Assembly: GCF_900128485.1 (NCBI RefSeq)
Contig: NZ_LT635861.1
Span: 553,792-617,791, forward strand
Reading direction: 5' to 3'
Source: Duodenibacillus massiliensis
Lineage (GTDB): Bacteria > Pseudomonadota > Gammaproteobacteria > Burkholderiales > Burkholderiaceae_F
DNA: 64,000 nucleotides
Shown: positions 1 to 64,000 of the stretch, piece after piece
Numbering within the stretch: the stretch's first letter is position 1
How the letters are laid out: every line of letters starts with the position of its first letter
Program-made: the position numbers and the translations under genes
The notes under the pieces: generated by a model
Told to the model about the DNA's origin: nothing
The model's input: the letters and a program-made list of their open reading frames with translations, nothing else
Database searches by the model: none

Positions 1-53
1 CCCGCCACAACAGCAGCGGCAACGGCGGTTTTGAAAAGAAACTTGACGGCCAT
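1..53 (-). CDS. N-terminus of a secreted or lipid-anchored protein (partial)
   Basis: A minus-strand reading frame starts with ATG at 53 and runs off the left edge. The 17 visible residues begin MAVKFLFKTAVAAAVVA, which has the Lys-then-hydrophobic pattern of a signal peptide. A purine-rich AGAGGA lies about 7 bases upstream of the ATG. Too little is visible to name a family. Confidence 0.5.
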   Translation of the reverse strand, partial: MAVKFLFKTAVAAAVVA

Positions 54-132
54 ACGGTTTTCCTCTTTCGGATTTTTGTTTGTAATCATCCTACCGCAGG
101 TGCGTTGTTTTGAGTAACTCCGAAACAAGCCC

Positions 133-166
133 AAACAAAAAGCCGGCTGCAGTCCTGCAGCCGGCT
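133..166 (-). terminator. Rho-independent terminator of the methyltransferase gene
   Basis: An 11-bp perfect inverted repeat (AGCCGGCTGCA / TGCAGCCGGCT, 4-base loop) at 141-166 is followed on the minus strand by TTTTTG. It lies 28 bases past the stop of the methyltransferase gene. Confidence 0.8.
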
Positions 167-193
167 CTGAGCGCCGTATGTGCTTTATGCGGT

Positions 194-910
194 TTACGGT
201 TTTTTGGCGTGCACAATGAGGCGGGTGCTCTCATCGGTGTATTCGGTAAAGCCCTGGCCGTAGAAGGCAAGAAGCGTAAGGCCCGCGTCCTTGAGCATTT
301 CCTTGTATTCGTCCGTGGTGTAGACGCGGATGCTTGCGACCACCGGACCGCGGTATTCATTGGACGGGAAAACAACCGAGGCGCGGCGGCTTTCTTCGTC
401 CCAGGTTTCAGGCACCGTTTCGCCGGACGCGATAAGGCGCGTGGCCCTGCCGCTCATTACAAGTTTGGGGTTGGCGACTTCGATTAAAAGTTCACCCCCG
501 GACTTGAGGCTTTCGGCAAAGCGCTCGAGCAGATCCTTGTTGCCTTCATCGCTGAAATAACCGAAGGAGCTCGCCCAGTTGATGATGAGATCCTGATTGT
601 GCGGGAACACCGCGTGGCGCATGTCGTCGTTGGTGAAGGTCCCGGGAAGATCGGCGCGGTAGAACTTGTTGCGGGCCGCTGCCACAAAGTGGGGGTTAAA
701 GTCCATGCCGCTCATGATGGCGCCCATGCGCGCCAGGGGAAAACCGATGTCGGCTTTGCCGCAGGGACATTCAAAAATCCGGATGCCGGGCTTAAGACCC
801 AGCTTGTCCCAGATCGCTTGCGCGTCATTTTGGGAAGCGGCAGGATCTCTGAGCCACTTGTCCTCGGGCACGTGACGGAACCATTCGGTCAGAGCGGTGT
901 TTTGAATCAT
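194..910 (-). CDS. class I SAM-dependent methyltransferase
   Basis: The 238-residue protein shows the Rossmann-type SAM-binding core. The motif I region is FECPCGKADIGFPLARMG, followed by an acidic residue at the end of strand 2 (SGMD) and a motif IV-like segment (DLIINWASSFGYF). No targeting or membrane segment is visible. The start at 910 was chosen because AGAGG sits 6 bases upstream; an in-frame extension to 949 has no such site. The substrate cannot be read from sequence; small-molecule methyltransferases of this fold and RNA or protein methylases remain possible. It is transcribed alone toward its own terminator. Confidence 0.75.
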   Translation of the reverse strand: MIQNTALTEWFRHVPEDKWLRDPAASQNDAQAIWDKLGLKPGIRIFECPCGKADIGFPLARMGAIMSGMDFNPHFVAAARNKFYRADLPGTFTNDDMRHAVFPHNQDLIINWASSFGYFSDEGNKDLLERFAESLKSGGELLIEVANPKLVMSGRATRLIASGETVPETWDEESRRASVVFPSNEYRGPVVASIRVYTTDEYKEMLKDAGLTLLAFYGQGFTEYTDESTRLIVHAKKP

Positions 911-976
911 GGGGAACCTCTGAAAAAAAACGAAAAGCGGTATCGACAATTATCGCACGGTGAGTTGCCCGCGGCA

Positions 977-2482
977 TCAGTCTTCGTTTTGGGTGGTCAA
1001 CGGCTGCACGGTCTCAAGGCGCTTGATGCCTTGGGCATTAATGACGAGCCGCTGCATGGCTACGGCACGCTTTTCGCCGATTTTGATTCGCTGGGCCACG
1101 TAGATGTGATAGATCTTTTCACCGAAGGCCTGACGGGCTGCGGTTTCCGCGGCGTCCTCTTCAAGCACGGGAAGCTCTTCAAAAAGGGTTTCGGTGTAGC
1201 GCAGAAAGTCCCTGATGTTAAGCCGCATGATGTCAAGCACGGAATTACCGGTGTCCTGCGTGAGGGTCCTGAGTTTCTCAAGCGTTACTTCCTTTTTGTA
1301 AAGCAGAATGTCCTCAGGGAGTTTGCCGCTTAAAAGTTCAATGGTGTGCGCGGACTCCCGCAGCTTGCGGACGGCTTCGGGGACCTGCTCGGCATTGATG
1401 AAGCGAAACGATTCCTCAACCTGACCGGCGTGCCGGTAGGAGCCGCGCTCAAGCTGCAGACGCCTGTCGGGAATCCACTTCTGAAAGCGCTTGTAAAGCC
1501 ACGCTCTTAAACTCTCTTTGATGCGGTCTTTGAAGATGTAGGCAATCACCATGGCCCAGAAGAGGTTCATCGAGAGTGACCCGTAGGTTCCCTGCCAGGA
1601 AAAGGCGATGATGGTGGCAAAGAGCATGGAGACCGCGGCCGCAACGCCGTAAAGGGAATGCAGCAGCATGGGCTGTCCGCCCTGGACTTTGGCTTCAAGA
1701 AACAAAAGGCTGCTCACGTACTTCTTAAGTACCGACCAGCGGAAAAGCAGCGTTTCATTGTCTGCGCCAGCGCCCGGGACGCTCAAAGGGTAGTGCTTGA
1801 GCCGGTACTGCTTTTCACTTTCCCAGAGCGTAAGCACGATTTCCTGCTTTTCAAAGTCAAGCGCCAGATAGACGTTACGGAGGTAGTAAGCCGTGATGAT
1901 GCTCATGAATTCATCACAGTAGGCCCAGGCGTGGTTGTTGCCGAGTTCGCGGCCGAGCGTGACAAGATAGGTCTGGCGGCTGCGGTAAGCCGCGAGTATT
2001 CCGGTGATTTGTCCGATAATGCGCCGTACATCTTCCGTCGTACAGCTGTCCGGATCCTGAGCAAGGGTTTCCAGAGCCGACTTCACGCTCTGCCGGTAGG
2101 TAAGTGCAAAGCGTCTCACGGCGTTTTCATAGTCTTCATCGGCGTTGACGGTTCGCACGTTGATGTCCTTTAACGCACTGTCAAGATCGGCAAAAGGACC
2201 GGCGTTATCTTCAAAAGCGGTAAGCGGCAGCTTCGGAGCCCGCAGACGGATGTAGTTTTTCAGAGACCGCAGCAGTGTGGCGCTTGTGAAGTGTTCGGGC
2301 GTTACCTGCAGCGCGGGCGGCAGAAAAATATAGGTTTCCGTTTCGTAGCGCACCGAGTCCGCGCTTTCTGGAAAAGCAACGCGCTCCTTGAATTCAATCT
2401 GATGGGGCGAATTAACCCGGACACTCTCGCGCACGCGGGTGTCGGTGTCGTTCACGGCCGGATTGTTGTCGGACTGACGCAT
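977..2482 (-). CDS. conserved hypothetical membrane protein
   Basis: I do not recognise this 501-residue protein. The N-terminal half and C-terminal third are soluble and charged. In the middle are two adjacent hydrophobic segments, roughly residues 275-300 (LYGVAAAVSMLFATIIAF) and 305-325, followed by a basic amphipathic stretch (RIKESLRAWLYKRF) and helical, charged sequence. The arrangement suggests a helical hairpin in the inner membrane with two cytoplasmic domains. The gap to the methyltransferase gene is 66 bases, so the two may be co-transcribed. No strong Shine-Dalgarno precedes the ATG at 2482, so the exact start is uncertain. Confidence 0.7.
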   Translation of the reverse strand: MRQSDNNPAVNDTDTRVRESVRVNSPHQIEFKERVAFPESADSVRYETETYIFLPPALQVTPEHFTSATLLRSLKNYIRLRAPKLPLTAFEDNAGPFADLDSALKDINVRTVNADEDYENAVRRFALTYRQSVKSALETLAQDPDSCTTEDVRRIIGQITGILAAYRSRQTYLVTLGRELGNNHAWAYCDEFMSIITAYYLRNVYLALDFEKQEIVLTLWESEKQYRLKHYPLSVPGAGADNETLLFRWSVLKKYVSSLLFLEAKVQGGQPMLLHSLYGVAAAVSMLFATIIAFSWQGTYGSLSMNLFWAMVIAYIFKDRIKESLRAWLYKRFQKWIPDRRLQLERGSYRHAGQVEESFRFINAEQVPEAVRKLRESAHTIELLSGKLPEDILLYKKEVTLEKLRTLTQDTGNSVLDIMRLNIRDFLRYTETLFEELPVLEEDAAETAARQAFGEKIYHIYVAQRIKIGEKRAVAMQRLVINAQGIKRLETVQPLTTQNED

Positions 2483-2583
2483 TGCAGGATGTTTGTTGAA
2501 AAAATTGTTGTTGCCGGAATTGTCTCATTACGGACGCGAAACTACCAACTGGAGCGCGGTTTTGGCGGCAGTGCAGGAAAACG

Positions 2584-2994
2584 ATGTCAGAAAAATTTGT
2601 GATCAAAGAAGCCTCCGTTACATGGAGCGCAGTGCGAAGCAGCGGCCCGGGCGGACAAAATGTCAACAAGGTCGCTACGGCCGTGCAGCTGAGGTTTTCC
2701 CTGTCTGAGAGCGGGCTGCCTGCTAACGCGGTTGAGCGCTTCCGCACGCTTTTTGCCGCAAAACTTGTCGACGGCAACGTGCTTCTCATTAAAGCGCAGA
2801 CCGAGCGCACCCAGCAGGCCAATCTCCGGGCCGCCCGAAGCCGGCTTGAGGTCATGATTTCGGCGGCTTTGGTTAAGCCCAAACACCGCATTGCCACGCG
2901 CCCCGGCAAGGGCGCCCGCGAACGCCGGCTTAAAGCCAAGGCGCGGCACGCCGAAATTAAGGCAGCCCGCCGCGCAAAACCGGGCGATTTCTGA
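2584..2994 (+). CDS. arfB: alternative ribosome-rescue factor ArfB (YaeJ-type peptidyl-tRNA hydrolase)
   Basis: The 136-residue protein carries the release-factor catalytic loop SSGPGGQNVNK near residues 19-29, including the GGQ that triggers peptidyl-tRNA hydrolysis. It ends in a basic tail (GKGARERRLKAKARHAE...) that in ArfB enters the empty mRNA channel of stalled ribosomes. The length and the lack of a stop-codon recognition domain separate it from RF1/RF2. AGGA lies 6 bases before the ATG. It is divergent from the membrane protein gene on its left and has a DMT transporter gene 44 bases downstream. Confidence 0.92.
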   Translation: MSEKFVIKEASVTWSAVRSSGPGGQNVNKVATAVQLRFSLSESGLPANAVERFRTLFAAKLVDGNVLLIKAQTERTQQANLRAARSRLEVMISAALVKPKHRIATRPGKGARERRLKAKARHAEIKAARRAKPGDF

Positions 2995-3038
2995 GAGAAT
3001 CTGCCGTTGTTGCCTTAATCATCTCCAAGGATTCGGTC

Positions 3039-3968
3039 ATGCTCTCCGGTGTGCTCTACGGTCTCGGTGCCTGCGTACTCTGGGGCTTCGTGTACTTGGT
3101 TCCGCTGGTGCTCCCGGACTACGATCCTGTGATTATCGCGACGGCCCGCTACATCAGTTTCGGCCTGGTGGCGGTTCCTTTGATGTGGATGCAGCGGCAC
3201 GAATTTGCGCACTACACCCTTAAAGACTGGGGGACGGCCTGCGCCCTCGGGGTGCTCGGTAACTGCGTCTATTACTGGCTTCTTTTGAACTGCATCAATA
3301 TGGCGGGAGCGCCTTTTGCCGGCATGTGCATGGCGCTTATCCCTGTGCTTGTTGCGGTGATTGCAAACCTCAGAGATAAAAAGCGCGGACGGTTTGTCCG
3401 CTGGCGAAGCCTCATACCGGCTCTGGTTCTTATTTTTGCGGGCCTCGTGCTTGCCAACATCTCCGAATTTAACGCGGTGGTCGCTGCGAGCCAGGGTAAC
3501 CCCGAGCGCTTCTGGTACGGTGTTTTATTCGGTATTGCCGCCCTGGCGGTCTGGACGTGGTACCCGATCTGTAACGCCGACTGGCTGATTGACCATCCGA
3601 AGCGGACGCCGCGCGCGTGGACCACGGCGCAGGGCCTGGCAACGCTGCCTGTTGCCTGCGCGGGTTTTGCCCTCGTGCAGACAACGGTTAACGCGGGCGG
3701 TCCCCTTTTGGGGCCGCAGCCCGTTTGGTTTGTCTTTGTGATGATTGCCTCAGGGCTTCTGTGCTCCTGGGTGGGAACCGTGTTTTGGAGCGAGATGAGT
3801 CAGCGGCTTCCGACGGCCCTTGCGGGACAGATGATTGTTTTTGAGACGCTTTTTGCGGTTGTCTATGCGCATATTCTGAGGCTGGAGTGGCCTGTCTGGT
3901 CGATGACCGCGGGTATGGTGCTTCTTGTTCTCGGGGTGCTTTTGTCACTGCGGATTTTCTATCGGTAG
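3039..3968 (+). CDS. EamA/DMT-family transporter
   Basis: The 309-residue protein consists of about ten hydrophobic helices in two repeats, beginning GVLYGLGACVLWGFVYLVPL, the usual start of an EamA repeat. The second repeat begins near GVLFGIAALAVWTWYP. Members of the drug/metabolite transporter superfamily export amino acids, metabolites or drugs across the inner membrane; the substrate is not predictable here. AAGGA lies 8 bases before the ATG. It follows arfB closely and may be read from the same transcript. Confidence 0.85.
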   Translation: MLSGVLYGLGACVLWGFVYLVPLVLPDYDPVIIATARYISFGLVAVPLMWMQRHEFAHYTLKDWGTACALGVLGNCVYYWLLLNCINMAGAPFAGMCMALIPVLVAVIANLRDKKRGRFVRWRSLIPALVLIFAGLVLANISEFNAVVAASQGNPERFWYGVLFGIAALAVWTWYPICNADWLIDHPKRTPRAWTTAQGLATLPVACAGFALVQTTVNAGGPLLGPQPVWFVFVMIASGLLCSWVGTVFWSEMSQRLPTALAGQMIVFETLFAVVYAHILRLEWPVWSMTAGMVLLVLGVLLSLRIFYR

Positions 3969-4034
3969 AAAAGAGCCCCGCATCCGTGCGACGTGCCGCG
4001 CTTAGACAAAGCGCTTGTCCCGCTATAAACTCAG

Positions 4035-4047
4035 CAGACAATGTCTG
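4035..4047. promoter_or_regulatory. small inverted repeat upstream of leuA
   Basis: CAGACA-A-TGTCTG is a perfect 6-bp inverted repeat 49 bases before the leuA start. A loose promoter (TAGACA, 15-base spacer, TATAAA at 4024-4029) lies just to its left, so the repeat would fall at or just after the transcription start. An operator is possible; no regulator can be named. Confidence 0.35.
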
Positions 4048-4096
4048 TTTCCGGCAGTGAAGATCTAACATAACAACATTCGTAAGGGAAAGCGCA

Positions 4097-5638
4097 ATGA
4101 CAGACCGTCTCATTATTTTTGACACGACGCTTCGCGACGGGGAGCAGAGCCCCGGTGCTTCGATGACGCAGGAAGAAAAGCTGCGCATTGCGCTGCAGCT
4201 TGAGCGTCTCGGTGTGGACGTGATGGAAGCCGGTTTTGCCGCCAGTTCTCAGGGTGACTTTGATGCGATTCATCAGATTGCCCGTCATGTGAAGGATTCC
4301 ACCGTCTGCTCTTTGTCCCGTGCTTCAATCAAGGACATTGAACGCGCCGGTGAAGCGATTGCCCCGGCGCCGCGCCGCCGTATTCACACCTTTATTGCCA
4401 CGTCGCCCCTGCACATGCAGGCAAAACTGCGCATGACGCCTGACGAAGTGTTTGAGCGCGCCGTGGCCGCCGTGCGGGCCTGCGCCAAGTACACCGACGA
4501 CATTGAATTTTCCGCTGAAGACGGCTACCGCTCGGATCCGGAATTTCTCTACCGCATCTGCGAAGCCGTGATTGACGCCGGTGCCACGACCGTCAATATT
4601 CCCGATACGGTGGGTTACGCCGTGCCCGAACTTTACGGTGCCTTTATCGCTGACCTCCGCGAGCACGTTCCCAATTCCGATAAGGCCGTCTGGTCCGTGC
4701 ACTGCCACAACGACCTCGGTATGGCGGTGGCCAACTCCTTGGCCGGCGTCAAGCAGGGCGGAGCGCGTCAGATCGAATGCACGATTAACGGCCTGGGCGA
4801 ACGCGCGGGCAACTGCTCGCTTGAAGAAGTCGTGATGGCCGTGAAGACCCGCCGCGACTACTTCGGCCTTGAGACCGGCATTCATACCGAACAGATTGTG
4901 GCGGCAAGTAAGCTTGTGAGTTCCATCACCGGTTTCCCGGTGCAGCCCAATAAGGCTGTGGTGGGCGCCAACGCCTTTGCGCACGCTTCCGGTATTCACC
5001 AGGACGGCGTGCTTAAGAGCCGTGAAACCTACGAAATCATGCGTGCCGAGGATGTGGGCTGGACGCACAACAAGATCGTTCTTGGAAAACTCTCCGGCCG
5101 CAACGCCTTCCGTCAGCGCATCAAGGAGCTCGGCATTCCGGTTGCAACCGAAACGGAACTTAACGCCGCCTTTGTCCGCTTCAAGGATCTTGCCGACCGC
5201 AAGAGTGAAATCTTTGACGAAGACATTCAGGCGCTCTTTAAGGAAGCGCCCGCCAAGGCCCATCAGGACCGCTATGAGTTTGTGAGCCTTCTGCAGCAGT
5301 CTGAGACCGGTGAAAAACCGAAGGCCACGGTTGTCTGGACGGATAACGGCGTTGAAAAACGTTCGGAAGCCGAAGGTAACGGTCCGGTGGACGCCACCTT
5401 CCGCGCGATTGAAGCGGTAGTGAAGTCGGGCGCCGAGCTGCAGCTTTACAGTGTGAACGCCATCACCGGCGGCACGGAAAGCCAGGGCGACGTGACGGTG
5501 CGTCTGGCGCGCTCGGGCCGCATTGTGAACGGCGTGGGCGCCGATCCGGACATCATCGCGGCTTCCGCCAAGGCCTATCTCAATGCCTTAAGCCGCCTTG
5601 ATACGGAACCGAGCTGCAACCCGCAGCATACGGTCTGA
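4097..5638 (+). CDS. leuA: 2-isopropylmalate synthase
   Basis: The enzyme condenses acetyl-CoA with 2-oxoisovalerate, the committed step of leucine synthesis. The 513-residue protein has the family signature [13 protein letters not shown] at residues 8-20, metal-binding HCHND near residue 202, and the second signature containing [14 protein letters not shown]. The TIM-barrel is followed by a linker and a C-terminal LeuA regulatory domain (from about residue 380), the usual site of leucine feedback. Length matches the long bacterial form. The gene stands alone here; leuC and leuD are about 50 kb away and leuB is not in the window. A strong terminator follows. Confidence 0.97.
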
Positions 5639-5655
5639 TACAGGGTGTGACCCGT

Positions 5656-5694
5656 AAAAAGCGCAGGAGGTTTGTTTTTCCTGCGCTTTTTTTC
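5656..5694 (+). terminator. Rho-independent terminator after leuA
   Basis: GCGCAGG pairs with CCTGCGC across a loop of about 12 bases. It is flanked by AAAAA on the left and TTTTTTT on the right, 18 bases past the leuA stop. Confidence 0.85.
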
Positions 5695-5790
5695 TAAAAT
5701 ACCGCCTTTCGCAAATCACGGCACGGGCTCAAGACACCCTTGGCCGCTTGTTTGCGTCCTTTTTAACCTACTTTTTACAGGTAAAAATCA

Positions 5791-6057
5791 ATGTCTGCAC
5801 AGATCAACAAGGCTGACGTCATTGCCAAGTTCCAGCGCGCTGCCGGCGACACGGGTTCTCCCGAAGTCCAGGTGGCTCTTCTCACCGCCCGCATCAACGG
5901 TCTGACCGGTCACTTCAAGGAACACATGAAGGATCATCACTCCCGCCGCGGTCTTCTGAAGATGGTGAGCCGCCGCCGTAAGCTCCTTGACTACCTCAAG
6001 CGCACCGACGTCGCCGCCTACCGCAAGCTCATCGATACGCTGCAGCTGCGTAAGTAA
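5791..6057 (+). CDS. rpsO: 30S ribosomal protein S15
   Basis: The 88-residue protein matches S15 in length and motifs, including the [17 protein letters not shown] helix and the [18 protein letters not shown] rRNA-binding helix. It binds the central domain of 16S rRNA early in 30S assembly. It is followed by pnp, the same order as in Escherichia coli and most proteobacteria, where S15 can repress its own translation. AGG lies close to the ATG. Confidence 0.97.
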
Positions 6058-6068
6058 CCGGTTCAAAA

Positions 6069-6103
6069 ACAGCCTGTCTGTCCTTTAGCGGCACACAGGC
6101 TGT
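6069..6103 (+). promoter_or_regulatory. stem-loop between rpsO and pnp
   Basis: A 9-bp perfect stem (ACAGCCTGT / ACAGGCTGT) starts 11 bases after the rpsO stop. A clean U-tract does not follow directly, though a T-rich stretch occurs about 17 bases later. In enterobacteria this intergenic space holds an attenuator and an RNase III processing hairpin controlling pnp; a similar role here is inference. The rest of the 265-base gap holds no gene. Confidence 0.5.
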
Positions 6104-6322
6104 GCGTTTATCTGGACCTCTTTTTTCTTCCTTTCCTTGTTTAAGAGCCCCTGACGGTTTGTGACGGATCCGCGCGTTGCGACACCGACGCTTTCAGTCG
6201 TCAGACTTCTCTTCTGAGAGAGCTTCCGTGCCGCAGCGTGCCGTCGCCTTAAGGAAACCGGCGTGTTTTCGGAAATTCCGCAGGGATCTTCAGACAGGAA
6301 CTTTTAAGGATCTCATTTCATC

Positions 6323-8455
6323 ATGACGATGTTTAATAAAGTCACGAAGAGCTTTCAGTTCGGCGATCACAATGTGACGCTTACCACGGGGGAAATCGCC
6401 CGTCAGGCCACCGGTGCTGTGGTCTGCGCCATGGACGACACCGTGGTGCTTGCCACCGTTGTCGCCAAGAAGGAAGCCAAGCCCGGACAGGACTTCTTCC
6501 CGCTCACCGTTGACTACATCGAAAAGACCTACGCCGCCGGTAAGTTCCCCGGCGGGTTCTTCAAGCGTGAAGGCCGCCCGAGCGAAAAGGAAACGCTCAC
6601 GAGCCGCCTCATTGACCGCCCGATCCGTCCGCTTTTCCCGGACGGCTTCTTTAACGAAGTGCAGGTCATCATTCACGTTTTGTCTGTTGATCCGGAAGTC
6701 GATCCCGACATTCCTTCCATGATCGGGGCGTCTGCCGCTTTGGCTGTCTCCGGCATCCCCTTCAAGGGCCCGATCGGCGCCTGCCGCGTGGGCTACATCA
6801 ACGACCGTTTCGTCTGCAACCCCAAGGTTTCGCAGATGCATGAAAGTAAGCTCGACCTCGTCGTGGCCGGCACCGAACGCGCTGTTCTGATGGTTGAATC
6901 CGAAGCCGACCGCCTGCCCGAAGAAACGATGCTTAACGCCGTCATGTACGGTCACCGCGAAATGCAGGTCGCGATCAACGCTATTCATGATCTCGTTGCC
7001 GAAGCCGGCAAACCCGCCTGGGATTGGCAGCCTGCTCCCAAGAACGATGCGCTTATTGCCCGCATCCGTGCGCTCGCTGAAGAAGGCCTGCACGCCGCGT
7101 ATACGCTGCGCAGCAAGCAGGACCGCAACGATAAGCTGCGTGAGGTCTACGAAGCCGTGGAAGCGGCGCTTACCAAGGACGCCGAAGCTGCCGGCACCGA
7201 AGTGCCCGACATGAACGAAGTGCACGGCATTCTCTTTGAGATGGAAGCGCAGATCGTCCGCGGCAACATCCTCGCCGGCAAGCCCCGTATCGACGGCCGC
7301 GACACCCGCACGGTGCGTCCGATCGAAATCCGTCAGGGCGTGCTTCCGCGCACCCACGGTTCGGCCCTCTTTACCCGCGGCGAAACTCAGGCGCTCGTCA
7401 TCACGACCCTGGGCACCAAGCAGGACGAACAGATTGTCGATTCGATCATGGGCGAAAGCCGTGACCGCTTCATCATGCACTACAACATGCCGCCGTTTGC
7501 CACCGGCGAAACCGGCCGCGTGGGTAGCCCCAAGCGCCGTGAAATCGGCCACGGGCGTCTTGCCAAGCGCGCTCTGAAGGCGGTGCTTCCCTCGGCTGAC
7601 GACTTCGCTTACTCGATCCGCGTTGTGAGCGAAATCTGCGAATCCAACGGTTCGAGCTCCATGGCAAGCGTCTGCGGCGGGTGCCTGTCGATGCTTGACG
7701 CCGGTGTGCCTCTGAAGGACTACGTGGCCGGTGTTGCCATGGGTCTTATCAAGGAAGGCAACAAGTTTGCCGTTCTCACCGACATCCTCGGTGACGAAGA
7801 CCACCTCGGTGACATGGACTTCAAGGTCGCGGGTACCGAAAACGGTGTCACGGCTCTGCAGATGGACATCAAGATTGAAGGCATCACGGCTGAAATCATG
7901 CAGGCAGCTCTCGCCCAGGCGCACGAAGGCCGCATGCACATCCTCGGCAAGATGCACGAAATGGCCGGCGACGGCGCGCACGAGCTTTCCGCTTTTGCCC
8001 CGCGTCTGACGACTCTGAAGATTAATCCGGAAAAGATCCGTGACGTGATCGGTAAGGGCGGCGCCACGATCCGTGGTCTCTGCGAAGAAACCGGCTGCCA
8101 GATCAACGTCGAAGACGACGGCACGATCACGATCGCTTCGAGCGATCCGGAAAAGGCCGCCATCGCCAAGAAGCGTATTGAAGACATCACGGCTGAAATC
8201 GAAGTGGGCCAGATCTACGAAGGCACCGTGCAGCGTCTGCTCGACTTCGGCGCCATCGTGAGCCTGCTGCCCGGCAAAGACGGCCTGCTTCACATCAGCC
8301 AGATCGCCAATGAACGCGTCAATCAGGTTTCCGACTACCTCAAGGAAGGCCAGGTTGTCCGCGTGAAGGTGATCGAAGCCGACGAAAAGGGCCGTGTGCG
8401 TCTTTCCATGAAGGCTCTTTTAAACGAAGGCAAGGACAACGTCCGCGCTGAATAA
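6323..8455 (+). CDS. pnp: polyribonucleotide nucleotidyltransferase (PNPase)
   Basis: The 710-residue protein is full length. It has two RNase PH-like domains (about residues 10-145 and 325-465) separated by an all-helical segment, then a KH domain ([20 protein letters not shown], near residue 560) and a C-terminal S1 domain (about residues 622-692, [20 protein letters not shown]). PNPase degrades RNA 3' to 5' with phosphate and is a degradosome component in many proteobacteria. AAGGA lies 12 bases before the chosen ATG; a second in-frame ATG at 6329 is possible. A long antisense open frame on the other strand is a codon-bias shadow. Confidence 0.97.
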
Positions 8456-8520
8456 CTCAGCCGGCCGCGGTTAAATGCAGGGAAGGGGGCCCAGAGCCCC
8501 CACCTTGCGGCGCTTTCACG

Positions 8521-8553
8521 AAAAACCCGGGTATTTCGGTACCCGGGCTTTCC
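8521..8553 (+). terminator. terminator after pnp
   Basis: An 8-bp stem CCCGGGTA / TACCCGGG with loop TTTCGG is preceded by AAAAA and followed by a short, imperfect T-rich run (CTTTCCGTT). It lies 70 bases after pnp and 44 before tpiA. Confidence 0.6.
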
Positions 8554-8596
8554 GTTAAAATGCGGCCTCAAATGAGTAAAGACAAGGCAGATAAAC

Positions 8597-9355
8597 ATGG
8601 CACGAACCAAGTACGCAGCAGCCAACTGGAAATTAAACGGATCAAGAGCAGCAAACGCCGCCTGGGTTCGTGATTTCCTGCGCCTTGCGGCGGGGCTCAC
8701 CTGTGACGTGACGGTGGCGGCGCCCTTTGTGTATCTGCCGGAACTCGCCGGACTTTTCAAAGACAGCCGCGTGAAAACCGCGGCTGAGGACGTGAGCCGC
8801 TTTGACACCGGCGCCTACACGGGCGAAGTCTCTGCGGCTATGGTCGCTGACATCGGTGCGGGTGTGACGCTTGTCGGTCACAGCGAACGCAGAAGCCTTT
8901 TCGGCGACACCGATGAGGTGGTAGCCGAAAAAGTGAAAAAAGCGCTTGCGGCCGGGCTTGAAGTGATCCTCTGCGTTGGAGAAACCCTTCACGAGCGCCG
9001 CGAGGGAAAGACCGACGCGGTGGTGATTGCGCAGACGGTTAATGCACTTCACGGACTTACAGAGGGTGACCTCCGGAAGGTGACGCTTGCTTACGAACCC
9101 GTGTGGGCGATCGGCACCGGTGAGACGGCAACGCCAGAGACAGCGCAGGCGGTGCATGCCGCACTGAGGGCTGAACTGGCCCGGCGCTTTGGCGGGGCAG
9201 TTGCCGCAGCAATGCGCATCCTTTACGGCGGCAGCGTGAAACCGGCGAATGCCGCAGAACTTTTTGCCATGCCTGACATTGACGGAGCCCTTGTGGGCGG
9301 CGCGTCATTAAAGGCGGAAGATTTTTATGCGATTTGTGCCGCGGCACAGATCTAA
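8597..9355 (+). CDS. tpiA: triosephosphate isomerase
   Basis: The 252-residue TIM barrel interconverts dihydroxyacetone phosphate and glyceraldehyde 3-phosphate in glycolysis and gluconeogenesis. Substrate-binding Asn and Lys are in AANWKLNGS (residues 8-16), the catalytic His in LVGHSERR, and the catalytic Glu in AYEPVWAIGTG, which also starts flexible loop 6. The phosphate-binding GGSVKP is present near the C-terminus. secG follows 18 bases downstream, a common pairing in bacteria that suggests one transcript. Confidence 0.97.
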   Translation: MARTKYAAANWKLNGSRAANAAWVRDFLRLAAGLTCDVTVAAPFVYLPELAGLFKDSRVKTAAEDVSRFDTGAYTGEVSAAMVADIGAGVTLVGHSERRSLFGDTDEVVAEKVKKALAAGLEVILCVGETLHERREGKTDAVVIAQTVNALHGLTEGDLRKVTLAYEPVWAIGTGETATPETAQAVHAALRAELARRFGGAVAAAMRILYGGSVKPANAAELFAMPDIDGALVGGASLKAEDFYAICAAAQI

Positions 9356-9373
9356 CCAACAGGAAAAGAAAAC

Positions 9374-9730
9374 ATGCAGATGCTTATGAGCGTGGCGGTC
9401 ATCATTCAGATCATTGCCGCCGTTGCCGTCATTATTCTCGTGCTGCTGCAGCACGGTAAGGGTGCCGATATGGGCGCGGCCTTCGGTGCCGGCGCCTCCG
9501 GGTCACTCTTCGGTGCGTCGGGGTCCGCGAACTTCCTGTCGCGTTCCACCGCTGTTGCCGCCACGATCTTTTTCTGTGCCACCATTGCCGTGACACTCGG
9601 TTCCGGCGCCTATCAGAAGCAGGCCCGTGCCGACAAGGGCGGTGTTTTGGGGTCGATGACGACCACGGAACAGACGGCTCCGGCAGAAAATTCCGGAAAG
9701 GACTTGCAATCTAATCAGATTCCGCGCTAA
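9374..9730 (+). CDS. secG: protein translocase subunit SecG
   Basis: The 118-residue protein has two transmembrane helices, residues 5-24 and about 53-72, separated by the conserved cytoplasmic loop LLQHGKGADMGAAFGAGASG. SecG joins SecYE in the inner membrane and aids SecA-driven export. The tail beyond residue 80 is polar and variable. An AGGAAAAGAAAAC sequence precedes the ATG. It ends 63 bases before the first tRNA gene; a promoter for the tRNAs overlaps its last codons. Confidence 0.93.
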   Translation: MQMLMSVAVIIQIIAAVAVIILVLLQHGKGADMGAAFGAGASGSLFGASGSANFLSRSTAVAATIFFCATIAVTLGSGAYQKQARADKGGVLGSMTTTEQTAPAENSGKDLQSNQIPR

Positions 9731-9733
9731 AAT
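9704..9733 (+). promoter_or_regulatory. promoter for the tRNA cluster
   Basis: TTGCAA (9704-9709), an 18-base spacer and TAAAAT (9728-9733) form a good sigma-70 promoter inside the end of secG. It is about 60 bases upstream of the first tRNA-Leu. Confidence 0.5.
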
Positions 9734-9793
9734 GCTGAGCTTCGCAGTTGAGGATAAAACTTCAGCTGTGAAGACAATCTGAATAAGCCGTAT

Positions 9794-9878
9794 GCGGTCG
9801 TGGCGAAATTGGTAGACGCGCAGCCTTGAGGTGGCTGTGCCGAGAGGCATGAGAGTTCGAGTCTCTCCGACCGCACCA
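9794..9878 (+). tRNA. tRNA-Leu (anticodon GAG), copy 1
   Basis: The class II tRNA has acceptor GCGGTCG/CGACCGC, anticodon stem CAGCC/GGCTG with loop TTGAGGT (anticodon GAG, reading CUC/CUU), a long variable arm and TTCGAGT in the T arm. CCA is encoded at 9876-9878. Confidence 0.95.
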
Positions 9879-9885
9879 AACGTAC

Positions 9886-9963
9886 TGGGGTATCGCCAAG
9901 TCCGGTTAAGGCAGCGGATTCTGAATCCGCCATTCGTAGGTTCGAATCCTACTACCCCTGCCA
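9886..9963 (+). tRNA. tRNA-Gln (anticodon CUG), copy 1
   Basis: The anticodon loop TTCTGAA gives anticodon CUG, reading CAG. The body (TGGGGTATCGCCAAG..., T loop TTCGAAT) matches tRNA-Gln. CCA is encoded. The first acceptor pair is U1 with U72 (9886 and 9959) instead of the usual U-A. The other six acceptor pairs are normal. Confidence 0.93.
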
Positions 9964-10003
9964 AACGTACCAAGGTGCGGCACTTGTTCAGAGATAAAAA
10001 TTT

Positions 10004-10088
10004 GCGGTCGTGGCGAAATTGGTAGACGCGCAGCCTTGAGGTGGCTGTGCCGAGAGGCATGAGAGTTCGAGTCTCTCCGACCGCACCA
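10004..10088 (+). tRNA. tRNA-Leu (anticodon GAG), copy 2
   Basis: This copy is identical base for base to the tRNA at 9794-9878, exactly 210 bases downstream, with encoded CCA at 10086-10088. Confidence 0.95.
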
Positions 10089-10095
10089 AACGTAC

Positions 10096-10173
10096 TGGGG
10101 TATCGCCAAGTCCGGTTAAGGCAGCGGATTCTGAATCCGCCATTCGTAGGTTCGAATCCTACTACCCCTGCCA
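10096..10173 (+). tRNA. tRNA-Gln (anticodon CUG), copy 2
   Basis: This copy is identical to the tRNA at 9886-9963, including the U1/U72 mismatch and encoded CCA. The same 7-base spacer separates it from its tRNA-Leu. Confidence 0.93.
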
Positions 10174-10189
10174 AGTACGCCGATGAAAG

Positions 10190-10212
10190 CCCTGCCTGTG
10201 CAGGGTTTTTTG
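10190..10212 (+). terminator. terminator of the tRNA cluster
   Basis: A 6-bp stem CCCTGC/GCAGGG with loop CTGT is followed by TTTTTTG, 17 bases after the last tRNA. Confidence 0.85.
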
Positions 10213-10338
10213 TTGTCCGGCGCCGTAATACCTCAATGCTTTACGCGATTTCTGTTTTCTTCGCTTTTCTTTCCCGTAAGATGCACAGACCTCGGGCCGA
10301 GAGGCCCTTCAAAGAACAACATACAGGGAAAGATCAAC

Positions 10339-11148
10339 ATGTTTGCACGTCGTCAAATCATCGCTGCCGCTGTGGCTGCTGTTGCCGTTACGTCGGTTTT
10401 AACCGGCTGCGGCTCTCAGAAGTCTGAAGAAATCAAGGTGGGCGCAACCGCCGGCCCGCATTCTGCAATTGTCAACGAAGCCGCCAAGGTTGCCGCCAAA
10501 AATGGTCTCACCGTTAAGGTGGTGGAATTCACCGACTACATTTCGCCCAACCGGGCTCTGGCGGACAAGTCACTTGACGCCAATGTTTTCCAGCATGAGC
10601 CGTTCCTGAATAACTTTAATAAACAGCAAAATGCGAATCTTGTGAAGATTGCCGATGCGGTCGTGCAGCCGATGGGCTTTTATTCCAACAAGATTAAGAG
10701 CCTTGATGCCATTAAGGAAGGCACCACAATCAGTATTCCCAACGACCCGACAAACGGCGGACGGGCGCTCCTTCTGATTCAGGCTGCGGGCCTGATTAAA
10801 CTGAAGGCCGGTGTTACGGGAAACACCGCCACGCCGGCTGACATCGTCGAAAATCCGCGCGGCATTAAGGTTGTTGAGCTTGAGGCAGCGCAGCTGCCGA
10901 GGAGCCTTGACGACGTGGAAATCGCCGCGATTCCGATGAATTACGTCATCAGCGCAGGGCTTTCACCCGCCAAGCAGGGCTTTTATTTCGAATCCCGCGA
11001 GGCGCCCTTTGCCCTCATGATCATTGCAAGCCGGGCTGATAACGCCAAGGACGAAAAGGTGCAGAAATTCGTGAAGGCCTATCAGTCGCCGGAAGTGAAG
11101 GCATTCATTGAAAAGACCTTTAACGGTGCCGTAAAGGCTGCCTGGTAA
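10339..11148 (+). CDS. metQ: MetQ/NlpA-family substrate-binding lipoprotein
   Basis: The 269-residue protein has a lipoprotein signal: basic start MFARRQ, hydrophobic core, and lipobox VLTGC with Cys24 as the lipidation site. The mature part follows the NlpA/MetQ pattern (KVGATAGPHSAIVNEAAKVA, then DYISPNRALADKSLDANVFQHEPFL), which binds D/L-methionine for the MetNIQ importer in characterised members. No metN or metI is adjacent, so the partner transporter must be elsewhere or the ligand may differ. The ATG at 10339 follows AGGGAAAGATCAAC. A GGGCC/GGCCC mini-hairpin lies in the leader at 10294-10307. A strong bidirectional terminator follows. Confidence 0.88.
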   Translation: MFARRQIIAAAVAAVAVTSVLTGCGSQKSEEIKVGATAGPHSAIVNEAAKVAAKNGLTVKVVEFTDYISPNRALADKSLDANVFQHEPFLNNFNKQQNANLVKIADAVVQPMGFYSNKIKSLDAIKEGTTISIPNDPTNGGRALLLIQAAGLIKLKAGVTGNTATPADIVENPRGIKVVELEAAQLPRSLDDVEIAAIPMNYVISAGLSPAKQGFYFESREAPFALMIIASRADNAKDEKVQKFVKAYQSPEVKAFIEKTFNGAVKAAW

Positions 11149-11167
11149 CCGGTTTTCAGGTAACAAC

Positions 11168-11206
11168 AAAAAAGGCCGTCGCTGCAGCGGAGCTGACGGC
11201 CTTTTT
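11168..11206. terminator. bidirectional terminator between metQ and the MFS gene
   Basis: A 10-bp stem AAAGGCCGTC/GACGGCCTTT carries flanking A and T runs that suit both converging transcripts. Confidence 0.85.
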
Positions 11207-11211
11207 CGCGT

Positions 11212-12438
11212 CTATTTGTTGAGCGGCGCTCCGGTTGCGGGAGCTGCGTTTTTCGGACGGAAGAAGTAGAGGACCGCAACCACGGGAATCAGAACGGCGC
11301 CCGCAGCGGCAATGGCGACCTGGTTGCCCCACCACGTGGCAAGCGCAGCGCCGAAGATCGGGCCGATGACGCTGCCGAACTGCTGAGCCGAGTATGAGTA
11401 ACCGAAAACCTTGCCGCGGTCCGCGGGATTCGTGCTTTGGGTCAGCACTGCGTTAATGGCAGGGAAGATCCCGGCAAACGCAAGCCCCCCGATGAAGCGC
11501 AACATGGTAAACCAAGTGAGGTCATGGGGAATGGCCTGGACAATACCGAAAACCGCGCTGAAAAGAAGCGAGAGGTAGAGCACCGGACGGTACCCCCAGC
11601 TTTGCCCCAGAATGCCCCAGGGAGGCGAAGCGAGGACGCCTGAAATACCGACAATCGAAAAGACGATGCCGGAAATAAGCACGATGCTTTCCATCGAGCC
11701 CTGCAGTTCCGCAATGTAAAGGGGAAGCACGGGCTGCGTCATGAGAATCGTGAGCTGCACAACGCCTGCGGCAAAAAGCATGCGCTGAACCACCGCAAGC
11801 CGCAGGGGATTGGGGCGGGTTGCTGCGGCGTCCGCCGTCTCTTTGGCAGCCGCGGATTTTTTGCCGGCCGGAGAATCGGTCACACAGAATGCCAACACAA
11901 GCGTAATGAGAAAAAGTGCGGCGCCCGAGGCAAGAAACGTCGAGCGCATGCCGATGTATTCGGCCAAAAGCCCGCCGATCAAGGGACCCAAAACGCCGCC
12001 TGCGGTAAGACCTGCCTGCATCACACCCATGGAAAAGCCCAGGCGGTTGTGCGGCGCATGGGCACTCATAATTGCAAGCGTTGCAGGCCAGAGGCCTGCT
12101 GAAAGTCCCTGAAGCACACGTACCCAGAATAGCTGCCAGGGCCCCTGCACAAGCCCGCCGAGCGTGTAGGTGATGGCAAGACACGCAGCCGCGCGGATAG
12201 CCATCAGTTTGCGTGACTTCTTGTCGGCAATCGCGCCCCAGATGGGGGCCATGATGCCTGAAATCAGGAAGGTTACCGAGAAGATTGCGCTGCTCCACCA
12301 GTTGACGTCGCCCTGCGCAACCCCGAGTTCCTGAATAAGGTACATCGGCAGAAACGGGATCAGCATGGTGTAGCTTGCCGACATTAAAACCGTGTTGGCG
12401 GTGAGAATGGCAAGCGTAATTTTCCAGTTGGCGGTCAT
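11212..12438 (-). CDS. MFS multidrug-type exporter
   Basis: The 408-residue protein has about twelve transmembrane helices. Motif A-like sequence is present in the loop after helix 2 (PIWGAIADKKSRKLMAIRAA), and the motif C-type glycine-rich helix 5 (MQAGLTAGGVLGPLIGGLLAE) is typical of drug/H+ antiporters. It resembles MdtG/TetA-type exporters; the substrate is unknown. The start at 12438 (MTANWKITLAILTANTVL) places the first helix correctly; the longer frame upstream to 12594 is low-complexity and unlikely to be translated. It converges with metQ. Confidence 0.85.
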   Translation of the reverse strand: MTANWKITLAILTANTVLMSASYTMLIPFLPMYLIQELGVAQGDVNWWSSAIFSVTFLISGIMAPIWGAIADKKSRKLMAIRAAACLAITYTLGGLVQGPWQLFWVRVLQGLSAGLWPATLAIMSAHAPHNRLGFSMGVMQAGLTAGGVLGPLIGGLLAEYIGMRSTFLASGAALFLITLVLAFCVTDSPAGKKSAAAKETADAAATRPNPLRLAVVQRMLFAAGVVQLTILMTQPVLPLYIAELQGSMESIVLISGIVFSIVGISGVLASPPWGILGQSWGYRPVLYLSLLFSAVFGIVQAIPHDLTWFTMLRFIGGLAFAGIFPAINAVLTQSTNPADRGKVFGYSYSAQQFGSVIGPIFGAALATWWGNQVAIAAAGAVLIPVVAVLYFFRPKNAAPATGAPLNK

Positions 12439-12536
12439 ACTTACAGCCTGAAAAATCGGGGGTGAGGGGCGTGGGAAAAACTCGTGCGGCAGGGAGCTGC
12501 GACACCCTTGACAGTCTACGCCCAAAGCCCGTGTGT

Positions 12537-12557
12537 CACCTCCGCCGAAAGGAGGTG
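12537..12557. other. hairpin containing a Shine-Dalgarno-like and an anti-SD-like arm
   Basis: CACCTCC and GGAGGTG form a perfect 7-bp stem with a 7-base loop in the space upstream of the MFS gene. Neither strand has a start codon at a translational distance, so a role is unclear. The rest of 12439-12669 shows no gene. Confidence 0.35.
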
Positions 12558-12669
12558 TATCCGGTTTTTTCCGTGTGTTTCCGTGGGCGTGCAAAGGTCG
12601 CCGCCGGCCGCTAAACTGCCGTCATTGTCCGGTTGATTTTAATTTTTTCTTTGCAGAGAAACGCTTTCT

Positions 12670-13323
12670 ATGTGGACCAAGCCCGCCGTCTTCCTCCTCG
12701 TGAGCCTCATGAGCCTTTCGGCTGCGGCGTTTACGCCGGACCTCAAAGCCCTGGAAGACATGACGCTTGTGACGCGCTATCCGCAGGGGTCGCTCGTCTC
12801 GCGGGAAAGCGCCGAGCACGCGCTTTCTGAAGTCAAAAAAGCGCAGAGCCGCCTGAAGGAACAGGCTGACTTCGCCCACCGCCGCTGCGAAGAGAATTTC
12901 TTCGTCAACAGCTGCCGCGATGATGTGCGCGAGGCCCGCATCCGTCAGGAGCGGCGTCTCTTTCAGATTGAAAAGGAAGCGCGCGGCGTGATCCGTTCCT
13001 TTAATGCAAAGGAAGAAGCCGCACGGCAGGCTGAGCGCGACAAAAAGGCAAAGGCTAAGGCAGCCCAGCGTCAGAGGTCGGACTCTAAAAAGGCAAAGAC
13101 CGCTCAAAAGCCCGATGCGAAGCTCGGGACGGCCCTCAGCAAACGCGCTCAGGAGAGCAAAGCGCGTCAGAAAGCTGCTGAGGCCCGTAAGGCAAAGGAA
13201 GCCGCCAACCGCGCAAAGTACGAATTAAAGCAAAAGAAAAAGGCTGAACGCATCAAGGCCCGGGAAGAGGCCTTGGCAAAACGCCGGGCTAAGGAAGCTG
13301 CGAAGGCTGCTCGCGGGAAATGA
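12670..13323 (+). CDS. secreted Lys/Ala-rich coiled-coil protein
   Basis: The 217-residue protein starts with a signal peptide (MWTKPAVFLLVSLMSLSAAA, likely cleaved before FTPD). It then has a short segment with two cysteines (RRCEENFFVNSCRDDVREAR, near residues 74-93) that could form a periplasmic disulfide. The remainder, from about residue 115, is a highly charged, repetitive Lys/Ala/Arg/Glu helix that should form a long coiled coil or single alpha-helix. Function is unknown. Its stop overlaps the next start (ATGA at 13320-13323), indicating translational coupling with the helicase gene, although the two proteins act in different compartments. Confidence 0.75.
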   Translation: MWTKPAVFLLVSLMSLSAAAFTPDLKALEDMTLVTRYPQGSLVSRESAEHALSEVKKAQSRLKEQADFAHRRCEENFFVNSCRDDVREARIRQERRLFQIEKEARGVIRSFNAKEEAARQAERDKKAKAKAAQRQRSDSKKAKTAQKPDAKLGTALSKRAQESKARQKAAEARKAKEAANRAKYELKQKKKAERIKAREEALAKRRAKEAAKAARGK

Positions 13324-15437
13324 CAAAGAAAAAGAAAAAGAAAAGTGAGGCGCCGCACGATCCTTTTAATGAAGGGGTAAAAGACGGAGCCGTTGACTTT
13401 GAAAAGCGCATACGATCCGCATTTTCCGCGGGCGGACCTTTGGCCGGCGCCACCGAACACTTCATGCACCGCGACGGGCAGTTAAGTTTTGCTCTTGATG
13501 TGGCGCGTGCGATTGAGAATCACGGCACTGAAGTCATTGAAGCCGGTACCGGTACCGGCAAAACTTTTGCGTATCTGACGCCTGCCATTCTTGCGGGCTG
13601 CAAGGTCATTGTAAGCACGGCGGGTAAGCCCCTGCAGGATCAGCTCTTTGGAAAGGATCTGCCCGCTGTCTGCAAGGCGCTCGGGGTCAATGCCTCCACC
13701 GCGCTTTTAAAGGGCCGCTCCAACTACATCTGCCTTTACCGCATGGAAACGGCACAGTCCGAAGCGAGACTGCCGTCACCGGCAGCCGTCCGGGACTTTC
13801 AGAAGATCGCTTTTTTTGCCAAAACGGATGAAACCGGGGACAGAGCCCGCTGTCACGGGGTGCCGGACGATTCGCCGGCCTGGCCCTATGTGACGAGCAC
13901 CGCGGAAAACTGCCTCGGCAGCGACTGCCCGCGCATCAAGGACTGCTTTGTCTACAAGGCCCGCGCCAAAGCCAAGGCAAGCGACATCGTCGTTGTCAAT
14001 CACCATCTCTATCTTTCGGCGATGGCTTTGCTTGCCGACCCCGAATCAGCCGGGGCCGGAGACGATGCGCGGATGCTGCCGCAGGCTGATCTCACGATTT
14101 TTGATGAAGCGCACAAGCTTCCTGACATTGCCTCGGCCTTTTTCGGAACGGAATTTTCGACCTATCAGCTCAAAAACACCGTCAAGGAAATGCGGGCCGG
14201 GCTTTTGAGCCGCTTTAAGAGTTACCTCAAGAAGAACAACTGGGATCAGGCTTGCGATGCGGTGATCCACGCCATGATGGACTTTGTCCTGAGGCTCGAT
14301 GAAATCGGAGTGGGAGAGGGCGTAAGCCGCATGATTTCCGAAACCGCGGATGCGGAGTCGCTGGTTAAGCCCCTGGATAAGACTTTCACGGCGCTTGCCA
14401 CACTCATTGAGTCCGTGATGCCCGTGTGTGAGGAAGATGCGGAAATCACCAAGTACTGCGAGGTGTTAAACGGCCTGTCGGTTCAGATGAACGAGTGGAT
14501 TGAGGCACTGAAAACGCCCAAGGAGCCCGCCAAAACTGCTGACGGGCGGCCTGCGGTTCGCTGGATTGAGCGCGGTAAAACGGAGGCGCGGCTTAATACG
14601 ACGCCGCTATCCTTTGCCGAAGACTTTGCCAAATTAAGGCAGATGCAGGCGCAGTCGGCCTGGGTTTTTACGTCCGCGACGATTGCTTCCGGCCACGGGG
14701 ACTTTTCTCACTTCGTCAGCGAAATGGGCCTTGCCGGGGTTGAAACCCACGTGTATGCGAGTCCCTTTAACTACGCTGATCAGGCGATGCTTTATGTGCC
14801 TGAATCGATGCCGGACCCGAAAACCAGTGAGCGGGAAGACTACATTGAGGCTTTGATCCGCGAGAGCTGGCCCGTGATTGACGTGATCGGCGGCAAGACT
14901 TTTATTCTCTGCACGAGTTACCGGGCCATGCGCCACGCGGCGGCACTGCTCAGAGGGCTTACTTCCGCCAATAACCGCGCCTACGAGGTGCTCGTGCAGG
15001 GCGAAGACAGCCGCACAAAACTTATTGAGCGCTTTAGAAAAACTCAGGCGGGCGCCATTCTTGTGGGCAGCATGAGCTTTTGGGAAGGAATCGACATTAA
15101 AGGCGATGCTTTGTCGCTTGTTGTGATCGATAAGCTCCCGTTTGCCCCGAAGGACGATCCGGTATTGCTGGCAAGAAGCCGCTGGATTGCCGAGCAGGGC
15201 GGCAATCCCTTTGTTGAGCACCATGTACCCTTGGCAACCATTGCGTTAAAGCAGGGCACGGGGCGCTTAATCCGCAGCGAACACGACCGAGGCATCCTGA
15301 TTATCGGGGACCGCCGCGTGCTGCCTTCAATTTCTTCCTACGGCCGGCGGTTTCTCGAGAGCCTGCCGCCATTTTCCAGAACGCTCAAACTCGAGCGGGT
15401 ACTCGATTTCTGGCAGCATCCGGACACGTGGTCCTGA
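13320..15437 (+). CDS. dinG: DinG/YoaA-family ATP-dependent DNA helicase
   Basis: The 705-residue superfamily 2 helicase is of the XPD/DinG class. Walker A is EAGTGTGKTFAYL (near residue 76). Between helicase motifs I and II are four cysteines around RARCHG, AENCLGSDCPRIKDCFVYK, the expected ligands of a 4Fe-4S cluster. The DEAH box reads FDEAHKLPD. C-terminal motifs include VGSMSFWEGIDIKG and a QGTGRLIR arginine-finger region. Relatives unwind 5' to 3' D-loops, R-loops and stalled forks. DinG and YoaA are hard to separate by eye; length favours either. It overlaps the upstream gene by 4 bases. Confidence 0.88.
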   Translation: MTKKKKKKSEAPHDPFNEGVKDGAVDFEKRIRSAFSAGGPLAGATEHFMHRDGQLSFALDVARAIENHGTEVIEAGTGTGKTFAYLTPAILAGCKVIVSTAGKPLQDQLFGKDLPAVCKALGVNASTALLKGRSNYICLYRMETAQSEARLPSPAAVRDFQKIAFFAKTDETGDRARCHGVPDDSPAWPYVTSTAENCLGSDCPRIKDCFVYKARAKAKASDIVVVNHHLYLSAMALLADPESAGAGDDARMLPQADLTIFDEAHKLPDIASAFFGTEFSTYQLKNTVKEMRAGLLSRFKSYLKKNNWDQACDAVIHAMMDFVLRLDEIGVGEGVSRMISETADAESLVKPLDKTFTALATLIESVMPVCEEDAEITKYCEVLNGLSVQMNEWIEALKTPKEPAKTADGRPAVRWIERGKTEARLNTTPLSFAEDFAKLRQMQAQSAWVFTSATIASGHGDFSHFVSEMGLAGVETHVYASPFNYADQAMLYVPESMPDPKTSEREDYIEALIRESWPVIDVIGGKTFILCTSYRAMRHAAALLRGLTSANNRAYEVLVQGEDSRTKLIERFRKTQAGAILVGSMSFWEGIDIKGDALSLVVIDKLPFAPKDDPVLLARSRWIAEQGGNPFVEHHVPLATIALKQGTGRLIRSEHDRGILIIGDRRVLPSISSYGRRFLESLPPFSRTLKLERVLDFWQHPDTWS

Positions 15438-15624
15438 GAATTTTCCGGGCCGGCTCAAAAAATCCTTCGGTCCGTGGTTTCCTTTGCCTTAAAATACACA
15501 AATTGTCCGGCTGGGATTTTGCGAGTGCCGGACACTGAAAAGCTGCGCGGCGGGCGTCTCTCTGAGGGCGTCTGCGGATCCTCCCGCAGCCCGATTTCAT
15601 GGATTTCAGTGCAGGGGAATTATT

Positions 15625-16809
15625 TTGGAAACCACAACACATCTGCTGCCGATCTTTTCGCCGCTTCCGGTGTCTTTTGTTAAGGGCGAAGGTCTTTGGC
15701 TTACCGATACGGAAGGTAAGCGTTATCTTGACGGCTTTGCCGGTATTGCTGTGAATTCCCTCGGGCACAACCATCCGGTGCTTGTGAAGGCCCTGAAGGA
15801 CCAGGTTGAGCATCTGATTCACTGCTCCAACTATTTCCGTATTGATCTGCAGGAAACCGTGGCCGCAAAACTTTGTGAAAAAAGCGGTCTGCGCGGCTGT
15901 TTCTTCTGCAATTCGGGCCTTGAAGCCAATGAGGCCGCGATCAAACTCGCCCGTAAGTACGGACACATGAAGGGCTTTGCCCAGCCTAAGATCATCGTTT
16001 TCCAGCACGCCTTCCACGGCCGCTCGATTGCCTCGTTGTCCGCTACAGGTAACCCCGGTGTGCGCCGCGATTTTGATCCGTATCTGCCTGACTTCATTTT
16101 TGTGCCGGATGGTGATGTTGCCGCGATTGAAAAGGTTGCGGCGTCCGAACCCGGTATTGCTGCCGTGATGTTTGAGCCCGTGCAGGGCGAAGGCGGTATC
16201 CGCCCGATTCCCTTTGAGACGATGCGCCGCATCCGTGCGCTTTGCGACAAGAACGACTGGCTCATGATTCTTGATGAAGTCCAGAGCGGCATGGGACGCA
16301 CGGGCAAGTGGTTTGCACATCAGCACGCGGGGATTAACCCCGACGTGATGACGCTTGCGAAAGCTCTCGGTTCCGGCGTTCCCGTCGGTGCTATTGTCTG
16401 TAATGAAAAGACCTACGGCGTTTTTGTCCCCGGCAACCACGGTTCCACCTTCGGCGGTAATCCCCTGGCAATGCGCGCTGCGGCAACCACCATTGACGTG
16501 ATGGAAAAGGATCACCTCATTGAAAATGCGGCGACGATGGGTGAGTACCTGCAGAAGGCTTTCGGCGAAGCCTATAAGGATCTGCCCTGCTTTACGGAAG
16601 TGCGCGGTTTGGGTCTCATGATCGGCATCGTGCTTGACCGGCCGGCTCACGATTGCTTAAAGCTCGGTCTCAAGCACGGCGTACTTTTCTCGGTGACCGC
16701 CGGCAACGTCATCCGCATCGTGCCGAGTCTCACGATTTCGCGCGCGGAAGCTGATGAATTGGTGCGCCGCGTGGGTGACGTGCTGCGTGAGTTCTGCGCC
16801 CGGGGCTGA
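15625..16809 (+). CDS. argD: acetylornithine/succinyl-DAP-type aminotransferase
   Basis: The 394-residue class III PLP aminotransferase has the pocket sequences FCNSGLEANEAAIKLARKYG, FHGRSIASLSATG, ILDEVQSGMGRTGK and the Schiff-base lysine in MTLAKALGSGVP near residue 252. ArgD converts N-acetylglutamate semialdehyde to N-acetylornithine and often also serves lysine synthesis. The start is a TTG at 15625, supported by AGGGGA 7 bases upstream and by family alignment at METTTHLLP; no ATG fits. A 187-base gap separates it from the helicase gene. A small membrane protein gene follows after 38 bases. Confidence 0.9.
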   Translation: METTTHLLPIFSPLPVSFVKGEGLWLTDTEGKRYLDGFAGIAVNSLGHNHPVLVKALKDQVEHLIHCSNYFRIDLQETVAAKLCEKSGLRGCFFCNSGLEANEAAIKLARKYGHMKGFAQPKIIVFQHAFHGRSIASLSATGNPGVRRDFDPYLPDFIFVPDGDVAAIEKVAASEPGIAAVMFEPVQGEGGIRPIPFETMRRIRALCDKNDWLMILDEVQSGMGRTGKWFAHQHAGINPDVMTLAKALGSGVPVGAIVCNEKTYGVFVPGNHGSTFGGNPLAMRAAATTIDVMEKDHLIENAATMGEYLQKAFGEAYKDLPCFTEVRGLGLMIGIVLDRPAHDCLKLGLKHGVLFSVTAGNVIRIVPSLTISRAEADELVRRVGDVLREFCARG

Positions 16810-16847
16810 GTGCCGGGTTGCAAATTCCTATCCGACGGAAGAGAGCG

Positions 16848-16967
16848 ATGGATATTGAAAAACTTAAAGAGATCGGGTTCTGGATTGTGAAGATCGCCGT
16901 AGCGGCGCTTCTCATCAAAATCGCGTGGAACGTGATTGTGGTGCAGCACACGTGGCTCAACTCCTGA
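16848..16967 (+). CDS. 39-residue single-span membrane protein
   Basis: An ATG preceded by GGAAGAGAG opens a 39-codon frame: MDIEKLKEIGFWIVKIAVAA, then a continuing hydrophobic stretch ending VVQHTWLNS. Residues about 10-31 can span the membrane once, with an acidic/basic N-terminal helix. The function is unknown. It lies 38 bases after argD and 36 before tRNA-Ser. The good ribosome binding site and coherent amphipathic/hydrophobic pattern argue that it is real. Confidence 0.55.
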   Translation: MDIEKLKEIGFWIVKIAVAALLIKIAWNVIVVQHTWLNS

Positions 16968-17003
16968 GCGCGGTGTCTTTCTGATAAAATCCGAGTCCCT
17001 TAC

Positions 17004-17094
17004 GGAAGTGTGGCAGAGTGGTTTAATGCACCGGTCTTGAAAACCGGCGACGGTTTATAGCCGTCCGTGAGTTCAAATCTCACCGCTTCCGCCA
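17004..17094 (+). tRNA. tRNA-Ser (anticodon UGA)
   Basis: The class II tRNA has acceptor GGAAGTG/CGCTTCC (G-rich with wobble), anticodon stem CCGGT/ACCGG and loop CTTGAAA (anticodon UGA, reading UCA/UCG). It has a long variable arm, T loop TTCAAAT and encoded CCA at 17092-17094. A TAAAAT at 16985-16990 could be its -10 element. Confidence 0.95.
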
Positions 17095-17101
17095 ATTGCT
17101 G

Positions 17102-17133
17102 AAAAAAGGACTTCTTTGCGAAGTCCTTTTTTT
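17102..17133 (+). terminator. terminator after tRNA-Ser
   Basis: AAAAAAGGACTTC pairs with GAAGTCCTTTTTTT around loop TTTGC, 8 bases after the tRNA. Confidence 0.88.
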
Positions 17134-17213
17134 ATTGGGTTTTCGGCGGTTTAACCCAGTGTTTTCGCGGTGTCCAGTCATTTTGTTGTGTAATAGTTTG
17201 TAATTTTTTTAGT

Positions 17214-17264
17214 CTCGCGTGATCTCACGTTGTCTCACGTTTTTTGGTGACTACCTGGGTGACT
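17214..17264. repeat. short phased repeats downstream of tRNA-Ser
   Basis: CTCGCGT, CTCACGT and CTCACGT occur with a strict 10-base period at 17214, 17224 and 17234. GGTGACT follows at 17246 and 17258, 12 bases apart. The stretch 17134-17300 is AT-richer than its surroundings and has no gene. Repeats of this kind flank phage and island attachment sites next to tRNA genes, so this may be an integration scar; no integrase gene is adjacent. Confidence 0.35.
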
Positions 17265-17339
17265 CTTCCGGTTGTTTTTCTTGGAATCTGCAGGCTGAGA
17301 GTCGATAATGTGGCTCGCGGATACGTTTCTGCCGCGGGA

Positions 17340-17460
17340 GCCCGACACCTTGGTGTTCGGGCCTGCAGAGTGGCAGAAAACGGAGCAGCCGGGCCGAGTT
17401 CACTTGAAGGCCGGGCTTGTGCTGAAAAATCCCGAGGCTTGTCTGCAACAAGCCTCTTTT
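17340..17460 (+). promoter_or_regulatory. two hairpins in the leader of the HAD gene, the second terminator-like
   Basis: GCCCGACACC pairs with GGTGTTCGGGC at 17340-17362 (one bulged T). GAGGCTTGT pairs with ACAAGCCTC at 17434-17456, followed by TTTTGTTG. The second ends 36 bases before the HAD start, so it either ends an upstream transcript or attenuates the HAD gene. Apart from these and the phased repeats, 17134-17492 holds no gene. Confidence 0.45.
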
Positions 17461-17492
17461 GTTGTCTGCCGCAGCTCCACGAAGGAACACTG

Positions 17493-18224
17493 ATGCCCGG
17501 ATTCTTGGACCCTAAAGCCTATATTTTCGACCTTGACGGCACGCTCATTGATTCTCTGGGCGTCTGGGACAAGGTGGACGAAATCCTCGCCTCTGAAATC
17601 GCTCGGGTTGATTACAGCGACCTTGATCTTCCCCGGTTTCGTGAGATTTCTCTGGCTCAAAACAGCCAAAAAGCGAGTCCCTACGAGGCCTTCTGCGGAG
17701 AGCTCGGAAAGCGTCTCGGCTCAGACCTTTCCGCGGCTGAAGTTCACGCACGGCGTTACGTCATCAGCCGCAGGCTTCTTAAGGAGACGATGCGACTGAA
17801 GCCCGGAGCTGCCGACCTTCTGAAACTCTTAAAGTCTGCGGGCAAGCGCCTGGTGCTTGCCACGACCACGCGCCGCGCCAATGTCGACATCTACTGCGAC
17901 ATCAATCCCGTGATCCGTTCTGAAATTTTGCTGCGCGACATCTTTGACTTCATGCTCACGCACGAAGACGTTACGGCGATAAAGCCGGACCCTGAGGTCT
18001 ACCTCAAGGCGCTCGCAGGATTGGGGCTTGCGGCTAACGACTGCCTCGTGATCGAAGACAGTCTGCCGGGCGTTGAGGCAGCCAAGGCCACGGGACTCAC
18101 GGTGGTTGCTCTTGAGGAGCCGCATTCGGCGGCTGATGAAGAACTGATCCGGACAAAGGCGGACGGCTTTTACGCCGGTCTTCCGGCACTCACCGCTGAC
18201 ATTCGTCAGGCGCTTGCCGAATAA
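17493..18224 (+). CDS. HAD-superfamily phosphatase
   Basis: The 243-residue protein has HAD motif I FDLDGTLIDS (nucleophile Asp near residue 12), motif II threonines in VLATTTRR, the motif III lysine in TAIKPDPEVY and motif IV acidic pair in LVIEDSLPGVEAA. A helical cap after motif I places it in subfamily IA, with phosphoglycolate phosphatase and beta-phosphoglucomutase. The substrate is unknown. The start at 17493 follows GAAGGAACACTG; the open frame upstream to 17244 runs through the repeats and hairpins and is not expected to be coding. Confidence 0.85.
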   Translation: MPGFLDPKAYIFDLDGTLIDSLGVWDKVDEILASEIARVDYSDLDLPRFREISLAQNSQKASPYEAFCGELGKRLGSDLSAAEVHARRYVISRRLLKETMRLKPGAADLLKLLKSAGKRLVLATTTRRANVDIYCDINPVIRSEILLRDIFDFMLTHEDVTAIKPDPEVYLKALAGLGLAANDCLVIEDSLPGVEAAKATGLTVVALEEPHSAADEELIRTKADGFYAGLPALTADIRQALAE

Positions 18225-18232
18225 AAACTCTG

Positions 18233-18274
18233 GGCAAAAGAAAAACGCATCGCGGAGCAATCGTCGATGCGTTT
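18233..18274 (-). terminator. terminator of rpsT
   Basis: A 10-bp stem AAACGCATCG/CGATGCGTTT with a 12-base loop is followed on the minus strand by TTCTTTTG. It lies between the convergent HAD and rpsT genes and suits rpsT; on the plus strand no U-tract follows. Confidence 0.7.
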
Positions 18275-18356
18275 CTCAGGAACTTTTTTGCCTTATGCAC
18301 GCCCCCGGCTGAGGGACAGAAGGCGTGCGGCGCCAAAGCTCGACAGGTCAGGCTGA

Positions 18357-18620
18357 TTAAGCCATCGCCTTGATGGAGGCGGACAGGCGGCTCTTATGAC
18401 GGGCAGCGGCATTGTGGTGCAGAACACCCTTGCCTGCCATCGCGTCAATGACGCACTGAGCCTGCTTGAAGGCTTCAGCAGCGGCGGTCTTGTCGCCGGC
18501 GAGAATCAGCTTGCGCACCTTCTTGATGGCGGTGCGGTACTGGCTGCGCTGAGCCGAAAGGTGCTGGTTGCGGGCAACCGCCTGACGGGCGCGCTTGCGA
18601 GCTTGTTTGGTATTGGCCAT
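18357..18620 (-). CDS. rpsT: 30S ribosomal protein S20
   Basis: The 87-residue basic helical protein begins [20 protein letters not shown] and contains [19 protein letters not shown], both S20 signatures. S20 binds 16S rRNA early in 30S assembly. It is divergent from murJ, an arrangement common in betaproteobacteria. The initiation region is AGGAAACATAA then ATG. Confidence 0.96.
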
Positions 18621-18866
18621 TTATGTTTCCTGAAAAACGTTTGCCTGATGGTGAGGCACACACAGTATTAACCGGTATGCCCTTCGCATCTGTCAGCCGT
18701 GGGCTCGGCCGGTTTGGTTAGAATCACTTTTCAATGCGACAATGTCGCACCTGAGTCGGTTGACCCGACCCCTGAAAAGCCCCGCATTCTATCAAAACTC
18801 ATGCCGTGAGACAAGTTGCAGAAGGCAGCGGGCCCACTCTGTTTTTGCTGCGGAAAAAGAAATCTT

Positions 18867-20441
18867 ATGTCTTTGCTGCGTTCGGCCGCCACGGTCTCTG
18901 CGCTCACCCTGCTGTCGCGCGTCACGGGCCTTATCCGCGATATGCTGATTGCCCGCTATTTCGGCGTTTCGGGTGCCACCGACGCGTTTTACGTGGCTTT
19001 CAGAATTCCGAATCTTTTAAGACGTCTTTTTGCCGAAGGCGCGTTTTCCCAGGCGTTTCTGCCGATGTTAAGCGATGTGCGGGAAAAAGAAGGGGAAGAG
19101 AGGAGCAAAGAATTCATCTCGCACGTTTTCAGCCTTTTGGCGGTTGCGGTTTTTGCCGTGAGCGTGCTGGGTGTTATCTGCGCGCCGCTCATTATCTGGG
19201 TGATCGCCACGGGCTTTGCCGAAAATCCGGAAACCTTTGACCTCGCAGCAGCCCTTACGCGCTGTATGTTTCCCTACATCATCTTTATGAGTCTTGTGGC
19301 CTTTGCGGCGGCCGTACTCAATACGTGGAAGCATTTTGCCGTGCCCGCTTTTACGCCGGTTCTTTTAAATCTCTCGTTTATCGCCGCGATTCTCTGTCTT
19401 GCCCCTTTTATGCAGGCGCCTATCTGGGCCCTGGCGGTTGCGGTGATCGGGGGCGGCATTCTGCAGCTTGCGATGCAGCTGATGGCCTTGAAGCGCCTGG
19501 GGCTTCTGCCGCGGTTTTGCTCTCCTTTTCAGTCACTTAAAGACAGTGCGGTGCGTCAGACCCTGCGTCTTATGGTTCCGGCCGTGGTCGGGGTGTCGGT
19601 CGCTCCGATTTCCATTCTCATCAACACCAACATTGCTTCGCGCCTCAATCACGGCGCCGTGACGTGGCTTAATTACGCCGACCGTCTGATGGAATTTCCG
19701 ACGGCGCTTCTCGGGGTCGCCCTGGGAACGGTACTGCTGCCGAGTCTGGCCTCGGCCTTTAACCGGGGGGAGCTTGACCGCTACAACCGCCTTCTGGATC
19801 GGGGACTGAGACTCGTAGTGCTTTTTGCCGTGCCTGCTGCCGTCGGGCTCTGGCTCTTGGCCGAGTGCTTCGCTTCGGTCCTTTTTCAGGGGAAAAACTT
19901 TACGGCCGCAGACGTCATGCAGACGGCGGTTGCCATTGAAGGCTACGCGGCCGGGTTAATCGGCCTTATCGGAATCAAAATCATTGCGCCCGCGTTTTAC
20001 GCAAGAAAAGACATCCGCACGCCGGTGAAGGCGGCGGTTGCTTCGGTTGTGTTCGTTCAGGCCTGTAATTTTGTGACGGTTCCGGCATTTTCACACGCGG
20101 GGCTTGCGCTTTCGGTGGCACTCGGGGCCTGCTTTAACGCTCTCTGCCTTCTGACGGTGCTTTTAAAGCGCGGCTGGTATAAGCCCGAGGCGGGGTGGCT
20201 TCTTTATTTTGTCCGGACGCTTTTGGCGGCGGCGGTGCTTGGTGCGGTACTTTGGGGTATTGAAGCCGGATTTGCCGTCAGTTGGGCGCAGATGCAGTCC
20301 GCGTGGATCAGAAGACTAGTTCTTGCGGCGGGGGCAGTCGTTGCCGCAGGTGTGACATACTTTGCAGTATTGGCGGTTTTCGGCTGGCGGGCGCAGGAAT
20401 TGCGCGGCGCAGTACAGGCCCGCAGGTCCGCAAACCGGTAA
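18867..20441 (+). CDS. murJ: lipid II flippase MurJ
   Basis: The 524-residue, 14-helix membrane protein is of the MVF/MOP superfamily. The N-terminus SLLRSAATVSALTLLSRVTG and the segment FRIPNLLRRLFAEGAFSQAF are hallmark MurJ sequences, including the arginines that line the lipid II cavity. MurJ moves lipid II across the inner membrane for peptidoglycan synthesis. The start at 18867 matches the family N-terminus; the open frame continues upstream to 18816 without a sensible site. A macrodomain gene follows 30 bases later. Confidence 0.95.
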   Translation: MSLLRSAATVSALTLLSRVTGLIRDMLIARYFGVSGATDAFYVAFRIPNLLRRLFAEGAFSQAFLPMLSDVREKEGEERSKEFISHVFSLLAVAVFAVSVLGVICAPLIIWVIATGFAENPETFDLAAALTRCMFPYIIFMSLVAFAAAVLNTWKHFAVPAFTPVLLNLSFIAAILCLAPFMQAPIWALAVAVIGGGILQLAMQLMALKRLGLLPRFCSPFQSLKDSAVRQTLRLMVPAVVGVSVAPISILINTNIASRLNHGAVTWLNYADRLMEFPTALLGVALGTVLLPSLASAFNRGELDRYNRLLDRGLRLVVLFAVPAAVGLWLLAECFASVLFQGKNFTAADVMQTAVAIEGYAAGLIGLIGIKIIAPAFYARKDIRTPVKAAVASVVFVQACNFVTVPAFSHAGLALSVALGACFNALCLLTVLLKRGWYKPEAGWLLYFVRTLLAAAVLGAVLWGIEAGFAVSWAQMQSAWIRRLVLAAGAVVAAGVTYFAVLAVFGWRAQELRGAVQARRSANR

Positions 20442-20471
20442 TTTTTCCCCACAATCGAAAGGCTTTCCATC

Positions 20472-21047
20472 ATGCCTGCTTCAACGCTCAGTCCTGAAGT
20501 CAAACGCCGTCTGCACATCGTGCAGGCCGACATCACAACGCTTAAGGTCGATGCCATTGTGAACGCTGCCAACGCTGACTTCAGAGGCGGGGGCGGTGTG
20601 GACGGCGCCATTCACCGCGCGGCCGGGCCCGAGCTCAGAAAAGCCTGCCGCGACTTTGTCAATCAGTTCGGGCGCTGTTTTGCCGGAGGCGCCGAGATGA
20701 CGGAGGCGTTTAATCTGCCGTGCCGCTACATCATTCATGCCGTCGGGCCCGTTTGGTGCGGGGGCGGCGAAGGGGAGTCGGCGCTTTTGGCCCGTGCCTA
20801 TGCGCGCTCCTTTGAGATTGCACGCGTCAAGGGAATCCGGACGCTTGCCTTTTCCTGTATTTCCACCGGCGTTTACGGCTACCCTAAAAAGGAAGCGGCC
20901 GAAACCGCCGTGGTGGTGGCAGGGCAGTTTCTGCTGACCGAGTGTCCCAACACCGAGGTGATCTTCTGCGTCTTTGATGATGAGACCCGGGGTATCTACG
21001 AGGGTCTTCTCGGTAAGAGCTCTGAAGACGCCGAAATCTGGCAGTAA
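20472..21047 (+). CDS. macrodomain protein (O-acetyl-ADP-ribose deacetylase type)
   Basis: The 191-residue protein is a single macrodomain. The ADP-ribose-binding loops are visible as VDAIVNAANADFRGGGGVDG (residues 24-43) and ISTGVYGYP (near residue 140). The catalytic-site pattern NAANxxxxGGGGVDGAIHRAAG matches YmdB/MacroD-type hydrolases that remove ADP-ribose from proteins or deacetylate O-acetyl-ADP-ribose. It sits 30 bases after murJ with an ATG preceded by GAAAGGC and is probably co-transcribed. A bidirectional terminator follows. Confidence 0.88.
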   Translation: MPASTLSPEVKRRLHIVQADITTLKVDAIVNAANADFRGGGGVDGAIHRAAGPELRKACRDFVNQFGRCFAGGAEMTEAFNLPCRYIIHAVGPVWCGGGEGESALLARAYARSFEIARVKGIRTLAFSCISTGVYGYPKKEAAETAVVVAGQFLLTECPNTEVIFCVFDDETRGIYEGLLGKSSEDAEIWQ

Positions 21048-21048
21048 C

Positions 21049-21083
21049 AAAAAAGGACGGAAATTAAAACCCGTCCTCTTTTT
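21049..21083. terminator. bidirectional terminator between the macrodomain gene and hypE
   Basis: AGGACGG/CCGTCCT forms a 7-bp stem with a 10-base loop. It has AAAAAA on the left and CTTTTTC on the right and serves both convergent operons. Confidence 0.8.
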
Positions 21084-21098
21084 CTGGTTGCCTGCGGC

Positions 21099-22148
21099 TT
21101 AACAGATACGCGGCAGGGGGTCGGAATTCAACCAGTCCACCAGGCGGTGGCCGCCCAAAAGCGTCTTCATCCGGACCGTTCCGGGATTTTCTTCGGTCAC
21201 GGTTCCGATGACGGAGGCGTTTTTGCCGTGGGGGCTTCGGCGGATGATTTCAAGGGCTTTTTCTGCCGCACCCCCTTCCACAATCACGATGAGTTTGCCT
21301 TCGTTGGCAATGTAGAGGGGATCAAGCCCCAGAAACTCACAGGCTGACTGAACTTCCGGGGAAACGGGCACCGCTTCCTCGTCCATTTCAATGCCGACGG
21401 CCGACTGGCTTGCAATCTCGTTTAAGGTGGTGGCAAGGCCTCCACGCGTCGGATCGCGCAGCACGTGAACTTTGCTGCCTAATGCTGCAATGAGGCTTTC
21501 GGTGATGTCGTTTAAGGGCGCCGTGTCACTTTTAAGATCAGTGCCGAAACTTAAGCCCTCACGGTGTGAGAGAATCGTGATGCCGTGGTCGCCCATAGTC
21601 CCGGTGACGAGCACCGCATCGCCGGGTTTGGCCGCGCGTCCGGAGATGTGTACTCCGGCGTGTGCTTCCCCGAAACCGGTGGTGGCGATGTAAAGGCCGT
21701 CGCCGTGCCCTTTTTCCACGACCTTGGTGTCACCCGTGACAATCTGCACACCCGCTTCTTTTGCGGTTGAGGCCATCGAGTCAACGATGGTTTTGAGGGT
21801 TGCCAGGGGCAGCCCCTCCTGCATAATGAAGGAAGCCGTGAGATACAGGGGCTTTGCGCCGCAGACCGCAACATCGTTTACGGTCCCTGAAACTGCGAGC
21901 CGCCCGATGTCGCCTCCCGGGAAAATGAGGGGATTGACCACGTGGCCGTCGCAACTCATGACGGGCTGCCCCTTGATTGCCGGCAATACTGCGCCGTCGT
22001 GGCCCTCATCAAGGTAGGGGTTGGTGAAGGCCGGTGCAAACACTTCGGCAATGAGCTGCGAGGTGGCACGGCCCCCGGCACCGAAGGTCATGTCAACGAC
22101 CCCGTGACGGATATCAAGCGGCCGGATGTAATTGGGTTTGACAGACAT
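21099..22148 (-). CDS. hypE: hydrogenase maturation carbamoyl dehydratase HypE
   Basis: The 349-residue PurM-like ATPase dehydrates the carbamoyl group on its C-terminal cysteine to thiocyanate, supplying CN ligands to the hydrogenase iron. The C-terminus is PRIC, with the essential final Cys. Conserved segments are MTFGAGGRATSQL, SCDGHVVNPLIFPGGDIG and VLRDPTRGGLATTLNEIA. It is the last gene of the hup/hyp run, starting 9 bases after hypD ends, and terminates at the shared hairpin. Confidence 0.96.
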   Translation of the reverse strand: MSVKPNYIRPLDIRHGVVDMTFGAGGRATSQLIAEVFAPAFTNPYLDEGHDGAVLPAIKGQPVMSCDGHVVNPLIFPGGDIGRLAVSGTVNDVAVCGAKPLYLTASFIMQEGLPLATLKTIVDSMASTAKEAGVQIVTGDTKVVEKGHGDGLYIATTGFGEAHAGVHISGRAAKPGDAVLVTGTMGDHGITILSHREGLSFGTDLKSDTAPLNDITESLIAALGSKVHVLRDPTRGGLATTLNEIASQSAVGIEMDEEAVPVSPEVQSACEFLGLDPLYIANEGKLIVIVEGGAAEKALEIIRRSPHGKNASVIGTVTEENPGTVRMKTLLGGHRLVDWLNSDPLPRIC

Positions 22149-22157
22149 TGCGAATCC

Positions 22158-23270
22158 TCATTGTTTGGCGGCAAGACTTCGCCGTTCGTAAGAGTAAAAC
22201 GCCGCACAGGCGCCTTCGCTGCTCACCATGCAAGCTCCGATCGGGTGAATGGGGGTGCAGACCGTGCCGAAGGCCTTGCAGTCTTTGGGCTCTTTTTCAC
22301 CGCGCAAAATGGCGCCACACTCACAGGCCTTGTTGTCGGGCACAGGCTTTTCAACAAGCCCGAATTTCTTTTCCGCATCAAACCGGGCGTAGGCAGGGGC
22401 AATGGCAAGCGCACTCTCGGGGACTTCGCCAAGACCGCGCCAGCCGAAACTCTTGCGCCGTACAAAGACCTCGTCCATGAGGGTAATGGCAACGGTGTTG
22501 CCTTCCGGCGTTACAGCCCGGGTAAATTCGTTTTCCACAACGCTGCGCCCGTCGTTTACCTGCCGCACGAGCATGAGGATGCTCAGGAGCATGTCAAGCG
22601 GCTCAAACCCGCAGATCACAACCGGCATATGGTGGTGTTCGGCAAACCAGTGATAGGGCTTTTCGCCGATCACGGTTGAAACGTGCGCCGGGCCCACCAG
22701 GCCGTCAAGATGCACTTTTCCCAGCAGGATATGTTCCATGGCGGCCGGGGTGAGCACGTGCGAGCAGATCACCGAAAAGTTCGTGAGGTTTTCTTTGTCC
22801 GCAACTTTGATTGCGACCGCTGTCGGCGGCGTTGTCGTTTCAAAGCCGATTGCAAAGAAGACAACTTCCTTGTCGGGGTTTTCACGCGCCAGTTTCACCG
22901 CGTCCAAGGGGGAATACACCATGCGGATATCCGCGCCCTGCGCCTTCGCTTTAAAAAGGGTCTGGCCTTTTCCCGCCGGCACACGCATCACGTCGGCGTA
23001 GGTGCAGAGAATCACGCCGGGCCTTGCGGAAAGCTCAACCGCCATGTCAATGCGGCCTGCGGGCAGCACGCACACGGGGCAACCCGGTCCGTGAATCATT
23101 TTGACGTTGGCGGGCAGAAGTTCCGTCAGTCCCCAGCGGGCCAGAACATGCGTGTGTCCGCCGCAAAACTCCATAAAGCGGTAACTTTTGTCGGGTTTTG
23201 CCTCGCGCCGGATTTCTTCTGCAATGGCCTGCGCTTTTTCGCGGTCGCGAAACTCAGTGACGTACTGCAT
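22158..23270 (-). CDS. hypD: hydrogenase Fe-cofactor assembly protein HypD
   Basis: HypD, with HypC, is the scaffold on which Fe(CN)2CO is built. The 370-residue protein has the conserved FCGGHTH, GPGCPVCVLP, IGFETTTP and CGFEPLDML motifs. It also has the C-terminal cysteine-rich region (CECGAILRG, CKAFGTVCTP, GACMVSSEGAC) that binds the 4Fe-4S cluster. Two starts are possible: ATG 23279 and ATG 23270. The second is preferred because AAAGG lies 9 bases upstream of it but abuts the first. It overlaps the hypC stop by 17 bases. Confidence 0.95.
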   Translation of the reverse strand: MQYVTEFRDREKAQAIAEEIRREAKPDKSYRFMEFCGGHTHVLARWGLTELLPANVKMIHGPGCPVCVLPAGRIDMAVELSARPGVILCTYADVMRVPAGKGQTLFKAKAQGADIRMVYSPLDAVKLARENPDKEVVFFAIGFETTTPPTAVAIKVADKENLTNFSVICSHVLTPAAMEHILLGKVHLDGLVGPAHVSTVIGEKPYHWFAEHHHMPVVICGFEPLDMLLSILMLVRQVNDGRSVVENEFTRAVTPEGNTVAITLMDEVFVRRKSFGWRGLGEVPESALAIAPAYARFDAEKKFGLVEKPVPDNKACECGAILRGEKEPKDCKAFGTVCTPIHPIGACMVSSEGACAAFYSYERRSLAAKQ

Positions 23271-23487
23271 CGCCTGCATCCTTTAAAGCGGCCATCTGAG
23301 CAAGCGTCTCCTGCGCTTTTTGGGCGTCAATCGTCTGCAGGGCAAACCCTACGTGAACGATCACCCAGTCGCCGTGCCTGACTTCAGGCGTAAGCGACAC
23401 GTCAATTTCTTTGGTGACTCCCGACATCACGCACAGTGCGGATGTCCCGTTCACCGACTCAATCTGCGCAGGAACTGCCAGACACAT
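23254..23487 (-). CDS. hypC: hydrogenase maturation chaperone HypC
   Basis: The 77-residue protein begins MCLAVPAQI. The cysteine after the initiator Met is the residue that coordinates the Fe moiety and later contacts the hydrogenase large-subunit precursor. Size and the GDWVIVHVGFALQ segment fit HypC/HupF. Only one member of this family is present here, so HypC may serve all targets. It overlaps hypF by 29 bases and hypD by 17, implying translational coupling. Confidence 0.95.
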   Translation of the reverse strand: MCLAVPAQIESVNGTSALCVMSGVTKEIDVSLTPEVRHGDWVIVHVGFALQTIDAQKAQETLAQMAALKDAGDAVRH

Positions 23488-25816
23488 GATTCATCTCCCG
23501 ATATTTCAAAATCTGCGCCGCAACCAGCGCCTCACCGTAACTGACGGCCCCGTCTCCGGGCGGCAGACTCTGCGGCATATAAACAGTCAGTCCGTGTTCA
23601 CGCAGTCTCCTCGGTACGGATTCGGCTAAAACACGGTTTAAAAAAGATCCCCCCGCAAGGCACACGGTTTCCCCTGCGGGCACGACGCGGCTCACCCAGT
23701 CCGAAAGGCCGGCTGCCACGGTCGCTTCAAAGTCCGCGGCGCACTGCCCGGTATTGTCGCCGGCAAGGCGCCTGTCGATAAGTTCAGCAAAAAGCGGCGT
23801 AAAGCTTAGTACGTTATCGTCTGAAACCGTCCAGCCATGAGGCTGAACACGCCCTTGGGCGTTGACGGCTTCGCTTTCAAGACGCATGGCGGCATAGGCT
23901 TCATCGTGCATTACTTCAACCAGGCCCAGTACGGCAGCCGCGGCATCAAAAAGACGCCCGAGCGAGGTCGTGCGGCCCGAGAGCCGGGGGCTTTTGATAA
24001 GTTCACGAATAGGCTGCCCGGTAAAGGCGGGCCACAGTGTTTCAATCGCCTCGCCGCGGCCCGCCTTAAGGCACATCACGGCACCCATGCGCCGGGGTTC
24101 CCGTGCGGCTTTGTCAAAACCCGGCAGCGCCATCGTTTCAAGGTGCCCGATGCGGTCAAACGTGCCGTTCGTATGCACATGAAGGAGTTCGCCGCCCCAG
24201 GCCGTCCCGTCCGTGCCGTAGCCAACGCCGTCGGCAACGAGCGCCCAGGCGTCATTAGTCACCCCGTGCTCGCCCATGACGGCAGCGGCGTGCGCATGAT
24301 GGTGCTGCACGGGGATAAGCGGTATGCCGAGCCGCTGCGCATAGTCTTCTGCAAGGTGCGTCGAATAAAAGTCCGGATGCAGGTCGCAGGCAACGGCCCC
24401 GGGGGTGACTTCCAAAATGTTGAGAAAGTGCTTTACCGAGCCTGCCAAGGCTCTGCAGGTTGATTCGTTGTCAGTGTCACCGATGTGTTCGGTGACAAAG
24501 GCTTCTTTTCCGCGCGTGATGCAGGCGGTGTTTTTCAGAAACGGTCCCGTTGCGAGAATGCTGTCGGCGGCATCAGCCGGAAAGGGGAGCGCAAGCGGCG
24601 TGTAGCCGCGGGCACGGCGCACCGTCTGAATGCCGTTTTCTGTATCGCGCACCACGGAGTCGTCACAGCGTACGACGATGTCGCGGTTGTGCAGCAAAAA
24701 GACGTCGGCAATGCCCATGAGCCTTCCGTAGGCTTCCTCGTTACCGGTCACCAAAGGTTCACCCCCGGGATTGGCGCTTGTCATCACAAGCGTGAGGTCC
24801 ACGGTGCGGTTTTCAAACACGAGGTCCGTTTCAGGCTGCCCGAGGTATTCGTGAAAAAGAAGCAGGTGCACCGGCGTATAGGGGAGCATCACGCCCACCT
24901 CGCTGAAACCCCCGGCGACACCCGGCGCAAGAAGCCGGTCGGCCGCATCGGTTTTGGGCGCAAGGACAATCGGTCGTGCAACGGAAGTAAGCGCCTTTAC
25001 GCCTGCCGCAGACAGCCGCACGAGTTCTGAAGCGCTTTCGGTGTTGGCGCACATGACGGCAAGCGGTTTTTCGCTTCGGCCCTTGCGCTCACGCAGCCGT
25101 GTGACGGCACGGCTGTTGCGGGCATCGCACACAAGGTGAAAGCCCCCGAGGCCCTTTACGGCGGCAATGCCGCCCGTAAGAATCACTTTAAGTGTTCCGG
25201 CAATCGCGTCGCCCGCAATGACGTTACCCTTATTGTCGGTGAGCGTGAGTTTCGGGCCGCAGACCGGACAGGCATTTGGCTGCGCGTGGAAGCGCCGGTC
25301 GGCCGGATTTTCGTATTCGGCGCGGCAGACCGGACACATCGGAAAGACCGCCATGGAGGTCTGTGCACGGTCATAGGGAATATGGCGCGTAATCGTGTGG
25401 CGCGGACCGCAGTGCGTGCAGTTAGTGAAGGCGTAGCGCCACCGGCGGTTCGTTTTGGTAAAGATCTCTGAAGCGCACTTGGCGCAGGTTGCGGCATCCG
25501 GCGTCACGGTTGTTCGGGCAGCGCCCTCGCGGCTTGCGGTGATCTCAAAGTCAGTTGCACCCGTGGGTGCGGAAAACCCGAGTGAGACGAGGGCATCAAT
25601 CCGCGCAAGCGGTGCGTCACGCGCAATATCGCGGCGCAGTTCCCGGGCAAAGGACGCGACAGATGCCTCTTCGCCCTCAACGTTGACAACGACACCTTCG
25701 CTGTCGTTATAAACGTCGCCCGCAAGTTTCAGACGCCGGGCTGTGTTCCAGACGGTGGGCCTGAAACCCACCCCCTGCACAAGGCCCCGGATCCGAAACG
25801 ATTCACGCACGCGCAT
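23459..25816 (-). CDS. hypF: carbamoyltransferase HypF
   Basis: The 785-residue multidomain enzyme turns carbamoyl phosphate into carbamoyl-AMP and passes the carbamoyl to HypE. Domains in order are: acylphosphatase (FRIRGLVQGVGFRPTVW, residues 5-21); two zinc fingers with paired CxxC (CAKCASE, CTHCG, CPVCRAE, CPVCG, residues about 108-190); a YrdC-like domain (about 200-390); and a Kae1-like domain with HHHAHAAAVMGEHG. The start at 25816 fits the family; the frame extends upstream through hypB sequence without reason. It begins 28 bases after hypB. Confidence 0.95.
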   Translation of the reverse strand: MRVRESFRIRGLVQGVGFRPTVWNTARRLKLAGDVYNDSEGVVVNVEGEEASVASFARELRRDIARDAPLARIDALVSLGFSAPTGATDFEITASREGAARTTVTPDAATCAKCASEIFTKTNRRWRYAFTNCTHCGPRHTITRHIPYDRAQTSMAVFPMCPVCRAEYENPADRRFHAQPNACPVCGPKLTLTDNKGNVIAGDAIAGTLKVILTGGIAAVKGLGGFHLVCDARNSRAVTRLRERKGRSEKPLAVMCANTESASELVRLSAAGVKALTSVARPIVLAPKTDAADRLLAPGVAGGFSEVGVMLPYTPVHLLLFHEYLGQPETDLVFENRTVDLTLVMTSANPGGEPLVTGNEEAYGRLMGIADVFLLHNRDIVVRCDDSVVRDTENGIQTVRRARGYTPLALPFPADAADSILATGPFLKNTACITRGKEAFVTEHIGDTDNESTCRALAGSVKHFLNILEVTPGAVACDLHPDFYSTHLAEDYAQRLGIPLIPVQHHHAHAAAVMGEHGVTNDAWALVADGVGYGTDGTAWGGELLHVHTNGTFDRIGHLETMALPGFDKAAREPRRMGAVMCLKAGRGEAIETLWPAFTGQPIRELIKSPRLSGRTTSLGRLFDAAAAVLGLVEVMHDEAYAAMRLESEAVNAQGRVQPHGWTVSDDNVLSFTPLFAELIDRRLAGDNTGQCAADFEATVAAGLSDWVSRVVPAGETVCLAGGSFLNRVLAESVPRRLREHGLTVYMPQSLPPGDGAVSYGEALVAAQILKYREMNHVSGSSCAD

Positions 25817-25844
25817 TTTGACTGACCGTCCTTTGCCGCCCGGC

Positions 25845-26660
25845 TTAAAGGGTTGCGAGCGTGTATTGGGCCTTAAGCCACGCAAGCCACTTTTCAAGCC
25901 CCTCCCCGGTAGTGGCCGAAACCCGCAGCGACTGAATGCGGGGGTTGACGCGGCGCGCGTTCTCCTCGCATTTATCGAGATCAAATTTCACGTAGGGCGC
26001 AAGATCAATCTTATTGATGATCATCAGATCGGCCGCTGCAAACATGTCGGGGTATTTAAGGGGTTTATCTTCGCCTTCGGTAACGGAAATCACCACGACC
26101 TTGTGGGCCTCACCGAGGTCAAACTCCGCAGGGCACACGAGGTTGCCGACGTTTTCGATGAAAAGGACGGAGTTGTCCTGCGGAGACAGCGACTTCACGG
26201 CAAGCGTCACCTGTTCGGCATCGAGGTGACAGCCTTTGCCGGTATTAATCTGCACGGCTCGGGCTCCCGCTTCACGGATGCGGCTTGCGTCGTTGTCGGT
26301 TTGCAGATCCCCTTCGATGACGTTCATCACGGGGTCACCTTCTTTGCGTGCACGGACAGTGGCGGACAAAAGTTCAGTTTTTCCTGATCCCGGAGAGCTC
26401 ACAAAATTCAATGCGAGGATTTTGTGGCGGCGGAATTCTTCCCGGAGTTTTTCGGCTTCCCGGTTGTTGCGCGCGAGGATGTCTTCCTCCACGGTCACCG
26501 TGCGGGAGGCGGCATGACTGTGTTCATGCGCGTGATCGTGGTCATGATGCTCATGCGTGTGATCGTGGTCATGCGGTCCGTGCGTGTGGGTGACGACGTT
26601 ACCGTGTTCATCCACGTGGGTGTGGGTATGGCTGCCGCCGCAGCCGCAGGTTGTGCACAT
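25845..26660 (-). CDS. hypB: nickel-delivery GTPase HypB with His-rich nickel store
   Basis: The 271-residue protein begins MCTTCGCGG, the CxxCGC high-affinity nickel motif. A histidine-rich segment of about 40 residues follows (HTHTHVDEH, HDHDHTHEHHDHDHAHEH) and could store nickel. The GTPase has Walker A SSPGSGKTEL, ENVGNLVCP for the metal-binding switch, and NKIDL for guanine. HypB delivers Ni2+ to the large subunit with HypA. The ATG at 26660 has GGAG 9 bases upstream; a TTG at 26675 is less likely. Confidence 0.96.
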   Translation of the reverse strand: MCTTCGCGGSHTHTHVDEHGNVVTHTHGPHDHDHTHEHHDHDHAHEHSHAASRTVTVEEDILARNNREAEKLREEFRRHKILALNFVSSPGSGKTELLSATVRARKEGDPVMNVIEGDLQTDNDASRIREAGARAVQINTGKGCHLDAEQVTLAVKSLSPQDNSVLFIENVGNLVCPAEFDLGEAHKVVVISVTEGEDKPLKYPDMFAAADLMIINKIDLAPYVKFDLDKCEENARRVNPRIQSLRVSATTGEGLEKWLAWLKAQYTLATL

Positions 26661-26678
26661 AACGTTTTTCTCCAAAAT

Positions 26679-27023
26679 CTATTCAGGAACTTCAAAATCC
26701 AATACGCGCAGTTCATGCCCCTGCGTTGCCGTGAGATGGTAACCCCCGCATTCGGGGCAGGGTTCGCCGTGCCGGTGCAGGGGAACTTCTTTGCCGCAGT
26801 CCAGGCACCAGGCTTGCCCCGGGGGTGTTTCAATCGTAAGGCCCGCGCCCTTTAAAAGGCCCTCGCGCGTTACTGAGAGCCAGGCAAATTTCAGGGCCTC
26901 AATATCCACGCCCGCGAGTTCCCCGACGGCAACCCGCACGGAAAGCACGCGGTCAATAGCCTGAGCGGCCGCCGTTTTTTCCACGGCCTCAACAATGCCT
27001 TCAGCAATGGAAAGTTCATGCAT
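26679..27023 (-). CDS. hypA: nickel metallochaperone HypA
   Basis: The 114-residue protein starts MHELSIAEGI; the N-terminal MHE provides the Ni2+ ligands. The zinc site is CLDCGKEVPLHRHGEPCPEC. It hands nickel to the hydrogenase precursor together with HypB. It overlaps the end of hupK by 8 bases and ends 18 bases before hypB. The frame upstream of 27023 lies within hupK and is not used. Confidence 0.96.
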   Translation of the reverse strand: MHELSIAEGIVEAVEKTAAAQAIDRVLSVRVAVGELAGVDIEALKFAWLSVTREGLLKGAGLTIETPPGQAWCLDCGKEVPLHRHGEPCPECGGYHLTATQGHELRVLDFEVPE

Positions 27024-28158
27024 GAGCGCTCGCCTCATCCGTGGTGCCGTTGGTTTGCGGCATCTCAAAGTGCAGGCGGCACGGTACGCAGGCATCGATC
27101 CCCGCGAGCATCCAGGCGGCCTGGCGCCGGTAGTCTTCTTCCGAGAAGAATTCGATTTTAGAGAGCGCCTCCTCAGCTGCGCCGTGCCGGGCAAAGTTCC
27201 ATTCCGTGGGCGCAGCGATCACGACGGACTCTACGCGGTTTAAGTCGCGGGCAAGTCTGATGCGGTGCGTCAAAAGCCCCCTCGCGGACTGCACCAGTGC
27301 CACCCCCGTGTCGGCGGCAACCGCGGCAGCCCGGACAAAATCAAAGGTTTTGGCCCAGTCCGTAAGCACCCGGATGATTTCAATCAGGCGCGCCACAAAA
27401 AGCGTTCTCACCGAGCAGCAGTAGAGCTCATCCAGATCGGCAATGAGGGGGTGCGATTTCCAGCGCGTCAGAGCCCCGGTCATGCGGGGTTTGCCTCTGA
27501 CCGTGGGGTTTTGCGCGGAAAACTGCGGCGTAAACCACGTTTCAGCGTCCGCCGGCGAATGAGGATCCAGTGCGGGTGTCGTGAGAATCCCGCGGGAGGG
27601 GACCTGCTCCCAAAGCGCGGAGAAAAGCTGCGCGGCCGGGGTCTGCCCGTGCGTGATCCAGGACTCAAAGTCAGGAATTGAATCAAGCGCATTAAAGCCC
27701 GCGGCAGGACCCGTGACGAAGTGTTCGGTTTCAGCGGTCAGTGCCGCGCGGATTTTCGCAAAATCCGGTTTGACTGCGGAAAATTCCTGCGTCATCAGGG
27801 TGCGCAGTGTCCCCAGACGCCGCACGTCATGCGCGGGTTTAAGCCCCACGGCTCTCGGCGCGTCAAACGCGAGAAACCGCAAATGTTCGGCAGCCGTTTC
27901 GGCGGCAACCCTTTGGGCGTTCTCAGGCATTGCCTTGGCGGCAGCCCGGGCAGAGGCCGCCTCCCAGGCCGCCAGATGGGCCTGAGGGCAGAGCGCGTAG
28001 ACCGAGGAGAGAAGAAGCTTGGGTGCGGCCGAGGAAACCGACGAACCGGTGAGCGTTTTGGCTACCGTATCGTCGCGCTCGGAAACCGTGCGTACCGCGA
28101 CGGTGTTGTCCTCGCGGACCGTGACGGTGATATCCACCGCGGCATCAGTGAGACTCAT
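27016..28158 (-). CDS. hupK: HupK/HoxV-type hydrogenase assembly scaffold, a large-subunit paralogue
   Basis: The 380-residue protein is placed by context (between hupJ and hypA) and by degenerate large-subunit motifs. Residues 57-61 read CPQAH, like the second half of the RxCGxCxxxH motif. Residues 355-363 read DACVPCRLH, a clear DxCxxCxxH. Three of the four Ni-Fe cysteine positions therefore persist. HupK/HoxV in rhizobia and Ralstonia is thought to act as a scaffold during Fe-cofactor transfer. GGAGGAGCCG precedes the ATG at 28158. It overlaps hupJ by 14 bases. Confidence 0.8.
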   Translation of the reverse strand: MSLTDAAVDITVTVREDNTVAVRTVSERDDTVAKTLTGSSVSSAAPKLLLSSVYALCPQAHLAAWEAASARAAAKAMPENAQRVAAETAAEHLRFLAFDAPRAVGLKPAHDVRRLGTLRTLMTQEFSAVKPDFAKIRAALTAETEHFVTGPAAGFNALDSIPDFESWITHGQTPAAQLFSALWEQVPSRGILTTPALDPHSPADAETWFTPQFSAQNPTVRGKPRMTGALTRWKSHPLIADLDELYCCSVRTLFVARLIEIIRVLTDWAKTFDFVRAAAVAADTGVALVQSARGLLTHRIRLARDLNRVESVVIAAPTEWNFARHGAAEEALSKIEFFSEEDYRRQAAWMLAGIDACVPCRLHFEMPQTNGTTDEASAHA

Positions 28159-28819
28159 CGGCTCCTCCGTCGGTAAAGTCAGAAAAAAGCGCACGGCGCG
28201 TCACCGGATCCGAGAGGCTTTTGGCCGGTTTAACCGGTCTGGCGGGCGTGAGCTTTTCCCCGGGCTCGTCTTCGGGCACGTCCTCTTTCTTTTTGGAAAG
28301 CATCAATTGCAGGCACACACCGGCAAAGGCTTCGGCCGCGGCCTGATCGGCAAAATCAGTGACCGGGCTTTTCAGTGAACACATTAAGTACTGCCCGAGC
28401 ACACTGTCGGCAACGCCTAGAAACGTAAAGGGACCCGAGGGGAGCGGAATATCGATTTCCGCACCGGCCGCGACCGGTTTCCAGCGGGCCTTGTCGCCGC
28501 AGGCAAGCACCGCCTGCACCGACCACGGGGTCACCGCCACACCGAACCAGTGCGGACCGATCCGCTTAAAAGGCAGAACCTTCACATTCATGCGGGGATT
28601 GAGAATCGGCAGTCCCCGCATTCGCGTGGCGAGAATTTCCCGGAAACCGGCCTCGTAAAAGGGGGCCGGATCCTGCTGAAAGACCCTGAGGCGTCCTTCC
28701 TCACGGATAAAGACCGGACGGGGTGTCTGCCCGGTATGTGACCGATCGTAGGCGCGCGCGGCCTCATCCCTGTCAAAGGGCTTGGGCTTGCGGACGAGTT
28801 CAACGGGTTTGATTTCCAT
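28145..28819 (-). CDS. hupJ: HupJ/HybE-family hydrogenase assembly chaperone
   Basis: The 224-residue protein contains the HybE core from about residue 75 to 170: IGPHWFGVAVTPWSVQAVLA, LPSGPFTFLGV and GQYLMCSLKSPVTDFADQ. HybE-type proteins bind the Tat-exported small subunit or help its assembly. The flanking N- and C-terminal tails (Pro/Lys/Glu-rich) make it longer than E. coli HybE. GAGG lies 6 bases before the ATG at 28819. It overlaps the rubredoxin gene by 20 bases and hupK by 14. Confidence 0.85.
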   Translation of the reverse strand: MEIKPVELVRKPKPFDRDEAARAYDRSHTGQTPRPVFIREEGRLRVFQQDPAPFYEAGFREILATRMRGLPILNPRMNVKVLPFKRIGPHWFGVAVTPWSVQAVLACGDKARWKPVAAGAEIDIPLPSGPFTFLGVADSVLGQYLMCSLKSPVTDFADQAAAEAFAGVCLQLMLSKKKEDVPEDEPGEKLTPARPVKPAKSLSDPVTRRALFSDFTDGGADESH

Positions 28820-29096
28820 CGGTTGCCTCGCTGGAGGTGTCTGCCGCACTGTCGGTTTCGTCCTCGGGGACCGGGAGAAAAAGCGCCGCAGGTGTGTCGC
28901 AGTGCGGGCAGCTCCACCATTCGGGCAGTTCCGAAAAGGGGGTGCCCGGGGGCGTCTGCGTCTCGGGGCACCCTTCGGCCGGATCATAGATGTACCAGCA
29001 GACCTTGCACTGCATGCGTCCGCTTGCGGCAATGCGTTTAGCGCGCTGCGCATCCAGGCGCTTCTGGACCTCTTCAGAACTCACAAATTCCGTCAC
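28800..29096 (-). CDS. hupI: hydrogenase-associated rubredoxin (HupI/HoxR)
   Basis: The 98-residue protein has a rubredoxin core with CKVCWYIYDPAEG and CPHCDTP, the two CxxC pairs that bind one iron, and the aromatic WWSC packing residues. In Ralstonia and Rhizobium the homologous rubredoxin is needed to make the small-subunit FeS clusters under oxygen. The start is GTG at 29096 with a near-perfect AAGGAGGT 5 bases upstream. The acidic C-terminal tail overlaps the next gene by 20 bases. Confidence 0.92.
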   Translation of the reverse strand: MTEFVSSEEVQKRLDAQRAKRIAASGRMQCKVCWYIYDPAEGCPETQTPPGTPFSELPEWWSCPHCDTPAALFLPVPEDETDSAADTSSEATDGNQTR

Positions 29097-29107
29097 GGCT
29101 TACCTCC

Positions 29108-29908
29108 TTAACCGATCGCGCCGCGCGCCATGTCGCGGCGGATCCAGTCGGCAAGTTCCCGCAGTTTGGCTTCTGAGGTCGGAATATCTTCGCGGCCCGC
29201 GGGGACTTCAGGCGGAATAAGCGCCACCACCAGGCTGTCCATCAGGGTTTTGCCGGCATTGTTGAGAATGCGGCTGCGCCAGATGCCTTTGACGCGGGAA
29301 GCCTGAATACGGCTTTTGGCAAAGCCGGAAAGTTCGATGTCGACCTTGCCTTCCCCGAGCGTGGTGAGAATGTAATTCATGTCCGCGGGGTTTAAGGGCT
29401 GGCGTGACAGATCAATCTGATGGTCGGGCAACTCCGGAATCTTTGTGAGATCGGCGTCCTTTAAGGCCTGTCTGAGTTCGGAGAGCACGGGGCCCGCGGC
29501 AAAAAGGCCGTCGGGCTTTTTTTCCGGTTCCTTAATGTCGGTGTTGCCGGTCTCAAGTAGCGTTGTCACGCAGCGCGGCAGCAGTGCGGCCACAAGACTC
29601 GTCTGCTCGCCGATCGTGAGCCGCCAGACCGCGGGGATCTCGGTTTCTTCCGCGACGGCTTCACCCCCGCACAGAGAAATTTTGACTTCCCCCCTGCCGA
29701 GCGTCTGCTTTAAGAAGCGGTTGGTGCCGGCGTCAAGCCGCCCCAGATCCGTGATCCAGTGCAGTTCGTTTTTCGTGTCCTCTCCCGCCTTTTTAAAGAC
29801 GTCCGCCATTTCTTCCAGAACTGCCAGCGTCTTTTGAGCGGCGCGTTTTTCCTCTTCAGGTTTCAGATCGGGACCGGTCCAGGCCGAATCCGTGATGTTG
29901 TGCGGCAT
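29108..29908 (-). CDS. hupH: hydrogenase expression/formation protein HupH/HyaF
   Basis: The 266-residue protein has the two repeated HyaF/HupH segments. The first reads FLKQTLGRGEVKISLCGG ... IPAVWRLTI and the second MNYILTTLGEGKVDIELSGF ... VKGIWRSRI. The family helps mature the hydrogenase small subunit. The stop is 11 bases before the rubredoxin start. No membrane or signal segment is visible, consistent with a cytoplasmic role. Confidence 0.88.
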   Translation of the reverse strand: MPHNITDSAWTGPDLKPEEEKRAAQKTLAVLEEMADVFKKAGEDTKNELHWITDLGRLDAGTNRFLKQTLGRGEVKISLCGGEAVAEETEIPAVWRLTIGEQTSLVAALLPRCVTTLLETGNTDIKEPEKKPDGLFAAGPVLSELRQALKDADLTKIPELPDHQIDLSRQPLNPADMNYILTTLGEGKVDIELSGFAKSRIQASRVKGIWRSRILNNAGKTLMDSLVVALIPPEVPAGREDIPTSEAKLRELADWIRRDMARGAIG

Positions 29909-29960
29909 GCGCTTCCTTTTAATGACTGTTTTAAAAATCGATTTCCCGGAGGGCTTTCGT

Positions 29961-30422
29961 TCAGGCGTTGCCGATCACAATCTTACGCTTGGGCTGCGCC
30001 GTCTCACCGGTCAGAATCTCAACAAGTTTTGCCTCATAGACGTCCCAGTCCTGAAGGCCTTCAATTGCACCCATCATTTCGCCGAAGCGAAAGACCGCAA
30101 GCGCCGGCAGCCTGCGGATGCCGAGCGTGTTGGCGATGCGGCGCCCGAAGGCCGGATCGGTAAAGCCCTGCGCCGTGAGAGTGCCGCCGAAAAGATTAAA
30201 GAGCTCCGGGCCGATCACGGCCATATCGAGTGTTTCCTTGTACATCACGGGGTCGTCGACAATACAAAGCGCGGAAAGTCCCTGAGCTTTTGTGACGGTT
30301 TCAGCGTTTGCGTCCGTGATGCGTGTAATCGTTTTGTCGTCCCAGATGCGCTTAAAAAGCGGGTGCTCATCGACGTTGATGCGCACGAGTTCCGCGGTGG
30401 GGGCGTTAAGTTTGACTGCCAT
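29961..30422 (-). CDS. hupG: HupG/HyaE-family thioredoxin-like hydrogenase chaperone
   Basis: The 153-residue protein has a thioredoxin-like fold pattern (LSALCIVDDP, then RRLPALAVFRFGEMMGAIEG) without a CxxC, as in HyaE/HoxO/HupG. These bind the Tat signal peptide of the hydrogenase small subunit during assembly. It is the first gene of the run; hupH starts 52 bases later. The ATG at 30422 matches the family; the upstream in-frame extension is AT-rich leader. The Shine-Dalgarno is weak (CGGGT). Confidence 0.82.
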   Translation of the reverse strand: MAVKLNAPTAELVRINVDEHPLFKRIWDDKTITRITDANAETVTKAQGLSALCIVDDPVMYKETLDMAVIGPELFNLFGGTLTAQGFTDPAFGRRIANTLGIRRLPALAVFRFGEMMGAIEGLQDWDVYEAKLVEILTGETAQPKRKIVIGNA

Positions 30423-30858
30423 GAATGACCCGTTTGTTTCGGATGTAGTGCCAATCATTCTGATGCAGTGAGAAAGGGGTGTAAATACTCCGTTGGTGCC
30501 GTTTTTGGTTTCTTCCCTCAGCCATCGGGAGTAAGTGTTCCCGATAAAGGAGACGGTTATTTTGCGGCAGGAAAAAATCACGTCAGAATTTCAGGGAAAA
30601 TACCTAGATGGCATAACCTGCACAACGGAAACAAGATATTGCTGCGTGCTTAAAAAATAGGCACAACAGAAACCGGCTGAATTTGTGTGAAATTTTTTCA
30701 GCTCCTCTGAGATCTCCACACAAACAGTGGAAAATGGTGGAAAACTCAGGGGGCTGATATCGCGGGAAATTTCATTTTCGCCCCGACGGGCTTGACAGTT
30801 TTTTCGTGTGCGGCTAAAAGGCAGACAGCATTTTCTTTGTTTTGTGACGGAGTCAGTT
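30423..30858. other. intergenic region between divergent hupG and truC, with an inverted repeat
   Basis: No gene is visible in this AT-richer gap. It contains a 7-bp inverted repeat ATCGGGA/TCCCGAT with an 8-base spacer at 30524-30545, 102 bases upstream of hupG. The repeat could be an operator for the hup/hyp operon. A strong promoter for the rightward gene lies at 30792-30820. Confidence 0.45.
30792..30820 (+). promoter_or_regulatory. sigma-70 promoter of the pseudouridine synthase gene
   Basis: TTGACA (30792-30797), a 17-base spacer and TAAAAG (30815-30820). The predicted start of transcription leaves a leader of roughly 30 bases before the TTG start codon. Confidence 0.6.
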
Positions 30859-31659
30859 TTGTCGTTACCGCCGGAAGAAAAACCGTCGGCACCGCGGGTG
30901 GTGCCGCTTTACACCGATGAAGTGCTCGGGATCGTCATGAAACCGGCGGGACTTCTCGTGCACCGCAGCGAGGTGGCACCCGACGCGGAGGACTTTGCGC
31001 TGCAGCAGGCTCGGGATCTTTTCGGGCGCCGCGTTTATGCCGCGCACCGCCTGGACAGAGGGACTTCCGGTGTTCTCATTTTTTCCTTTGATCCGGAAAC
31101 GGCGGCAACCGTTGCCCGTCAGTTTGAGACCGGGGTCGTGAGAAAGCGCTACGCGGTGCTGGTGCGCGGCTGGATCAATGAACCCTGCCGCATTGATTAC
31201 GCCTTAAAGCCCGTGCGTGATCCGTATCTGAGGACCCAGAAAACCGAAGCGCAGCCAGCGGTAACGGATATTGAGCCCTGGGCGCGCACTGAGGTGCCGG
31301 TTGCGTTCGGGGATTTTGCCTCGGTGCGGGTGACGCTTTTGGGGGCCGAACCCGAAACCGGCCGCAGGCATCAGATCCGCCGGCATTTAAAGCATATCGC
31401 CCACCCGGTGATCGGCGACTCCACCTACGGTAAAGGCGCCTTAAACCGCACGCTTGCGGCGTATTGGGGAGAGCAGAGGATGTTTCTGCACTGCGCGCGC
31501 CTGGCGCTCACGCATCCCGTCACCGGTGAACGCCTGGACATTACGGCGCCCGCCGACACAAAAATGGACCGCATACTGCAGTCTCTCGGGCTTGAGTCTT
31601 ACTACAATGCCCGCGTGGCGGCGCCTTGGACCGATGCCGCGCCCCAGGCTGATTCTTGA
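30859..31659 (+). CDS. truC: RluA-family pseudouridine synthase, probably TruC (tRNA U65)
   Basis: The 266-residue protein has the RluA-family catalytic motif AAHRLDRGTSGVLIF with the catalytic Asp, and the C-terminal TGRRHQIRRHLKHIAHPVIGD. The RRHLKHI form is typical of TruC, which modifies tRNA position 65; a 23S rRNA target cannot be excluded. No S4 domain is present. The likely start is TTG at 30859 (SLPPEEKPS) with GGAG 7 bases upstream; a GTG at 30808 would sit inside the promoter. yggS follows after 9 bases. Confidence 0.85.
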   Translation: MSLPPEEKPSAPRVVPLYTDEVLGIVMKPAGLLVHRSEVAPDAEDFALQQARDLFGRRVYAAHRLDRGTSGVLIFSFDPETAATVARQFETGVVRKRYAVLVRGWINEPCRIDYALKPVRDPYLRTQKTEAQPAVTDIEPWARTEVPVAFGDFASVRVTLLGAEPETGRRHQIRRHLKHIAHPVIGDSTYGKGALNRTLAAYWGEQRMFLHCARLALTHPVTGERLDITAPADTKMDRILQSLGLESYYNARVAAPWTDAAPQADS

Positions 31660-31668
31660 GTAACTGTT

Positions 31669-32376
31669 ATGTCTGATTTTTCCCGAATTCCCGAAAACCT
31701 TGCCCGTGTCTGTGAAAGGCTCGAAGCGGCCGCGAATACCTGCGGCAGAAGTGTCGTATTGCTCGCGGTTTCAAAAACGTTTCCCGCTGAAGCCGTGGAT
31801 GTTGCGCTTGCTGCGGGCCAGAAAGCGTTCGGCGAAAACTATGTGCAGGAAGGTGTGGAAAAGATAGAGTGGTTTAAGGAAAAGAGGCCTGACTCAGGGA
31901 TTGTCTGGCACTTTATCGGGCCGCTGCAGTCCAACAAAACGCGCCCTGTGGCCGAGCATTTTGACTGGGTGGAAAGTGTTGACCGCTTAAAAATCGCGCA
32001 GCGTTTAAATGACCAGAGGCCCGAAAATCTGCCGCCGTTAAATCTGCTCATTGAAGTCAATATTGACGGCGAAGCCAGTAAAAGCGGTGTTGTGCCCGAC
32101 GATCTTCCCGCTCTGATTGAATCCGTGAGAGCGCTTCCACGGCTCAAACTCAGAGGGCTCATGACGATTCCGGCGCCCGCTGACACCCGGGAAGAAAAGA
32201 TGAAGCCCCTTATTGCCATGCGTGCGCTTTTTGACGGGCTCAAAGACCGTTACGGCTTTGACACGCTTTCCATGGGAATGAGCGCGGATATGACGGAGGC
32301 TGTTGAGGCCGGAAGCACCGAGGTTCGCGTCGGCAGCGCGATTTTCGGCGCCAGACACTATCCGGCCAAAGCCTGA
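31669..32376 (+). CDS. yggS: YggS/ProSC-family pyridoxal-phosphate homeostasis protein
   Basis: The 235-residue PLP-binding TIM-barrel protein has the PLP lysine in LLAVSKTFPAE (near residue 34) and conserved GENYVQEGVEK, HFIGPLQSNK and LSMGMSADMTEAVEAGSTEVRVGSAIFG segments (the last spanning the phosphate-binding site). It buffers intracellular PLP and influences amino acid metabolism. It is downstream of truC with a 9-base gap and ends at a bidirectional terminator. Confidence 0.93.
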   Translation: MSDFSRIPENLARVCERLEAAANTCGRSVVLLAVSKTFPAEAVDVALAAGQKAFGENYVQEGVEKIEWFKEKRPDSGIVWHFIGPLQSNKTRPVAEHFDWVESVDRLKIAQRLNDQRPENLPPLNLLIEVNIDGEASKSGVVPDDLPALIESVRALPRLKLRGLMTIPAPADTREEKMKPLIAMRALFDGLKDRYGFDTLSMGMSADMTEAVEAGSTEVRVGSAIFGARHYPAKA

Positions 32377-32380
32377 CGCA

Positions 32381-32416
32381 AAAAAAGAGGACGCCCGTAA
32401 AGACGTCCTCTTTTTC
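32381..32416. terminator. bidirectional terminator between yggS and ilvD
   Basis: AAAGAGGACG pairs with CGTCCTCTTT around a 10-base loop, with A and T runs usable on both strands. Confidence 0.88.
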
Positions 32417-32433
32417 CAAGAAGCCCTCTGAAA

Positions 32434-34092
32434 TTAACTCAGCACGGCACCCTTGCAGCCCGAACTCACAAGCTTGGCGTAGCGGGCGAGATAGCCCGTG
32501 TTCACGCGCGGCGTTCTCGGCTTCCATTCGGCACGGCGCTTCGTCATTTCTTCGTCCGACACATCCACGCTGATCGTGTTGGCGGGAATGTCGATTTCGA
32601 TCATGTCGCCTTCCTTGATGAGCGCAATGGGGCCGCCCACAGCAGCTTCCGGCGAGACGTGACCGATGGCGGCACCGCGGGTGGCGCCGGAGAAGCGTCC
32701 GTCGGTGATGAGAGCCACGCAGTTGCCGAGGCCCGAACCCATAATGGCGGAGGTGGGGTTGAGCATTTCGCGCATGCCGGGGCCGCCCTTGGGGCCTTCG
32801 TAGCGGATCACGACGACTTCGCCGGCGTTGATCTTGCCGCCGTAGATGGCGTTAAGCGCATCTTCTTCGCAGTCAAAGACGCGGGCCTTGCCCTTGTGAT
32901 GCATCATTTCAGGAGCCACGGCCGAGCGCTTCACCACAGACCCTTCGGGAGCGAGGTTGCCCTTCAAAACAGCAATGCCGCCTTCCTTGCTGATGGGGTT
33001 ATCAACGGTGTGAATGATCTCGGTGTTGAGAATCTGCGCGCCCTTGATGTTTTCGGCAACGGTCTTGCCGGTGACAGTCATCAGATCGGTCTTTAAGAAC
33101 CCGAGCTTGGCGATTTCAGCCATCACCGCGCGGATGCCGCCCGCTTCATCGAGTTCCTCGATGTAGTGGTTGCCGGCCGGAGCGAGGTGGCAGAGGTTCG
33201 GGGTGTGCTTGCTGATTTCGTTTGCGACCGAGAGATCAAGATCAATGCCGCATTCGTGCGCGATGGCGGGCAGGTGCAGCATGGAGTTCGTTGAGCAGCC
33301 GAGTGCCATGTCAATGGCAAGCGCGTTCATAAACGCGTCGCGCGTCATGATGTCGCGGGGCTTAAGGTCGTCACGGACGAGATCCATGATCTTCATGCCG
33401 CTTTCCTTGGCAAGGCGCAGGCGGGCGGAGTAAACGGCCGGAATCGTGCCGTTGCCGGGCAGCGCCATACCGAGCACTTCCGAGAGGCAGTTCATGGAGT
33501 TCGCGGTAAACATGCCCGAGCAGGAACCGCAGGACGGGCAAGCCTTGTTTTCGAGGTCTTCAAACTGAATCGGCGTGATCTTGCCGGTTCGGAACTGACT
33601 CACCGCTTCGCTGATGTTGGAGTAGGAGACCTTGTGGCCTTCAAAGTGACCGGCAAGCATTGCGCCGCCGCTGATCACAATTGAAGGAATGTTAAGGCGC
33701 GCGGCGGCCATCAGAAGCCCGGGGACGTTTTTGTCGCAGGCAGCGACCATCACCAGGCCGTCAAAGGGGTGAGCCATTGCCATCGATTCGGTGGAGTCGG
33801 CAATGAGTTCGCGCGAAACCAGGGAGTACTTCATGCCGACGTGGCCCATCGCAAGGCCGTCGCAGACGGCAATTGCCGGGAACACAATCGGAACGCCGCC
33901 CGCCAAAGCCACGCCCTGCTTGACGGCATCGACAATTTTGTCGAGATTCATGTGGCCCGGAACGATGTCGTTCTTGGAGCTCACAACGCCGATCAGAGGC
34001 TTGCCGATTTCGGCATCACACAGGCCCAGGGCCTTTAAAAGCGAACGCTGCGGGGCGGCATTGATGCCCTTGGTTAACGGATCACTGCGCAT
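32434..34092 (-). CDS. ilvD: dihydroxy-acid dehydratase
   Basis: IlvD dehydrates dihydroxy acids in valine and isoleucine synthesis, giving 2-oxoisovalerate used by LeuA. The 552-residue protein has Fe-S ligands in ACDKNVPG and [19 protein letters not shown] and the C-terminal [22 protein letters not shown] signature split over the substrate site. The ATG at 34092 (MRSDPLTKG) is chosen because GGGAG lies 11 bases upstream; an ATG at 34110 lacks a site. The gene is monocistronic here, between yggS and a MATE gene on the same strand. Confidence 0.96.
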
Positions 34093-34233
34093 AAACTTAT
34101 TTTCTCCCATGAATACGCGGGGTTGTATTTGTGGTGTTATTCAGAATTGTCCGAAATAACGGTGTCTGCATATTGTATTGCTCACGCTGAAACAGACCTG
34201 ACGAAAGGCGCGAAAACAGATACGTTTCTAGAC

Positions 34234-35598
34234 TTAATCGAAACTGCCTGCGGTTTTTGTCTCAAGTGTTTTCTGGTGACGCCGGTAAAGCCACCAGAGC
34301 ATCAGCGTCGTCACCACCCAGCTTGCGGGGTAGACGGCCATGAGCATGTTGTAGGTAGGGTCGGCGGCAAAAAGTGTTGCAACCCAGAGTACGCGGATCG
34401 AGCAGATGCACACCAATGTCACCACTGCCGGAGGCAGTGAATAACCGAAACCGCGCATGGCGTCAGACAAGGTTTCCATGATGACGTTAACCGGTTCGGG
34501 CAGCACCACCCAGAAGATGCGGGTAAGCCCCAGCGCAATAACGGACTCATCGGTCGTAAAGCAGGCGAGAAGTTCTCTTGCGAAAATCCAGATAAAGGCT
34601 ACGAGAACGAAGGTCGCCGCAAAGTTAAGCCCCATGGAAATGAGGGTGGCGCGCCGGCAGCGCGCGAGGTTTCCCGCGCCCCAGTTTTGGCTCACGAACG
34701 TGGTGGCCGTGAGGCCAAAGGCATTGATAAAGCAGTAAACGTTGATTTCAATCGTAAAGGCTGCGACGCTTCCTGCCATCGCGTCAGGTCCGAGACTGTT
34801 GATTGCCGCCTGAATGATGAGGTTGGAAAGCGAAAAGACCATACTCTGCAGTCCCGCGGGCCACCCGATTCTCACCATGTTTTTCAGTGCCGTGCGGTTG
34901 ACGGTGAAAAGCCTGGCGGGGATGAGCCTTAATTCATCATCGCGCCGCATGAGGCAGACCACAAGAATGGCGGCGGCCAGAGCGTTGGCAAGCGCCGTCG
35001 CAAGCGCCACGCCCCCGGCCTGCATGCCGCAGACCAAAACAAAAAAGAGGTTTCCGGCAATATTAAAAACCGTTGCGGCGCAAAGCGCCCACAAAGGGGT
35101 TTTCGTGTCGCCCTTGCTTCTGAAGACGGAAGCAAGGAAGTTATAAACCGCAATAAAAGGGATGCCCGCAAGGTAGACGCGTAGGTAGTCTTCGGCGTGC
35201 CCGAGAACGCTCTCAGGGACGTCAAGCACATCCATGATGAAGCCGCAGAAGATTTCCCCCAAAAGGGCAATGGCAACGCCAAAGGCGACCGACAGTGCAA
35301 AAGCCGTGTGTACGCTTTCAGAAGCGAGTTTTTTCTGCCGCATTCCGAGGTAGCGGGCCGTCACGACGTTAACGCCGAGCGCAAGTCCCATGCACAGACT
35401 CACTATGAGACCGATCACCGGGACGTTGTTTCCCACGGCAGCCATTGCGTCGCTTGAGACGTAGTGTCCGAGGACAGCGACGTCGGCGGCATTAAAGAGC
35501 TGCTGCAGCACGCCCGTGAAGGCAAGCGGCAGCGCAATGATGATCATTTTGTCCCAGAGGGAGCCCTCGAGAAGGTTGAGTTCCTTGGCCTGTGACAT
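34234..35598 (-). CDS. MATE-family efflux transporter
   Basis: The 454-residue protein has twelve predicted helices in two homologous halves. The first half contains FNAADVAVLGHYVSSDAMAA and GLALGVNVVTARYLG, and the second VAAFTIEINVYCFINAFGLT, all typical of MATE antiporters of the DinF/NorM/MepA type. These export cationic drugs or metabolites using Na+ or H+. The substrate is unknown. It lies 141 bases upstream of ilvD on the same strand, and its 5' side is a gene-free zone next to an insertion-sequence remnant. Confidence 0.9.
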   Translation of the reverse strand: MSQAKELNLLEGSLWDKMIIIALPLAFTGVLQQLFNAADVAVLGHYVSSDAMAAVGNNVPVIGLIVSLCMGLALGVNVVTARYLGMRQKKLASESVHTAFALSVAFGVAIALLGEIFCGFIMDVLDVPESVLGHAEDYLRVYLAGIPFIAVYNFLASVFRSKGDTKTPLWALCAATVFNIAGNLFFVLVCGMQAGGVALATALANALAAAILVVCLMRRDDELRLIPARLFTVNRTALKNMVRIGWPAGLQSMVFSLSNLIIQAAINSLGPDAMAGSVAAFTIEINVYCFINAFGLTATTFVSQNWGAGNLARCRRATLISMGLNFAATFVLVAFIWIFARELLACFTTDESVIALGLTRIFWVVLPEPVNVIMETLSDAMRGFGYSLPPAVVTLVCICSIRVLWVATLFAADPTYNMLMAVYPASWVVTTLMLWWLYRRHQKTLETKTAGSFD

Positions 35599-35969
35599 GG
35601 TGCGTGTATCGGGAAAACCGTCGGATGAAGCGCTTTTTTGGCCGATTTTAAGCTTCGGACGGGCGGCAACCGATTCTTAAGGCAGGATTCTTTTTTCAGG
35701 CAGGAAAAAAGTACGAATGTGCATATTTATTGGGTCGAAACAGGTTTTACGGTTGACTAATCCTTTATAACTAATAGACAAGCTTAATTTTTCAGCCCGC
35801 TTTAAGGTATCGTCCTTTGGCAGGCGTTTCGGGGAAAAGACACAATTCGGCATGAAATCAGCGCTTAAGGCGGTGTCGGAGAGCCCCGCAGGCGCAGTAA
35901 ACCCCAATAAAAAATCTCTGACAACAAGAAGTACGACTTTCCCATCCGGGAGGAGACACACGTAAACAA
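35599..35969. other. gene-free stretch between the MATE gene and the IS remnant
   Basis: No convincing reading frame is seen. The sequence is AT-richer than the surroundings around 35690-35800 and contains TATAAC (35766-35771) and related promoter-like words on both strands without good partners. It may hold the MATE promoter and sequence outside the insertion-sequence right end. Confidence 0.4.
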
Positions 35970-35991
35970 CCCCCCGTCTGAAGACGGGGGG
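35970..35991. repeat. right-end hairpin of an IS200/IS605-type element
   Basis: CCCCCCGTC and GACGGGGGG form a perfect 9-bp stem around TGAA, 41 bases beyond the tnpB stop on its 3' side. Imperfect palindromes in this position mark the right end of IS605-type elements and the 3' part of the omega (guide) RNA scaffold. On the minus strand the stem is followed by TTGTTTACG. Confidence 0.6.
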
Positions 35992-36031
35992 TTTATTGTA
36001 ACCGCATCACACGGCCCAACATAAGGCTGGT

Positions 36032-36899
36032 TTACATCAGCCCCTGTGCTGACAGCTGTCGGCACAGACCCTGCAGGTTGCGGCTCGCATTCAAGTCGCT
36101 GTGAGCAAGGTGACCACATTGGCTGCAGCAAAACCCGTGCTTATGGCGTTTGCCCGGTGCCCCGCACTGTGAGCATGTCTGGCTTGTATAGCGCGGATCC
36201 AGGAAAACACACCGGATTCCAGCGGCTGCCGCTTTGTAAACAATCATCTCCTGCAACTCACGGAAAGACCAGCGGTGCAGTCGGCTTCTGATGCGTTTCC
36301 CGGCCTTGATGTGATCCCGGATATGCGTTAGGTCTTCCAGGGCGATTAACTTGATACCCCGCTTTGCGGCTTCCTGCACAATCTCTTTGCTTACAACGTT
36401 ATTGACATGCGTCACATGGCGTCTTTCTCGGCCTGAGGCTTTTTTTTAGGTGCTGTCCGGCACTCTGAGAGCCGTTGCGCTGAAGACGCTTTCTCTGACT
36501 CATATATCGGTCTCTTTTATCCTTTAATGCTCCTGCTTTCCAAATACGGCCCATGCTGACGGCCGCAATATTGTTCTCGCCGACATCAATACCCATGATC
36601 TCGTCGGCTTTCAGATTCTTTAAATGCTCTTCGCCCGAACAACCTTGGGACTCCACAGCGATGTGAAGCTCCCAAAACGCTTCTTTCCGGCCTCTCCGGG
36701 GATGCAGAACAAGGTTGCACTCCTTACGCTTTCCCGAAGCCGGCAACTCTTTTTGAAAAGGGCCGGGGCACAGACGTGCCCGAATCCGACCGCTGATGGT
36801 TGAAATTGAAACAGTGCCGTCAGGGAAAAAATGTCAGCGTGTTCTTGTCGACGTGAACCGAGGGGCGCCTGAACACCAGCGTCTTGATGATGCGGAAAT
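36032..36899 (-). pseudogene. tnpB: tnpB (IS200/IS605 family RNA-guided nuclease), decayed
   Basis: Three consecutive minus-strand frames make one TnpB. The outer segment (HFRIIKTLVFRRPSVHVDKN) ends in a T6 run at 36826-36831. The middle segment runs from FPDGTVSISTISGRI to the RuvC-I aspartate in MGIDVGENNIA and the conserved KRLQRN. An A8 run at 36440-36447 then shifts into the last segment. That segment has the RuvC-II glutamate (LIALEDLTHIR), the zinc ribbon CSQCGAPGKRHKHGFCCSQC and the RuvC-III aspartate (HSDLNASRNL). Removing one base from each run restores one frame. The N-terminal helix-turn-helix region is missing, and no tnpA is present. Confidence 0.85.
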
Positions 36900-36909
36900 G
36901 CGAAATTCG

Positions 36910-36937
36910 AAAAACCCGGCCTCGGCCGGGTTTTTTG
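36910..36937. terminator. GC-rich terminator hairpin
   Basis: AAAACCCGGC/GCCGGGTTTT with loop CTCG is flanked by A and T runs, so it can end transcripts from either side. It lies between the tnpB remnant and ccmA, isolating the ccm operon. The following 130 bases contain GACTAG/CTAGTC (36960-36981) and a TATAAG (37004-37009) that may belong to the ccm promoter. Confidence 0.75.
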
Positions 36938-37070
36938 TAAGATTTGGTTAATCGGTTTTGACTAGACTCAGCGGACTAGTCAGAAAGTCTGCCTTCGGGC
37001 GGATATAAGCGTTCAGCAAAGCCCATGCAAAAAGGGGTTGTCTGCCGCTAAAAGAAGGATCCCGGGATTT

Positions 37071-37781
37071 ATGTCAAATTCTGCTGTTGCGCGCAACGGG
37101 CTCAGTGTCTGCGGTCTTGAGCTCGAGCGCGGTGAGAGACTGCTTTTCAGGGGGCTCGCGTTTGAAGCGCCTCCGGGCACGCTTGTGCGCCTTGCCGGCG
37201 CAAACGGCACCGGTAAAACAAGCCTTCTGAGGCTTTTGACGGGGCTTATGGTTCCCGACGCCGGCGAAATTCTCTATAAGGGCGAGTCCATCACAAAGCT
37301 CAGGGAAGACTTTCACCGAGATCTCGTCTATATCGGCCACATGAACGGCGTCAAGGACGATCTGAGCGCCCGGGAAAATGTGCGCATTGCCGCACGGCTC
37401 GGAAACCTCATTGTCACCGACAGTCAGATTAACGAGGCGCTCGGCGCCGTCGGACTTACAGACTTCACCGAACATACAACCGGGGAACTAAGCCAGGGGC
37501 AGAGGCGGCGCGTGGCGCTTGCGCGCCTTTTTGTGAGCGAAATGAAGCCCGTCTGGATTCTGGATGAACCCTTTACGGCGCTTGACGTTCAGAGCGTGGC
37601 GAACCTTTCGGACGCCGTTGCCCGGCATGTCAGGGCGGGCGGCATCGTTATTTACACCACCCACCAGGAGTGTGCCGTGGACGTCCCTGAGGAAAAGAAA
37701 CTCACGGTGGACGTCTCCGCCTTTGCCCCAAAACGCAAAAAGAAGGCACAGGCGTGCCTCGGGGGAGGTGATCATGTTTAA
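37071..37781 (+). CDS. ccmA: heme-exporter ATPase CcmA
   Basis: The 236-residue ABC ATPase has Walker A GANGTGKTSLL, signature LSQGQRRRVALARL and Walker B PVWILDEPF followed by TTHQ. CcmAB drives release of heme-loaded CcmE from CcmC in system I cytochrome c maturation. The ATG at 37071 follows AAGGATCCCGGGATTT; a TTG at 37038 is less likely. It overlaps ccmB by 8 bases. This is the first gene of a complete ccmABCDEFGHI operon. Confidence 0.93.
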   Translation: MSNSAVARNGLSVCGLELERGERLLFRGLAFEAPPGTLVRLAGANGTGKTSLLRLLTGLMVPDAGEILYKGESITKLREDFHRDLVYIGHMNGVKDDLSARENVRIAARLGNLIVTDSQINEALGAVGLTDFTEHTTGELSQGQRRRVALARLFVSEMKPVWILDEPFTALDVQSVANLSDAVARHVRAGGIVIYTTHQECAVDVPEEKKLTVDVSAFAPKRKKKAQACLGGGDHV

Positions 37782-38442
37782 TCTCTTTCTCTCGGTGGTC
37801 CGCCGCGACCTGATGCTTGCACTGCGGCAAAAAAGCGACCTTGTTCAAACGATCTTCTTTTTCGCGGTCGTCGTGACGCTGGTGCCGCTCGGGGTCGGAG
37901 CCGAACAAAACGTCTTAAGAACGATGGCCCCGGGCGTGGTGTGGGTGGCGGCTCTTTTGGCGGCTCTTTTGTCGCTGCCGCGCATTTTTGCCCTGGACTA
38001 CGCCGACGGAACGCTTGAGCAGATGCTTATTTCCGCCGAACCCTTAAGCGTCATCGTGGTCGGCAAAGTCGTTGCGCACTGGCTCGTCACCGGGATTCCG
38101 ATCACGGTTTTTGCGGCCGTTTTCGGTATTTTGTTTGACCTCCCGGTTGATCAGACGGCGGTGCTGATGTTTTCCCTTTTGCTCGGCACACCGGTCTTAA
38201 GTCTTGTGGGGGCAATCGGTGCGGCGCTCACCCTGGGACTCAGAGCTGGTTCCGTCTTAACGAGCCTTTTGGTGCTGCCGCTTTACATTCCGGTTTTGAT
38301 TTTCGGCGCAGGCGCAACCGTGCAGGTCGCCATCAGCGTGAGCCCTGCGGCCTACCTCATGGTCACCGCCGGACTGAGCTTTTTTGCGCTTGCCGCAGCG
38401 CCCTTTGCGGTGGCGGCCGCCCTTCGGATTTCACTGCAGTAA
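37774..38442 (+). CDS. ccmB: heme-exporter membrane protein CcmB
   Basis: The 222-residue protein has six transmembrane segments, beginning MFNLFLSVVRRDLMLALRQK with the family FFFAVVVTLVPLGVG segment. It is the membrane partner of CcmA. GGGGGAGGTGATC precedes the ATG at 37774, and the start overlaps the ccmA stop, indicating coupled translation. The frame upstream of 37774 is ccmA sequence. Confidence 0.93.
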   Translation: MFNLFLSVVRRDLMLALRQKSDLVQTIFFFAVVVTLVPLGVGAEQNVLRTMAPGVVWVAALLAALLSLPRIFALDYADGTLEQMLISAEPLSVIVVGKVVAHWLVTGIPITVFAAVFGILFDLPVDQTAVLMFSLLLGTPVLSLVGAIGAALTLGLRAGSVLTSLLVLPLYIPVLIFGAGATVQVAISVSPAAYLMVTAGLSFFALAAAPFAVAAALRISLQ

Positions 38443-38466
38443 AACTACACCCCATCAAGGAGAAGC

Positions 38467-39195
38467 ATGAAGAACGCATTTTTTACCCCGGAAGGTTTTT
38501 ACCGTACCGCGGGTTATTCGGTGAAGTGGCTCTACGGCCTTGCGGCTGTCTGCGCCGCCGTCGCGTTTTACCTCGGCTTTTTTGTCTGCCCCATTGACGC
38601 CACGCAGGGTAACTCCTACCGCATCATCTTTATTCACGTGGCAAGTGCCTGGATGAGCATGCTCATCTATGTTGTGATGGCGGTCTTTTCCGCTGCGGCG
38701 CTTGTGACCAACAACAAGATGTGCTCGATTTTCTCGGCCGCGATGGCGCCCACCGGGGCCCTGATGGCGTTTCTTGCGCTTTTTTCGGGATCTTTCTGGG
38801 GACGCCCCACATGGGGAACCCACTGGGTGTGGGACGCGCGTCTGACAAGTGAACTCATCCTTCTCTTTCTTTACCTCGGTTTTCTGGCGCTTCAGAGCGC
38901 GATTGCCGATCACCGCCGTGCCGACAAGGCCTGTGCCGTGATCGCGATTGTGGGCGTTGTGAACGTCCCGATCATTTATTTCTCGGTGAAGTGGTGGAAC
39001 ACGCTGCATCAGGGCGCTTCGATCACGAGCAAAGGTTCTTCTATCGCTCCGATCATGCTCTACACGCTGCTTTTGATGGTTGTGGCCTTCTGGATCTACA
39101 GTTTTGCCTCAACTTTTGTGCGTGCGCGCTCGATGATTCTGGAACGTGAACGCCGGCAGACGTGGGTACAGGCGCTTGTGAAGGAGGGTAAGTAA
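38467..39195 (+). CDS. ccmC: heme-handling protein CcmC
   Basis: The 242-residue protein has six helices and the tryptophan-rich WWD-type motif (FWGRPTWGTHWVWDARLTS) in a periplasmic loop. Flanking histidines (IIFIHVASAWMS and the later loop) hold heme. CcmC attaches heme to the histidine of CcmE. AAGGAGAAGC precedes the ATG. ccmD starts one base after its stop. Confidence 0.95.
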   Translation: MKNAFFTPEGFYRTAGYSVKWLYGLAAVCAAVAFYLGFFVCPIDATQGNSYRIIFIHVASAWMSMLIYVVMAVFSAAALVTNNKMCSIFSAAMAPTGALMAFLALFSGSFWGRPTWGTHWVWDARLTSELILLFLYLGFLALQSAIADHRRADKACAVIAIVGVVNVPIIYFSVKWWNTLHQGASITSKGSSIAPIMLYTLLLMVVAFWIYSFASTFVRARSMILERERRQTWVQALVKEGK

Positions 39196-39196
39196 C

Positions 39197-39376
39197 ATGG
39201 ACTGGACTTCAATTACGCATTTTCTGCACATGGACGGTCACGGCTTTTATGTCTGGAGTGCCTACGGAATGGCCACGTTTCTTGTGATCGCTGAAAGTTT
39301 TATGCATGTAAGACGCCGCAAGGCGGCCCTCGATCGCGTGAAAAAAGAAGCGGCGCGCGCCGAGATTGAGGCGTAA
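39197..39376 (+). CDS. ccmD: heme exporter protein CcmD
   Basis: The 59-residue protein starts MDWTSITHFLHMDGHGFYVW. One transmembrane helix (YGMATFLVIAESFMHV) is followed by a basic cytoplasmic tail (RRRKAALDRVKKEAARAE). This is the typical CcmD pattern, including GHGFYVWSAYG before the helix. CcmD helps release holo-CcmE from CcmABC. AAGGAGGGTAAGTAAC supplies the ribosome site inside the end of ccmC. Confidence 0.9.
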   Translation: MDWTSITHFLHMDGHGFYVWSAYGMATFLVIAESFMHVRRRKAALDRVKKEAARAEIEA

Positions 39377-39434
39377 GCCCCATTAAAAGAACACAGTTTT
39401 TAACCGCTTTATTGACCCCAAGGAGCAGAGAACT

Positions 39435-39926
39435 ATGGAGAATCGAGCTGCCAAACGACTGGCTTTGATTGTCGGCGCGGTTGCCGTTGTGGGCGTCGGG
39501 GCCTACCTGATGCTTTCCGCTTTTAACGAAAACCTGGTGTTTTTCTATTCCCCCATGCAGGTGCAGGCGCAGGAAGCCCCCAAGGGCCGTACCTTCCGTA
39601 TGGGCGGGATGGTGATGCCCGGCTCCGTCAAGCGCCTTGAAGACGGCGTTACGGTGAGTTTCGGCATCACCGATACCGGAGCCGTGATCCCCGCGCAGTT
39701 TAAGGGGATTCTCCCCGACCTCTTTAAGGAAGGTAAGGGCGTTGTGGCTCAGGGTAAGTTAAACGATCAGGGCGTTTTCGTCTGCAGCGAAGTGCTTGCT
39801 AAACACGACGAAAACTACATGCCGCCTGAGGCGCAGGATGCTGTGGACAAGGCCCATGCCGCCATGCGTACGGCTGACTATAAAAATGCCGAAGAGGGTG
39901 TGTCGATGGCGCACTCCAAGCAGTAA
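39435..39926 (+). CDS. ccmE: periplasmic heme chaperone CcmE
   Basis: The 163-residue protein has an N-terminal anchor (LALIVGAVAVVGVGAYLML), an OB-fold domain (RTFRMGGMVMPGSVKR) and the heme-attachment sequence VLAKHDENYMPPE. In it, His binds heme covalently and Tyr is the axial ligand (HxxxY). The tail is flexible. It receives heme from CcmC and passes it to CcmF. The gap of 58 bases after ccmD is the largest in the operon. Confidence 0.95.
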   Translation: MENRAAKRLALIVGAVAVVGVGAYLMLSAFNENLVFFYSPMQVQAQEAPKGRTFRMGGMVMPGSVKRLEDGVTVSFGITDTGAVIPAQFKGILPDLFKEGKGVVAQGKLNDQGVFVCSEVLAKHDENYMPPEAQDAVDKAHAAMRTADYKNAEEGVSMAHSKQ

Positions 39927-39963
39927 TTCAATCAACAAACTTCTCGGTTAAGGGAGATATCCC

Positions 39964-41937
39964 GTGATAGCGGAAATCGGTCATTTTGCACTGATTCTGG
40001 CGCTCATCGTGGCCGTGATTCAGGGGGTGCTGCCGCTTGTCGGCGCCGCCCGCGGAATCTCGTCCTGGATGGCGGCCGGACGCATGTGCGCCAGCGCCAA
40101 CGCGCTTTTTCTGACGGTGGCCTTCGCCTCGCTCGCGTACTGCTTCTATATCAGTGACTTCACTGTGCTCAACGTGGCGAACAACTCCAATTCGCTTTTG
40201 CCCTGGTACTACAAGGTGGCGGCAACCTGGGGCAGCCACGAGGGCTCGATTCTGTTCTGGTCAGTGACGCTTTCCTGGTGGGCTTTGGCTGTTTCCTTCG
40301 CAAGCCGCCGGCTTTCCGAAGAAATGATGGCGCGTGTTTTAGGCATCATGGGCCTTGTGCTCATGGGCTTTCTGGCGTTCATGCTCTTTACCTCCAACCC
40401 CTTCCTGCGCCTTTTCCCGGCTGCTCCCGAAGGGGCTGACTTAAATCCCCTGCTGCAGGACCCGGGGATGGTCTTTCATCCGCCGCTTCTGTATCTGGGC
40501 TACGTGGGCTTTTCCGTGCCCTTTGCCTTCGCGCTCGCAGCCCTGATCAGCGGTAAGCTCGATGTGGCCTGGGCGCGCTGGATGCGTCCGTGGACGACGG
40601 CGGCGTGGATTCTTCTCACGCTCGGCATCAGTCTGGGTTCCTACTGGGCCTATTACGAACTCGGCTGGGGCGGCTGGTGGTTCTGGGATCCGGTGGAAAA
40701 CAGCTCCTTTATGCCGTGGTTGACCGGTACTGCGCTGATGCACAGCCTTGCCGTGACGGAAAAGCGCGGGTGCTTCAAGATCTGGACGGTGCTCCTTGCG
40801 ATCATCACCTTTTCGCTCTCGCTTCTTGGGACCTTCCTCGTGCGCTCGGGGGTTCTCACGTCCGTTCACGCGTTTGCGACTGATCCGGAACGCGGCGTGT
40901 TTATTCTCGCCTTCCTCATCATCGTGATCGGCCTGTCGTTCCTTCTGTTTGCCTGGCGTGCTCCCACGGTGGGCCTCGGAGGCAACTTCTCGATGGTAAG
41001 TCGCGAGTCGATGCTTCTTGTGAACAACGTGCTTCTTGTTGTCGCGATGGGCGCGGTTCTTCTGGGAACGCTCTATCCCTTGTTCCTTGACGCTTTAAAC
41101 GCCGGCAAGATCTCGGTCGGGCCCCCGTACTTTGACTCGGTCTTCGGGCCGATCATGCTGCCGATGCTCTTCCTTTTGGGCGTGGCTCCGTTTGCCCGCT
41201 GGAAGGAAGCCGATCCGCTTACGCTTACCAAGAAGCTCTGGTGGTGCTTTGCCGCGGCCATTGTGATTGCCGCCGTGGTGCCTTTCCTCATGGGACGCTG
41301 GAGCCACTGGGTCTTTATCGGCGTGACGCTTGCGGTTTGGGTTGCCATTACCGTGGTCTACAACATCATCGACCGCGGCCGCAACATGCAGGGCAGTTTC
41401 TTTGCGAAACTTTTCCGTCATCCGCGTGCTTTCTGGGGCATGCAGCTCGCGCACCTGGGCGTGGCCGTTTTTGTGATCGGTGTGGCTCTTGTGAAGGGCT
41501 ACCCGGCCGAACGCGATGTGCGCATGTACGTGGGCGAACAGGTGACGGTTGCCGGTTACAGCTTTGTCTTTAACGGCACGAAGGAAGTGCGCGGTCAGAA
41601 CTACACGGCTGTGCGCGGTGACTTCACCGTGACGCGTGAAGGCAAGGAAATCACGCGGCTTTATCCTGAAAAGCGCAATTACTTCTCGTCCCGCTCCATG
41701 CCCATGACCGAAGCCGCGATCCGCCACTCGATCACCGGCGACATCTATGTAAGTCTCGGTGAGCCGACGCCTGACGGCGGCTGGATTGTGCGCGCTTACT
41801 CCAAGCCCTTTGTGACATGGATCTGGTGGGGCACGATCATCATGGCCTTGGGCGGCCTTTTGGCGATGACCGACAGACGCTACCGTCTGCGCCGCCGTGA
41901 AGACAAGGGTGCGGACGCCGCAGTGAAGGAGGCTTAA
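39964..41937 (+). CDS. ccmF: cytochrome c heme lyase subunit CcmF
   Basis: The 657-residue integral protein has about fifteen helices. The WWD motif is GWGGWWFWDPVENSSFMPWL near residue 235. Histidines in the WGSHEGS loop and the HPPLLYLGYVG segment are heme ligands in the family. A large C-terminal periplasmic domain precedes the last helix. CcmF joins heme vinyls to apocytochrome CxxCH thiols with CcmH/I. The start is GTG at 39964 after GGGAGATATCCC. Confidence 0.96.
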   Translation: MIAEIGHFALILALIVAVIQGVLPLVGAARGISSWMAAGRMCASANALFLTVAFASLAYCFYISDFTVLNVANNSNSLLPWYYKVAATWGSHEGSILFWSVTLSWWALAVSFASRRLSEEMMARVLGIMGLVLMGFLAFMLFTSNPFLRLFPAAPEGADLNPLLQDPGMVFHPPLLYLGYVGFSVPFAFALAALISGKLDVAWARWMRPWTTAAWILLTLGISLGSYWAYYELGWGGWWFWDPVENSSFMPWLTGTALMHSLAVTEKRGCFKIWTVLLAIITFSLSLLGTFLVRSGVLTSVHAFATDPERGVFILAFLIIVIGLSFLLFAWRAPTVGLGGNFSMVSRESMLLVNNVLLVVAMGAVLLGTLYPLFLDALNAGKISVGPPYFDSVFGPIMLPMLFLLGVAPFARWKEADPLTLTKKLWWCFAAAIVIAAVVPFLMGRWSHWVFIGVTLAVWVAITVVYNIIDRGRNMQGSFFAKLFRHPRAFWGMQLAHLGVAVFVIGVALVKGYPAERDVRMYVGEQVTVAGYSFVFNGTKEVRGQNYTAVRGDFTVTREGKEITRLYPEKRNYFSSRSMPMTEAAIRHSITGDIYVSLGEPTPDGGWIVRAYSKPFVTWIWWGTIIMALGGLLAMTDRRYRLRRREDKGADAAVKEA

Positions 41938-41939
41938 AT

Positions 41940-42473
41940 ATGCGTTGGAAGTTTCTGATTCCTCTTGCGATATTTCTGTTTCTTGCCGGGTTCCTCTTAA
42001 AGGGCCTTTACATGGATCCGAGAAAGGTTCCGTCTGCTCTGATTGACAAGCCGGCGCCGGAGTTTTCTCTGCCTCAGCTTCATGACCCGCAAAAGACCGT
42101 AACCAAGAAGGATCTTCTCGGGAAGGTCTACCTCTTAAACGTCTGGGCGAGCTGGTGTGAGTCCTGCCAGTACGAGCATCCCTTTTACGTGCAGTTAAAG
42201 CGTGCCGGTGAAAAGATCTTCATCGTGGGCTACAACTACCGTGACAAGCGCTTTGCCGCACTGCAGTGGCTCGATAACCTCGGAGATCCCTATGACGTGT
42301 CCGTGATGGACGCTGACGGCCGCACCGCCATTGACTTCGGTGTCTACGGTGCGCCCGAGACGTTCCTTGTGGACAAAAAAGGTGTGATCCGCCACAAAGT
42401 GGTGGGACCGGTGACGCCTGAAATCTGGAAAAACGAACTCAAACCGCTGATTGACAAGCTGGAGGCGCAATGA
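41940..42473 (+). CDS. ccmG: thiol:disulfide reductase CcmG/DsbE
   Basis: The 177-residue membrane-anchored thioredoxin has an N-terminal helix (LIPLAIFLFLAGFLLKGLY) and then the fold with active site NVWASWCESCQYEHP; the CxxC is CESC rather than the common CPTC. The family GVYGAPETFLVDKKG cis-proline region is present. It keeps apocytochrome cysteines reduced for heme ligation. The stop overlaps the ccmH start by 4 bases. Confidence 0.94.
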   Translation: MRWKFLIPLAIFLFLAGFLLKGLYMDPRKVPSALIDKPAPEFSLPQLHDPQKTVTKKDLLGKVYLLNVWASWCESCQYEHPFYVQLKRAGEKIFIVGYNYRDKRFAALQWLDNLGDPYDVSVMDADGRTAIDFGVYGAPETFLVDKKGVIRHKVVGPVTPEIWKNELKPLIDKLEAQ

Positions 42474-42961
42474 AAAAGCTCATCTGTGTATTAGCGGGCC
42501 TGTGCGCGTTCTCTGCTTCGTACGCGGCGGCTGAAGCGCCGGCCGCGGCCGCCCCGCATGAAGCAGCGCCCACGCAGTTTGATCCGGTGGCGCACAAGCG
42601 CGTTCTGGGCATTTCCGAGCAGCTCCGTTGCCTCGTGTGCCAGAACCAGTCGATTGCCGAAAGTAATGCGGAACTTGCGGTGGACCTGAGAAATCAGGTG
42701 ATTGAGCAGATCAAGGCCGGCCGCAGCGATAAGGAAATCATCGACTACATGGTGGACCGCTACGGCGACTTTGTGCTCTACAAGCCGCCCTTTAAGGCGT
42801 CAACGGCTATTTTGTGGCTCGGGCCCGTCGTGCTCTTCATTGCGGCGCTTCTTGGCTTTTACATCAACCTGCGCCGCCGCAAGCAGACGGTTCAGAAGAC
42901 GGAAACGGCCTTAACGCCCGAAGAGCGTAAAAAGGCTGACGCCCTCTTGCGCGGAGAGTAA
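42470..42961 (+). CDS. ccmH: cytochrome c maturation thiol oxidoreductase CcmH
   Basis: The 163-residue protein has a signal peptide, the active-site motif LRCLVCQNQSIAESNA (LRCxxC) near residue 44 and a C-terminal transmembrane helix (LWLGPVVLFIAALLGFYI). This is the short CcmH of organisms with a separate CcmI. It reduces apocytochrome c with CcmG. It overlaps ccmG and is 3 bases from ccmI. Confidence 0.95.
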   Translation: MKKLICVLAGLCAFSASYAAAEAPAAAAPHEAAPTQFDPVAHKRVLGISEQLRCLVCQNQSIAESNAELAVDLRNQVIEQIKAGRSDKEIIDYMVDRYGDFVLYKPPFKASTAILWLGPVVLFIAALLGFYINLRRRKQTVQKTETALTPEERKKADALLRGE

Positions 42962-42964
42962 CCG

Positions 42965-44248
42965 ATGCTCATTACATTCATTATCTGTGCCCTGATTCTG
43001 ACGGCGGCGGGGCTTGCCCTCATCGTCTGGGGGCTTGTGAAAAAGCACCGCGCGGATGCCGGAAAGGTGAGAGCCGAGCAAAACCTCGCGCTTTTGCGCG
43101 CTCAGTACGCCGAGCTTGAAGCCGACTACAAGGCTGGCAAAATTCCCGAGGACGAGTACACCGAGACCAAGACGGAAATCGAACACCGTGTGATCGAGGA
43201 GACTGCTGAAGGTGAGGAGAGCGTGCGGCGCGACGGCCGTCAGGGGCTTTACGCCGCCTTCGTGATTGTCGTTGCTGTCCCCGTTCTTGCGTTTGTGGGG
43301 TATGAGTACCTGGGGTCTCCGCAGGCACTGGACCCGGTCTTTATGCAGCAACAGCAGCAGAACATGACCGGCATGCAGGGACACTCCGAAGCCGATCTGA
43401 TGGATTCCATCAAACTGCTGGAAGACCGTCTGAAGGAAAATCCCGACAACGCCGACGGCTGGATGATGCTCGCCAAGACCTACGCGTCCTTTAAAAACTG
43501 GAAGGAAAGTTCGCGCGCGTTTGCTGAGGTAAACCGCCTTGTGCCGCACAACCCGGACGTTCTCGCGGACTGGGCGGACGTTCTGGCAGCGACCACAGGT
43601 TCCATTGAAGGTAAGCCTCAGGAACTCATTGAGGAGGCTCTGAAAATCGATCCGATGCACTGGAAGGCACTGGCTCTGATGGGAACGCTCTGCTACGACA
43701 AGCGTGACTTTAAGGGTGCCGTGACTTACTGGGAGCGCATGCGTTCGGGCACTGAGCAGGGCAGCGAAGAGTGGCGTCAGATCACGGAAAACATTGAGCA
43801 GGCCCGCCGCATGGGGGGACTTCCTGCCGAGACAAGCGCCCTGCAGCCGGCACCTGCCGGGGTCAAAGCGCCCGTGAAGGAAAAGGCCGCGGCGCCCGGT
43901 AAGGTCTTTATTACCGGAACGGTGGATGTGGCCCCCGCGATGAAGGGAAAACTCACCGGTAAGGAAACGGTCTTTGTGTTTGCACGCAGTGTGACGGGCA
44001 GCAAAATGCCGGTTGCCTTTATCCGCCTGGATGCGGCAAACCTTCCCGCGAGTTTCCGCCTTGACGGCATGAGCCAGATGGGAATGGGCGTGAAGACCCT
44101 GGCTGACGTCATGGAAGCCATTGTTGAAGCGCGCGTTTCACGCTCCGGCAACTTTATGCCCGGTCCCGGCGATCTTGAGGGTTCCGCCGGAACCGTTAAG
44201 GTCGGGGCTGAAGGCGTGAAGATTGTGATTGACCGTGTGGTACCTTAA
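42965..44248 (+). CDS. ccmI: cytochrome c biogenesis protein CcmI
   Basis: The 427-residue protein has an N-terminal two-helix membrane domain (residues 1-24 and about 97-115) flanking a coiled-coil loop. TPR repeats follow from about residue 145 (DNADGWMMLAKTYASFKNWK, HWKALALMGTLCYDKRDFKG) and a C-terminal periplasmic beta-rich domain. CcmI binds the C-terminal helix of apocytochrome c and presents it to CcmFH. It is the last gene of the operon, followed by a strong terminator. Confidence 0.92.
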   Translation: MLITFIICALILTAAGLALIVWGLVKKHRADAGKVRAEQNLALLRAQYAELEADYKAGKIPEDEYTETKTEIEHRVIEETAEGEESVRRDGRQGLYAAFVIVVAVPVLAFVGYEYLGSPQALDPVFMQQQQQNMTGMQGHSEADLMDSIKLLEDRLKENPDNADGWMMLAKTYASFKNWKESSRAFAEVNRLVPHNPDVLADWADVLAATTGSIEGKPQELIEEALKIDPMHWKALALMGTLCYDKRDFKGAVTYWERMRSGTEQGSEEWRQITENIEQARRMGGLPAETSALQPAPAGVKAPVKEKAAAPGKVFITGTVDVAPAMKGKLTGKETVFVFARSVTGSKMPVAFIRLDAANLPASFRLDGMSQMGMGVKTLADVMEAIVEARVSRSGNFMPGPGDLEGSAGTVKVGAEGVKIVIDRVVP

Positions 44249-44282
44249 GGTTTGCCTTCCGGTATCGCCTTAAGCTAAGCGG

Positions 44283-44318
44283 AAAAAGCAGCTGGAATCA
44301 GATCCCGCTGCTTTTTTC
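44283..44318 (+). terminator. terminator of the ccm operon
   Basis: AAAAAGCAGC pairs with GCTGCTTTTT around a 14-base loop, ending in a T-run, 34 bases after ccmI. Confidence 0.85.
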
Positions 44319-44360
44319 GTTATGTTGTCTGAAGTGCTTTTTGATGGAGATGAGTGATGT

Positions 44361-45053
44361 CTGAAACCCCGTCTGAGCCGTCGGGCTCTCTGCAGTGCAG
44401 CCGCGGTGCTCATGATGCCGGCATCGGCTTTGCCTGCGGTTGCCGGACAAACGACCGCGACCGCGGCAAAAGCCAATCTTACCGTCGTGTTTTTTCCCGG
44501 TTTTGAAACAATCGATGCTATGGGACCGGTGGAGATGCTCGGAAATCTTGCAGACTCCATGCGGTTTGTGTCGCTTGACGGCGGCATTGTCAAAAGCGCG
44601 CAGGGCGTGCCGGTGATGACGGAAAAGTTCGTGTCTGAGGATCCTGTGAGAATTCTTCTTGTGCCGGGCGCAGTGTCTCAGGTTCTGCCCAAAGAGAAAG
44701 CGTTTTTTGAGGCAGGTAAAGCCGCGGCACAAAAAGCAGAATATGTGCTCACGGTTTGTACAGGCTCATTTCTCGTGGCGCAGACAGGACTTCTGAAGGG
44801 ACGCAAAGCGACGAGCAACAAAAAGGCACTGCCCATGGTGATGAAGTGCGTGCCGGATGTAAATTGGCAGAAGAAAGCCCGCCGGGTAGCAGACGGTAAG
44901 TTCTACACGTCCTCGGGTATTACGGCCGGCATGGATATGGCGCTTGGGTTTATTGCTGACCGGTATGGAGAAAACGAAGCTCGCCGTATTGCGGCATTTA
45001 CCGAGTATCGCCAAAGCGCGGATCCGGCGGACGACCCGTTTGCGGCAGGTTAA
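44361..45053 (+). CDS. secreted DJ-1/PfpI-family protein with a disturbed start
   Basis: From residue about 35 the protein is a clear DJ-1/PfpI domain: ANLTVVFFPGFETIDAMGPV, then the nucleophile elbow LTVCTGSFLVAQTGLLKGRK with the likely catalytic Cys, similar to isonitrile hydratase and AraC-associated types. Upstream in the same frame a signal sequence reads LKPRLSRRALCSAAAVLMMP...SALPAVAG, but its only start is CTG at 44361. The well-placed ATG at 44357 (GGAG 7 bases before) is one base out of frame. Either a one-base insertion has broken the start, or translation begins at the CTG or at GTG 44406 without the full signal. Confidence 0.7.
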   Translation: MKPRLSRRALCSAAAVLMMPASALPAVAGQTTATAAKANLTVVFFPGFETIDAMGPVEMLGNLADSMRFVSLDGGIVKSAQGVPVMTEKFVSEDPVRILLVPGAVSQVLPKEKAFFEAGKAAAQKAEYVLTVCTGSFLVAQTGLLKGRKATSNKKALPMVMKCVPDVNWQKKARRVADGKFYTSSGITAGMDMALGFIADRYGENEARRIAAFTEYRQSADPADDPFAAG

Positions 45054-45121
45054 CGGACTGCGGGTGCAGAAGAACGTCATCGACTGCGTGGCGCCGTAAT
45101 GTCGTTCTGCTCTTTTGCAGC

Positions 45122-45160
45122 AAAAACCGCCGTCTCTGTCAGAGAGTCCGGCGGTTTTTT
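45122..45160 (+). terminator. terminator after the DJ-1/PfpI gene
   Basis: AAAACCGCCG and CGGCGGTTTT enclose an inner TCTCT/AGAGA stem and end in TTTTTTG. Confidence 0.85.
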
Positions 45161-45301
45161 GTAACTTCCCGGGCCGCAGCCGTTACGGAGCGCGAGCCTT
45201 TGCAAAGCTCTGTTTCGGGGTGTTGCAGAATGAGTTTTTAAAGGAAAAAGGCGGGCACAATAGGATCTGAGCAGTACTTAACAACAAAAAGGACATAAAA
45301 A

Positions 45302-46069
45302 ATGAGAGCAACGCATTCTCTGAAGATTCTGGCTTTTGTAACGCTTGCCGCGGCCGGCTCTGCCGCGCTTGCTCAGCTTCCTGAAGGTGTGCAGACGGGC
45401 CGTAACGGTACGGAAGTGATGCTTACCGGTCAGGCAACGCTCACACAGACAAACAACGAAGCCGTCGTGAATCTCTACTGCACGGAAATCGGTGCTGATG
45501 CGGCTGACGTTGCGCGCAAGGTGATTGAAGCTACGAACACGGGGCTCACCGAACTCAAAAAACTTGGCCTCGATGCCCGTTATGAAACGACGCAGCTCTC
45601 AAGCTGGCCGCACTACAGCGACACCGTAAAGACGGCGCGCACAAAGACTGCTGCCCCGAAGATCACCGGCTGGCAGGTCCGTCAGAACGTGCAGATCACC
45701 GTCAAGGACGCGGAAAGCGCCGCCAAGATCGCTCAGGCAGCACAGAAGTACTTTGCCTTTGAAAGTGTGAATTTCTCCCTGAGCCGCGAAGCGCAGGAAG
45801 CTATGCAGGGGACGCTCACCCGTATGGCGATTGAAAACGCCGCCAAAAAAGCTGTGGAAGCGGCCAAAGCGCTCGGCAAGACCGCCTCTGACGTGAGGAT
45901 TGAAAGTCTCTCCTTTAACGGTAGCGGCAACTACTATGCGCCCCGGATGCTCAGGGCCAGTGCCGTGATGGACGCCGCAGCCGGTAAGGCAAGCGCTGCA
46001 CTCCCGGTTTTTGAAGCCGGTGATACGTCGGTGACGATGACGGTGCAGGCAAAGGCCGTTATCCGTTAA
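45302..46069 (+). CDS. periplasmic SIMPL-domain (DUF541) protein
   Basis: The 255-residue protein has a signal peptide ending SAALA before QLPEG. The mature part follows the SIMPL/DUF541 pattern: a beta-strand VMLTGQATLTQTNNEAVVNLY, helix AADVARKVIEATNTGLTELKKLG, the strand RYETTQLSSWP, and a C-terminal strand TSVTMTVQAKAVI. Family members (such as YggE) are periplasmic and linked to oxidative stress or channel assembly, with no settled biochemistry. AAGGACATAAAA precedes the ATG. Its stop directly abuts the stop of the convergent DMT gene. Confidence 0.85.
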   Translation: MRATHSLKILAFVTLAAAGSAALAQLPEGVQTGRNGTEVMLTGQATLTQTNNEAVVNLYCTEIGADAADVARKVIEATNTGLTELKKLGLDARYETTQLSSWPHYSDTVKTARTKTAAPKITGWQVRQNVQITVKDAESAAKIAQAAQKYFAFESVNFSLSREAQEAMQGTLTRMAIENAAKKAVEAAKALGKTASDVRIESLSFNGSGNYYAPRMLRASAVMDAAAGKASAALPVFEAGDTSVTMTVQAKAVIR

Positions 46070-47041
46070 TCACTGTTTTTCCACATTCGCGCGGGCGCGG
46101 CGACGGGCTGACAAAACGGCCTCGACCTGCGCCTGTTCTTTTTCAAGGCGCCGGGCGTTGAGTGACTGTGCTGTCACCGCTACCACAATGATGACGCCGC
46201 CAAAAATTTCAATCCACGTCATGGTGACTCCGAGCAGCATGACCGACAAAACCACGGCTACGAGCGGTTCGGCACTTGTGAGCATCGAGGCAATTGCAGG
46301 CGAAATGTAGCGGGTGCTTGCAAGAAACGCCGTAAGCGCAATGACGGTCCCCACGATCACAATAAAGGCAAAGCAAAGCGAGGACTCCCAGGTCCACTGT
46401 GCGTGAGAGGTCCAGGGCGGATTGATAAAGCAGGCAATAACGCCGCCGATAAAAATCCCCCAGCTCACAACGGGTGTTGTGCCTCCGACGCGCGCCATGA
46501 CGCGTTTGGGTTGCAGCGTATAGATGATAAAGGTGATGATCGCGGCAAGCGACCACAGGCACCCGGTGAGGGAGAGATGAACCGAGCTTAAGTCCCCCTT
46601 GGTGACAAGAAGCGTTACGCCCACCACGGCGCAGAGCATGCAGCCCATCTCAAAGACCCGCACACGTCTGTGGGCAAAAAGCGCGAGGTAGAGCACCACG
46701 AATAAGGGCGTCATCGACTGGAAAATGGTCGCGGTGCCGGCGTTAAGGTAAAAAATCGCGAGGAAAAACGTGAGTTGCGACACTCCGATCATGATGCCGC
46801 AAAGCGTGATGTCAAAGGCGTCGCGCTTATTTTGCATGGGAGCAAGAGCAGCTTTTCCGCGCTGCAGAAACAGCAGAATCAGAAGAATGCTTCCGGCACA
46901 AAGAAGCCTGAGACTCACAAGGCCCCAGGGTGTAAAAGAAAAGTGCTGCAGGACGTTTTGGCCCGCAACACCCATCGCGCCCCAGGCGCTTGCACCGAGT
47001 AACGCCAGCAAAATACCTTTGGTGGAATTGGATAACTGCAT
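46070..47041 (-). CDS. EamA/DMT-family transporter
   Basis: The 323-residue protein has ten predicted helices in two EamA repeats (GILLALLGASAWGAMGVAGQ and, second, TPVVSWGIFIGGVIACF...). The proline/glycine-rich SAEPLVAVVLSVMLLGV segment in the last third is characteristic. The C-terminal tail is charged. The substrate is unknown; RhaT/YdcZ-like exporters are relatives. It is not closely related in sequence to the DMT protein at 3.0-4.0 kb. It is convergent with the SIMPL gene with no space for a terminator between them. Confidence 0.85.
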   Translation of the reverse strand: MQLSNSTKGILLALLGASAWGAMGVAGQNVLQHFSFTPWGLVSLRLLCAGSILLILLFLQRGKAALAPMQNKRDAFDITLCGIMIGVSQLTFFLAIFYLNAGTATIFQSMTPLFVVLYLALFAHRRVRVFEMGCMLCAVVGVTLLVTKGDLSSVHLSLTGCLWSLAAIITFIIYTLQPKRVMARVGGTTPVVSWGIFIGGVIACFINPPWTSHAQWTWESSLCFAFIVIVGTVIALTAFLASTRYISPAIASMLTSAEPLVAVVLSVMLLGVTMTWIEIFGGVIIVVAVTAQSLNARRLEKEQAQVEAVLSARRRARANVEKQ

Positions 47042-47133
47042 TCCTGCACCGTCTGCCTTAACGAAAACGGGCGGATGATATTACGAAGGGCGGCAGCGAA
47101 AGTCCGGCGGCGTTGATCTGAGGAAAACGTCCG

Positions 47134-48660
47134 TCAGATCGGTGACATGTTTTTCATGGCCTTTGCAATCTGCGCGTCTTCGGGCGTCAGATAACGGCTT
47201 GTGGTGCCGATTGAGGCGTGGCCCATCGCGTTTTGCACGACGTTGATGTCCATGGTGCGCAAGGCACAGGAGGCAAAGGTGTGACGCAGCCAGTGGGTCG
47301 AGGCGGCCCGGAGTTTGGCGGCGTCTGCGGGACTTTTGTCTTCAGCGGCAAGCGCAGCGCCCTCAAAGAAATTTTCCAGTGCCCTGTACAGCCCCGAGCG
47401 CGAAATCGCGGTAAGGCTTGCGGGGTCCTTTTTTCGCCCGATCCCGAGACTGGCGACAAGCGCTGTTTTGGGATCGGCTTTTAAAACCGGGGGGAGGTCT
47501 CTGAGGCTGAAGTAGAGATTGATGGCGTCAAGCGCTTCGCTGCTTACGGGCAGCCGCCTTACCTTGTCGCCCTTGCCGACGATTTCGATCACGAGAAGAT
47601 CATCGTCGCCGATTCGCCGCGTCACGAGCCACCCGGCTTGGGCGTGAATGATTTCAGAGGCGCGCATCCCGAGGCCCTTACCGAGACAGAGCACCACGCG
47701 GATGCGGGCGGAAGCGAGGTTTTCCGGAAGGCTGTCCAAGTACTCGAGCACGTCTTCCCACTGGGATTCAGACAGCGACCTGTCGGCAAAATCGCGCGGG
47801 GCACCTTCGCCCGGAAGAAGCCTCACTTTGCCTGAGACCTGATCAAAGGGGTTGTACTGCAGATAGCCGGTTTTGACGAGAAAACTGAAGAGAAGCCGGA
47901 TCACGGTCAGGCTTGTTTTGCGGCTTGTGGCGGTTAAGGGGCCGTTATAGGGCCGCCATGCCGGCGACGTTCTTGCGGCATTTTTCGGGCCGATCCAAAG
48001 TGCCTGAGGTTCTTTCCAGAGTTGCTGCCAGACGGCCGGATCCGTGCGCCCGAGGCCTTCAAGCCACCGGGGAAAAAGGGCGGCGTCTTTGGCGGTGATG
48101 GAACTTAAGGCAAGTCCCCGCTCAAGCGTGCACCAGAGAATAAAGCGCTCGGCTTCCTTGCGGTACTGCGCGCGGGTGTTGGGATTGACGGCGCGTGCCG
48201 CGAGCCATTGGTTCACGGCCTCAAGGTCGTTGCCGGCCTCAAGCATCCCGCCGCGACCGACGCGGTTGGTGCCGAGGCGGCCCGAGAGGTCGCCCGCAAG
48301 CTGCATTTCTTCCATCGGCCGGACAGCAAGAGCACAGTCTGAAGCCGGTTCCCGGGTTTTAAGCGATTCAGGTGCTTCGCCCGGCGGATAAAAGCGCGCG
48401 GTGATTTCTCCGAGGCCCGGAACAGCGCTCTTCATCCAGTCAATGAGTGCCACGGCGTCTTCGCGTGAGAGTCCCTGCAGCTGCCGGTACCAGTTGCCGC
48501 CCACGTTGGCGGCACACTCGTAGAGATCTTCCGGGGTGAGCAGCCCGAATTCGGTCAGTGGCGCCGCCACACGATGCGCGAGATCCGCGGGCAACACGTC
48601 AGCCAGGGCTGCCGTTTCGATGTCATCGTCCAAAACCTCAATACCGGCCATGATCTGCAT
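47134..48660 (-). CDS. tyrosine recombinase/integrase with a long N-terminal domain
   Basis: The 508-residue protein ends in a phage-integrase catalytic domain. The first catalytic Arg is in GLGMRASEIIHA, the Lys in VGKGDKVRRLP, HxxR in THWLRHTFA, the second His in MGHASIGTTSRYL and the nucleophile Tyr at about residue 490. A SAM-like core-binding domain precedes it (NTRAQYRKEAERFILWC). The first ~130 residues are an extra helical region seen in some betaproteobacterial integrases. No excisionase, phage genes or att repeats are near, so it is a lone recombinase. It is divergent from an unknown gene across a palindrome. Confidence 0.85.
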   Translation of the reverse strand: MQIMAGIEVLDDDIETAALADVLPADLAHRVAAPLTEFGLLTPEDLYECAANVGGNWYRQLQGLSREDAVALIDWMKSAVPGLGEITARFYPPGEAPESLKTREPASDCALAVRPMEEMQLAGDLSGRLGTNRVGRGGMLEAGNDLEAVNQWLAARAVNPNTRAQYRKEAERFILWCTLERGLALSSITAKDAALFPRWLEGLGRTDPAVWQQLWKEPQALWIGPKNAARTSPAWRPYNGPLTATSRKTSLTVIRLLFSFLVKTGYLQYNPFDQVSGKVRLLPGEGAPRDFADRSLSESQWEDVLEYLDSLPENLASARIRVVLCLGKGLGMRASEIIHAQAGWLVTRRIGDDDLLVIEIVGKGDKVRRLPVSSEALDAINLYFSLRDLPPVLKADPKTALVASLGIGRKKDPASLTAISRSGLYRALENFFEGAALAAEDKSPADAAKLRAASTHWLRHTFASCALRTMDINVVQNAMGHASIGTTSRYLTPEDAQIAKAMKNMSPI

Positions 48661-48725
48661 GTCTTTGGCCCGCGGACTGATGAAAAATCAAAGCCCGCGC
48701 GCGTTAAAATTGAAACCTTTGCATC

Positions 48726-48744
48726 ACGGACCGCAACGGTCCGT
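48726..48744. promoter_or_regulatory. palindrome between the recombinase gene and the divergent unknown gene
   Basis: ACGGACCG-CAA-CGGTCCGT is a perfect 8-bp inverted repeat with a 3-base centre. Its position 66 bases upstream of the recombinase and 43 upstream of the divergent gene suggests an operator controlling one or both. A 3-base centre is too short for a usual tyrosine-recombinase core. Confidence 0.45.
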
Positions 48745-48786
48745 ATCCAAACAACAAACAAGTCTAATTGTAGGTGGGAGAAGAAC

Positions 48787-49734
48787 GTGTCGCTTGCTGC
48801 ATTTGATCTGACGCTTGAAGGCGCACTGCATCAGGGTACGACCTCAGAAGACAGTGCCGTCTCCAGAACCATTATCGGCATGGACCGGCTGCTCACCAAT
48901 GCAACCCGTGCGCTCTACGGCTACCTTGTGGATCCGGAAGTGGATGTGCGCCGCAAGGATAAGGCGGGGGCCTATGAGATCGATCTCGGGTTCAGGAGTA
49001 ACTTCGGCATGGCCCGCCGTGCGTGGCTCTCCGGTCAGAGCCGGTACGAAAATCCGCAGCCCGCGGCCGTGATGCGGGCTTTGGGGTGGTATCAGAAGGA
49101 TCTGGCAGAACCCGGTGAAGCCGAAGTGGAAGAGGGTACGCAGACCGGGCTTGTGCCGCTTTTACTGGCCATGGACGGGCGCGAACCCGACCGCATTGAC
49201 CTCGTGGGTGACAAAGTTGACATTGAAGCGGGCGATCAGCTCTGGCATATCACGAACGACGCCTACCGCCTCTGGCGTCACATTGAAGTGCGCAGGGGCC
49301 TTGCCGAGATCGCCAAGGCTCTGGCTTCCGCGGAAGTCTCCCGCATGATCATTACGGACCGCAATGAGAACGCCGAACTCTGCAGGCTTGATGCCCGCGC
49401 AGTCTCGGCCCTTGCCATGCCTGAGCCGCGTGACGTGCTTTTGGTCGATGAAACCCGCACGATGGCTCTTGCGCTTGCCGCGCCCGTTTTCTGCAATGAC
49501 CGCTTCTGGACGTTCGTGGACGGTGCTCAGACAATCAGGGCCCGTATGTGCGACAAGGCCTTCTTAAACATCATCGATAACGGCGTGTTTGCTCTGAAGC
49601 CCGGTGAAATTCTGGTCGTCAACATGCATGTCACGACCGTGCAGACTCCCGAGGGCCTTAAGAGTACGTATGACATCGTGCGTGTGGTCGATCACCGCAA
49701 GCCCGGCCGTCACCTGCCGATGCCCGGCATCTAG
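48787..49734 (+). CDS. hypothetical protein
   Basis: I do not recognise this 315-residue protein. It has no signal peptide or membrane segment. It is acidic and of mixed alpha/beta composition. Recognisable stretches include TIIGMDRLLTNATRALYGYL near the N-terminus, GDQLWHITNDAYRLWRHIEV in the middle and GEILVVNMHVTTVQTPEGLK near the end. The start is GTG at 48787 with GGGAG 7 bases upstream; the open frame further left crosses the palindrome. It ends 24 bases before the sensor kinase gene, suggesting co-transcription. Codon use resembles the neighbours, so recent transfer is not obvious. Confidence 0.75.
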   Translation: MSLAAFDLTLEGALHQGTTSEDSAVSRTIIGMDRLLTNATRALYGYLVDPEVDVRRKDKAGAYEIDLGFRSNFGMARRAWLSGQSRYENPQPAAVMRALGWYQKDLAEPGEAEVEEGTQTGLVPLLLAMDGREPDRIDLVGDKVDIEAGDQLWHITNDAYRLWRHIEVRRGLAEIAKALASAEVSRMIITDRNENAELCRLDARAVSALAMPEPRDVLLVDETRTMALALAAPVFCNDRFWTFVDGAQTIRARMCDKAFLNIIDNGVFALKPGEILVVNMHVTTVQTPEGLKSTYDIVRVVDHRKPGRHLPMPGI

Positions 49735-49758
49735 TCTGCTTTAAATCCGGGAAATCAC

Positions 49759-51714
49759 GTGAAAAACCGTATCCGCGTACTGGCTGTCGTTGTTGTTCTG
49801 CTTTTTATCGGTGTTTACGGCGCCGTTAAAGCTGACTTTGCCATCAGCCGCAGCACCGCGCCCGCGCAGGCGCCCGACGCCGTGGAAAACATCGCTCCGT
49901 TTCTGGATCCGGCGCTCACCAAAAGCATTGAGCGCGCCACCGTCAAAATCGTGTCCGGAGAAAACGGAGACGGTGAGCGCGAAGGTATGCCCACTTATGC
50001 CTTTTCCGCACCGATGCGCGTGGGCATCATTACCGAAGCGCAGCTCGTGGACCGCGGCGAAATGGTGCGTTCCACCCTTGAGCAGCTTTATCACACCTTC
50101 GGGCGCGACAATGTGGAGGTTCTGAGTTACGGTAAAAAAGATCTGCAGGAAGAACTGCAGTCCGGGCGTCTGGATTTTGTGCTTGCCGATTCCGCGTTTT
50201 ACAGCGAAATGGAAGCGCTTGCGGGATTAAAGGGCCTGGCAAGTCTCTGGTCCACTGAAACGAGTGATCCCAAGGAAAGTATCGGCGCGGTCTATTTCAC
50301 CCGCACCGACACCGATATTCTCACCGTGGAACAGATGAAGGGGCGCCCCGTGGCGGCGACATCTCCGGTGAGTTTTGAAGGCACCCTCGTGCCGCGGCGC
50401 GATCTGCTGCAAAGAGGCCTTGTGCCCAACGTCCTTTTAAAGGGCGTGGTTTATTACGGCATCAATCCCTTAAACGTGGTGGAAGCGGTGCTTGAGCGCA
50501 AGACCGCGGATGTGGGGATACTGCCCGCGTGCGCGCTGGAACATCTGGCCTCCGAGCGCGGCATTCATCCGGACAATCTGCGCTATCTCGGACTGAGAAA
50601 AGGCGGGCCCCTGATGTGCGCACGCAGCACCGAGCTTTACCCGAGCTGGTACTTTGCCGTGACGCCCGGAACCGACCCGCAGCTCACCAAGGCCGTGAGC
50701 GCGTCGCTTTACGTGATGCCGGGGTTCGGTAAGGGAAGCGACTGGGGCTTTCCCGTTTCCAACCGCGCCGTGCACGATCTCTTTTTCGATCTCAAGATCG
50801 GCCCCTACGAGCACCTGGCGCGCTGGAGCTTTGAGCGCTTTGTGCGGGAGCAGACGAGCTTTTTCTTCGCTTTGGTTTTGGGGGTTGTCTTTATTCTCTG
50901 CTACGCGTTTCTCGTCTCCGTAATGGTGCGCCTCAGGACGCGCCAGCTCAGGGAAGCGATGGCTGACAGAAGCCGCATCGAAAAGCAGGCCGCGGCCAGC
51001 CGCGACCATATCGCCAACCTTGAGCGCACCGGTATCGTCGGGCAGATGTCCACAATGATTGCCCACGAATTGAAGCAACCCCTGGGCGCGATCACGAACT
51101 TTGCGAACGGCCTTTTGCGCCGTGCCAAGCGCGGGGCGCTTGATCCGCAGATGCTTACCGAAGTGCTCGAGGAAATCGTGGAACAGGGCACACGTGCAAG
51201 CGAAATCGTCAACCGCGTGCGCGCTTACGCCAAGCACCAGAATCCGGAACTCAAGGTTTCGGACATGAGTATCTGCATTGAGCGCGCGATTGAAACGTTC
51301 CGCAGAAGTAAACGCACAGACGCCCCGATCCGAAAGGCCGTGCATCCTTATCTCTGGGCTGAGATCGACAACTGGGAAATTGAGCTCGCGCTCTTAAACC
51401 TTCTTAAAAACGCAGCTGATGCGCTCGAGGGGCGGCCCGACGCTGAAATCACGGTGCGCGTCTACGCCGAAGACAAGTACTGGCGCATTGAGGTGAAGGA
51501 TAACGGGGCCTTAATAACGCAGCATGATGTCGATAAGTTCATGCAGCCGCTCGTTACGAGTAAATCAACGGGGCTCGGCCTGGGGCTTTCGATCATCGGC
51601 AGCATCGCCGAGCGCCATCACGGGCGCCTTGTTGCCACGCCCAACCCCAAGGGCGGCATGACCTTTGCCCTGGACATTCCGCGCGCGGAGATGCCCGAAC
51701 ATACCGCGATGTAA
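49759..51714 (+). CDS. TtrS-like sensor histidine kinase with PhnD-type periplasmic domain
   Basis: The 651-residue protein has an N-terminal helix (residues 4-22) and a periplasmic binding domain of the phosphonate-binding/TtrS type (about 75-335, for example MRVGIITEAQL, LDFVLADSAFY). A second helix follows (about 368-390), then a kinase core: HisKA IAHELKQPLGAITNF with His436, N-box ALLNLLKNAADAL and G2 box STGLGLGLSI. The G1 box reads DNGALI, lacking the second Gly of DxGxG. TtrS-type kinases sense tetrathionate or similar respiratory substrates; the ligand here is unknown. No response regulator gene is adjacent. The start is GTG. Confidence 0.85.
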   Translation: MKNRIRVLAVVVVLLFIGVYGAVKADFAISRSTAPAQAPDAVENIAPFLDPALTKSIERATVKIVSGENGDGEREGMPTYAFSAPMRVGIITEAQLVDRGEMVRSTLEQLYHTFGRDNVEVLSYGKKDLQEELQSGRLDFVLADSAFYSEMEALAGLKGLASLWSTETSDPKESIGAVYFTRTDTDILTVEQMKGRPVAATSPVSFEGTLVPRRDLLQRGLVPNVLLKGVVYYGINPLNVVEAVLERKTADVGILPACALEHLASERGIHPDNLRYLGLRKGGPLMCARSTELYPSWYFAVTPGTDPQLTKAVSASLYVMPGFGKGSDWGFPVSNRAVHDLFFDLKIGPYEHLARWSFERFVREQTSFFFALVLGVVFILCYAFLVSVMVRLRTRQLREAMADRSRIEKQAAASRDHIANLERTGIVGQMSTMIAHELKQPLGAITNFANGLLRRAKRGALDPQMLTEVLEEIVEQGTRASEIVNRVRAYAKHQNPELKVSDMSICIERAIETFRRSKRTDAPIRKAVHPYLWAEIDNWEIELALLNLLKNAADALEGRPDAEITVRVYAEDKYWRIEVKDNGALITQHDVDKFMQPLVTSKSTGLGLGLSIIGSIAERHHGRLVATPNPKGGMTFALDIPRAEMPEHTAM

Positions 51715-51717
51715 CTG

Positions 51718-52005
51718 CTAGCGGCCGGCGATATTCCAGAAAACGCCGGCTGCGAGCAGCCAGAAGAGCACGGCGCTTGTGCGGTTCAGAATTATGTAAA
51801 AGATCTTTCCCTTCATACGCCGTCCGGCAAAGGCGGCCGTGTAGCTGTAGAGCACATGCACGGCCCAGACGAGCACCACAAACAGTCCGATTAAAAGCGT
51901 GATGCGCGGCACATAGTCGTCTTCCGATGCTACCCGTAAGCCCGCAAAATTGCGCAGGAAATTACGCTGTAGCGTAAAAGAGCGGGTATTTTGTGTGAGT
52001 AACAT
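51718..52005 (-). pseudogene. probable remnant of a LysE/RhtB-type exporter
   Basis: The 95-codon frame contains two hydrophobic helices (RITLLIGLFVVLVWAVHVLY and NRTSAVLFWLLAAGVFW) joined by a basic loop (AGRRMKGKIFYIILNR). This resembles the last two helices of LysE/RhtB exporters. The first 20 residues do not look like an N-terminus and no ribosome site precedes the ATG at 52005, so I read it as the 3' part of a deleted gene. A genuine small membrane protein is the alternative. Confidence 0.4.
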
Positions 52006-52152
52006 CAAAACAAGTTGAAAAGCGGGGTTTTCGCAGGTGCTTCACGCAAGTTGCTGCACGGCTTGAAGCGCACTTTTCTTTTGCCTACGATGCCGCGTTA
52101 CCGAGCTCTTCTGCGGGCTCAGAAACCTATCCTATTGAAACAGGGAGAAACC

Positions 52153-52695
52153 ATGTCAACAATCCTTACCGCACCGGCAAAGTCCGGTGAGAAGCGCCGC
52201 CTTCAGCAGGTTTTGGGCGCCGTCATTGCCTTTGCTTTTCTGACGGCATCTTCACATATCGCCGTGCCCGTGGGGCCGGTGCCGATGACGATGCAGACGC
52301 TTGCCGTGACGCTCACGGGCGTCTTTCTGGGGCCGCGTCTCGGGGCCGCTGTGACCGCAGCCTGGGTTGCCTGCGGCTTTTCCGGGCTCCCGCTTTTTGC
52401 GATGGGTAACGGCGGGCTTGCAGCCATGGTGGGTCCCACGGCCGGATACCTTTACACCTTCCCGGTCGTAGCTTTTGTGACGGGATTTTTGGCCGGTAAA
52501 GGCGGATTTCTCCGTACGCTTGCCGCGATGGTTGCGGGTAATGCCCTGTGCCTCGCGCTGGGTACTGCCTGGCTTGCCGCCGTGCTGGCAATGCCCGTAG
52601 CCAAGGCCGTTGCCGTGGGTGCTGCGCCCTTTGTCGTGGGCGGACTCTTAAAGAGTGTGCTCGGAGCGCTTATTGTGAAGGCTGCACGCCGCTGA
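52153..52695 (+). CDS. bioY: biotin transporter substrate-binding subunit BioY
   Basis: The 180-residue protein has about six helices and the BioY signatures SSHIAVPVGPVPMTMQTLAV and GPTAGYLYTFPVVAFVTGFLAG. BioY is the S-component of the ECF biotin importer and in some bacteria imports biotin alone. No bioM or bioN is adjacent. CAGGGAGAAACC precedes the ATG at 52153; the frame upstream to 52015 is not expected to be coding. Confidence 0.93.
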   Translation: MSTILTAPAKSGEKRRLQQVLGAVIAFAFLTASSHIAVPVGPVPMTMQTLAVTLTGVFLGPRLGAAVTAAWVACGFSGLPLFAMGNGGLAAMVGPTAGYLYTFPVVAFVTGFLAGKGGFLRTLAAMVAGNALCLALGTAWLAAVLAMPVAKAVAVGAAPFVVGGLLKSVLGALIVKAARR

Positions 52696-52717
52696 TAGGC
52701 TGAGCTCAAAAGGTATC

Positions 52718-52770
52718 AGTCCCGAAAAGGCTGTCCGTACGCGCGGCGGGCGGCTTTTCGGGACTTTCTT
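52718..52770 (+). terminator. terminator after bioY
   Basis: AGTCCCGAAAAG pairs with CTTTTCGGGACT (12 bp) around a GC-rich loop, followed by TTCTTTTG. Confidence 0.85.
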
Positions 52771-52805
52771 TTGTTCCTGCGCAACCATTTGAGATAAACG
52801 CCGTA

Positions 52806-52832
52806 TTGACGGGAGGGCGCAGGATCTATAAT
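52806..52832 (+). promoter_or_regulatory. promoter of argG
   Basis: TTGACG (52806-52811), a 15-base spacer and a perfect TATAAT (52827-52832). It leaves a leader of about 120 bases before the argG ATG. Confidence 0.6.
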
Positions 52833-52852
52833 TTCATACTGTCAAATTTTGA

Positions 52853-54298
<1,446 letters not shown>

Positions 54299-54424
54299 CG
54301 CATGGTAAGGGTGCTGCAGAGCCGCGATCGGGAAGCTCTGCAGTGTCCGGCAGTAAATGTAAACAATTCTCGGTCACCAAAACGCTCCTTCGTTGACGGC
54401 GGGTGTTTCTGTTCAGTCAGAACG

Positions 54425-54450
54425 CTCCGCGTGACGGAGGAGTTTTTTAT
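54425..54450 (+). terminator. terminator after argG
   Basis: CTCCG pairs with CGGAG around CGTGA, followed after GAG by TTTTTTATTG. It lies about 130 bases beyond argG and 50 before the next gene. The rest of this 200-base gap shows no gene. Confidence 0.55.
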
Positions 54451-54498
54451 TGTTTGTTTTAACGGCGGAGGCAACGCTCGAAGGCGCCTTCGTAGGCA

Positions 54499-55590
54499 AT
54501 GACTGATATCAAGAATCCGGCCGGGCAGGAGACGCAGGTTTTGACTGCAGCCCCGAATTCCGAATCAACGGGAGATCTGAATCTCAAGGGGAAGGAAACA
54601 CTTCAGGAATACTCTGGTCACGACACCGGTGACGCAGACTACAACCACGCCTCGCAGGGGGTGCGCTTCAGTGTGCTGGGCCTCGCGGTTGTTTTGACGC
54701 TCGGTTTTTCCGTAGTTGAGTTAATCGGTGGCCTCTGGGCGAATTCACTGGCCCTCGTGGGTGACGCAGGGCACATGGTCACCGATTCCGCAAGCCTCTT
54801 GTTTGCCCTCGTTGCAAACATCATTTCCCGCAAGGGCGTGGACTACAACCACAGTTTCGGTCACGGGCGCATTGAGGTGCTTGCGGCCTTTGTGAACGGC
54901 ATCGCGATGCTTGCTGTGGTCGTCTGGATTTTTGTGGAGGCCCTTGACCGCATCCAGAATCCGCCGCCCATTGCCGGTGGTTCGGTCATGATCGTTGCCG
55001 TGATCGGTCTGCTGATCAATATTGCGGTGGCCTGGTCTTTGTCGCGCGATCAGAAAAACGTTAATACGCGCGCGGCCTTCGTGCATGTGTTGGGTGACCT
55101 TTTGGGGTCTGTGGCGGCAATCACGTCGGGCGCTCTGATTTATTTCGGGGGCGACAGATTTGCACTGGCTGACCCGATTCTCTCCTTTGTCGTTTGTTTC
55201 CTCGTGCTGCATGCGACCTGGGGCGTCTTTAAGGACACGACGCGCGTGTTGACGGACGCCGTTCCCGAAGGGGTGAATTATCAGGACGTGGGCGACGCGC
55301 TCATGAGCGTTAAGGGTGTCGTGGAAGTGCACGATCTGCACGTCTGGACGATGGCTCCGGAACATTCCGCCGTGATGGCGCATCTGCATCTGGAACCCAA
55401 CTGTGACTGGCCTTTGGCATTAACCGAAGCCCGGGAGCTCATCCGCGAACGTTTTGCGATTGATCACATCACGCTGCAGCCGGAAAACGCCGATATGGAA
55501 CGGCAGTGCCGCTGGCGGCCCAAAGACGGCTGCCGCTTCTGCTGCAGCCGGCCGGAAAACAGCGACTGCCCGCATCGGCGCGCTTCGTAG
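54499..55590 (+). CDS. cation diffusion facilitator (CzcD/ZitB type)
   Basis: The 363-residue protein has a hydrophilic N-terminal extension of about 50 residues, then six helices. Metal-site residues are visible in VGDAGHMVTDSASLLFAL (HxxxD, helix 2) and AAFVHVLGDLLGSVAA (HxxxD, helix 5), the zinc-transport pattern. A cytoplasmic C-terminal domain (VKGVVEVHDLHVWTM) is followed by an unusual cysteine-rich tail (CRWRPKDGCRFCCSRPENSDC). It exports Zn2+ or related ions by proton antiport. It is followed by a strong bidirectional terminator. Confidence 0.92.
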   Translation: MTDIKNPAGQETQVLTAAPNSESTGDLNLKGKETLQEYSGHDTGDADYNHASQGVRFSVLGLAVVLTLGFSVVELIGGLWANSLALVGDAGHMVTDSASLLFALVANIISRKGVDYNHSFGHGRIEVLAAFVNGIAMLAVVVWIFVEALDRIQNPPPIAGGSVMIVAVIGLLINIAVAWSLSRDQKNVNTRAAFVHVLGDLLGSVAAITSGALIYFGGDRFALADPILSFVVCFLVLHATWGVFKDTTRVLTDAVPEGVNYQDVGDALMSVKGVVEVHDLHVWTMAPEHSAVMAHLHLEPNCDWPLALTEARELIRERFAIDHITLQPENADMERQCRWRPKDGCRFCCSRPENSDCPHRRAS

Positions 55591-55608
55591 TCATCGGAAA
55601 GATATATA

Positions 55609-55656
55609 AAAACGGACGGCCCGGAAGCGTTTTCCTTTCGGGCCGTCCGTTTTTTA
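55609..55656. terminator. bidirectional terminator between the CDF gene and leuD
   Basis: AAAACGGACGGCCCG pairs with CGGGCCGTCCGTTTT around a 15-base loop, with A and T runs on either side. Confidence 0.92.
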
Positions 55657-55675
55657 GAACTGAGGTCAGCAGAAT

Positions 55676-56317
55676 TTATCCGCGCAGCCGCCGGGCTTTG
55701 CCGGGCAGCCCCGCCATCCAGGGGTAGGCGGCTTCATGTTCACGCCGGAAGGCTTCAATGGCTGCCTTGTCTTTCATCGTCGCTTCGAGCATGTCAAGGC
55801 CCTCAAGCAGCATCATCTTGTGGCGTTCCGCAACCGTAAAGGGGACCGTCAGGCCGCCAGCCGCGGAAATGGTCTGCGCGGGCAGATCAATTTTGAGTGA
55901 AACCGGCACGGCGTCCGAGAGGACGCTTAAAAGTTGCGCCGCATCCTCAGGCGTTACTTTGGCCGCAAGCAGTCCGTTATTAAAGCAGTTGGAATAGAAG
56001 ATTTCACCGAATCCGGCGGCCACGACCGCGCGGATTCCGAACTGCATAAGCCCCCAGACCGCATGCTCGCGGCTTGAGCCGCAGCCGAAGTTCGGGCCGG
56101 CGACAAGAATTTCCGTTTTTTCAAAGCCCGGCTTATTAAAGACACAATCCGGATTAGGCCGACCGTTGCCGTCAAAGCGCAGGTTATAGAGCAACCCCTG
56201 CGCAAGGCCCGATTTGTCGATTCCGTGCAGAAACTGCTTGGGCATGAGCTGATCGGTGTCGATATTGTCGGCGGGAAGCGGTGCGGCTACGGCCGTGAGC
56301 GTTGTAAATTTTTCCAT
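55676..56317 (-). CDS. leuD: 3-isopropylmalate dehydratase small subunit
   Basis: The 213-residue protein has the swivel-domain signatures LPADNIDTDQLMPKQF and FGCGSSREHAVWGL. With LeuC it isomerises 2-isopropylmalate to 3-isopropylmalate. The ATG at 56317 (MEKFTTLT) has GAGG 9 bases upstream. It starts 11 bases after the leuC stop in a leuCD operon without leuB. Confidence 0.96.
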   Translation of the reverse strand: MEKFTTLTAVAAPLPADNIDTDQLMPKQFLHGIDKSGLAQGLLYNLRFDGNGRPNPDCVFNKPGFEKTEILVAGPNFGCGSSREHAVWGLMQFGIRAVVAAGFGEIFYSNCFNNGLLAAKVTPEDAAQLLSVLSDAVPVSLKIDLPAQTISAAGGLTVPFTVAERHKMMLLEGLDMLEATMKDKAAIEAFRREHEAAYPWMAGLPGKARRLRG

Positions 56318-56328
56318 GGCGTTAGTCC

Positions 56329-57741
56329 TCACAGGCGTTTTAACGTTCTCGGATCGGTAAGCACACCGGTCACGGCTGCGGCAGCCGCGGCCGCGGGACT
56401 CACAAGGTGCGTGCGGGCGCCCCGCCCCTGGCGGCCCTCAAAGTTCCGGTTGGTGGTGGAGGCGCAGCGCACGCCGGCCTCCAGTATGTCGCCGTTCATC
56501 GCAAGGCACAGCGTGCAGCCGCTCTTGCGCCATTCAAAGCCGGCGGCCTTAAAGATGTCGGCTAAACCCTCGCGTTCGGCCTGACGGCGCACGCGCATGG
56601 AACCGGGCATCACCTGGGCGCGTACGCCCGGCGCCACGTGACGGCCCCTAAGAACGGCAGCGGCTTCCCGAAGGTCCGAAATGCGGCCGTTGGTGCAGGA
56701 GCCGATAAAAACATGCTGCACGGGGGTGCCGGCAGGAGCCTGTCCGGCGGTAAGTCCCTGATAGGCAAGTCCGCGGCGGGCAGCCGCCTGCGCCACGGGA
56801 TCGGCGAAGCTCTCGGGTGCGGGAATCGCTTCGTCAAAGTGCACGGCCTGATCGGGGCTCGTGCCCCAGGTCACCATGGGAGCAACTTCTGAGGCATCAA
56901 GCGTGACTTCTTTATCAAAGTGCGCGCCGGCGTCCGTTGTGAGCGTTGCAGCGTAGTCTGACATGGCTTTGAACTCATCTTCGGTCATGCCGACTGCATG
57001 GCCTTTGACCCAGGCCAGCGCTTTCGTGTCCGGTGCAATCAGTGCCCCGCGGGCACCGGCTTCCACCGTGAGGTTACAAAGCGTCATGCGCTCTTCAACG
57101 GTGAGCGCGTCAACGGCACTGCCGCAGTATTCAACGACCATCCCCAGGGCGCCGCGCGCGGAGATTTTGCGCAAAACCGTGAGCACGAGATCTTTGGCGG
57201 TTGACCCCTCGGGCAGTTTTCCGGTAAGCGTGATGCGCATCGTGCCCGCCGTGCGGTAGACAAGCGTTTGCGTTGCGAGAATATGTTCGATTTCCGACGT
57301 TCCGATCCCGAAACCCAGGGCACCTAAGGCACCGTGCGTTGTGGTGTGGCTGTCGCCGCAGATCACGACCATCCCCGGGCGCACGAGTCCCTGCTCATCC
57401 ATTACGACGTGCTCAACACCCTGATCCGGATCGTCGGGGCCGTAAAAGGCGTCAATACCGAAACGGCGGCAGTTGGCTTGAAGCGTCTCGGCCTGAATGC
57501 GGCTTTTCTCATCGTAAATGCGGCGCGGTGACTCATCGATGCTCGGAAGGATGTGGTCGACCACACACAGATGCGCGTCAGGTACCGGGACAGTGAGTCC
57601 CCTGTCAACGAGCCCGGCAAAAGCCTGGGGCGACGTGTATTCATTGGCGAAGTGCACATCGCAGTAAAGAAGCACGGTGGCGGCGTCGATACGTTTGACG
57701 GTGTGCGCAGCGACGATTTTTTCGTAGAGCGTCTTGGGCAC
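56329..57741 (-). CDS. leuC: 3-isopropylmalate dehydratase large subunit
   Basis: The 470-residue aconitase-family protein has the three 4Fe-4S ligands in FIGSCTNGRISD and SGCTLCLAMN, and the conserved CGDSHTTTHGALGALGFGIG. It works with LeuD in leucine synthesis. A run of alanines near the C-terminus (SPAAAAAAAV) is the only oddity. It is divergent from rng across about 120 bases and heads the leuCD pair. Confidence 0.97.
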   Translation of the reverse strand: MPKTLYEKIVAAHTVKRIDAATVLLYCDVHFANEYTSPQAFAGLVDRGLTVPVPDAHLCVVDHILPSIDESPRRIYDEKSRIQAETLQANCRRFGIDAFYGPDDPDQGVEHVVMDEQGLVRPGMVVICGDSHTTTHGALGALGFGIGTSEIEHILATQTLVYRTAGTMRITLTGKLPEGSTAKDLVLTVLRKISARGALGMVVEYCGSAVDALTVEERMTLCNLTVEAGARGALIAPDTKALAWVKGHAVGMTEDEFKAMSDYAATLTTDAGAHFDKEVTLDASEVAPMVTWGTSPDQAVHFDEAIPAPESFADPVAQAAARRGLAYQGLTAGQAPAGTPVQHVFIGSCTNGRISDLREAAAVLRGRHVAPGVRAQVMPGSMRVRRQAEREGLADIFKAAGFEWRKSGCTLCLAMNGDILEAGVRCASTTNRNFEGRQGRGARTHLVSPAAAAAAAVTGVLTDPRTLKRL

Positions 57742-57864
57742 GGGTTGTCTCCTGGAGGTTCATGTTTTTTTGTGAGTATAGGCCCGGGCCATAAGCCAAA
57801 CCGTTGCCGGGCTATTGGCTATTATGTCGGCCAAGCAAAGACAACCATGCCGGAAGCGCTTTCT

Positions 57865-59322
57865 ATGGAAGACATTCTCATTAACTGCACGCCGCGGGAA
57901 AACCGCGTGGCGGTGATCGTCGACGATATCCTTGAAGACGTGCATATTGAGCGCACGCAAAGCCGCGGGCTTGTGGGTAACGTCTATAAGGGGAAAGTGA
58001 TCCGGGTGCTGCCTGGCATGCAGTCCGCCTTTATCGACATCGGACTTGAGCGCACCGGCTTTCTCCATGTGATGGACATCGAAAGCGCGCACGGCCCCGA
58101 CGGCATCATGAAGCCCATCGAAAAGATTCTCTGCGAGGGCGTGTGCCTGATGGTGCAGGTCGCTAAGGATCCTATCGGCACCAAGGGTGCGCGGCTTAAG
58201 ACCACGATTTCGCTTGCAGGCCGCAAGCTCGTTTATCTGCCCCACGACAACCATATCGGCGTGAGCCAGCGCATTGAAGATGAGGCGCTCAGAGAGGAAC
58301 TCAGAAGCCGCGTGACGGCCCTCAGGCCTGAAACGGAAAAAGGCGGCTACATCGTCAGAACCTGCGCCGAAGAGGGGGCTCAAGACAGCGAGTTTCTCGA
58401 GGACATGACTTACCTGAAGCGCCTCTGGAGCGAGATTGAGGAAAAGCGCTCGCGTCAGCCCGCGCCCTCGCTTTTGTATGAGGATCTGTCGCTTTCGCAG
58501 CGGGTGTTAAGGGACATGGTGCAGGCTACAACCCGAAGGATTTTGGTTGACAGCCGCCGCACCTGTGAAAACCTCAGAGCATTTGCCCGCCGGTTTGTGC
58601 CGGCGGCTCTCGATAAGATCGAGCACTACAGCGGTGACCGGCCTCTTTTTGAAATGTACGGGGTGGACGAGGAGATTGAAAAAGCCCTCGGGCGCCGTGT
58701 GGAATTGAAAAGCGGCGGCTATCTGGTCGTTGACCAGACTGAAGCGATGACAACGATTGACGTCAATACCGGGGCCTTTGTGGGCCGCCGGGACTTCTCT
58801 GAAACCGTCTTTAAAACGAATCTCGAAGCCGCTCAGGTCATTGCCCGGCAGCTGCGTCTGAGAAACCTGGGCGGAATCATCATCATCGACTTCATCGATA
58901 TGGTCTGCGAGGAGCACCGCCAGGCGGTGTTGTCTGAATTAAGGCGCGCCGCGGCTTCTGACCGCACCAAGCACACCATTTCCGAATTCACCGAACTGGG
59001 GCTCGTTGAGATGACCCGCAAGCGCACCCGTGAGTCGCTTGCGCACGTGTTGTGCGAACCGTGCCCGGTCTGCGGGGGGCGGGGGCAGATTAAGACCGCG
59101 CGCACCGTCTGCTACGACATCCTCCGGGAGATCGTGCGGGAATTCAAGCAGTACCGCGATGCCAGGGAATTTAAGATCCTTGCTTCGCAAAGCGTGATTG
59201 ATATGTTTTTGGAAGACGAGGCGCCCGCCTTGGACCTTCTGCAGGACTTTATGGGTAAGCCCGTGACGCTTGAGGTGGAGGGCTGCTACAGCCAGGAAGA
59301 GTACGACGTGATCCTGCTCTGA
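57865..59322 (+). CDS. rng: ribonuclease G
   Basis: The 485-residue RNase E/G-family endoribonuclease has an S1 domain near the N-terminus (RGLVGNVYKGKVIRVLPGMQ, SAFIDIGLERTGFLH). The catalytic DNase I-like domain carries the Mg2+ aspartates in TTIDVNTGAFVG and IIIDFIDM. The zinc-link is CEPCPVCGGRG. There is no long scaffold tail, which separates it from RNase E. RNase G matures the 16S rRNA 5' end. MEDILINCTP at 57865 matches the family start and has GGAAG upstream; ATG 57847 would add six residues. Confidence 0.93.
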   Translation: MEDILINCTPRENRVAVIVDDILEDVHIERTQSRGLVGNVYKGKVIRVLPGMQSAFIDIGLERTGFLHVMDIESAHGPDGIMKPIEKILCEGVCLMVQVAKDPIGTKGARLKTTISLAGRKLVYLPHDNHIGVSQRIEDEALREELRSRVTALRPETEKGGYIVRTCAEEGAQDSEFLEDMTYLKRLWSEIEEKRSRQPAPSLLYEDLSLSQRVLRDMVQATTRRILVDSRRTCENLRAFARRFVPAALDKIEHYSGDRPLFEMYGVDEEIEKALGRRVELKSGGYLVVDQTEAMTTIDVNTGAFVGRRDFSETVFKTNLEAAQVIARQLRLRNLGGIIIIDFIDMVCEEHRQAVLSELRRAAASDRTKHTISEFTELGLVEMTRKRTRESLAHVLCEPCPVCGGRGQIKTARTVCYDILREIVREFKQYRDAREFKILASQSVIDMFLEDEAPALDLLQDFMGKPVTLEVEGCYSQEEYDVILL

Positions 59323-59324
59323 GC

Positions 59325-59366
59325 TAAAAAAGAGGCCGGCCTGGATAAAATCAGCCGGCCTTTCGT
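59325..59366. terminator. bidirectional terminator between rng and the TauE/SafE gene
   Basis: AGGCCGGC pairs with GCCGGCCT around a 13-base loop, with AAAAAAG on the left and TTCGTTTC on the right. Confidence 0.8.
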
Positions 59367-59384
59367 TTCGCAAGCGCTGTGCAC

Positions 59385-60191
59385 TTAAGCGCTGACGCCT
59401 CTCCAGAAGAGCTCACATCCTAAAAGAACCATAACGGCCGACAGAAGGATCACAATCCAGGACGGGCGGATTTTCTTTGCAATCTTGGCGCCGAACTGTG
59501 CGCCGACAAAAGCGCCGCACCCCACCGCAACGGCTGCGGTCCAGACAATGTGACCGAGCATTGCATGGCTGGCAACACCGATCACGGAACTCACCATCAG
59601 CACAAAGGTGGAGGTTGCCACGGCAATCTGCGCCGGGAATCCGAGGATAAAGACCATTATCGGTACGTGCACGACGCCCCCGCCGATACCCAAAATCGAC
59701 GAGATAAAGCCCACAAAGAAGGAAAGCGTGATGCCGATAGTGTAGGAAAACTCGGCATGCGCGACGTCAAAGTCTTCCACGCGGGCCGTGGCGCGCCTGC
59801 TGCGGCTTTTTAAAAACATGAAGATGCCGAGCGCGGCAAGCGACACGCCGAAAGTTATTGAAAAGCCGGGGCCCGAGAAGTATTCGGTGACATAGCTCCC
59901 CAAAAAGGCGCCCGGGATCGTGGCCGCTGCAAAGGGCAGGGCCGCACGAAACATCACGCGCTTTTGGCGGATGTAGGCGATGGTGCCTGAGACCGAATTG
60001 AGAAATACGCCGAAAAGGCTCGTGCCGATCACCTGCTGCACGGTCTGAAAGGTCGTGCCGTTCGGGGTCATCATCGTGAGCATGAAAAGCGGCACCATGA
60101 TGAGGCCGCCGCCGATGCCCAGAAGCGCCCCCACAAGCCCCACGCCGATACCGACGCAGAAAAGTTCTGCAAAGGAAAGAAGTTCAGTCAT
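59385..60191 (-). CDS. TauE/SafE-family permease
   Basis: The 268-residue protein has eight predicted helices in two repeats, each with the glycine-rich family motif: GLVGALLGIGGGLIMVPLF near residue 18 and GFISSILGIGGGVVHVPIM near residue 160. Members export sulfite, sulfoacetate or other organic anions; the substrate is not evident. A good minus-strand promoter lies about 205 bases upstream. Confidence 0.9.
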   Translation of the reverse strand: MTELLSFAELFCVGIGVGLVGALLGIGGGLIMVPLFMLTMMTPNGTTFQTVQQVIGTSLFGVFLNSVSGTIAYIRQKRVMFRAALPFAAATIPGAFLGSYVTEYFSGPGFSITFGVSLAALGIFMFLKSRSRRATARVEDFDVAHAEFSYTIGITLSFFVGFISSILGIGGGVVHVPIMVFILGFPAQIAVATSTFVLMVSSVIGVASHAMLGHIVWTAAVAVGCGAFVGAQFGAKIAKKIRPSWIVILLSAVMVLLGCELFWRGVSA

Positions 60192-60396
60192 GATTCAAAC
60201 CACCCGGAAAATCGGGCAAGGCCGCAATTTTAGAAAAACCGGGACAAAAAAACGCCCGACGGCACACACGTGCAATCGGGCTGAAAATGCGAAACGCTTC
60301 AATGCGCGCTTTGGAAGAGGGAGAACTTCGAAAACGGCCCCTCGGGAGCGTTCCGCACAGGGAGATTCGGATCGGCTACCGCTCGATCCGCTACGA

Positions 60397-60424
60397 ACTA
60401 TATCAATTGCCTAGGTAATATCAA
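60397..60424 (-). promoter_or_regulatory. promoter of the TauE/SafE gene
   Basis: On the minus strand TTGATA (60424-60419), a 16-base spacer and TATAGT (60402-60397). It would give a leader of about 195 bases to the permease gene, with no other gene in between. Confidence 0.5.
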
Positions 60425-60555
60425 ATAGGTGTATTCACCTAGACGCCGGGTCAGGCACTGAAACCCGCTCTGAGAGGGCGTTTGAGGGCTCAAAGGGAAA
60501 ACCCCTGTGGCGTTTAGGGTACCGGCGGAAAGCCTCATGCTCCACCTCAAACGCC
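60411..60555 (+). ncRNA. structured non-coding region of unknown function
   Basis: The outer stem GGCGTTTGAGG (60477-60487) / CCTCAAACGCC (60545-60555) is a perfect 11-bp pair enclosing 57 bases that include GGCT/AGCC and AGGG-AAAA-CCC(C). To its left are TAGGTG-TATT-CACCTA (60426-60441) and CGGGT/ACCCG (60447-60467). ACGCC (60443-60447) can pair with GGCGT of the outer stem, giving an alternative fold. A promoter-like TTGCCT, 17 bases, TGTATT overlaps the left end. No reading frame explains this conservation of pairing. Confidence 0.45.
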
Positions 60556-60611
60556 TGATTTTACGGATAGTTTTTAATTTAAATTCTACTATTGGTAGTG
60601 GGGCTTTAAGA

Positions 60612-60640
60612 TTGACACCACAAGCACTGGCCGTTATTGT
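60612..60640 (+). promoter_or_regulatory. promoter of the nrdD operon
   Basis: A perfect TTGACA (60612-60617), a 17-base spacer and TATTGT (60635-60640). Transcription would start near 60647, about 147 bases before nrdD. Confidence 0.65.
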
Positions 60641-60659
60641 CCTGAGAACCAAAGTGATG

Positions 60660-60750
60660 CCGCAGGACTTACCGGCCTGCGGTCCGTTTTTTCCCGACAG
60701 AGCCTTATGACCGGGGCGCGGGTAATGCCCGTGCCGTCCGTTGCGGCTCT
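60660..60750 (+). promoter_or_regulatory. structured nrdD leader with a terminator-like hairpin
   Basis: CCGCAGG/CCTGCGG (60660-60682) is followed by TCCG and TTTTTT, a Rho-independent terminator shape beginning about 13 bases after the predicted transcript start. Next, AGAGCC (60699-60704) pairs with GGCTCT (60745-60750), enclosing GGCGCGGG/CCCGTGCC (60715-60735). The layout is that of an attenuated or riboswitch-like leader; the signal is unknown. Confidence 0.5.
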
Positions 60751-60793
60751 TTATTGCCGGGGAAACACTAAAAGAATAAAGAGGAGTTCACTT

Positions 60794-62818
60794 ATGTCCA
60801 TCATGCCCGAACATCTGGTCAAACGCGACGGCAGCGTCAAACCTTTTGACGCCGCCAAAATTACGGCGGCTATTGCCAAAGCCGGCAAGGCGACCGGTGA
60901 GTTCGGGGAAAAGCGTGCGCAGGAAATGTGCGAAACGCTCGTGATTCCCAAGATCAAGTCCTTAAACCTTGTGACGCCCAACATTGAGCAGGTGCAGGAC
61001 GCGGTTGAACACGCCCTTTTTGACTCAGGGTACTTCGCCACACTCAGGGCCTACATCGTTTACCGCGAACAGCGCGCCAAGAGCCGTGACGCCAAAAAAA
61101 GCTGGGTCAATGTGGAAAGTTCCATCAACGAGTACCTCGATCAGCTCGACTGGCGCGTCAACGCCAACGCTAACCAGGGCTACAGTCTGGGCGGCCTCAT
61201 TCTCAACGTGTCCGGCAAGGTCGTCGCCAACTACTGGCTCAACTACATCTACACGCCTGAAATCGGTGCCGCGCACCGCAATGCCGACATTCACATTCAT
61301 GACCTTGACATGCTCTCGGGTTACTGCGCGGGCTGGTCGCTGCGCACGGTGCTCACCGAAGGCTTTAACGGTGTGCCGGGCAAGGTTGAAGCCGGGGCAC
61401 CCAAGCACCTTTCCTCAGCCACCGGTCAGATCGTGAATTTTTTGGGCACGATGCAGAACGAATGGGCGGGCGCTCAGGCCTTCTCGTCCTTTGACACCTA
61501 CATGGCGCCTTACATCCGGAAGGATCATCTGCCGTACCATGAAGTGCTGCAGTGCATTCAGGAGTTGATCTACAACCTCAATGTCCCGAGCCGCTGGGGT
61601 ACGCAGACGCCCTTTACAAACCTCACCTTTGATTGGACGTGTCCTGAGGACTTAAAGCATCAGCACCCGGTGATCGGCGGCGAAGAGCAGCCCTTTACCT
61701 ACGGGGAACTGCAGGCCGAAATGGACATGATCAACCGCGCCTACATCGAAGTCATGATGAAGGGCGACGCGAAGGGCCGTGTCTTTACGTTCCCGATTCC
61801 GACCTACAACATGACGCCGGACTTTGACTGGGACAGCCCCAATGCCCTGCGCCTCTTTGACATGACGGCGCGCTACGGGCTGCCGTACTTCCAGAACTTC
61901 ATCAATTCGGAACTTAAGCCCAACATGATCCGCTCGATGTGCTGCCGTCTGCAGCTCGATTTGCGGGAACTCTTAAAGCGCGGCAACGGCCTCTTTGGCT
62001 CGGCCGAGCAGACGGGCTCTTTGGGTGTGGTGACAGTCAATTGCGCGCGCCTCGGGTACCTCTATAAGGGCAACGAAGAAGAGCTCTACAAGCGTCTTGA
62101 TCATCTCCTCGATCTTGCCAAGCAGTCCCTGGAAATCAAGCGTAAGGTCATTCAGCGCCACATCGATCAGGGGCTTTTCCCGTACACGAAGCGCTATCTC
62201 GGCACACTCAGAAACCACTTCTCCACGATCGGTGTGAACGGCATCAACGAGATGATCCGCAATTTCACCGGCGACACCGACGACATCACAACCGACTGGG
62301 GCCACGCCTTTGCGGTGCGGTTCCTGGATCACGTGCGTGAAAGGCTCGTGCAGTTTCAGGCCGAAACCGACCACATGTATAACCTTGAGGCAACGCCCGC
62401 GGAAGGCACAACGTACCGCTTCGCGAAGGAAGACAAAAAGCGTTTCCCCAATATTCTGCAGGCGGGAACGCCCAAGAATCCCTACTACACCAACTCTTCG
62501 CAGCTGCCGGTGGGCTTCACCGACGACCCCTTCCAGGCGCTTGAGATGCAGGAAGATCTGCAGAAGAAGTACACGGGCGGCACGGTGCTGCACCTGTACA
62601 TGAACGAGGCGATCAGTTCGGCTGAGGCCTGCCGGGATCTCGTGAGAAGAACGCTCACGCGGTTTCGTCTGCCTTATATCACGATCACGCCCACGTTCTC
62701 GATCTGCCCCAAGCACGGCTACATCCCGGGACGGCACGATTTCTGCCCGATCTGCGACGCTGAGCTCATTGCCAAAAAGCGTGCGGCGCTTGCGGCCAAG
62801 GAAAAGGCGGCCGCGTAA
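60794..62818 (+). CDS. nrdD: anaerobic ribonucleoside-triphosphate reductase, catalytic part lacking the glycyl-radical segment
   Basis: The 674-residue class III reductase has an ATP-cone (about residues 5-95, LVKRDGSVKPFDAAKITAAI), then the ten-stranded barrel with active-site cysteines MCCRLQLD (Cys383-Cys384). Near the C-terminus TFSICPKHGYIPGRHDFCPI gives zinc-site cysteines 638, 651 and 654. The chain then ends in a Lys/Ala tail (AKKRAALAAKEKAAA) and TAA. The usual RVxGY glycyl-radical segment is absent and is encoded separately at 62888. The start at 60794 has AGAGGAGTTCACTT upstream; longer in-frame starts cover the leader hairpins. The protein makes dNTPs under anaerobiosis. Confidence 0.93.
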   Translation: MSIMPEHLVKRDGSVKPFDAAKITAAIAKAGKATGEFGEKRAQEMCETLVIPKIKSLNLVTPNIEQVQDAVEHALFDSGYFATLRAYIVYREQRAKSRDAKKSWVNVESSINEYLDQLDWRVNANANQGYSLGGLILNVSGKVVANYWLNYIYTPEIGAAHRNADIHIHDLDMLSGYCAGWSLRTVLTEGFNGVPGKVEAGAPKHLSSATGQIVNFLGTMQNEWAGAQAFSSFDTYMAPYIRKDHLPYHEVLQCIQELIYNLNVPSRWGTQTPFTNLTFDWTCPEDLKHQHPVIGGEEQPFTYGELQAEMDMINRAYIEVMMKGDAKGRVFTFPIPTYNMTPDFDWDSPNALRLFDMTARYGLPYFQNFINSELKPNMIRSMCCRLQLDLRELLKRGNGLFGSAEQTGSLGVVTVNCARLGYLYKGNEEELYKRLDHLLDLAKQSLEIKRKVIQRHIDQGLFPYTKRYLGTLRNHFSTIGVNGINEMIRNFTGDTDDITTDWGHAFAVRFLDHVRERLVQFQAETDHMYNLEATPAEGTTYRFAKEDKKRFPNILQAGTPKNPYYTNSSQLPVGFTDDPFQALEMQEDLQKKYTGGTVLHLYMNEAISSAEACRDLVRRTLTRFRLPYITITPTFSICPKHGYIPGRHDFCPICDAELIAKKRAALAAKEKAAA

Positions 62819-62833
62819 GTGTTTTATCTCTGT

Positions 62834-62847
62834 GCGGCCGCGGCCGC
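62834..62847 (+). other. GC hairpin just after the nrdD stop
   Basis: GCGGC-CGCG-GCCGC lies 16 bases past the TAA. The self-complementary 8-mer GCGGCCGC occurs at 62807, 62834 and 62840, so the first copy can also pair with a later one and enclose the stop codon. Confidence 0.4.
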
Positions 62848-62887
62848 CGGTATTAAAGTTTCGTTAACCAAAAAGGGAGGTCATGAA

Positions 62888-63070
62888 ATGGACCAGAACA
62901 CAACAAAAACTCAGGAAGTTGAATTAAAGGACAGCGAACGTCAGCCCTGCGAAGTCTGGACCCGTGTGATGGGATACCACCGCCCGGTTCAGTCCTTCAA
63001 CATCGGCAAGAAGGGCGAATTCGAGGAACGCAAGTACTTCGTTGAATCGAAGTGCGGCTGCAGCAAGTAA
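62888..63070 (+). CDS. separate glycyl-radical subunit of the anaerobic ribonucleotide reductase
   Basis: The 60-residue protein starts MDQNTTKTQEVELKDSERQP. It contains CEVWTRVMGYHRPVQSFN with Gly29 at the radical position of the NrdD C-terminal motif, then GKKGEFEERKYF as in the family's final helix, and ends ESKCGCSK. It is the missing C-terminus of NrdD as an independent polypeptide. GGGAGG lies 7 bases before the ATG. The frame is the same as nrdD, separated by the TAA at 62816-62818 and 69 bases. It could supply the fourth zinc ligand (Cys21). NrdG, encoded 7 bases downstream, should generate the radical on Gly29. Confidence 0.88.
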   Translation: MDQNTTKTQEVELKDSERQPCEVWTRVMGYHRPVQSFNIGKKGEFEERKYFVESKCGCSK

Positions 63071-63077
63071 CTGCGGC

Positions 63078-63857
63078 GTGAATCACGAAGCGATTCCGAT
63101 CCGCGCTGAGGCACAGACTCCCGGCGCGGATTTTTGTCTTGAGGCACGGCACCTGAAGGTGGCGGGCATCACCCCCTTTGCGAGCATCGACTTTCCCGGA
63201 AAGCTCGCGGCGGTGGCGTTTCTGCAGGGCTGTCCCTGGCAGTGCATCTACTGTCAGAACCCCTGGATGCAGAGCCGCGCGTTTGCGCCGGATCTGGAAC
63301 ACAGCTCGTGGGAGGAACTTGAAAAGCTCCTGTCCCGCCGCAAGGGTCTTTTGGACGGCGTGGTGTTTTCAGGCGGCGAGCCGCTCACCGACCCCGCGCT
63401 CAAAAGTGCGATAGAGGAGGTGAAGTCGCTTGGGATGGCCGTGGGACTGCACACCTCAGGCTCCTATCCGCGGCACCTAAAAGAAGTGATCGGACTTGTT
63501 GACTGGGTGGGGCTTGATGTGAAGGCGCCGCCGGAAAACGCCGCGCTTTTTGAAGCCGTCACGCAGCGTAAGGGGAGCGCCGCAGCGTTTCGCGAAAGTT
63601 TTGAGGTGGTGCGCGCAAGCGGCGTTTCTTATGAAGCGCGCACGACGGCGCATCCGGATTTTCTCTCGGCGGAAGCAATCGGTGAAATTGCCGACTGGCT
63701 CGCAGAGCGCGGCTGCAAAACATACGCTCTGCAGATTTTCCGTCCGGCGCCGCACATTGACCTGAAACTCGCGAAAGTAGGAAGCGACTACCCGGGCGAA
63801 GAACTTCTTGCCCGTCTCAAAGCACAGTTTGAGCACTTCACATTAAGGCGCGGGTAG
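63078..63857 (+). CDS. nrdG: anaerobic ribonucleotide reductase activating enzyme (radical SAM)
   Basis: The 259-residue radical SAM protein has the cluster motif GCPWQCIYCQNP (CxxxCxxC) near residue 60, the GGE motif FSGGEPL and the conserved GITPFASIDFPGKLAAV opening. NrdG abstracts hydrogen from the glycine of NrdD using SAM. The start is taken as GTG at 63078, 7 bases after the small subunit; TTG 63042 would overlap that gene. The Shine-Dalgarno is weak, suggesting translational coupling. Length is greater than the short E. coli NrdG and fits the second NrdG group. Confidence 0.9.
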   Translation: MNHEAIPIRAEAQTPGADFCLEARHLKVAGITPFASIDFPGKLAAVAFLQGCPWQCIYCQNPWMQSRAFAPDLEHSSWEELEKLLSRRKGLLDGVVFSGGEPLTDPALKSAIEEVKSLGMAVGLHTSGSYPRHLKEVIGLVDWVGLDVKAPPENAALFEAVTQRKGSAAAFRESFEVVRASGVSYEARTTAHPDFLSAEAIGEIADWLAERGCKTYALQIFRPAPHIDLKLAKVGSDYPGEELLARLKAQFEHFTLRRG

Positions 63858-63876
63858 CGTTTTTTCCGTGTCAGAT

Positions 63877-63920
63877 GAAGCAGTCTTGCGCCCGCGGCCG
63901 CGGGCTGCTTTTTCTTTTTT
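63877..63920 (+). terminator. terminator of the nrd operon
   Basis: AAGCAG and CTGCTT enclose the palindrome GCCCGCGG/CCGCGGGC, followed by TTTCTTTTTT. Confidence 0.75.
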
Positions 63921-63936
63921 GCCGGATGTTCGGGAT

Positions 63937-64000
63937 TTATTCTACGACATAAAACGACGCATATCTGCCGACGATTTCTTCGTGATCAACACGAAGAAAG
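63937..64000 (-). CDS. C-terminal end of an unidentified protein (partial)
   Basis: An open minus-strand frame enters from the right edge and ends at TAA (63939-63937). The visible 20 residues read FLRVDHEEIVGRYASFYVVE. No family can be named from this. It would be convergent with the nrd operon. Confidence 0.35.
   Translation of the reverse strand, partial: FLRVDHEEIVGRYASFYVVE

Follow-up and report, generated by a model that had tools for sequence, protein, structure and literature searches.

What does the palindrome-rich DNA between the TauE and nrdD genes of Duodenibacillus massiliensis do? Duodenibacillus is placed in the Sutterellaceae (Burkholderiales), and the genome studied here measures 2.35 Mb. 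We analysed a stretch of 64,000 nucleotides of it (contig C22, 553792-617791; hereafter the window), in which the initial annotation had singled out positions 60411-60555 as densely structured and possibly a small RNA or an old mobile palindromic element. The segment is indeed intergenic, as had been stated, lying between TauE (60191-59385, minus strand) and nrdD (start 60794, plus strand). The suggestion of a small RNA proved right in kind, as the intergenic region holds a predicted small RNA gene, but not in place or strand: the gene lies on the minus strand at ~60391-60246, and not within 60435-60580.

A predicted small RNA gene on the minus strand

The small RNA gene at ~60391 to 60246 is a well-supported prediction that combines a promoter, a three-helix fold and a terminator. 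Its parts, and the gene on its other side, are the following:

60397-60424, minus strand: promoter-like TTGATA-16-TATAGT with a TG preceding the second hexamer (consensus match only)
60246-60391, minus strand: predicted small RNA of ~146 nt, AUG-free, with its 5' end taken from the -10 word and its 3' end from the T run
60368-60390, minus strand: 5' hairpin of the predicted fold
60359-60364, minus strand: first CUCCCU motif, left unpaired by the predicted fold; invariant in six genus members
60347-60358, minus strand: 5' arm of helix P1, pairing with 60287-60298
60338-60344, minus strand: CGAGGGG core
60304-60338, minus strand: predicted hairpin P2, whose loop carries the second CUCCCU (60323-60318)
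60287-60298, minus strand: 3' arm of helix P1, pairing with 60347-60358 and supported by covariation
60246-60281, minus strand: intrinsic terminator from sequence and fold, with stem 60281-60275/60260-60254 and seven T at 60252-60246
60794-62818, plus strand: nrdD, anaerobic ribonucleoside-triphosphate reductase (Pfam PF13597, E 8e-174), transcribed away from the RNA

The RNA gene thus has a promoter and an intrinsic terminator of its own, both as consensus matches. Compared with shuffled versions of itself, the predicted RNA (60391-60246) has a much more stable fold (z -5.05, with 0/200 shuffles as good), as have the RNAs of two relatives (z -4.25 and -4.43); with a separate shuffle set, six members of the RNA family gave z values from -4.8 to -2.03.

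Conservation and covariation of the RNA

A covariance model (R1) built from the alignment of six genus members (A2) gave matches at 14 of a further 26 nrdD loci. A second model (R2) was made from a structure-fitted alignment of 21 sequences (A3), which omits G058, found later with R2, and L026, L038 and L039, where R1 had no match. R2 found the RNA in 22 of 67 genomes of the family at E <= 6.5e-10; the next match stood at 3.7e-5, and the weak matches between 3.7e-5 and 0.05 were excluded from the 22. The strong matches fall into the genus of the window (7/10 genomes) and two further groups, g14 (5/5) and g16 (10/12). Among nrdD-bearing genomes, 20 of 40 carry a strong match and 20 do not, including G001 and G004 of the window's own genus. 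A search of 300 genomes of the order with R2 gave matches in 31 at E <= 0.1, of which the five strong ones (E <= 1.2e-20) all belong to the same family; the rest begin at 5.7e-5, and no strong match was found outside the family. We scanned 20 of the weak order-level loci (L058-L077) with Rfam: two contain RF02278, two have tRNAs overlapping the match and in one a tRNA lies at another point of the locus, while the remaining 15 had no Rfam match at cut-off.

The initial annotation had proposed conserved pairing in relatives as a test. Pairing is kept in the minus-strand RNA by compensatory changes; the flagged segment 60411-60555 has no DNA match in the nine other genus genomes at E <= 0.001. 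In A2, which was not fitted to the structure, 94.3% of the cells pair, two-sided changes occur in 6 of the 41 pairs versus 1.5 in shuffles, and the covariation score is 0.210 versus 0.139 in shuffles and at most 0.072 in slid versions; on one of five measures, further pair types, A2 was no better than shuffles, 51/500 of which reach the observed value. P1 is the best supported helix of the RNA, with 12/12 pairs intact across the six sequences and 4 of them changed on both sides. P2 is nearly invariant in this alignment (12 of 13 pairs without variation), and the terminator helix is 81% paired with no two-sided changes. In A3, which is fitted to the model and so biased towards structure, P2 varies with compensation, 35 of the 41 pairs show two-sided changes and the score is 0.636 versus 0.209. 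From eight unfitted g16 sequences (a set omitting L032 of G053, and G058) all of P1, P2 and the terminator emerged, and two-sided changes affected 17 of the 34 predicted pairs; the five g14 sequences, also unfitted, yielded P1 but not P2. Covariation supports a conserved structure, except that the unfitted alignment of all 21 sequences recovered only 11 pairs, in the core and the terminator, and neither P1 nor P2. The most conserved element of the RNA is CGAGGGG, found in 21/21 sequences even in an unfitted alignment (A4), and the 3' ends of the 21 aligned sequences are T-rich. A3 also holds 95 G-U cells versus 16 A-C cells, an excess that favours the minus strand as the RNA, in an alignment that was itself fitted to the minus strand.

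Comparison with known RNA families

At Rfam gathering thresholds the window contains five tRNAs only and no match at the predicted RNA. Four tRNAs of the window stand in two pairs, 9794-9875 with 9886-9960 and 10004-10085 with 10096-10170, of equal spacing and scores; the region 9794-10170 looks like a tandem duplication.

Could the RNA be distantly related to the anti-hemB RNA of Burkholderia (RF02837), having moved beside nrdD? The RF02837 model aligns over its full length to the 3' part of six genus RNAs at 17.7-30.3 bits, below its cut-off, and true RF02837 members occur in genera of the family that lack the nrdD RNA: 8 of 67 family genomes score over the cut-off, none of them in g1, g14 or g16. 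Common to both RNAs are hairpins, a loop with CUCCCU and a terminator of the intrinsic type; for the RNA of this family in B. cenocepacia, ncS04, a length of 105 nt is reported, with Hfq binding cited from earlier work (PMC5688073). Against such kinship, the window scores 17.7 bits and five relatives 24.1-30.3, where the gathering score is 49.5; seven loci of g14, g16 and G002 have no RF02837 match at E <= 1; the CUCCCU of the P2 loop, on which the likeness is based, is not family-wide; five of 14 unrelated control genomes likewise give the model sub-threshold matches; and another place in the same genome scores better, at 24.9 bits. Unlike the nrdD-divergent RNA, moreover, the RF02837 consensus has no P1/CGAGGGG core. 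With sub-threshold scores in the six genus members and nothing in the seven further loci, we rejected membership in RF02837, and consider a distant kinship quite unlikely. On the contig of the window, a little outside it, G000:C22:497939-498029 gives a sub-threshold RF02837 match of 24.9 bits.

CU-rich unpaired stretches are shared with RF02278, the double-hairpin RNAs described as Betaproteobacteria toxic small RNA, in which such stretches were proposed to cover ribosome-binding sites (PMC5688073). Two true RF02278 members were weakly matched by R2. That family, unlike the RNA described here, lacks P1, being a short double hairpin whose model has 64 positions, and its gathering score was not reached in the window. 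The GacA-controlled small RNAs RsmY, RsmZ and CsrB have a conserved dyad upstream of their promoter and repeated GGA loops in the RNA. The present gene resembles them in layout only, with a small RNA promoter and a conserved upstream dyad (see below), and differs in the half-site sequence and in carrying CUCCCU instead of repeated GGA loops. Because RF02837 stays below its cut-off and no Rfam family reaches one, we filed the RNA as a new family of putative trans-acting small RNAs.

At seven places of the family (G037:C28, G041:C34, G019:C8, G065:C217, G027:C277, G029:C303 and G030:C1:158501), weak R2 and sub-threshold RF02837 matches coincide; these perhaps represent another class of CU-rich small RNAs.

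Genomic neighbours of the RNA

Of the 22 genomes with a strong match, 20 have the RNA divergent from nrdD. The remaining two are G009 and G047, in which we found no nrdD; the G009 contig ends nearby, and the G047 RNA has the same left-hand neighbour as its g14 relatives. On the downstream side the neighbours differ. TauE follows here; in G002, G005, G007 and G009 the RNA is followed by the end of a convergent RNase G-like gene (named from C-terminal resemblance to the window's gene, the only one whose domain was checked); and the g14 loci and L053 have other genes.

This variation bears on whether the RNA is a cis-acting leader of TauE, that is, a riboswitch or attenuator with the terminator as its switch. 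TauE (60191-59385) shares the strand and starts 55 nt downstream, and a structured RNA with an invariant core ahead of a terminator resembles a leader. Such a leader should be followed immediately by a conserved gene of its own strand, however, and the RNA loci have none in common: in four genomes a convergent gene end follows the RNA, and elsewhere other genes do. We therefore rejected the leader, which we regard as very unlikely. As the RNA is not tied to any downstream gene, a stand-alone RNA is the best reading.

The nrdD side has structures of its own. The nrdD leader (60647-60790) contains G+C-rich, hairpin-like stretches, and a 31-base piece of it (60750-60780) matches a G002 contig other than the one bearing the G002 nrdD. 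By eye, L017 and L024 (group g2) carry upstream of nrdD, on the nrdD strand, a stretch rich in hairpins that contains the word GCTCCTC and a run of T resembling a terminator; it may be another small RNA in the equivalent position.

The palindromic segment consists of a candidate control region and a spacer

Next to the RNA gene, the following features were assigned to the flagged region and its surroundings:

60411-60442, no strand assigned: operator-like element CTAGGTAATATCAAATAGGTGTATTCACCTAG (plus-strand reading), with the dyad TAGGT-N6-ACCTA (60426-60441) and a third half-site, ACCTA
60443-60600, no strand assigned: unconserved single-copy spacer with the 11-bp inverted repeat 60477-60487/60545-60555, judged from the lack of relatives' matches and from folding
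60612-60640, plus strand: promoter-like site towards nrdD, TTGACA-17-TATTGT (consensus match only)

The palindromes are genuine. The perfect 11-bp stem previously described is there, with arms of 11 nt (60477-60487 and 60545-60555) that are 100% complementary and 57 nt apart, and so are the mutually exclusive pairings, since 60509-60520 can pair with 60544-60555 over 12 nt at 83%. An intergenic region of 602 nt seldom holds a perfect 11-bp inverted repeat by chance: at least one such pair (loop of 3-100 nt) arose in 22/2000 dinucleotide shuffles, and the whole window has 11 such pairs versus 0, 1, 1, 2 and 0 in five shuffles. The description as dense RNA-like structure holds for the palindromes but less for the folding, which exceeds that of shuffles only moderately and varies with the bounds chosen: for 60411-60580, z was -2.12 on the plus strand (8/200 shuffles equally good) and -2.80 on the minus strand (2/200), and with slightly shifted bounds (L050) -1.51 and -0.99. 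The promoter-like words reported on both strands were upheld on one, the minus-strand site 60424-60397 overlapping the left end of the segment; the plus-strand site of our promoter scan (60612-60640) lies outside it, and the scan thus does not support the claim for both strands.

That 60443-60580 is a small RNA in its own right, or a structured piece of the nrdD upstream region, we consider highly improbable. The inverted repeats and the z values of -2.1 to -2.8 at the original bounds are in its favour, but none of the nine other genus genomes has a DNA match to 60411-60555 (60190-60800 searched against ten genomes, E <= 0.001), and equivalent 170-nt segments of 18 loci showed no consistent folding excess (z -3.16 to +0.99 on the plus strand, -2.62 to +2.26 on the minus strand). 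An RNA inside 60435-60580 was rejected on these two grounds. In the same search of the ten genus genomes, own included, five others matched only inside 60286-60364, at 84-93% identity, and one other solely at 60750-60780. The terminator-like sites of the scan lie elsewhere too, apart from a weak minus-strand one (60441-60426), which is the operator dyad itself.

A REP-type or other old mobile palindromic element, for which the palindromes and the intergenic position speak, is barely credible and was rejected, since it requires several scattered copies and the proposed search of the genome found, apart from a 24-nt match at E 0.264, one copy of 60380-60620 and no REP-type scatter, and since relatives keep a similar distance between RNA and nrdD. 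From RNA start to nrdD start this is 398 bases here and 278-493 across loci (18 of 19 measured; the nrdD start of L036, in G062, was not located, and L048 and L053, with no nrdD in the locus, were left out), so that nothing seems to have been inserted.

Judged from the sequence, the flagged segment instead looks like the promoter and operator of the neighbouring RNA gene (60397-60442) followed by an unconserved spacer. The case illustrates that conspicuous palindromes may belong to the control DNA of an adjacent RNA gene.

An operator-like element before the RNA promoter

The left hairpin noticed at the outset is the element at 60411-60442, directly before the RNA promoter, which looks like a candidate operator, or activator site, for this gene. 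In an upstream alignment of nine chosen loci, not all of them (A5, including L053 of G047), the RNA is preceded in two genera by one common arrangement: TAGGTG, ACCTA, another ACCTA 14 bases farther along and a -10-like word. With a looser pattern the dyad was found ahead of the RNA in 14 of 21 loci, versus 18 of 490 control stretches, and was missing from the other 7; as the pattern was composed after viewing the sequences, the 14/21 is descriptive. The strict dyad is present at three places in the genome (the reversed control at 0). Besides the one at the RNA gene, two adjoin genes that by eye are zinc-ABC-transporter-like and integrase-like, and no regulon could be drawn from them. At L083 1501-1755 (G000:C18 from 48642), TAGGTAGTTTTACCTA stands beside the zinc-ABC-transporter-like genes and is followed by a long TAG/TTG microsatellite; the integrase-like frame lies ~7 kb farther along the same contig.

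Related dyads are also found where the RNA is missing. Six of nine RNA-less nrdD upstream regions examined carry a TAGGT- or AGGG-type dyad, five of them AGGGAAA(A/T)CCCT; the same dyads occur in 5/226 control stretches, which at 125 versus 700 bases corresponds to roughly 12% expected per region. The measurement covered ten of twelve loci, leaving aside G059 and G060. These dyads hint at a shared regulator, as a lead and not a result. In the RNA-less genomes of L014, L018, L019, L024 and L027, the AGGGAAA(A/T)CCCT dyad lies 218-308 bases ahead of the nrdD start motif, and in L014 it adjoins an NrdR-box-like word.

Proposed function of the RNA

The predicted gene, its strand, structure, conservation and operator are supported by computation; its transcription, Hfq binding, mode of base pairing and targets are inferred. 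Our reading, to which we assign a probability of about 0.75, is a stand-alone non-coding small RNA of the minus strand, with its own promoter and terminator, controlled at the operator and acting in trans with Hfq through its CUCCCU motifs. The gene would be transcribed from a sigma-70-type promoter and ended by the intrinsic terminator, and a DNA-binding protein reading TAGGT-N6-ACCTA and the third ACCTA (60411-60442) probably controls its transcription. The RNA would fold into the 5' hairpin, P1 enclosing the CGAGGGG core and hairpin P2, and the terminator, and the exposed CUCCCU motifs may pair, with Hfq, to AGGGAG-type ribosome-binding sites, so lowering translation.

This base-pairing mode, taken alone, is tentative, with odds slightly short of even. 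The predicted fold leaves both CUCCCU motifs (60364-60359 and 60323-60318) unpaired, hfq was detected in 9 of 10 genus genomes, own included, and for CU-rich RNAs of Burkholderia cenocepacia PMC5688073 proposes, from target prediction, that they cover ribosome-binding sites. The target pattern CACAGGGAG-N(2-10)-ATG occurs at 14 places in ten genomes versus 3 for the reversed control. Three of these, in the genome of the window, stand before frames judged by eye to be dapA-like, ammonium-transporter-like and threonine-synthase-like; another of the 14 coincides with the G006 RNA gene. Across the ten genomes no target gene is conserved in more than two, and a single 103-aa frame recurs, in two. 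The first CUCCCU is present in the five g14 sequences; in nine g16 sequences CUCCCU is absent from the modelled part, and five of these have, by eye, a CUCCUU-type stretch farther upstream. As CGAGGGG is the most conserved element and CUCCCU is missing from the modelled part in g16, there is room for a protein-binding or sensing role. An extended reading, in which the CGAGGGG junction would be a sensing or protein-binding core and the RNA would be co-controlled with nrdD by one regulator that reads TAGGT- or AGGG-type dyads, is in our view unlikely.

Small RNAs of gut Sutterellaceae seem little studied. Among the papers listed in literature searches that lay outside most subscription journals, and in passages of PMC5688073 and PMC3521395, none was relevant to small RNAs of Sutterella, Sutterellaceae or Duodenibacillus, and the nrdD-divergent RNA was not described. 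The gain for this family of bacteria is an RNA family supported by covariation, with a steady neighbour, a defined candidate operator and an invariant core. Were the co-control with nrdD true, the RNA would link oxygen-free DNA-precursor synthesis to post-transcriptional control.
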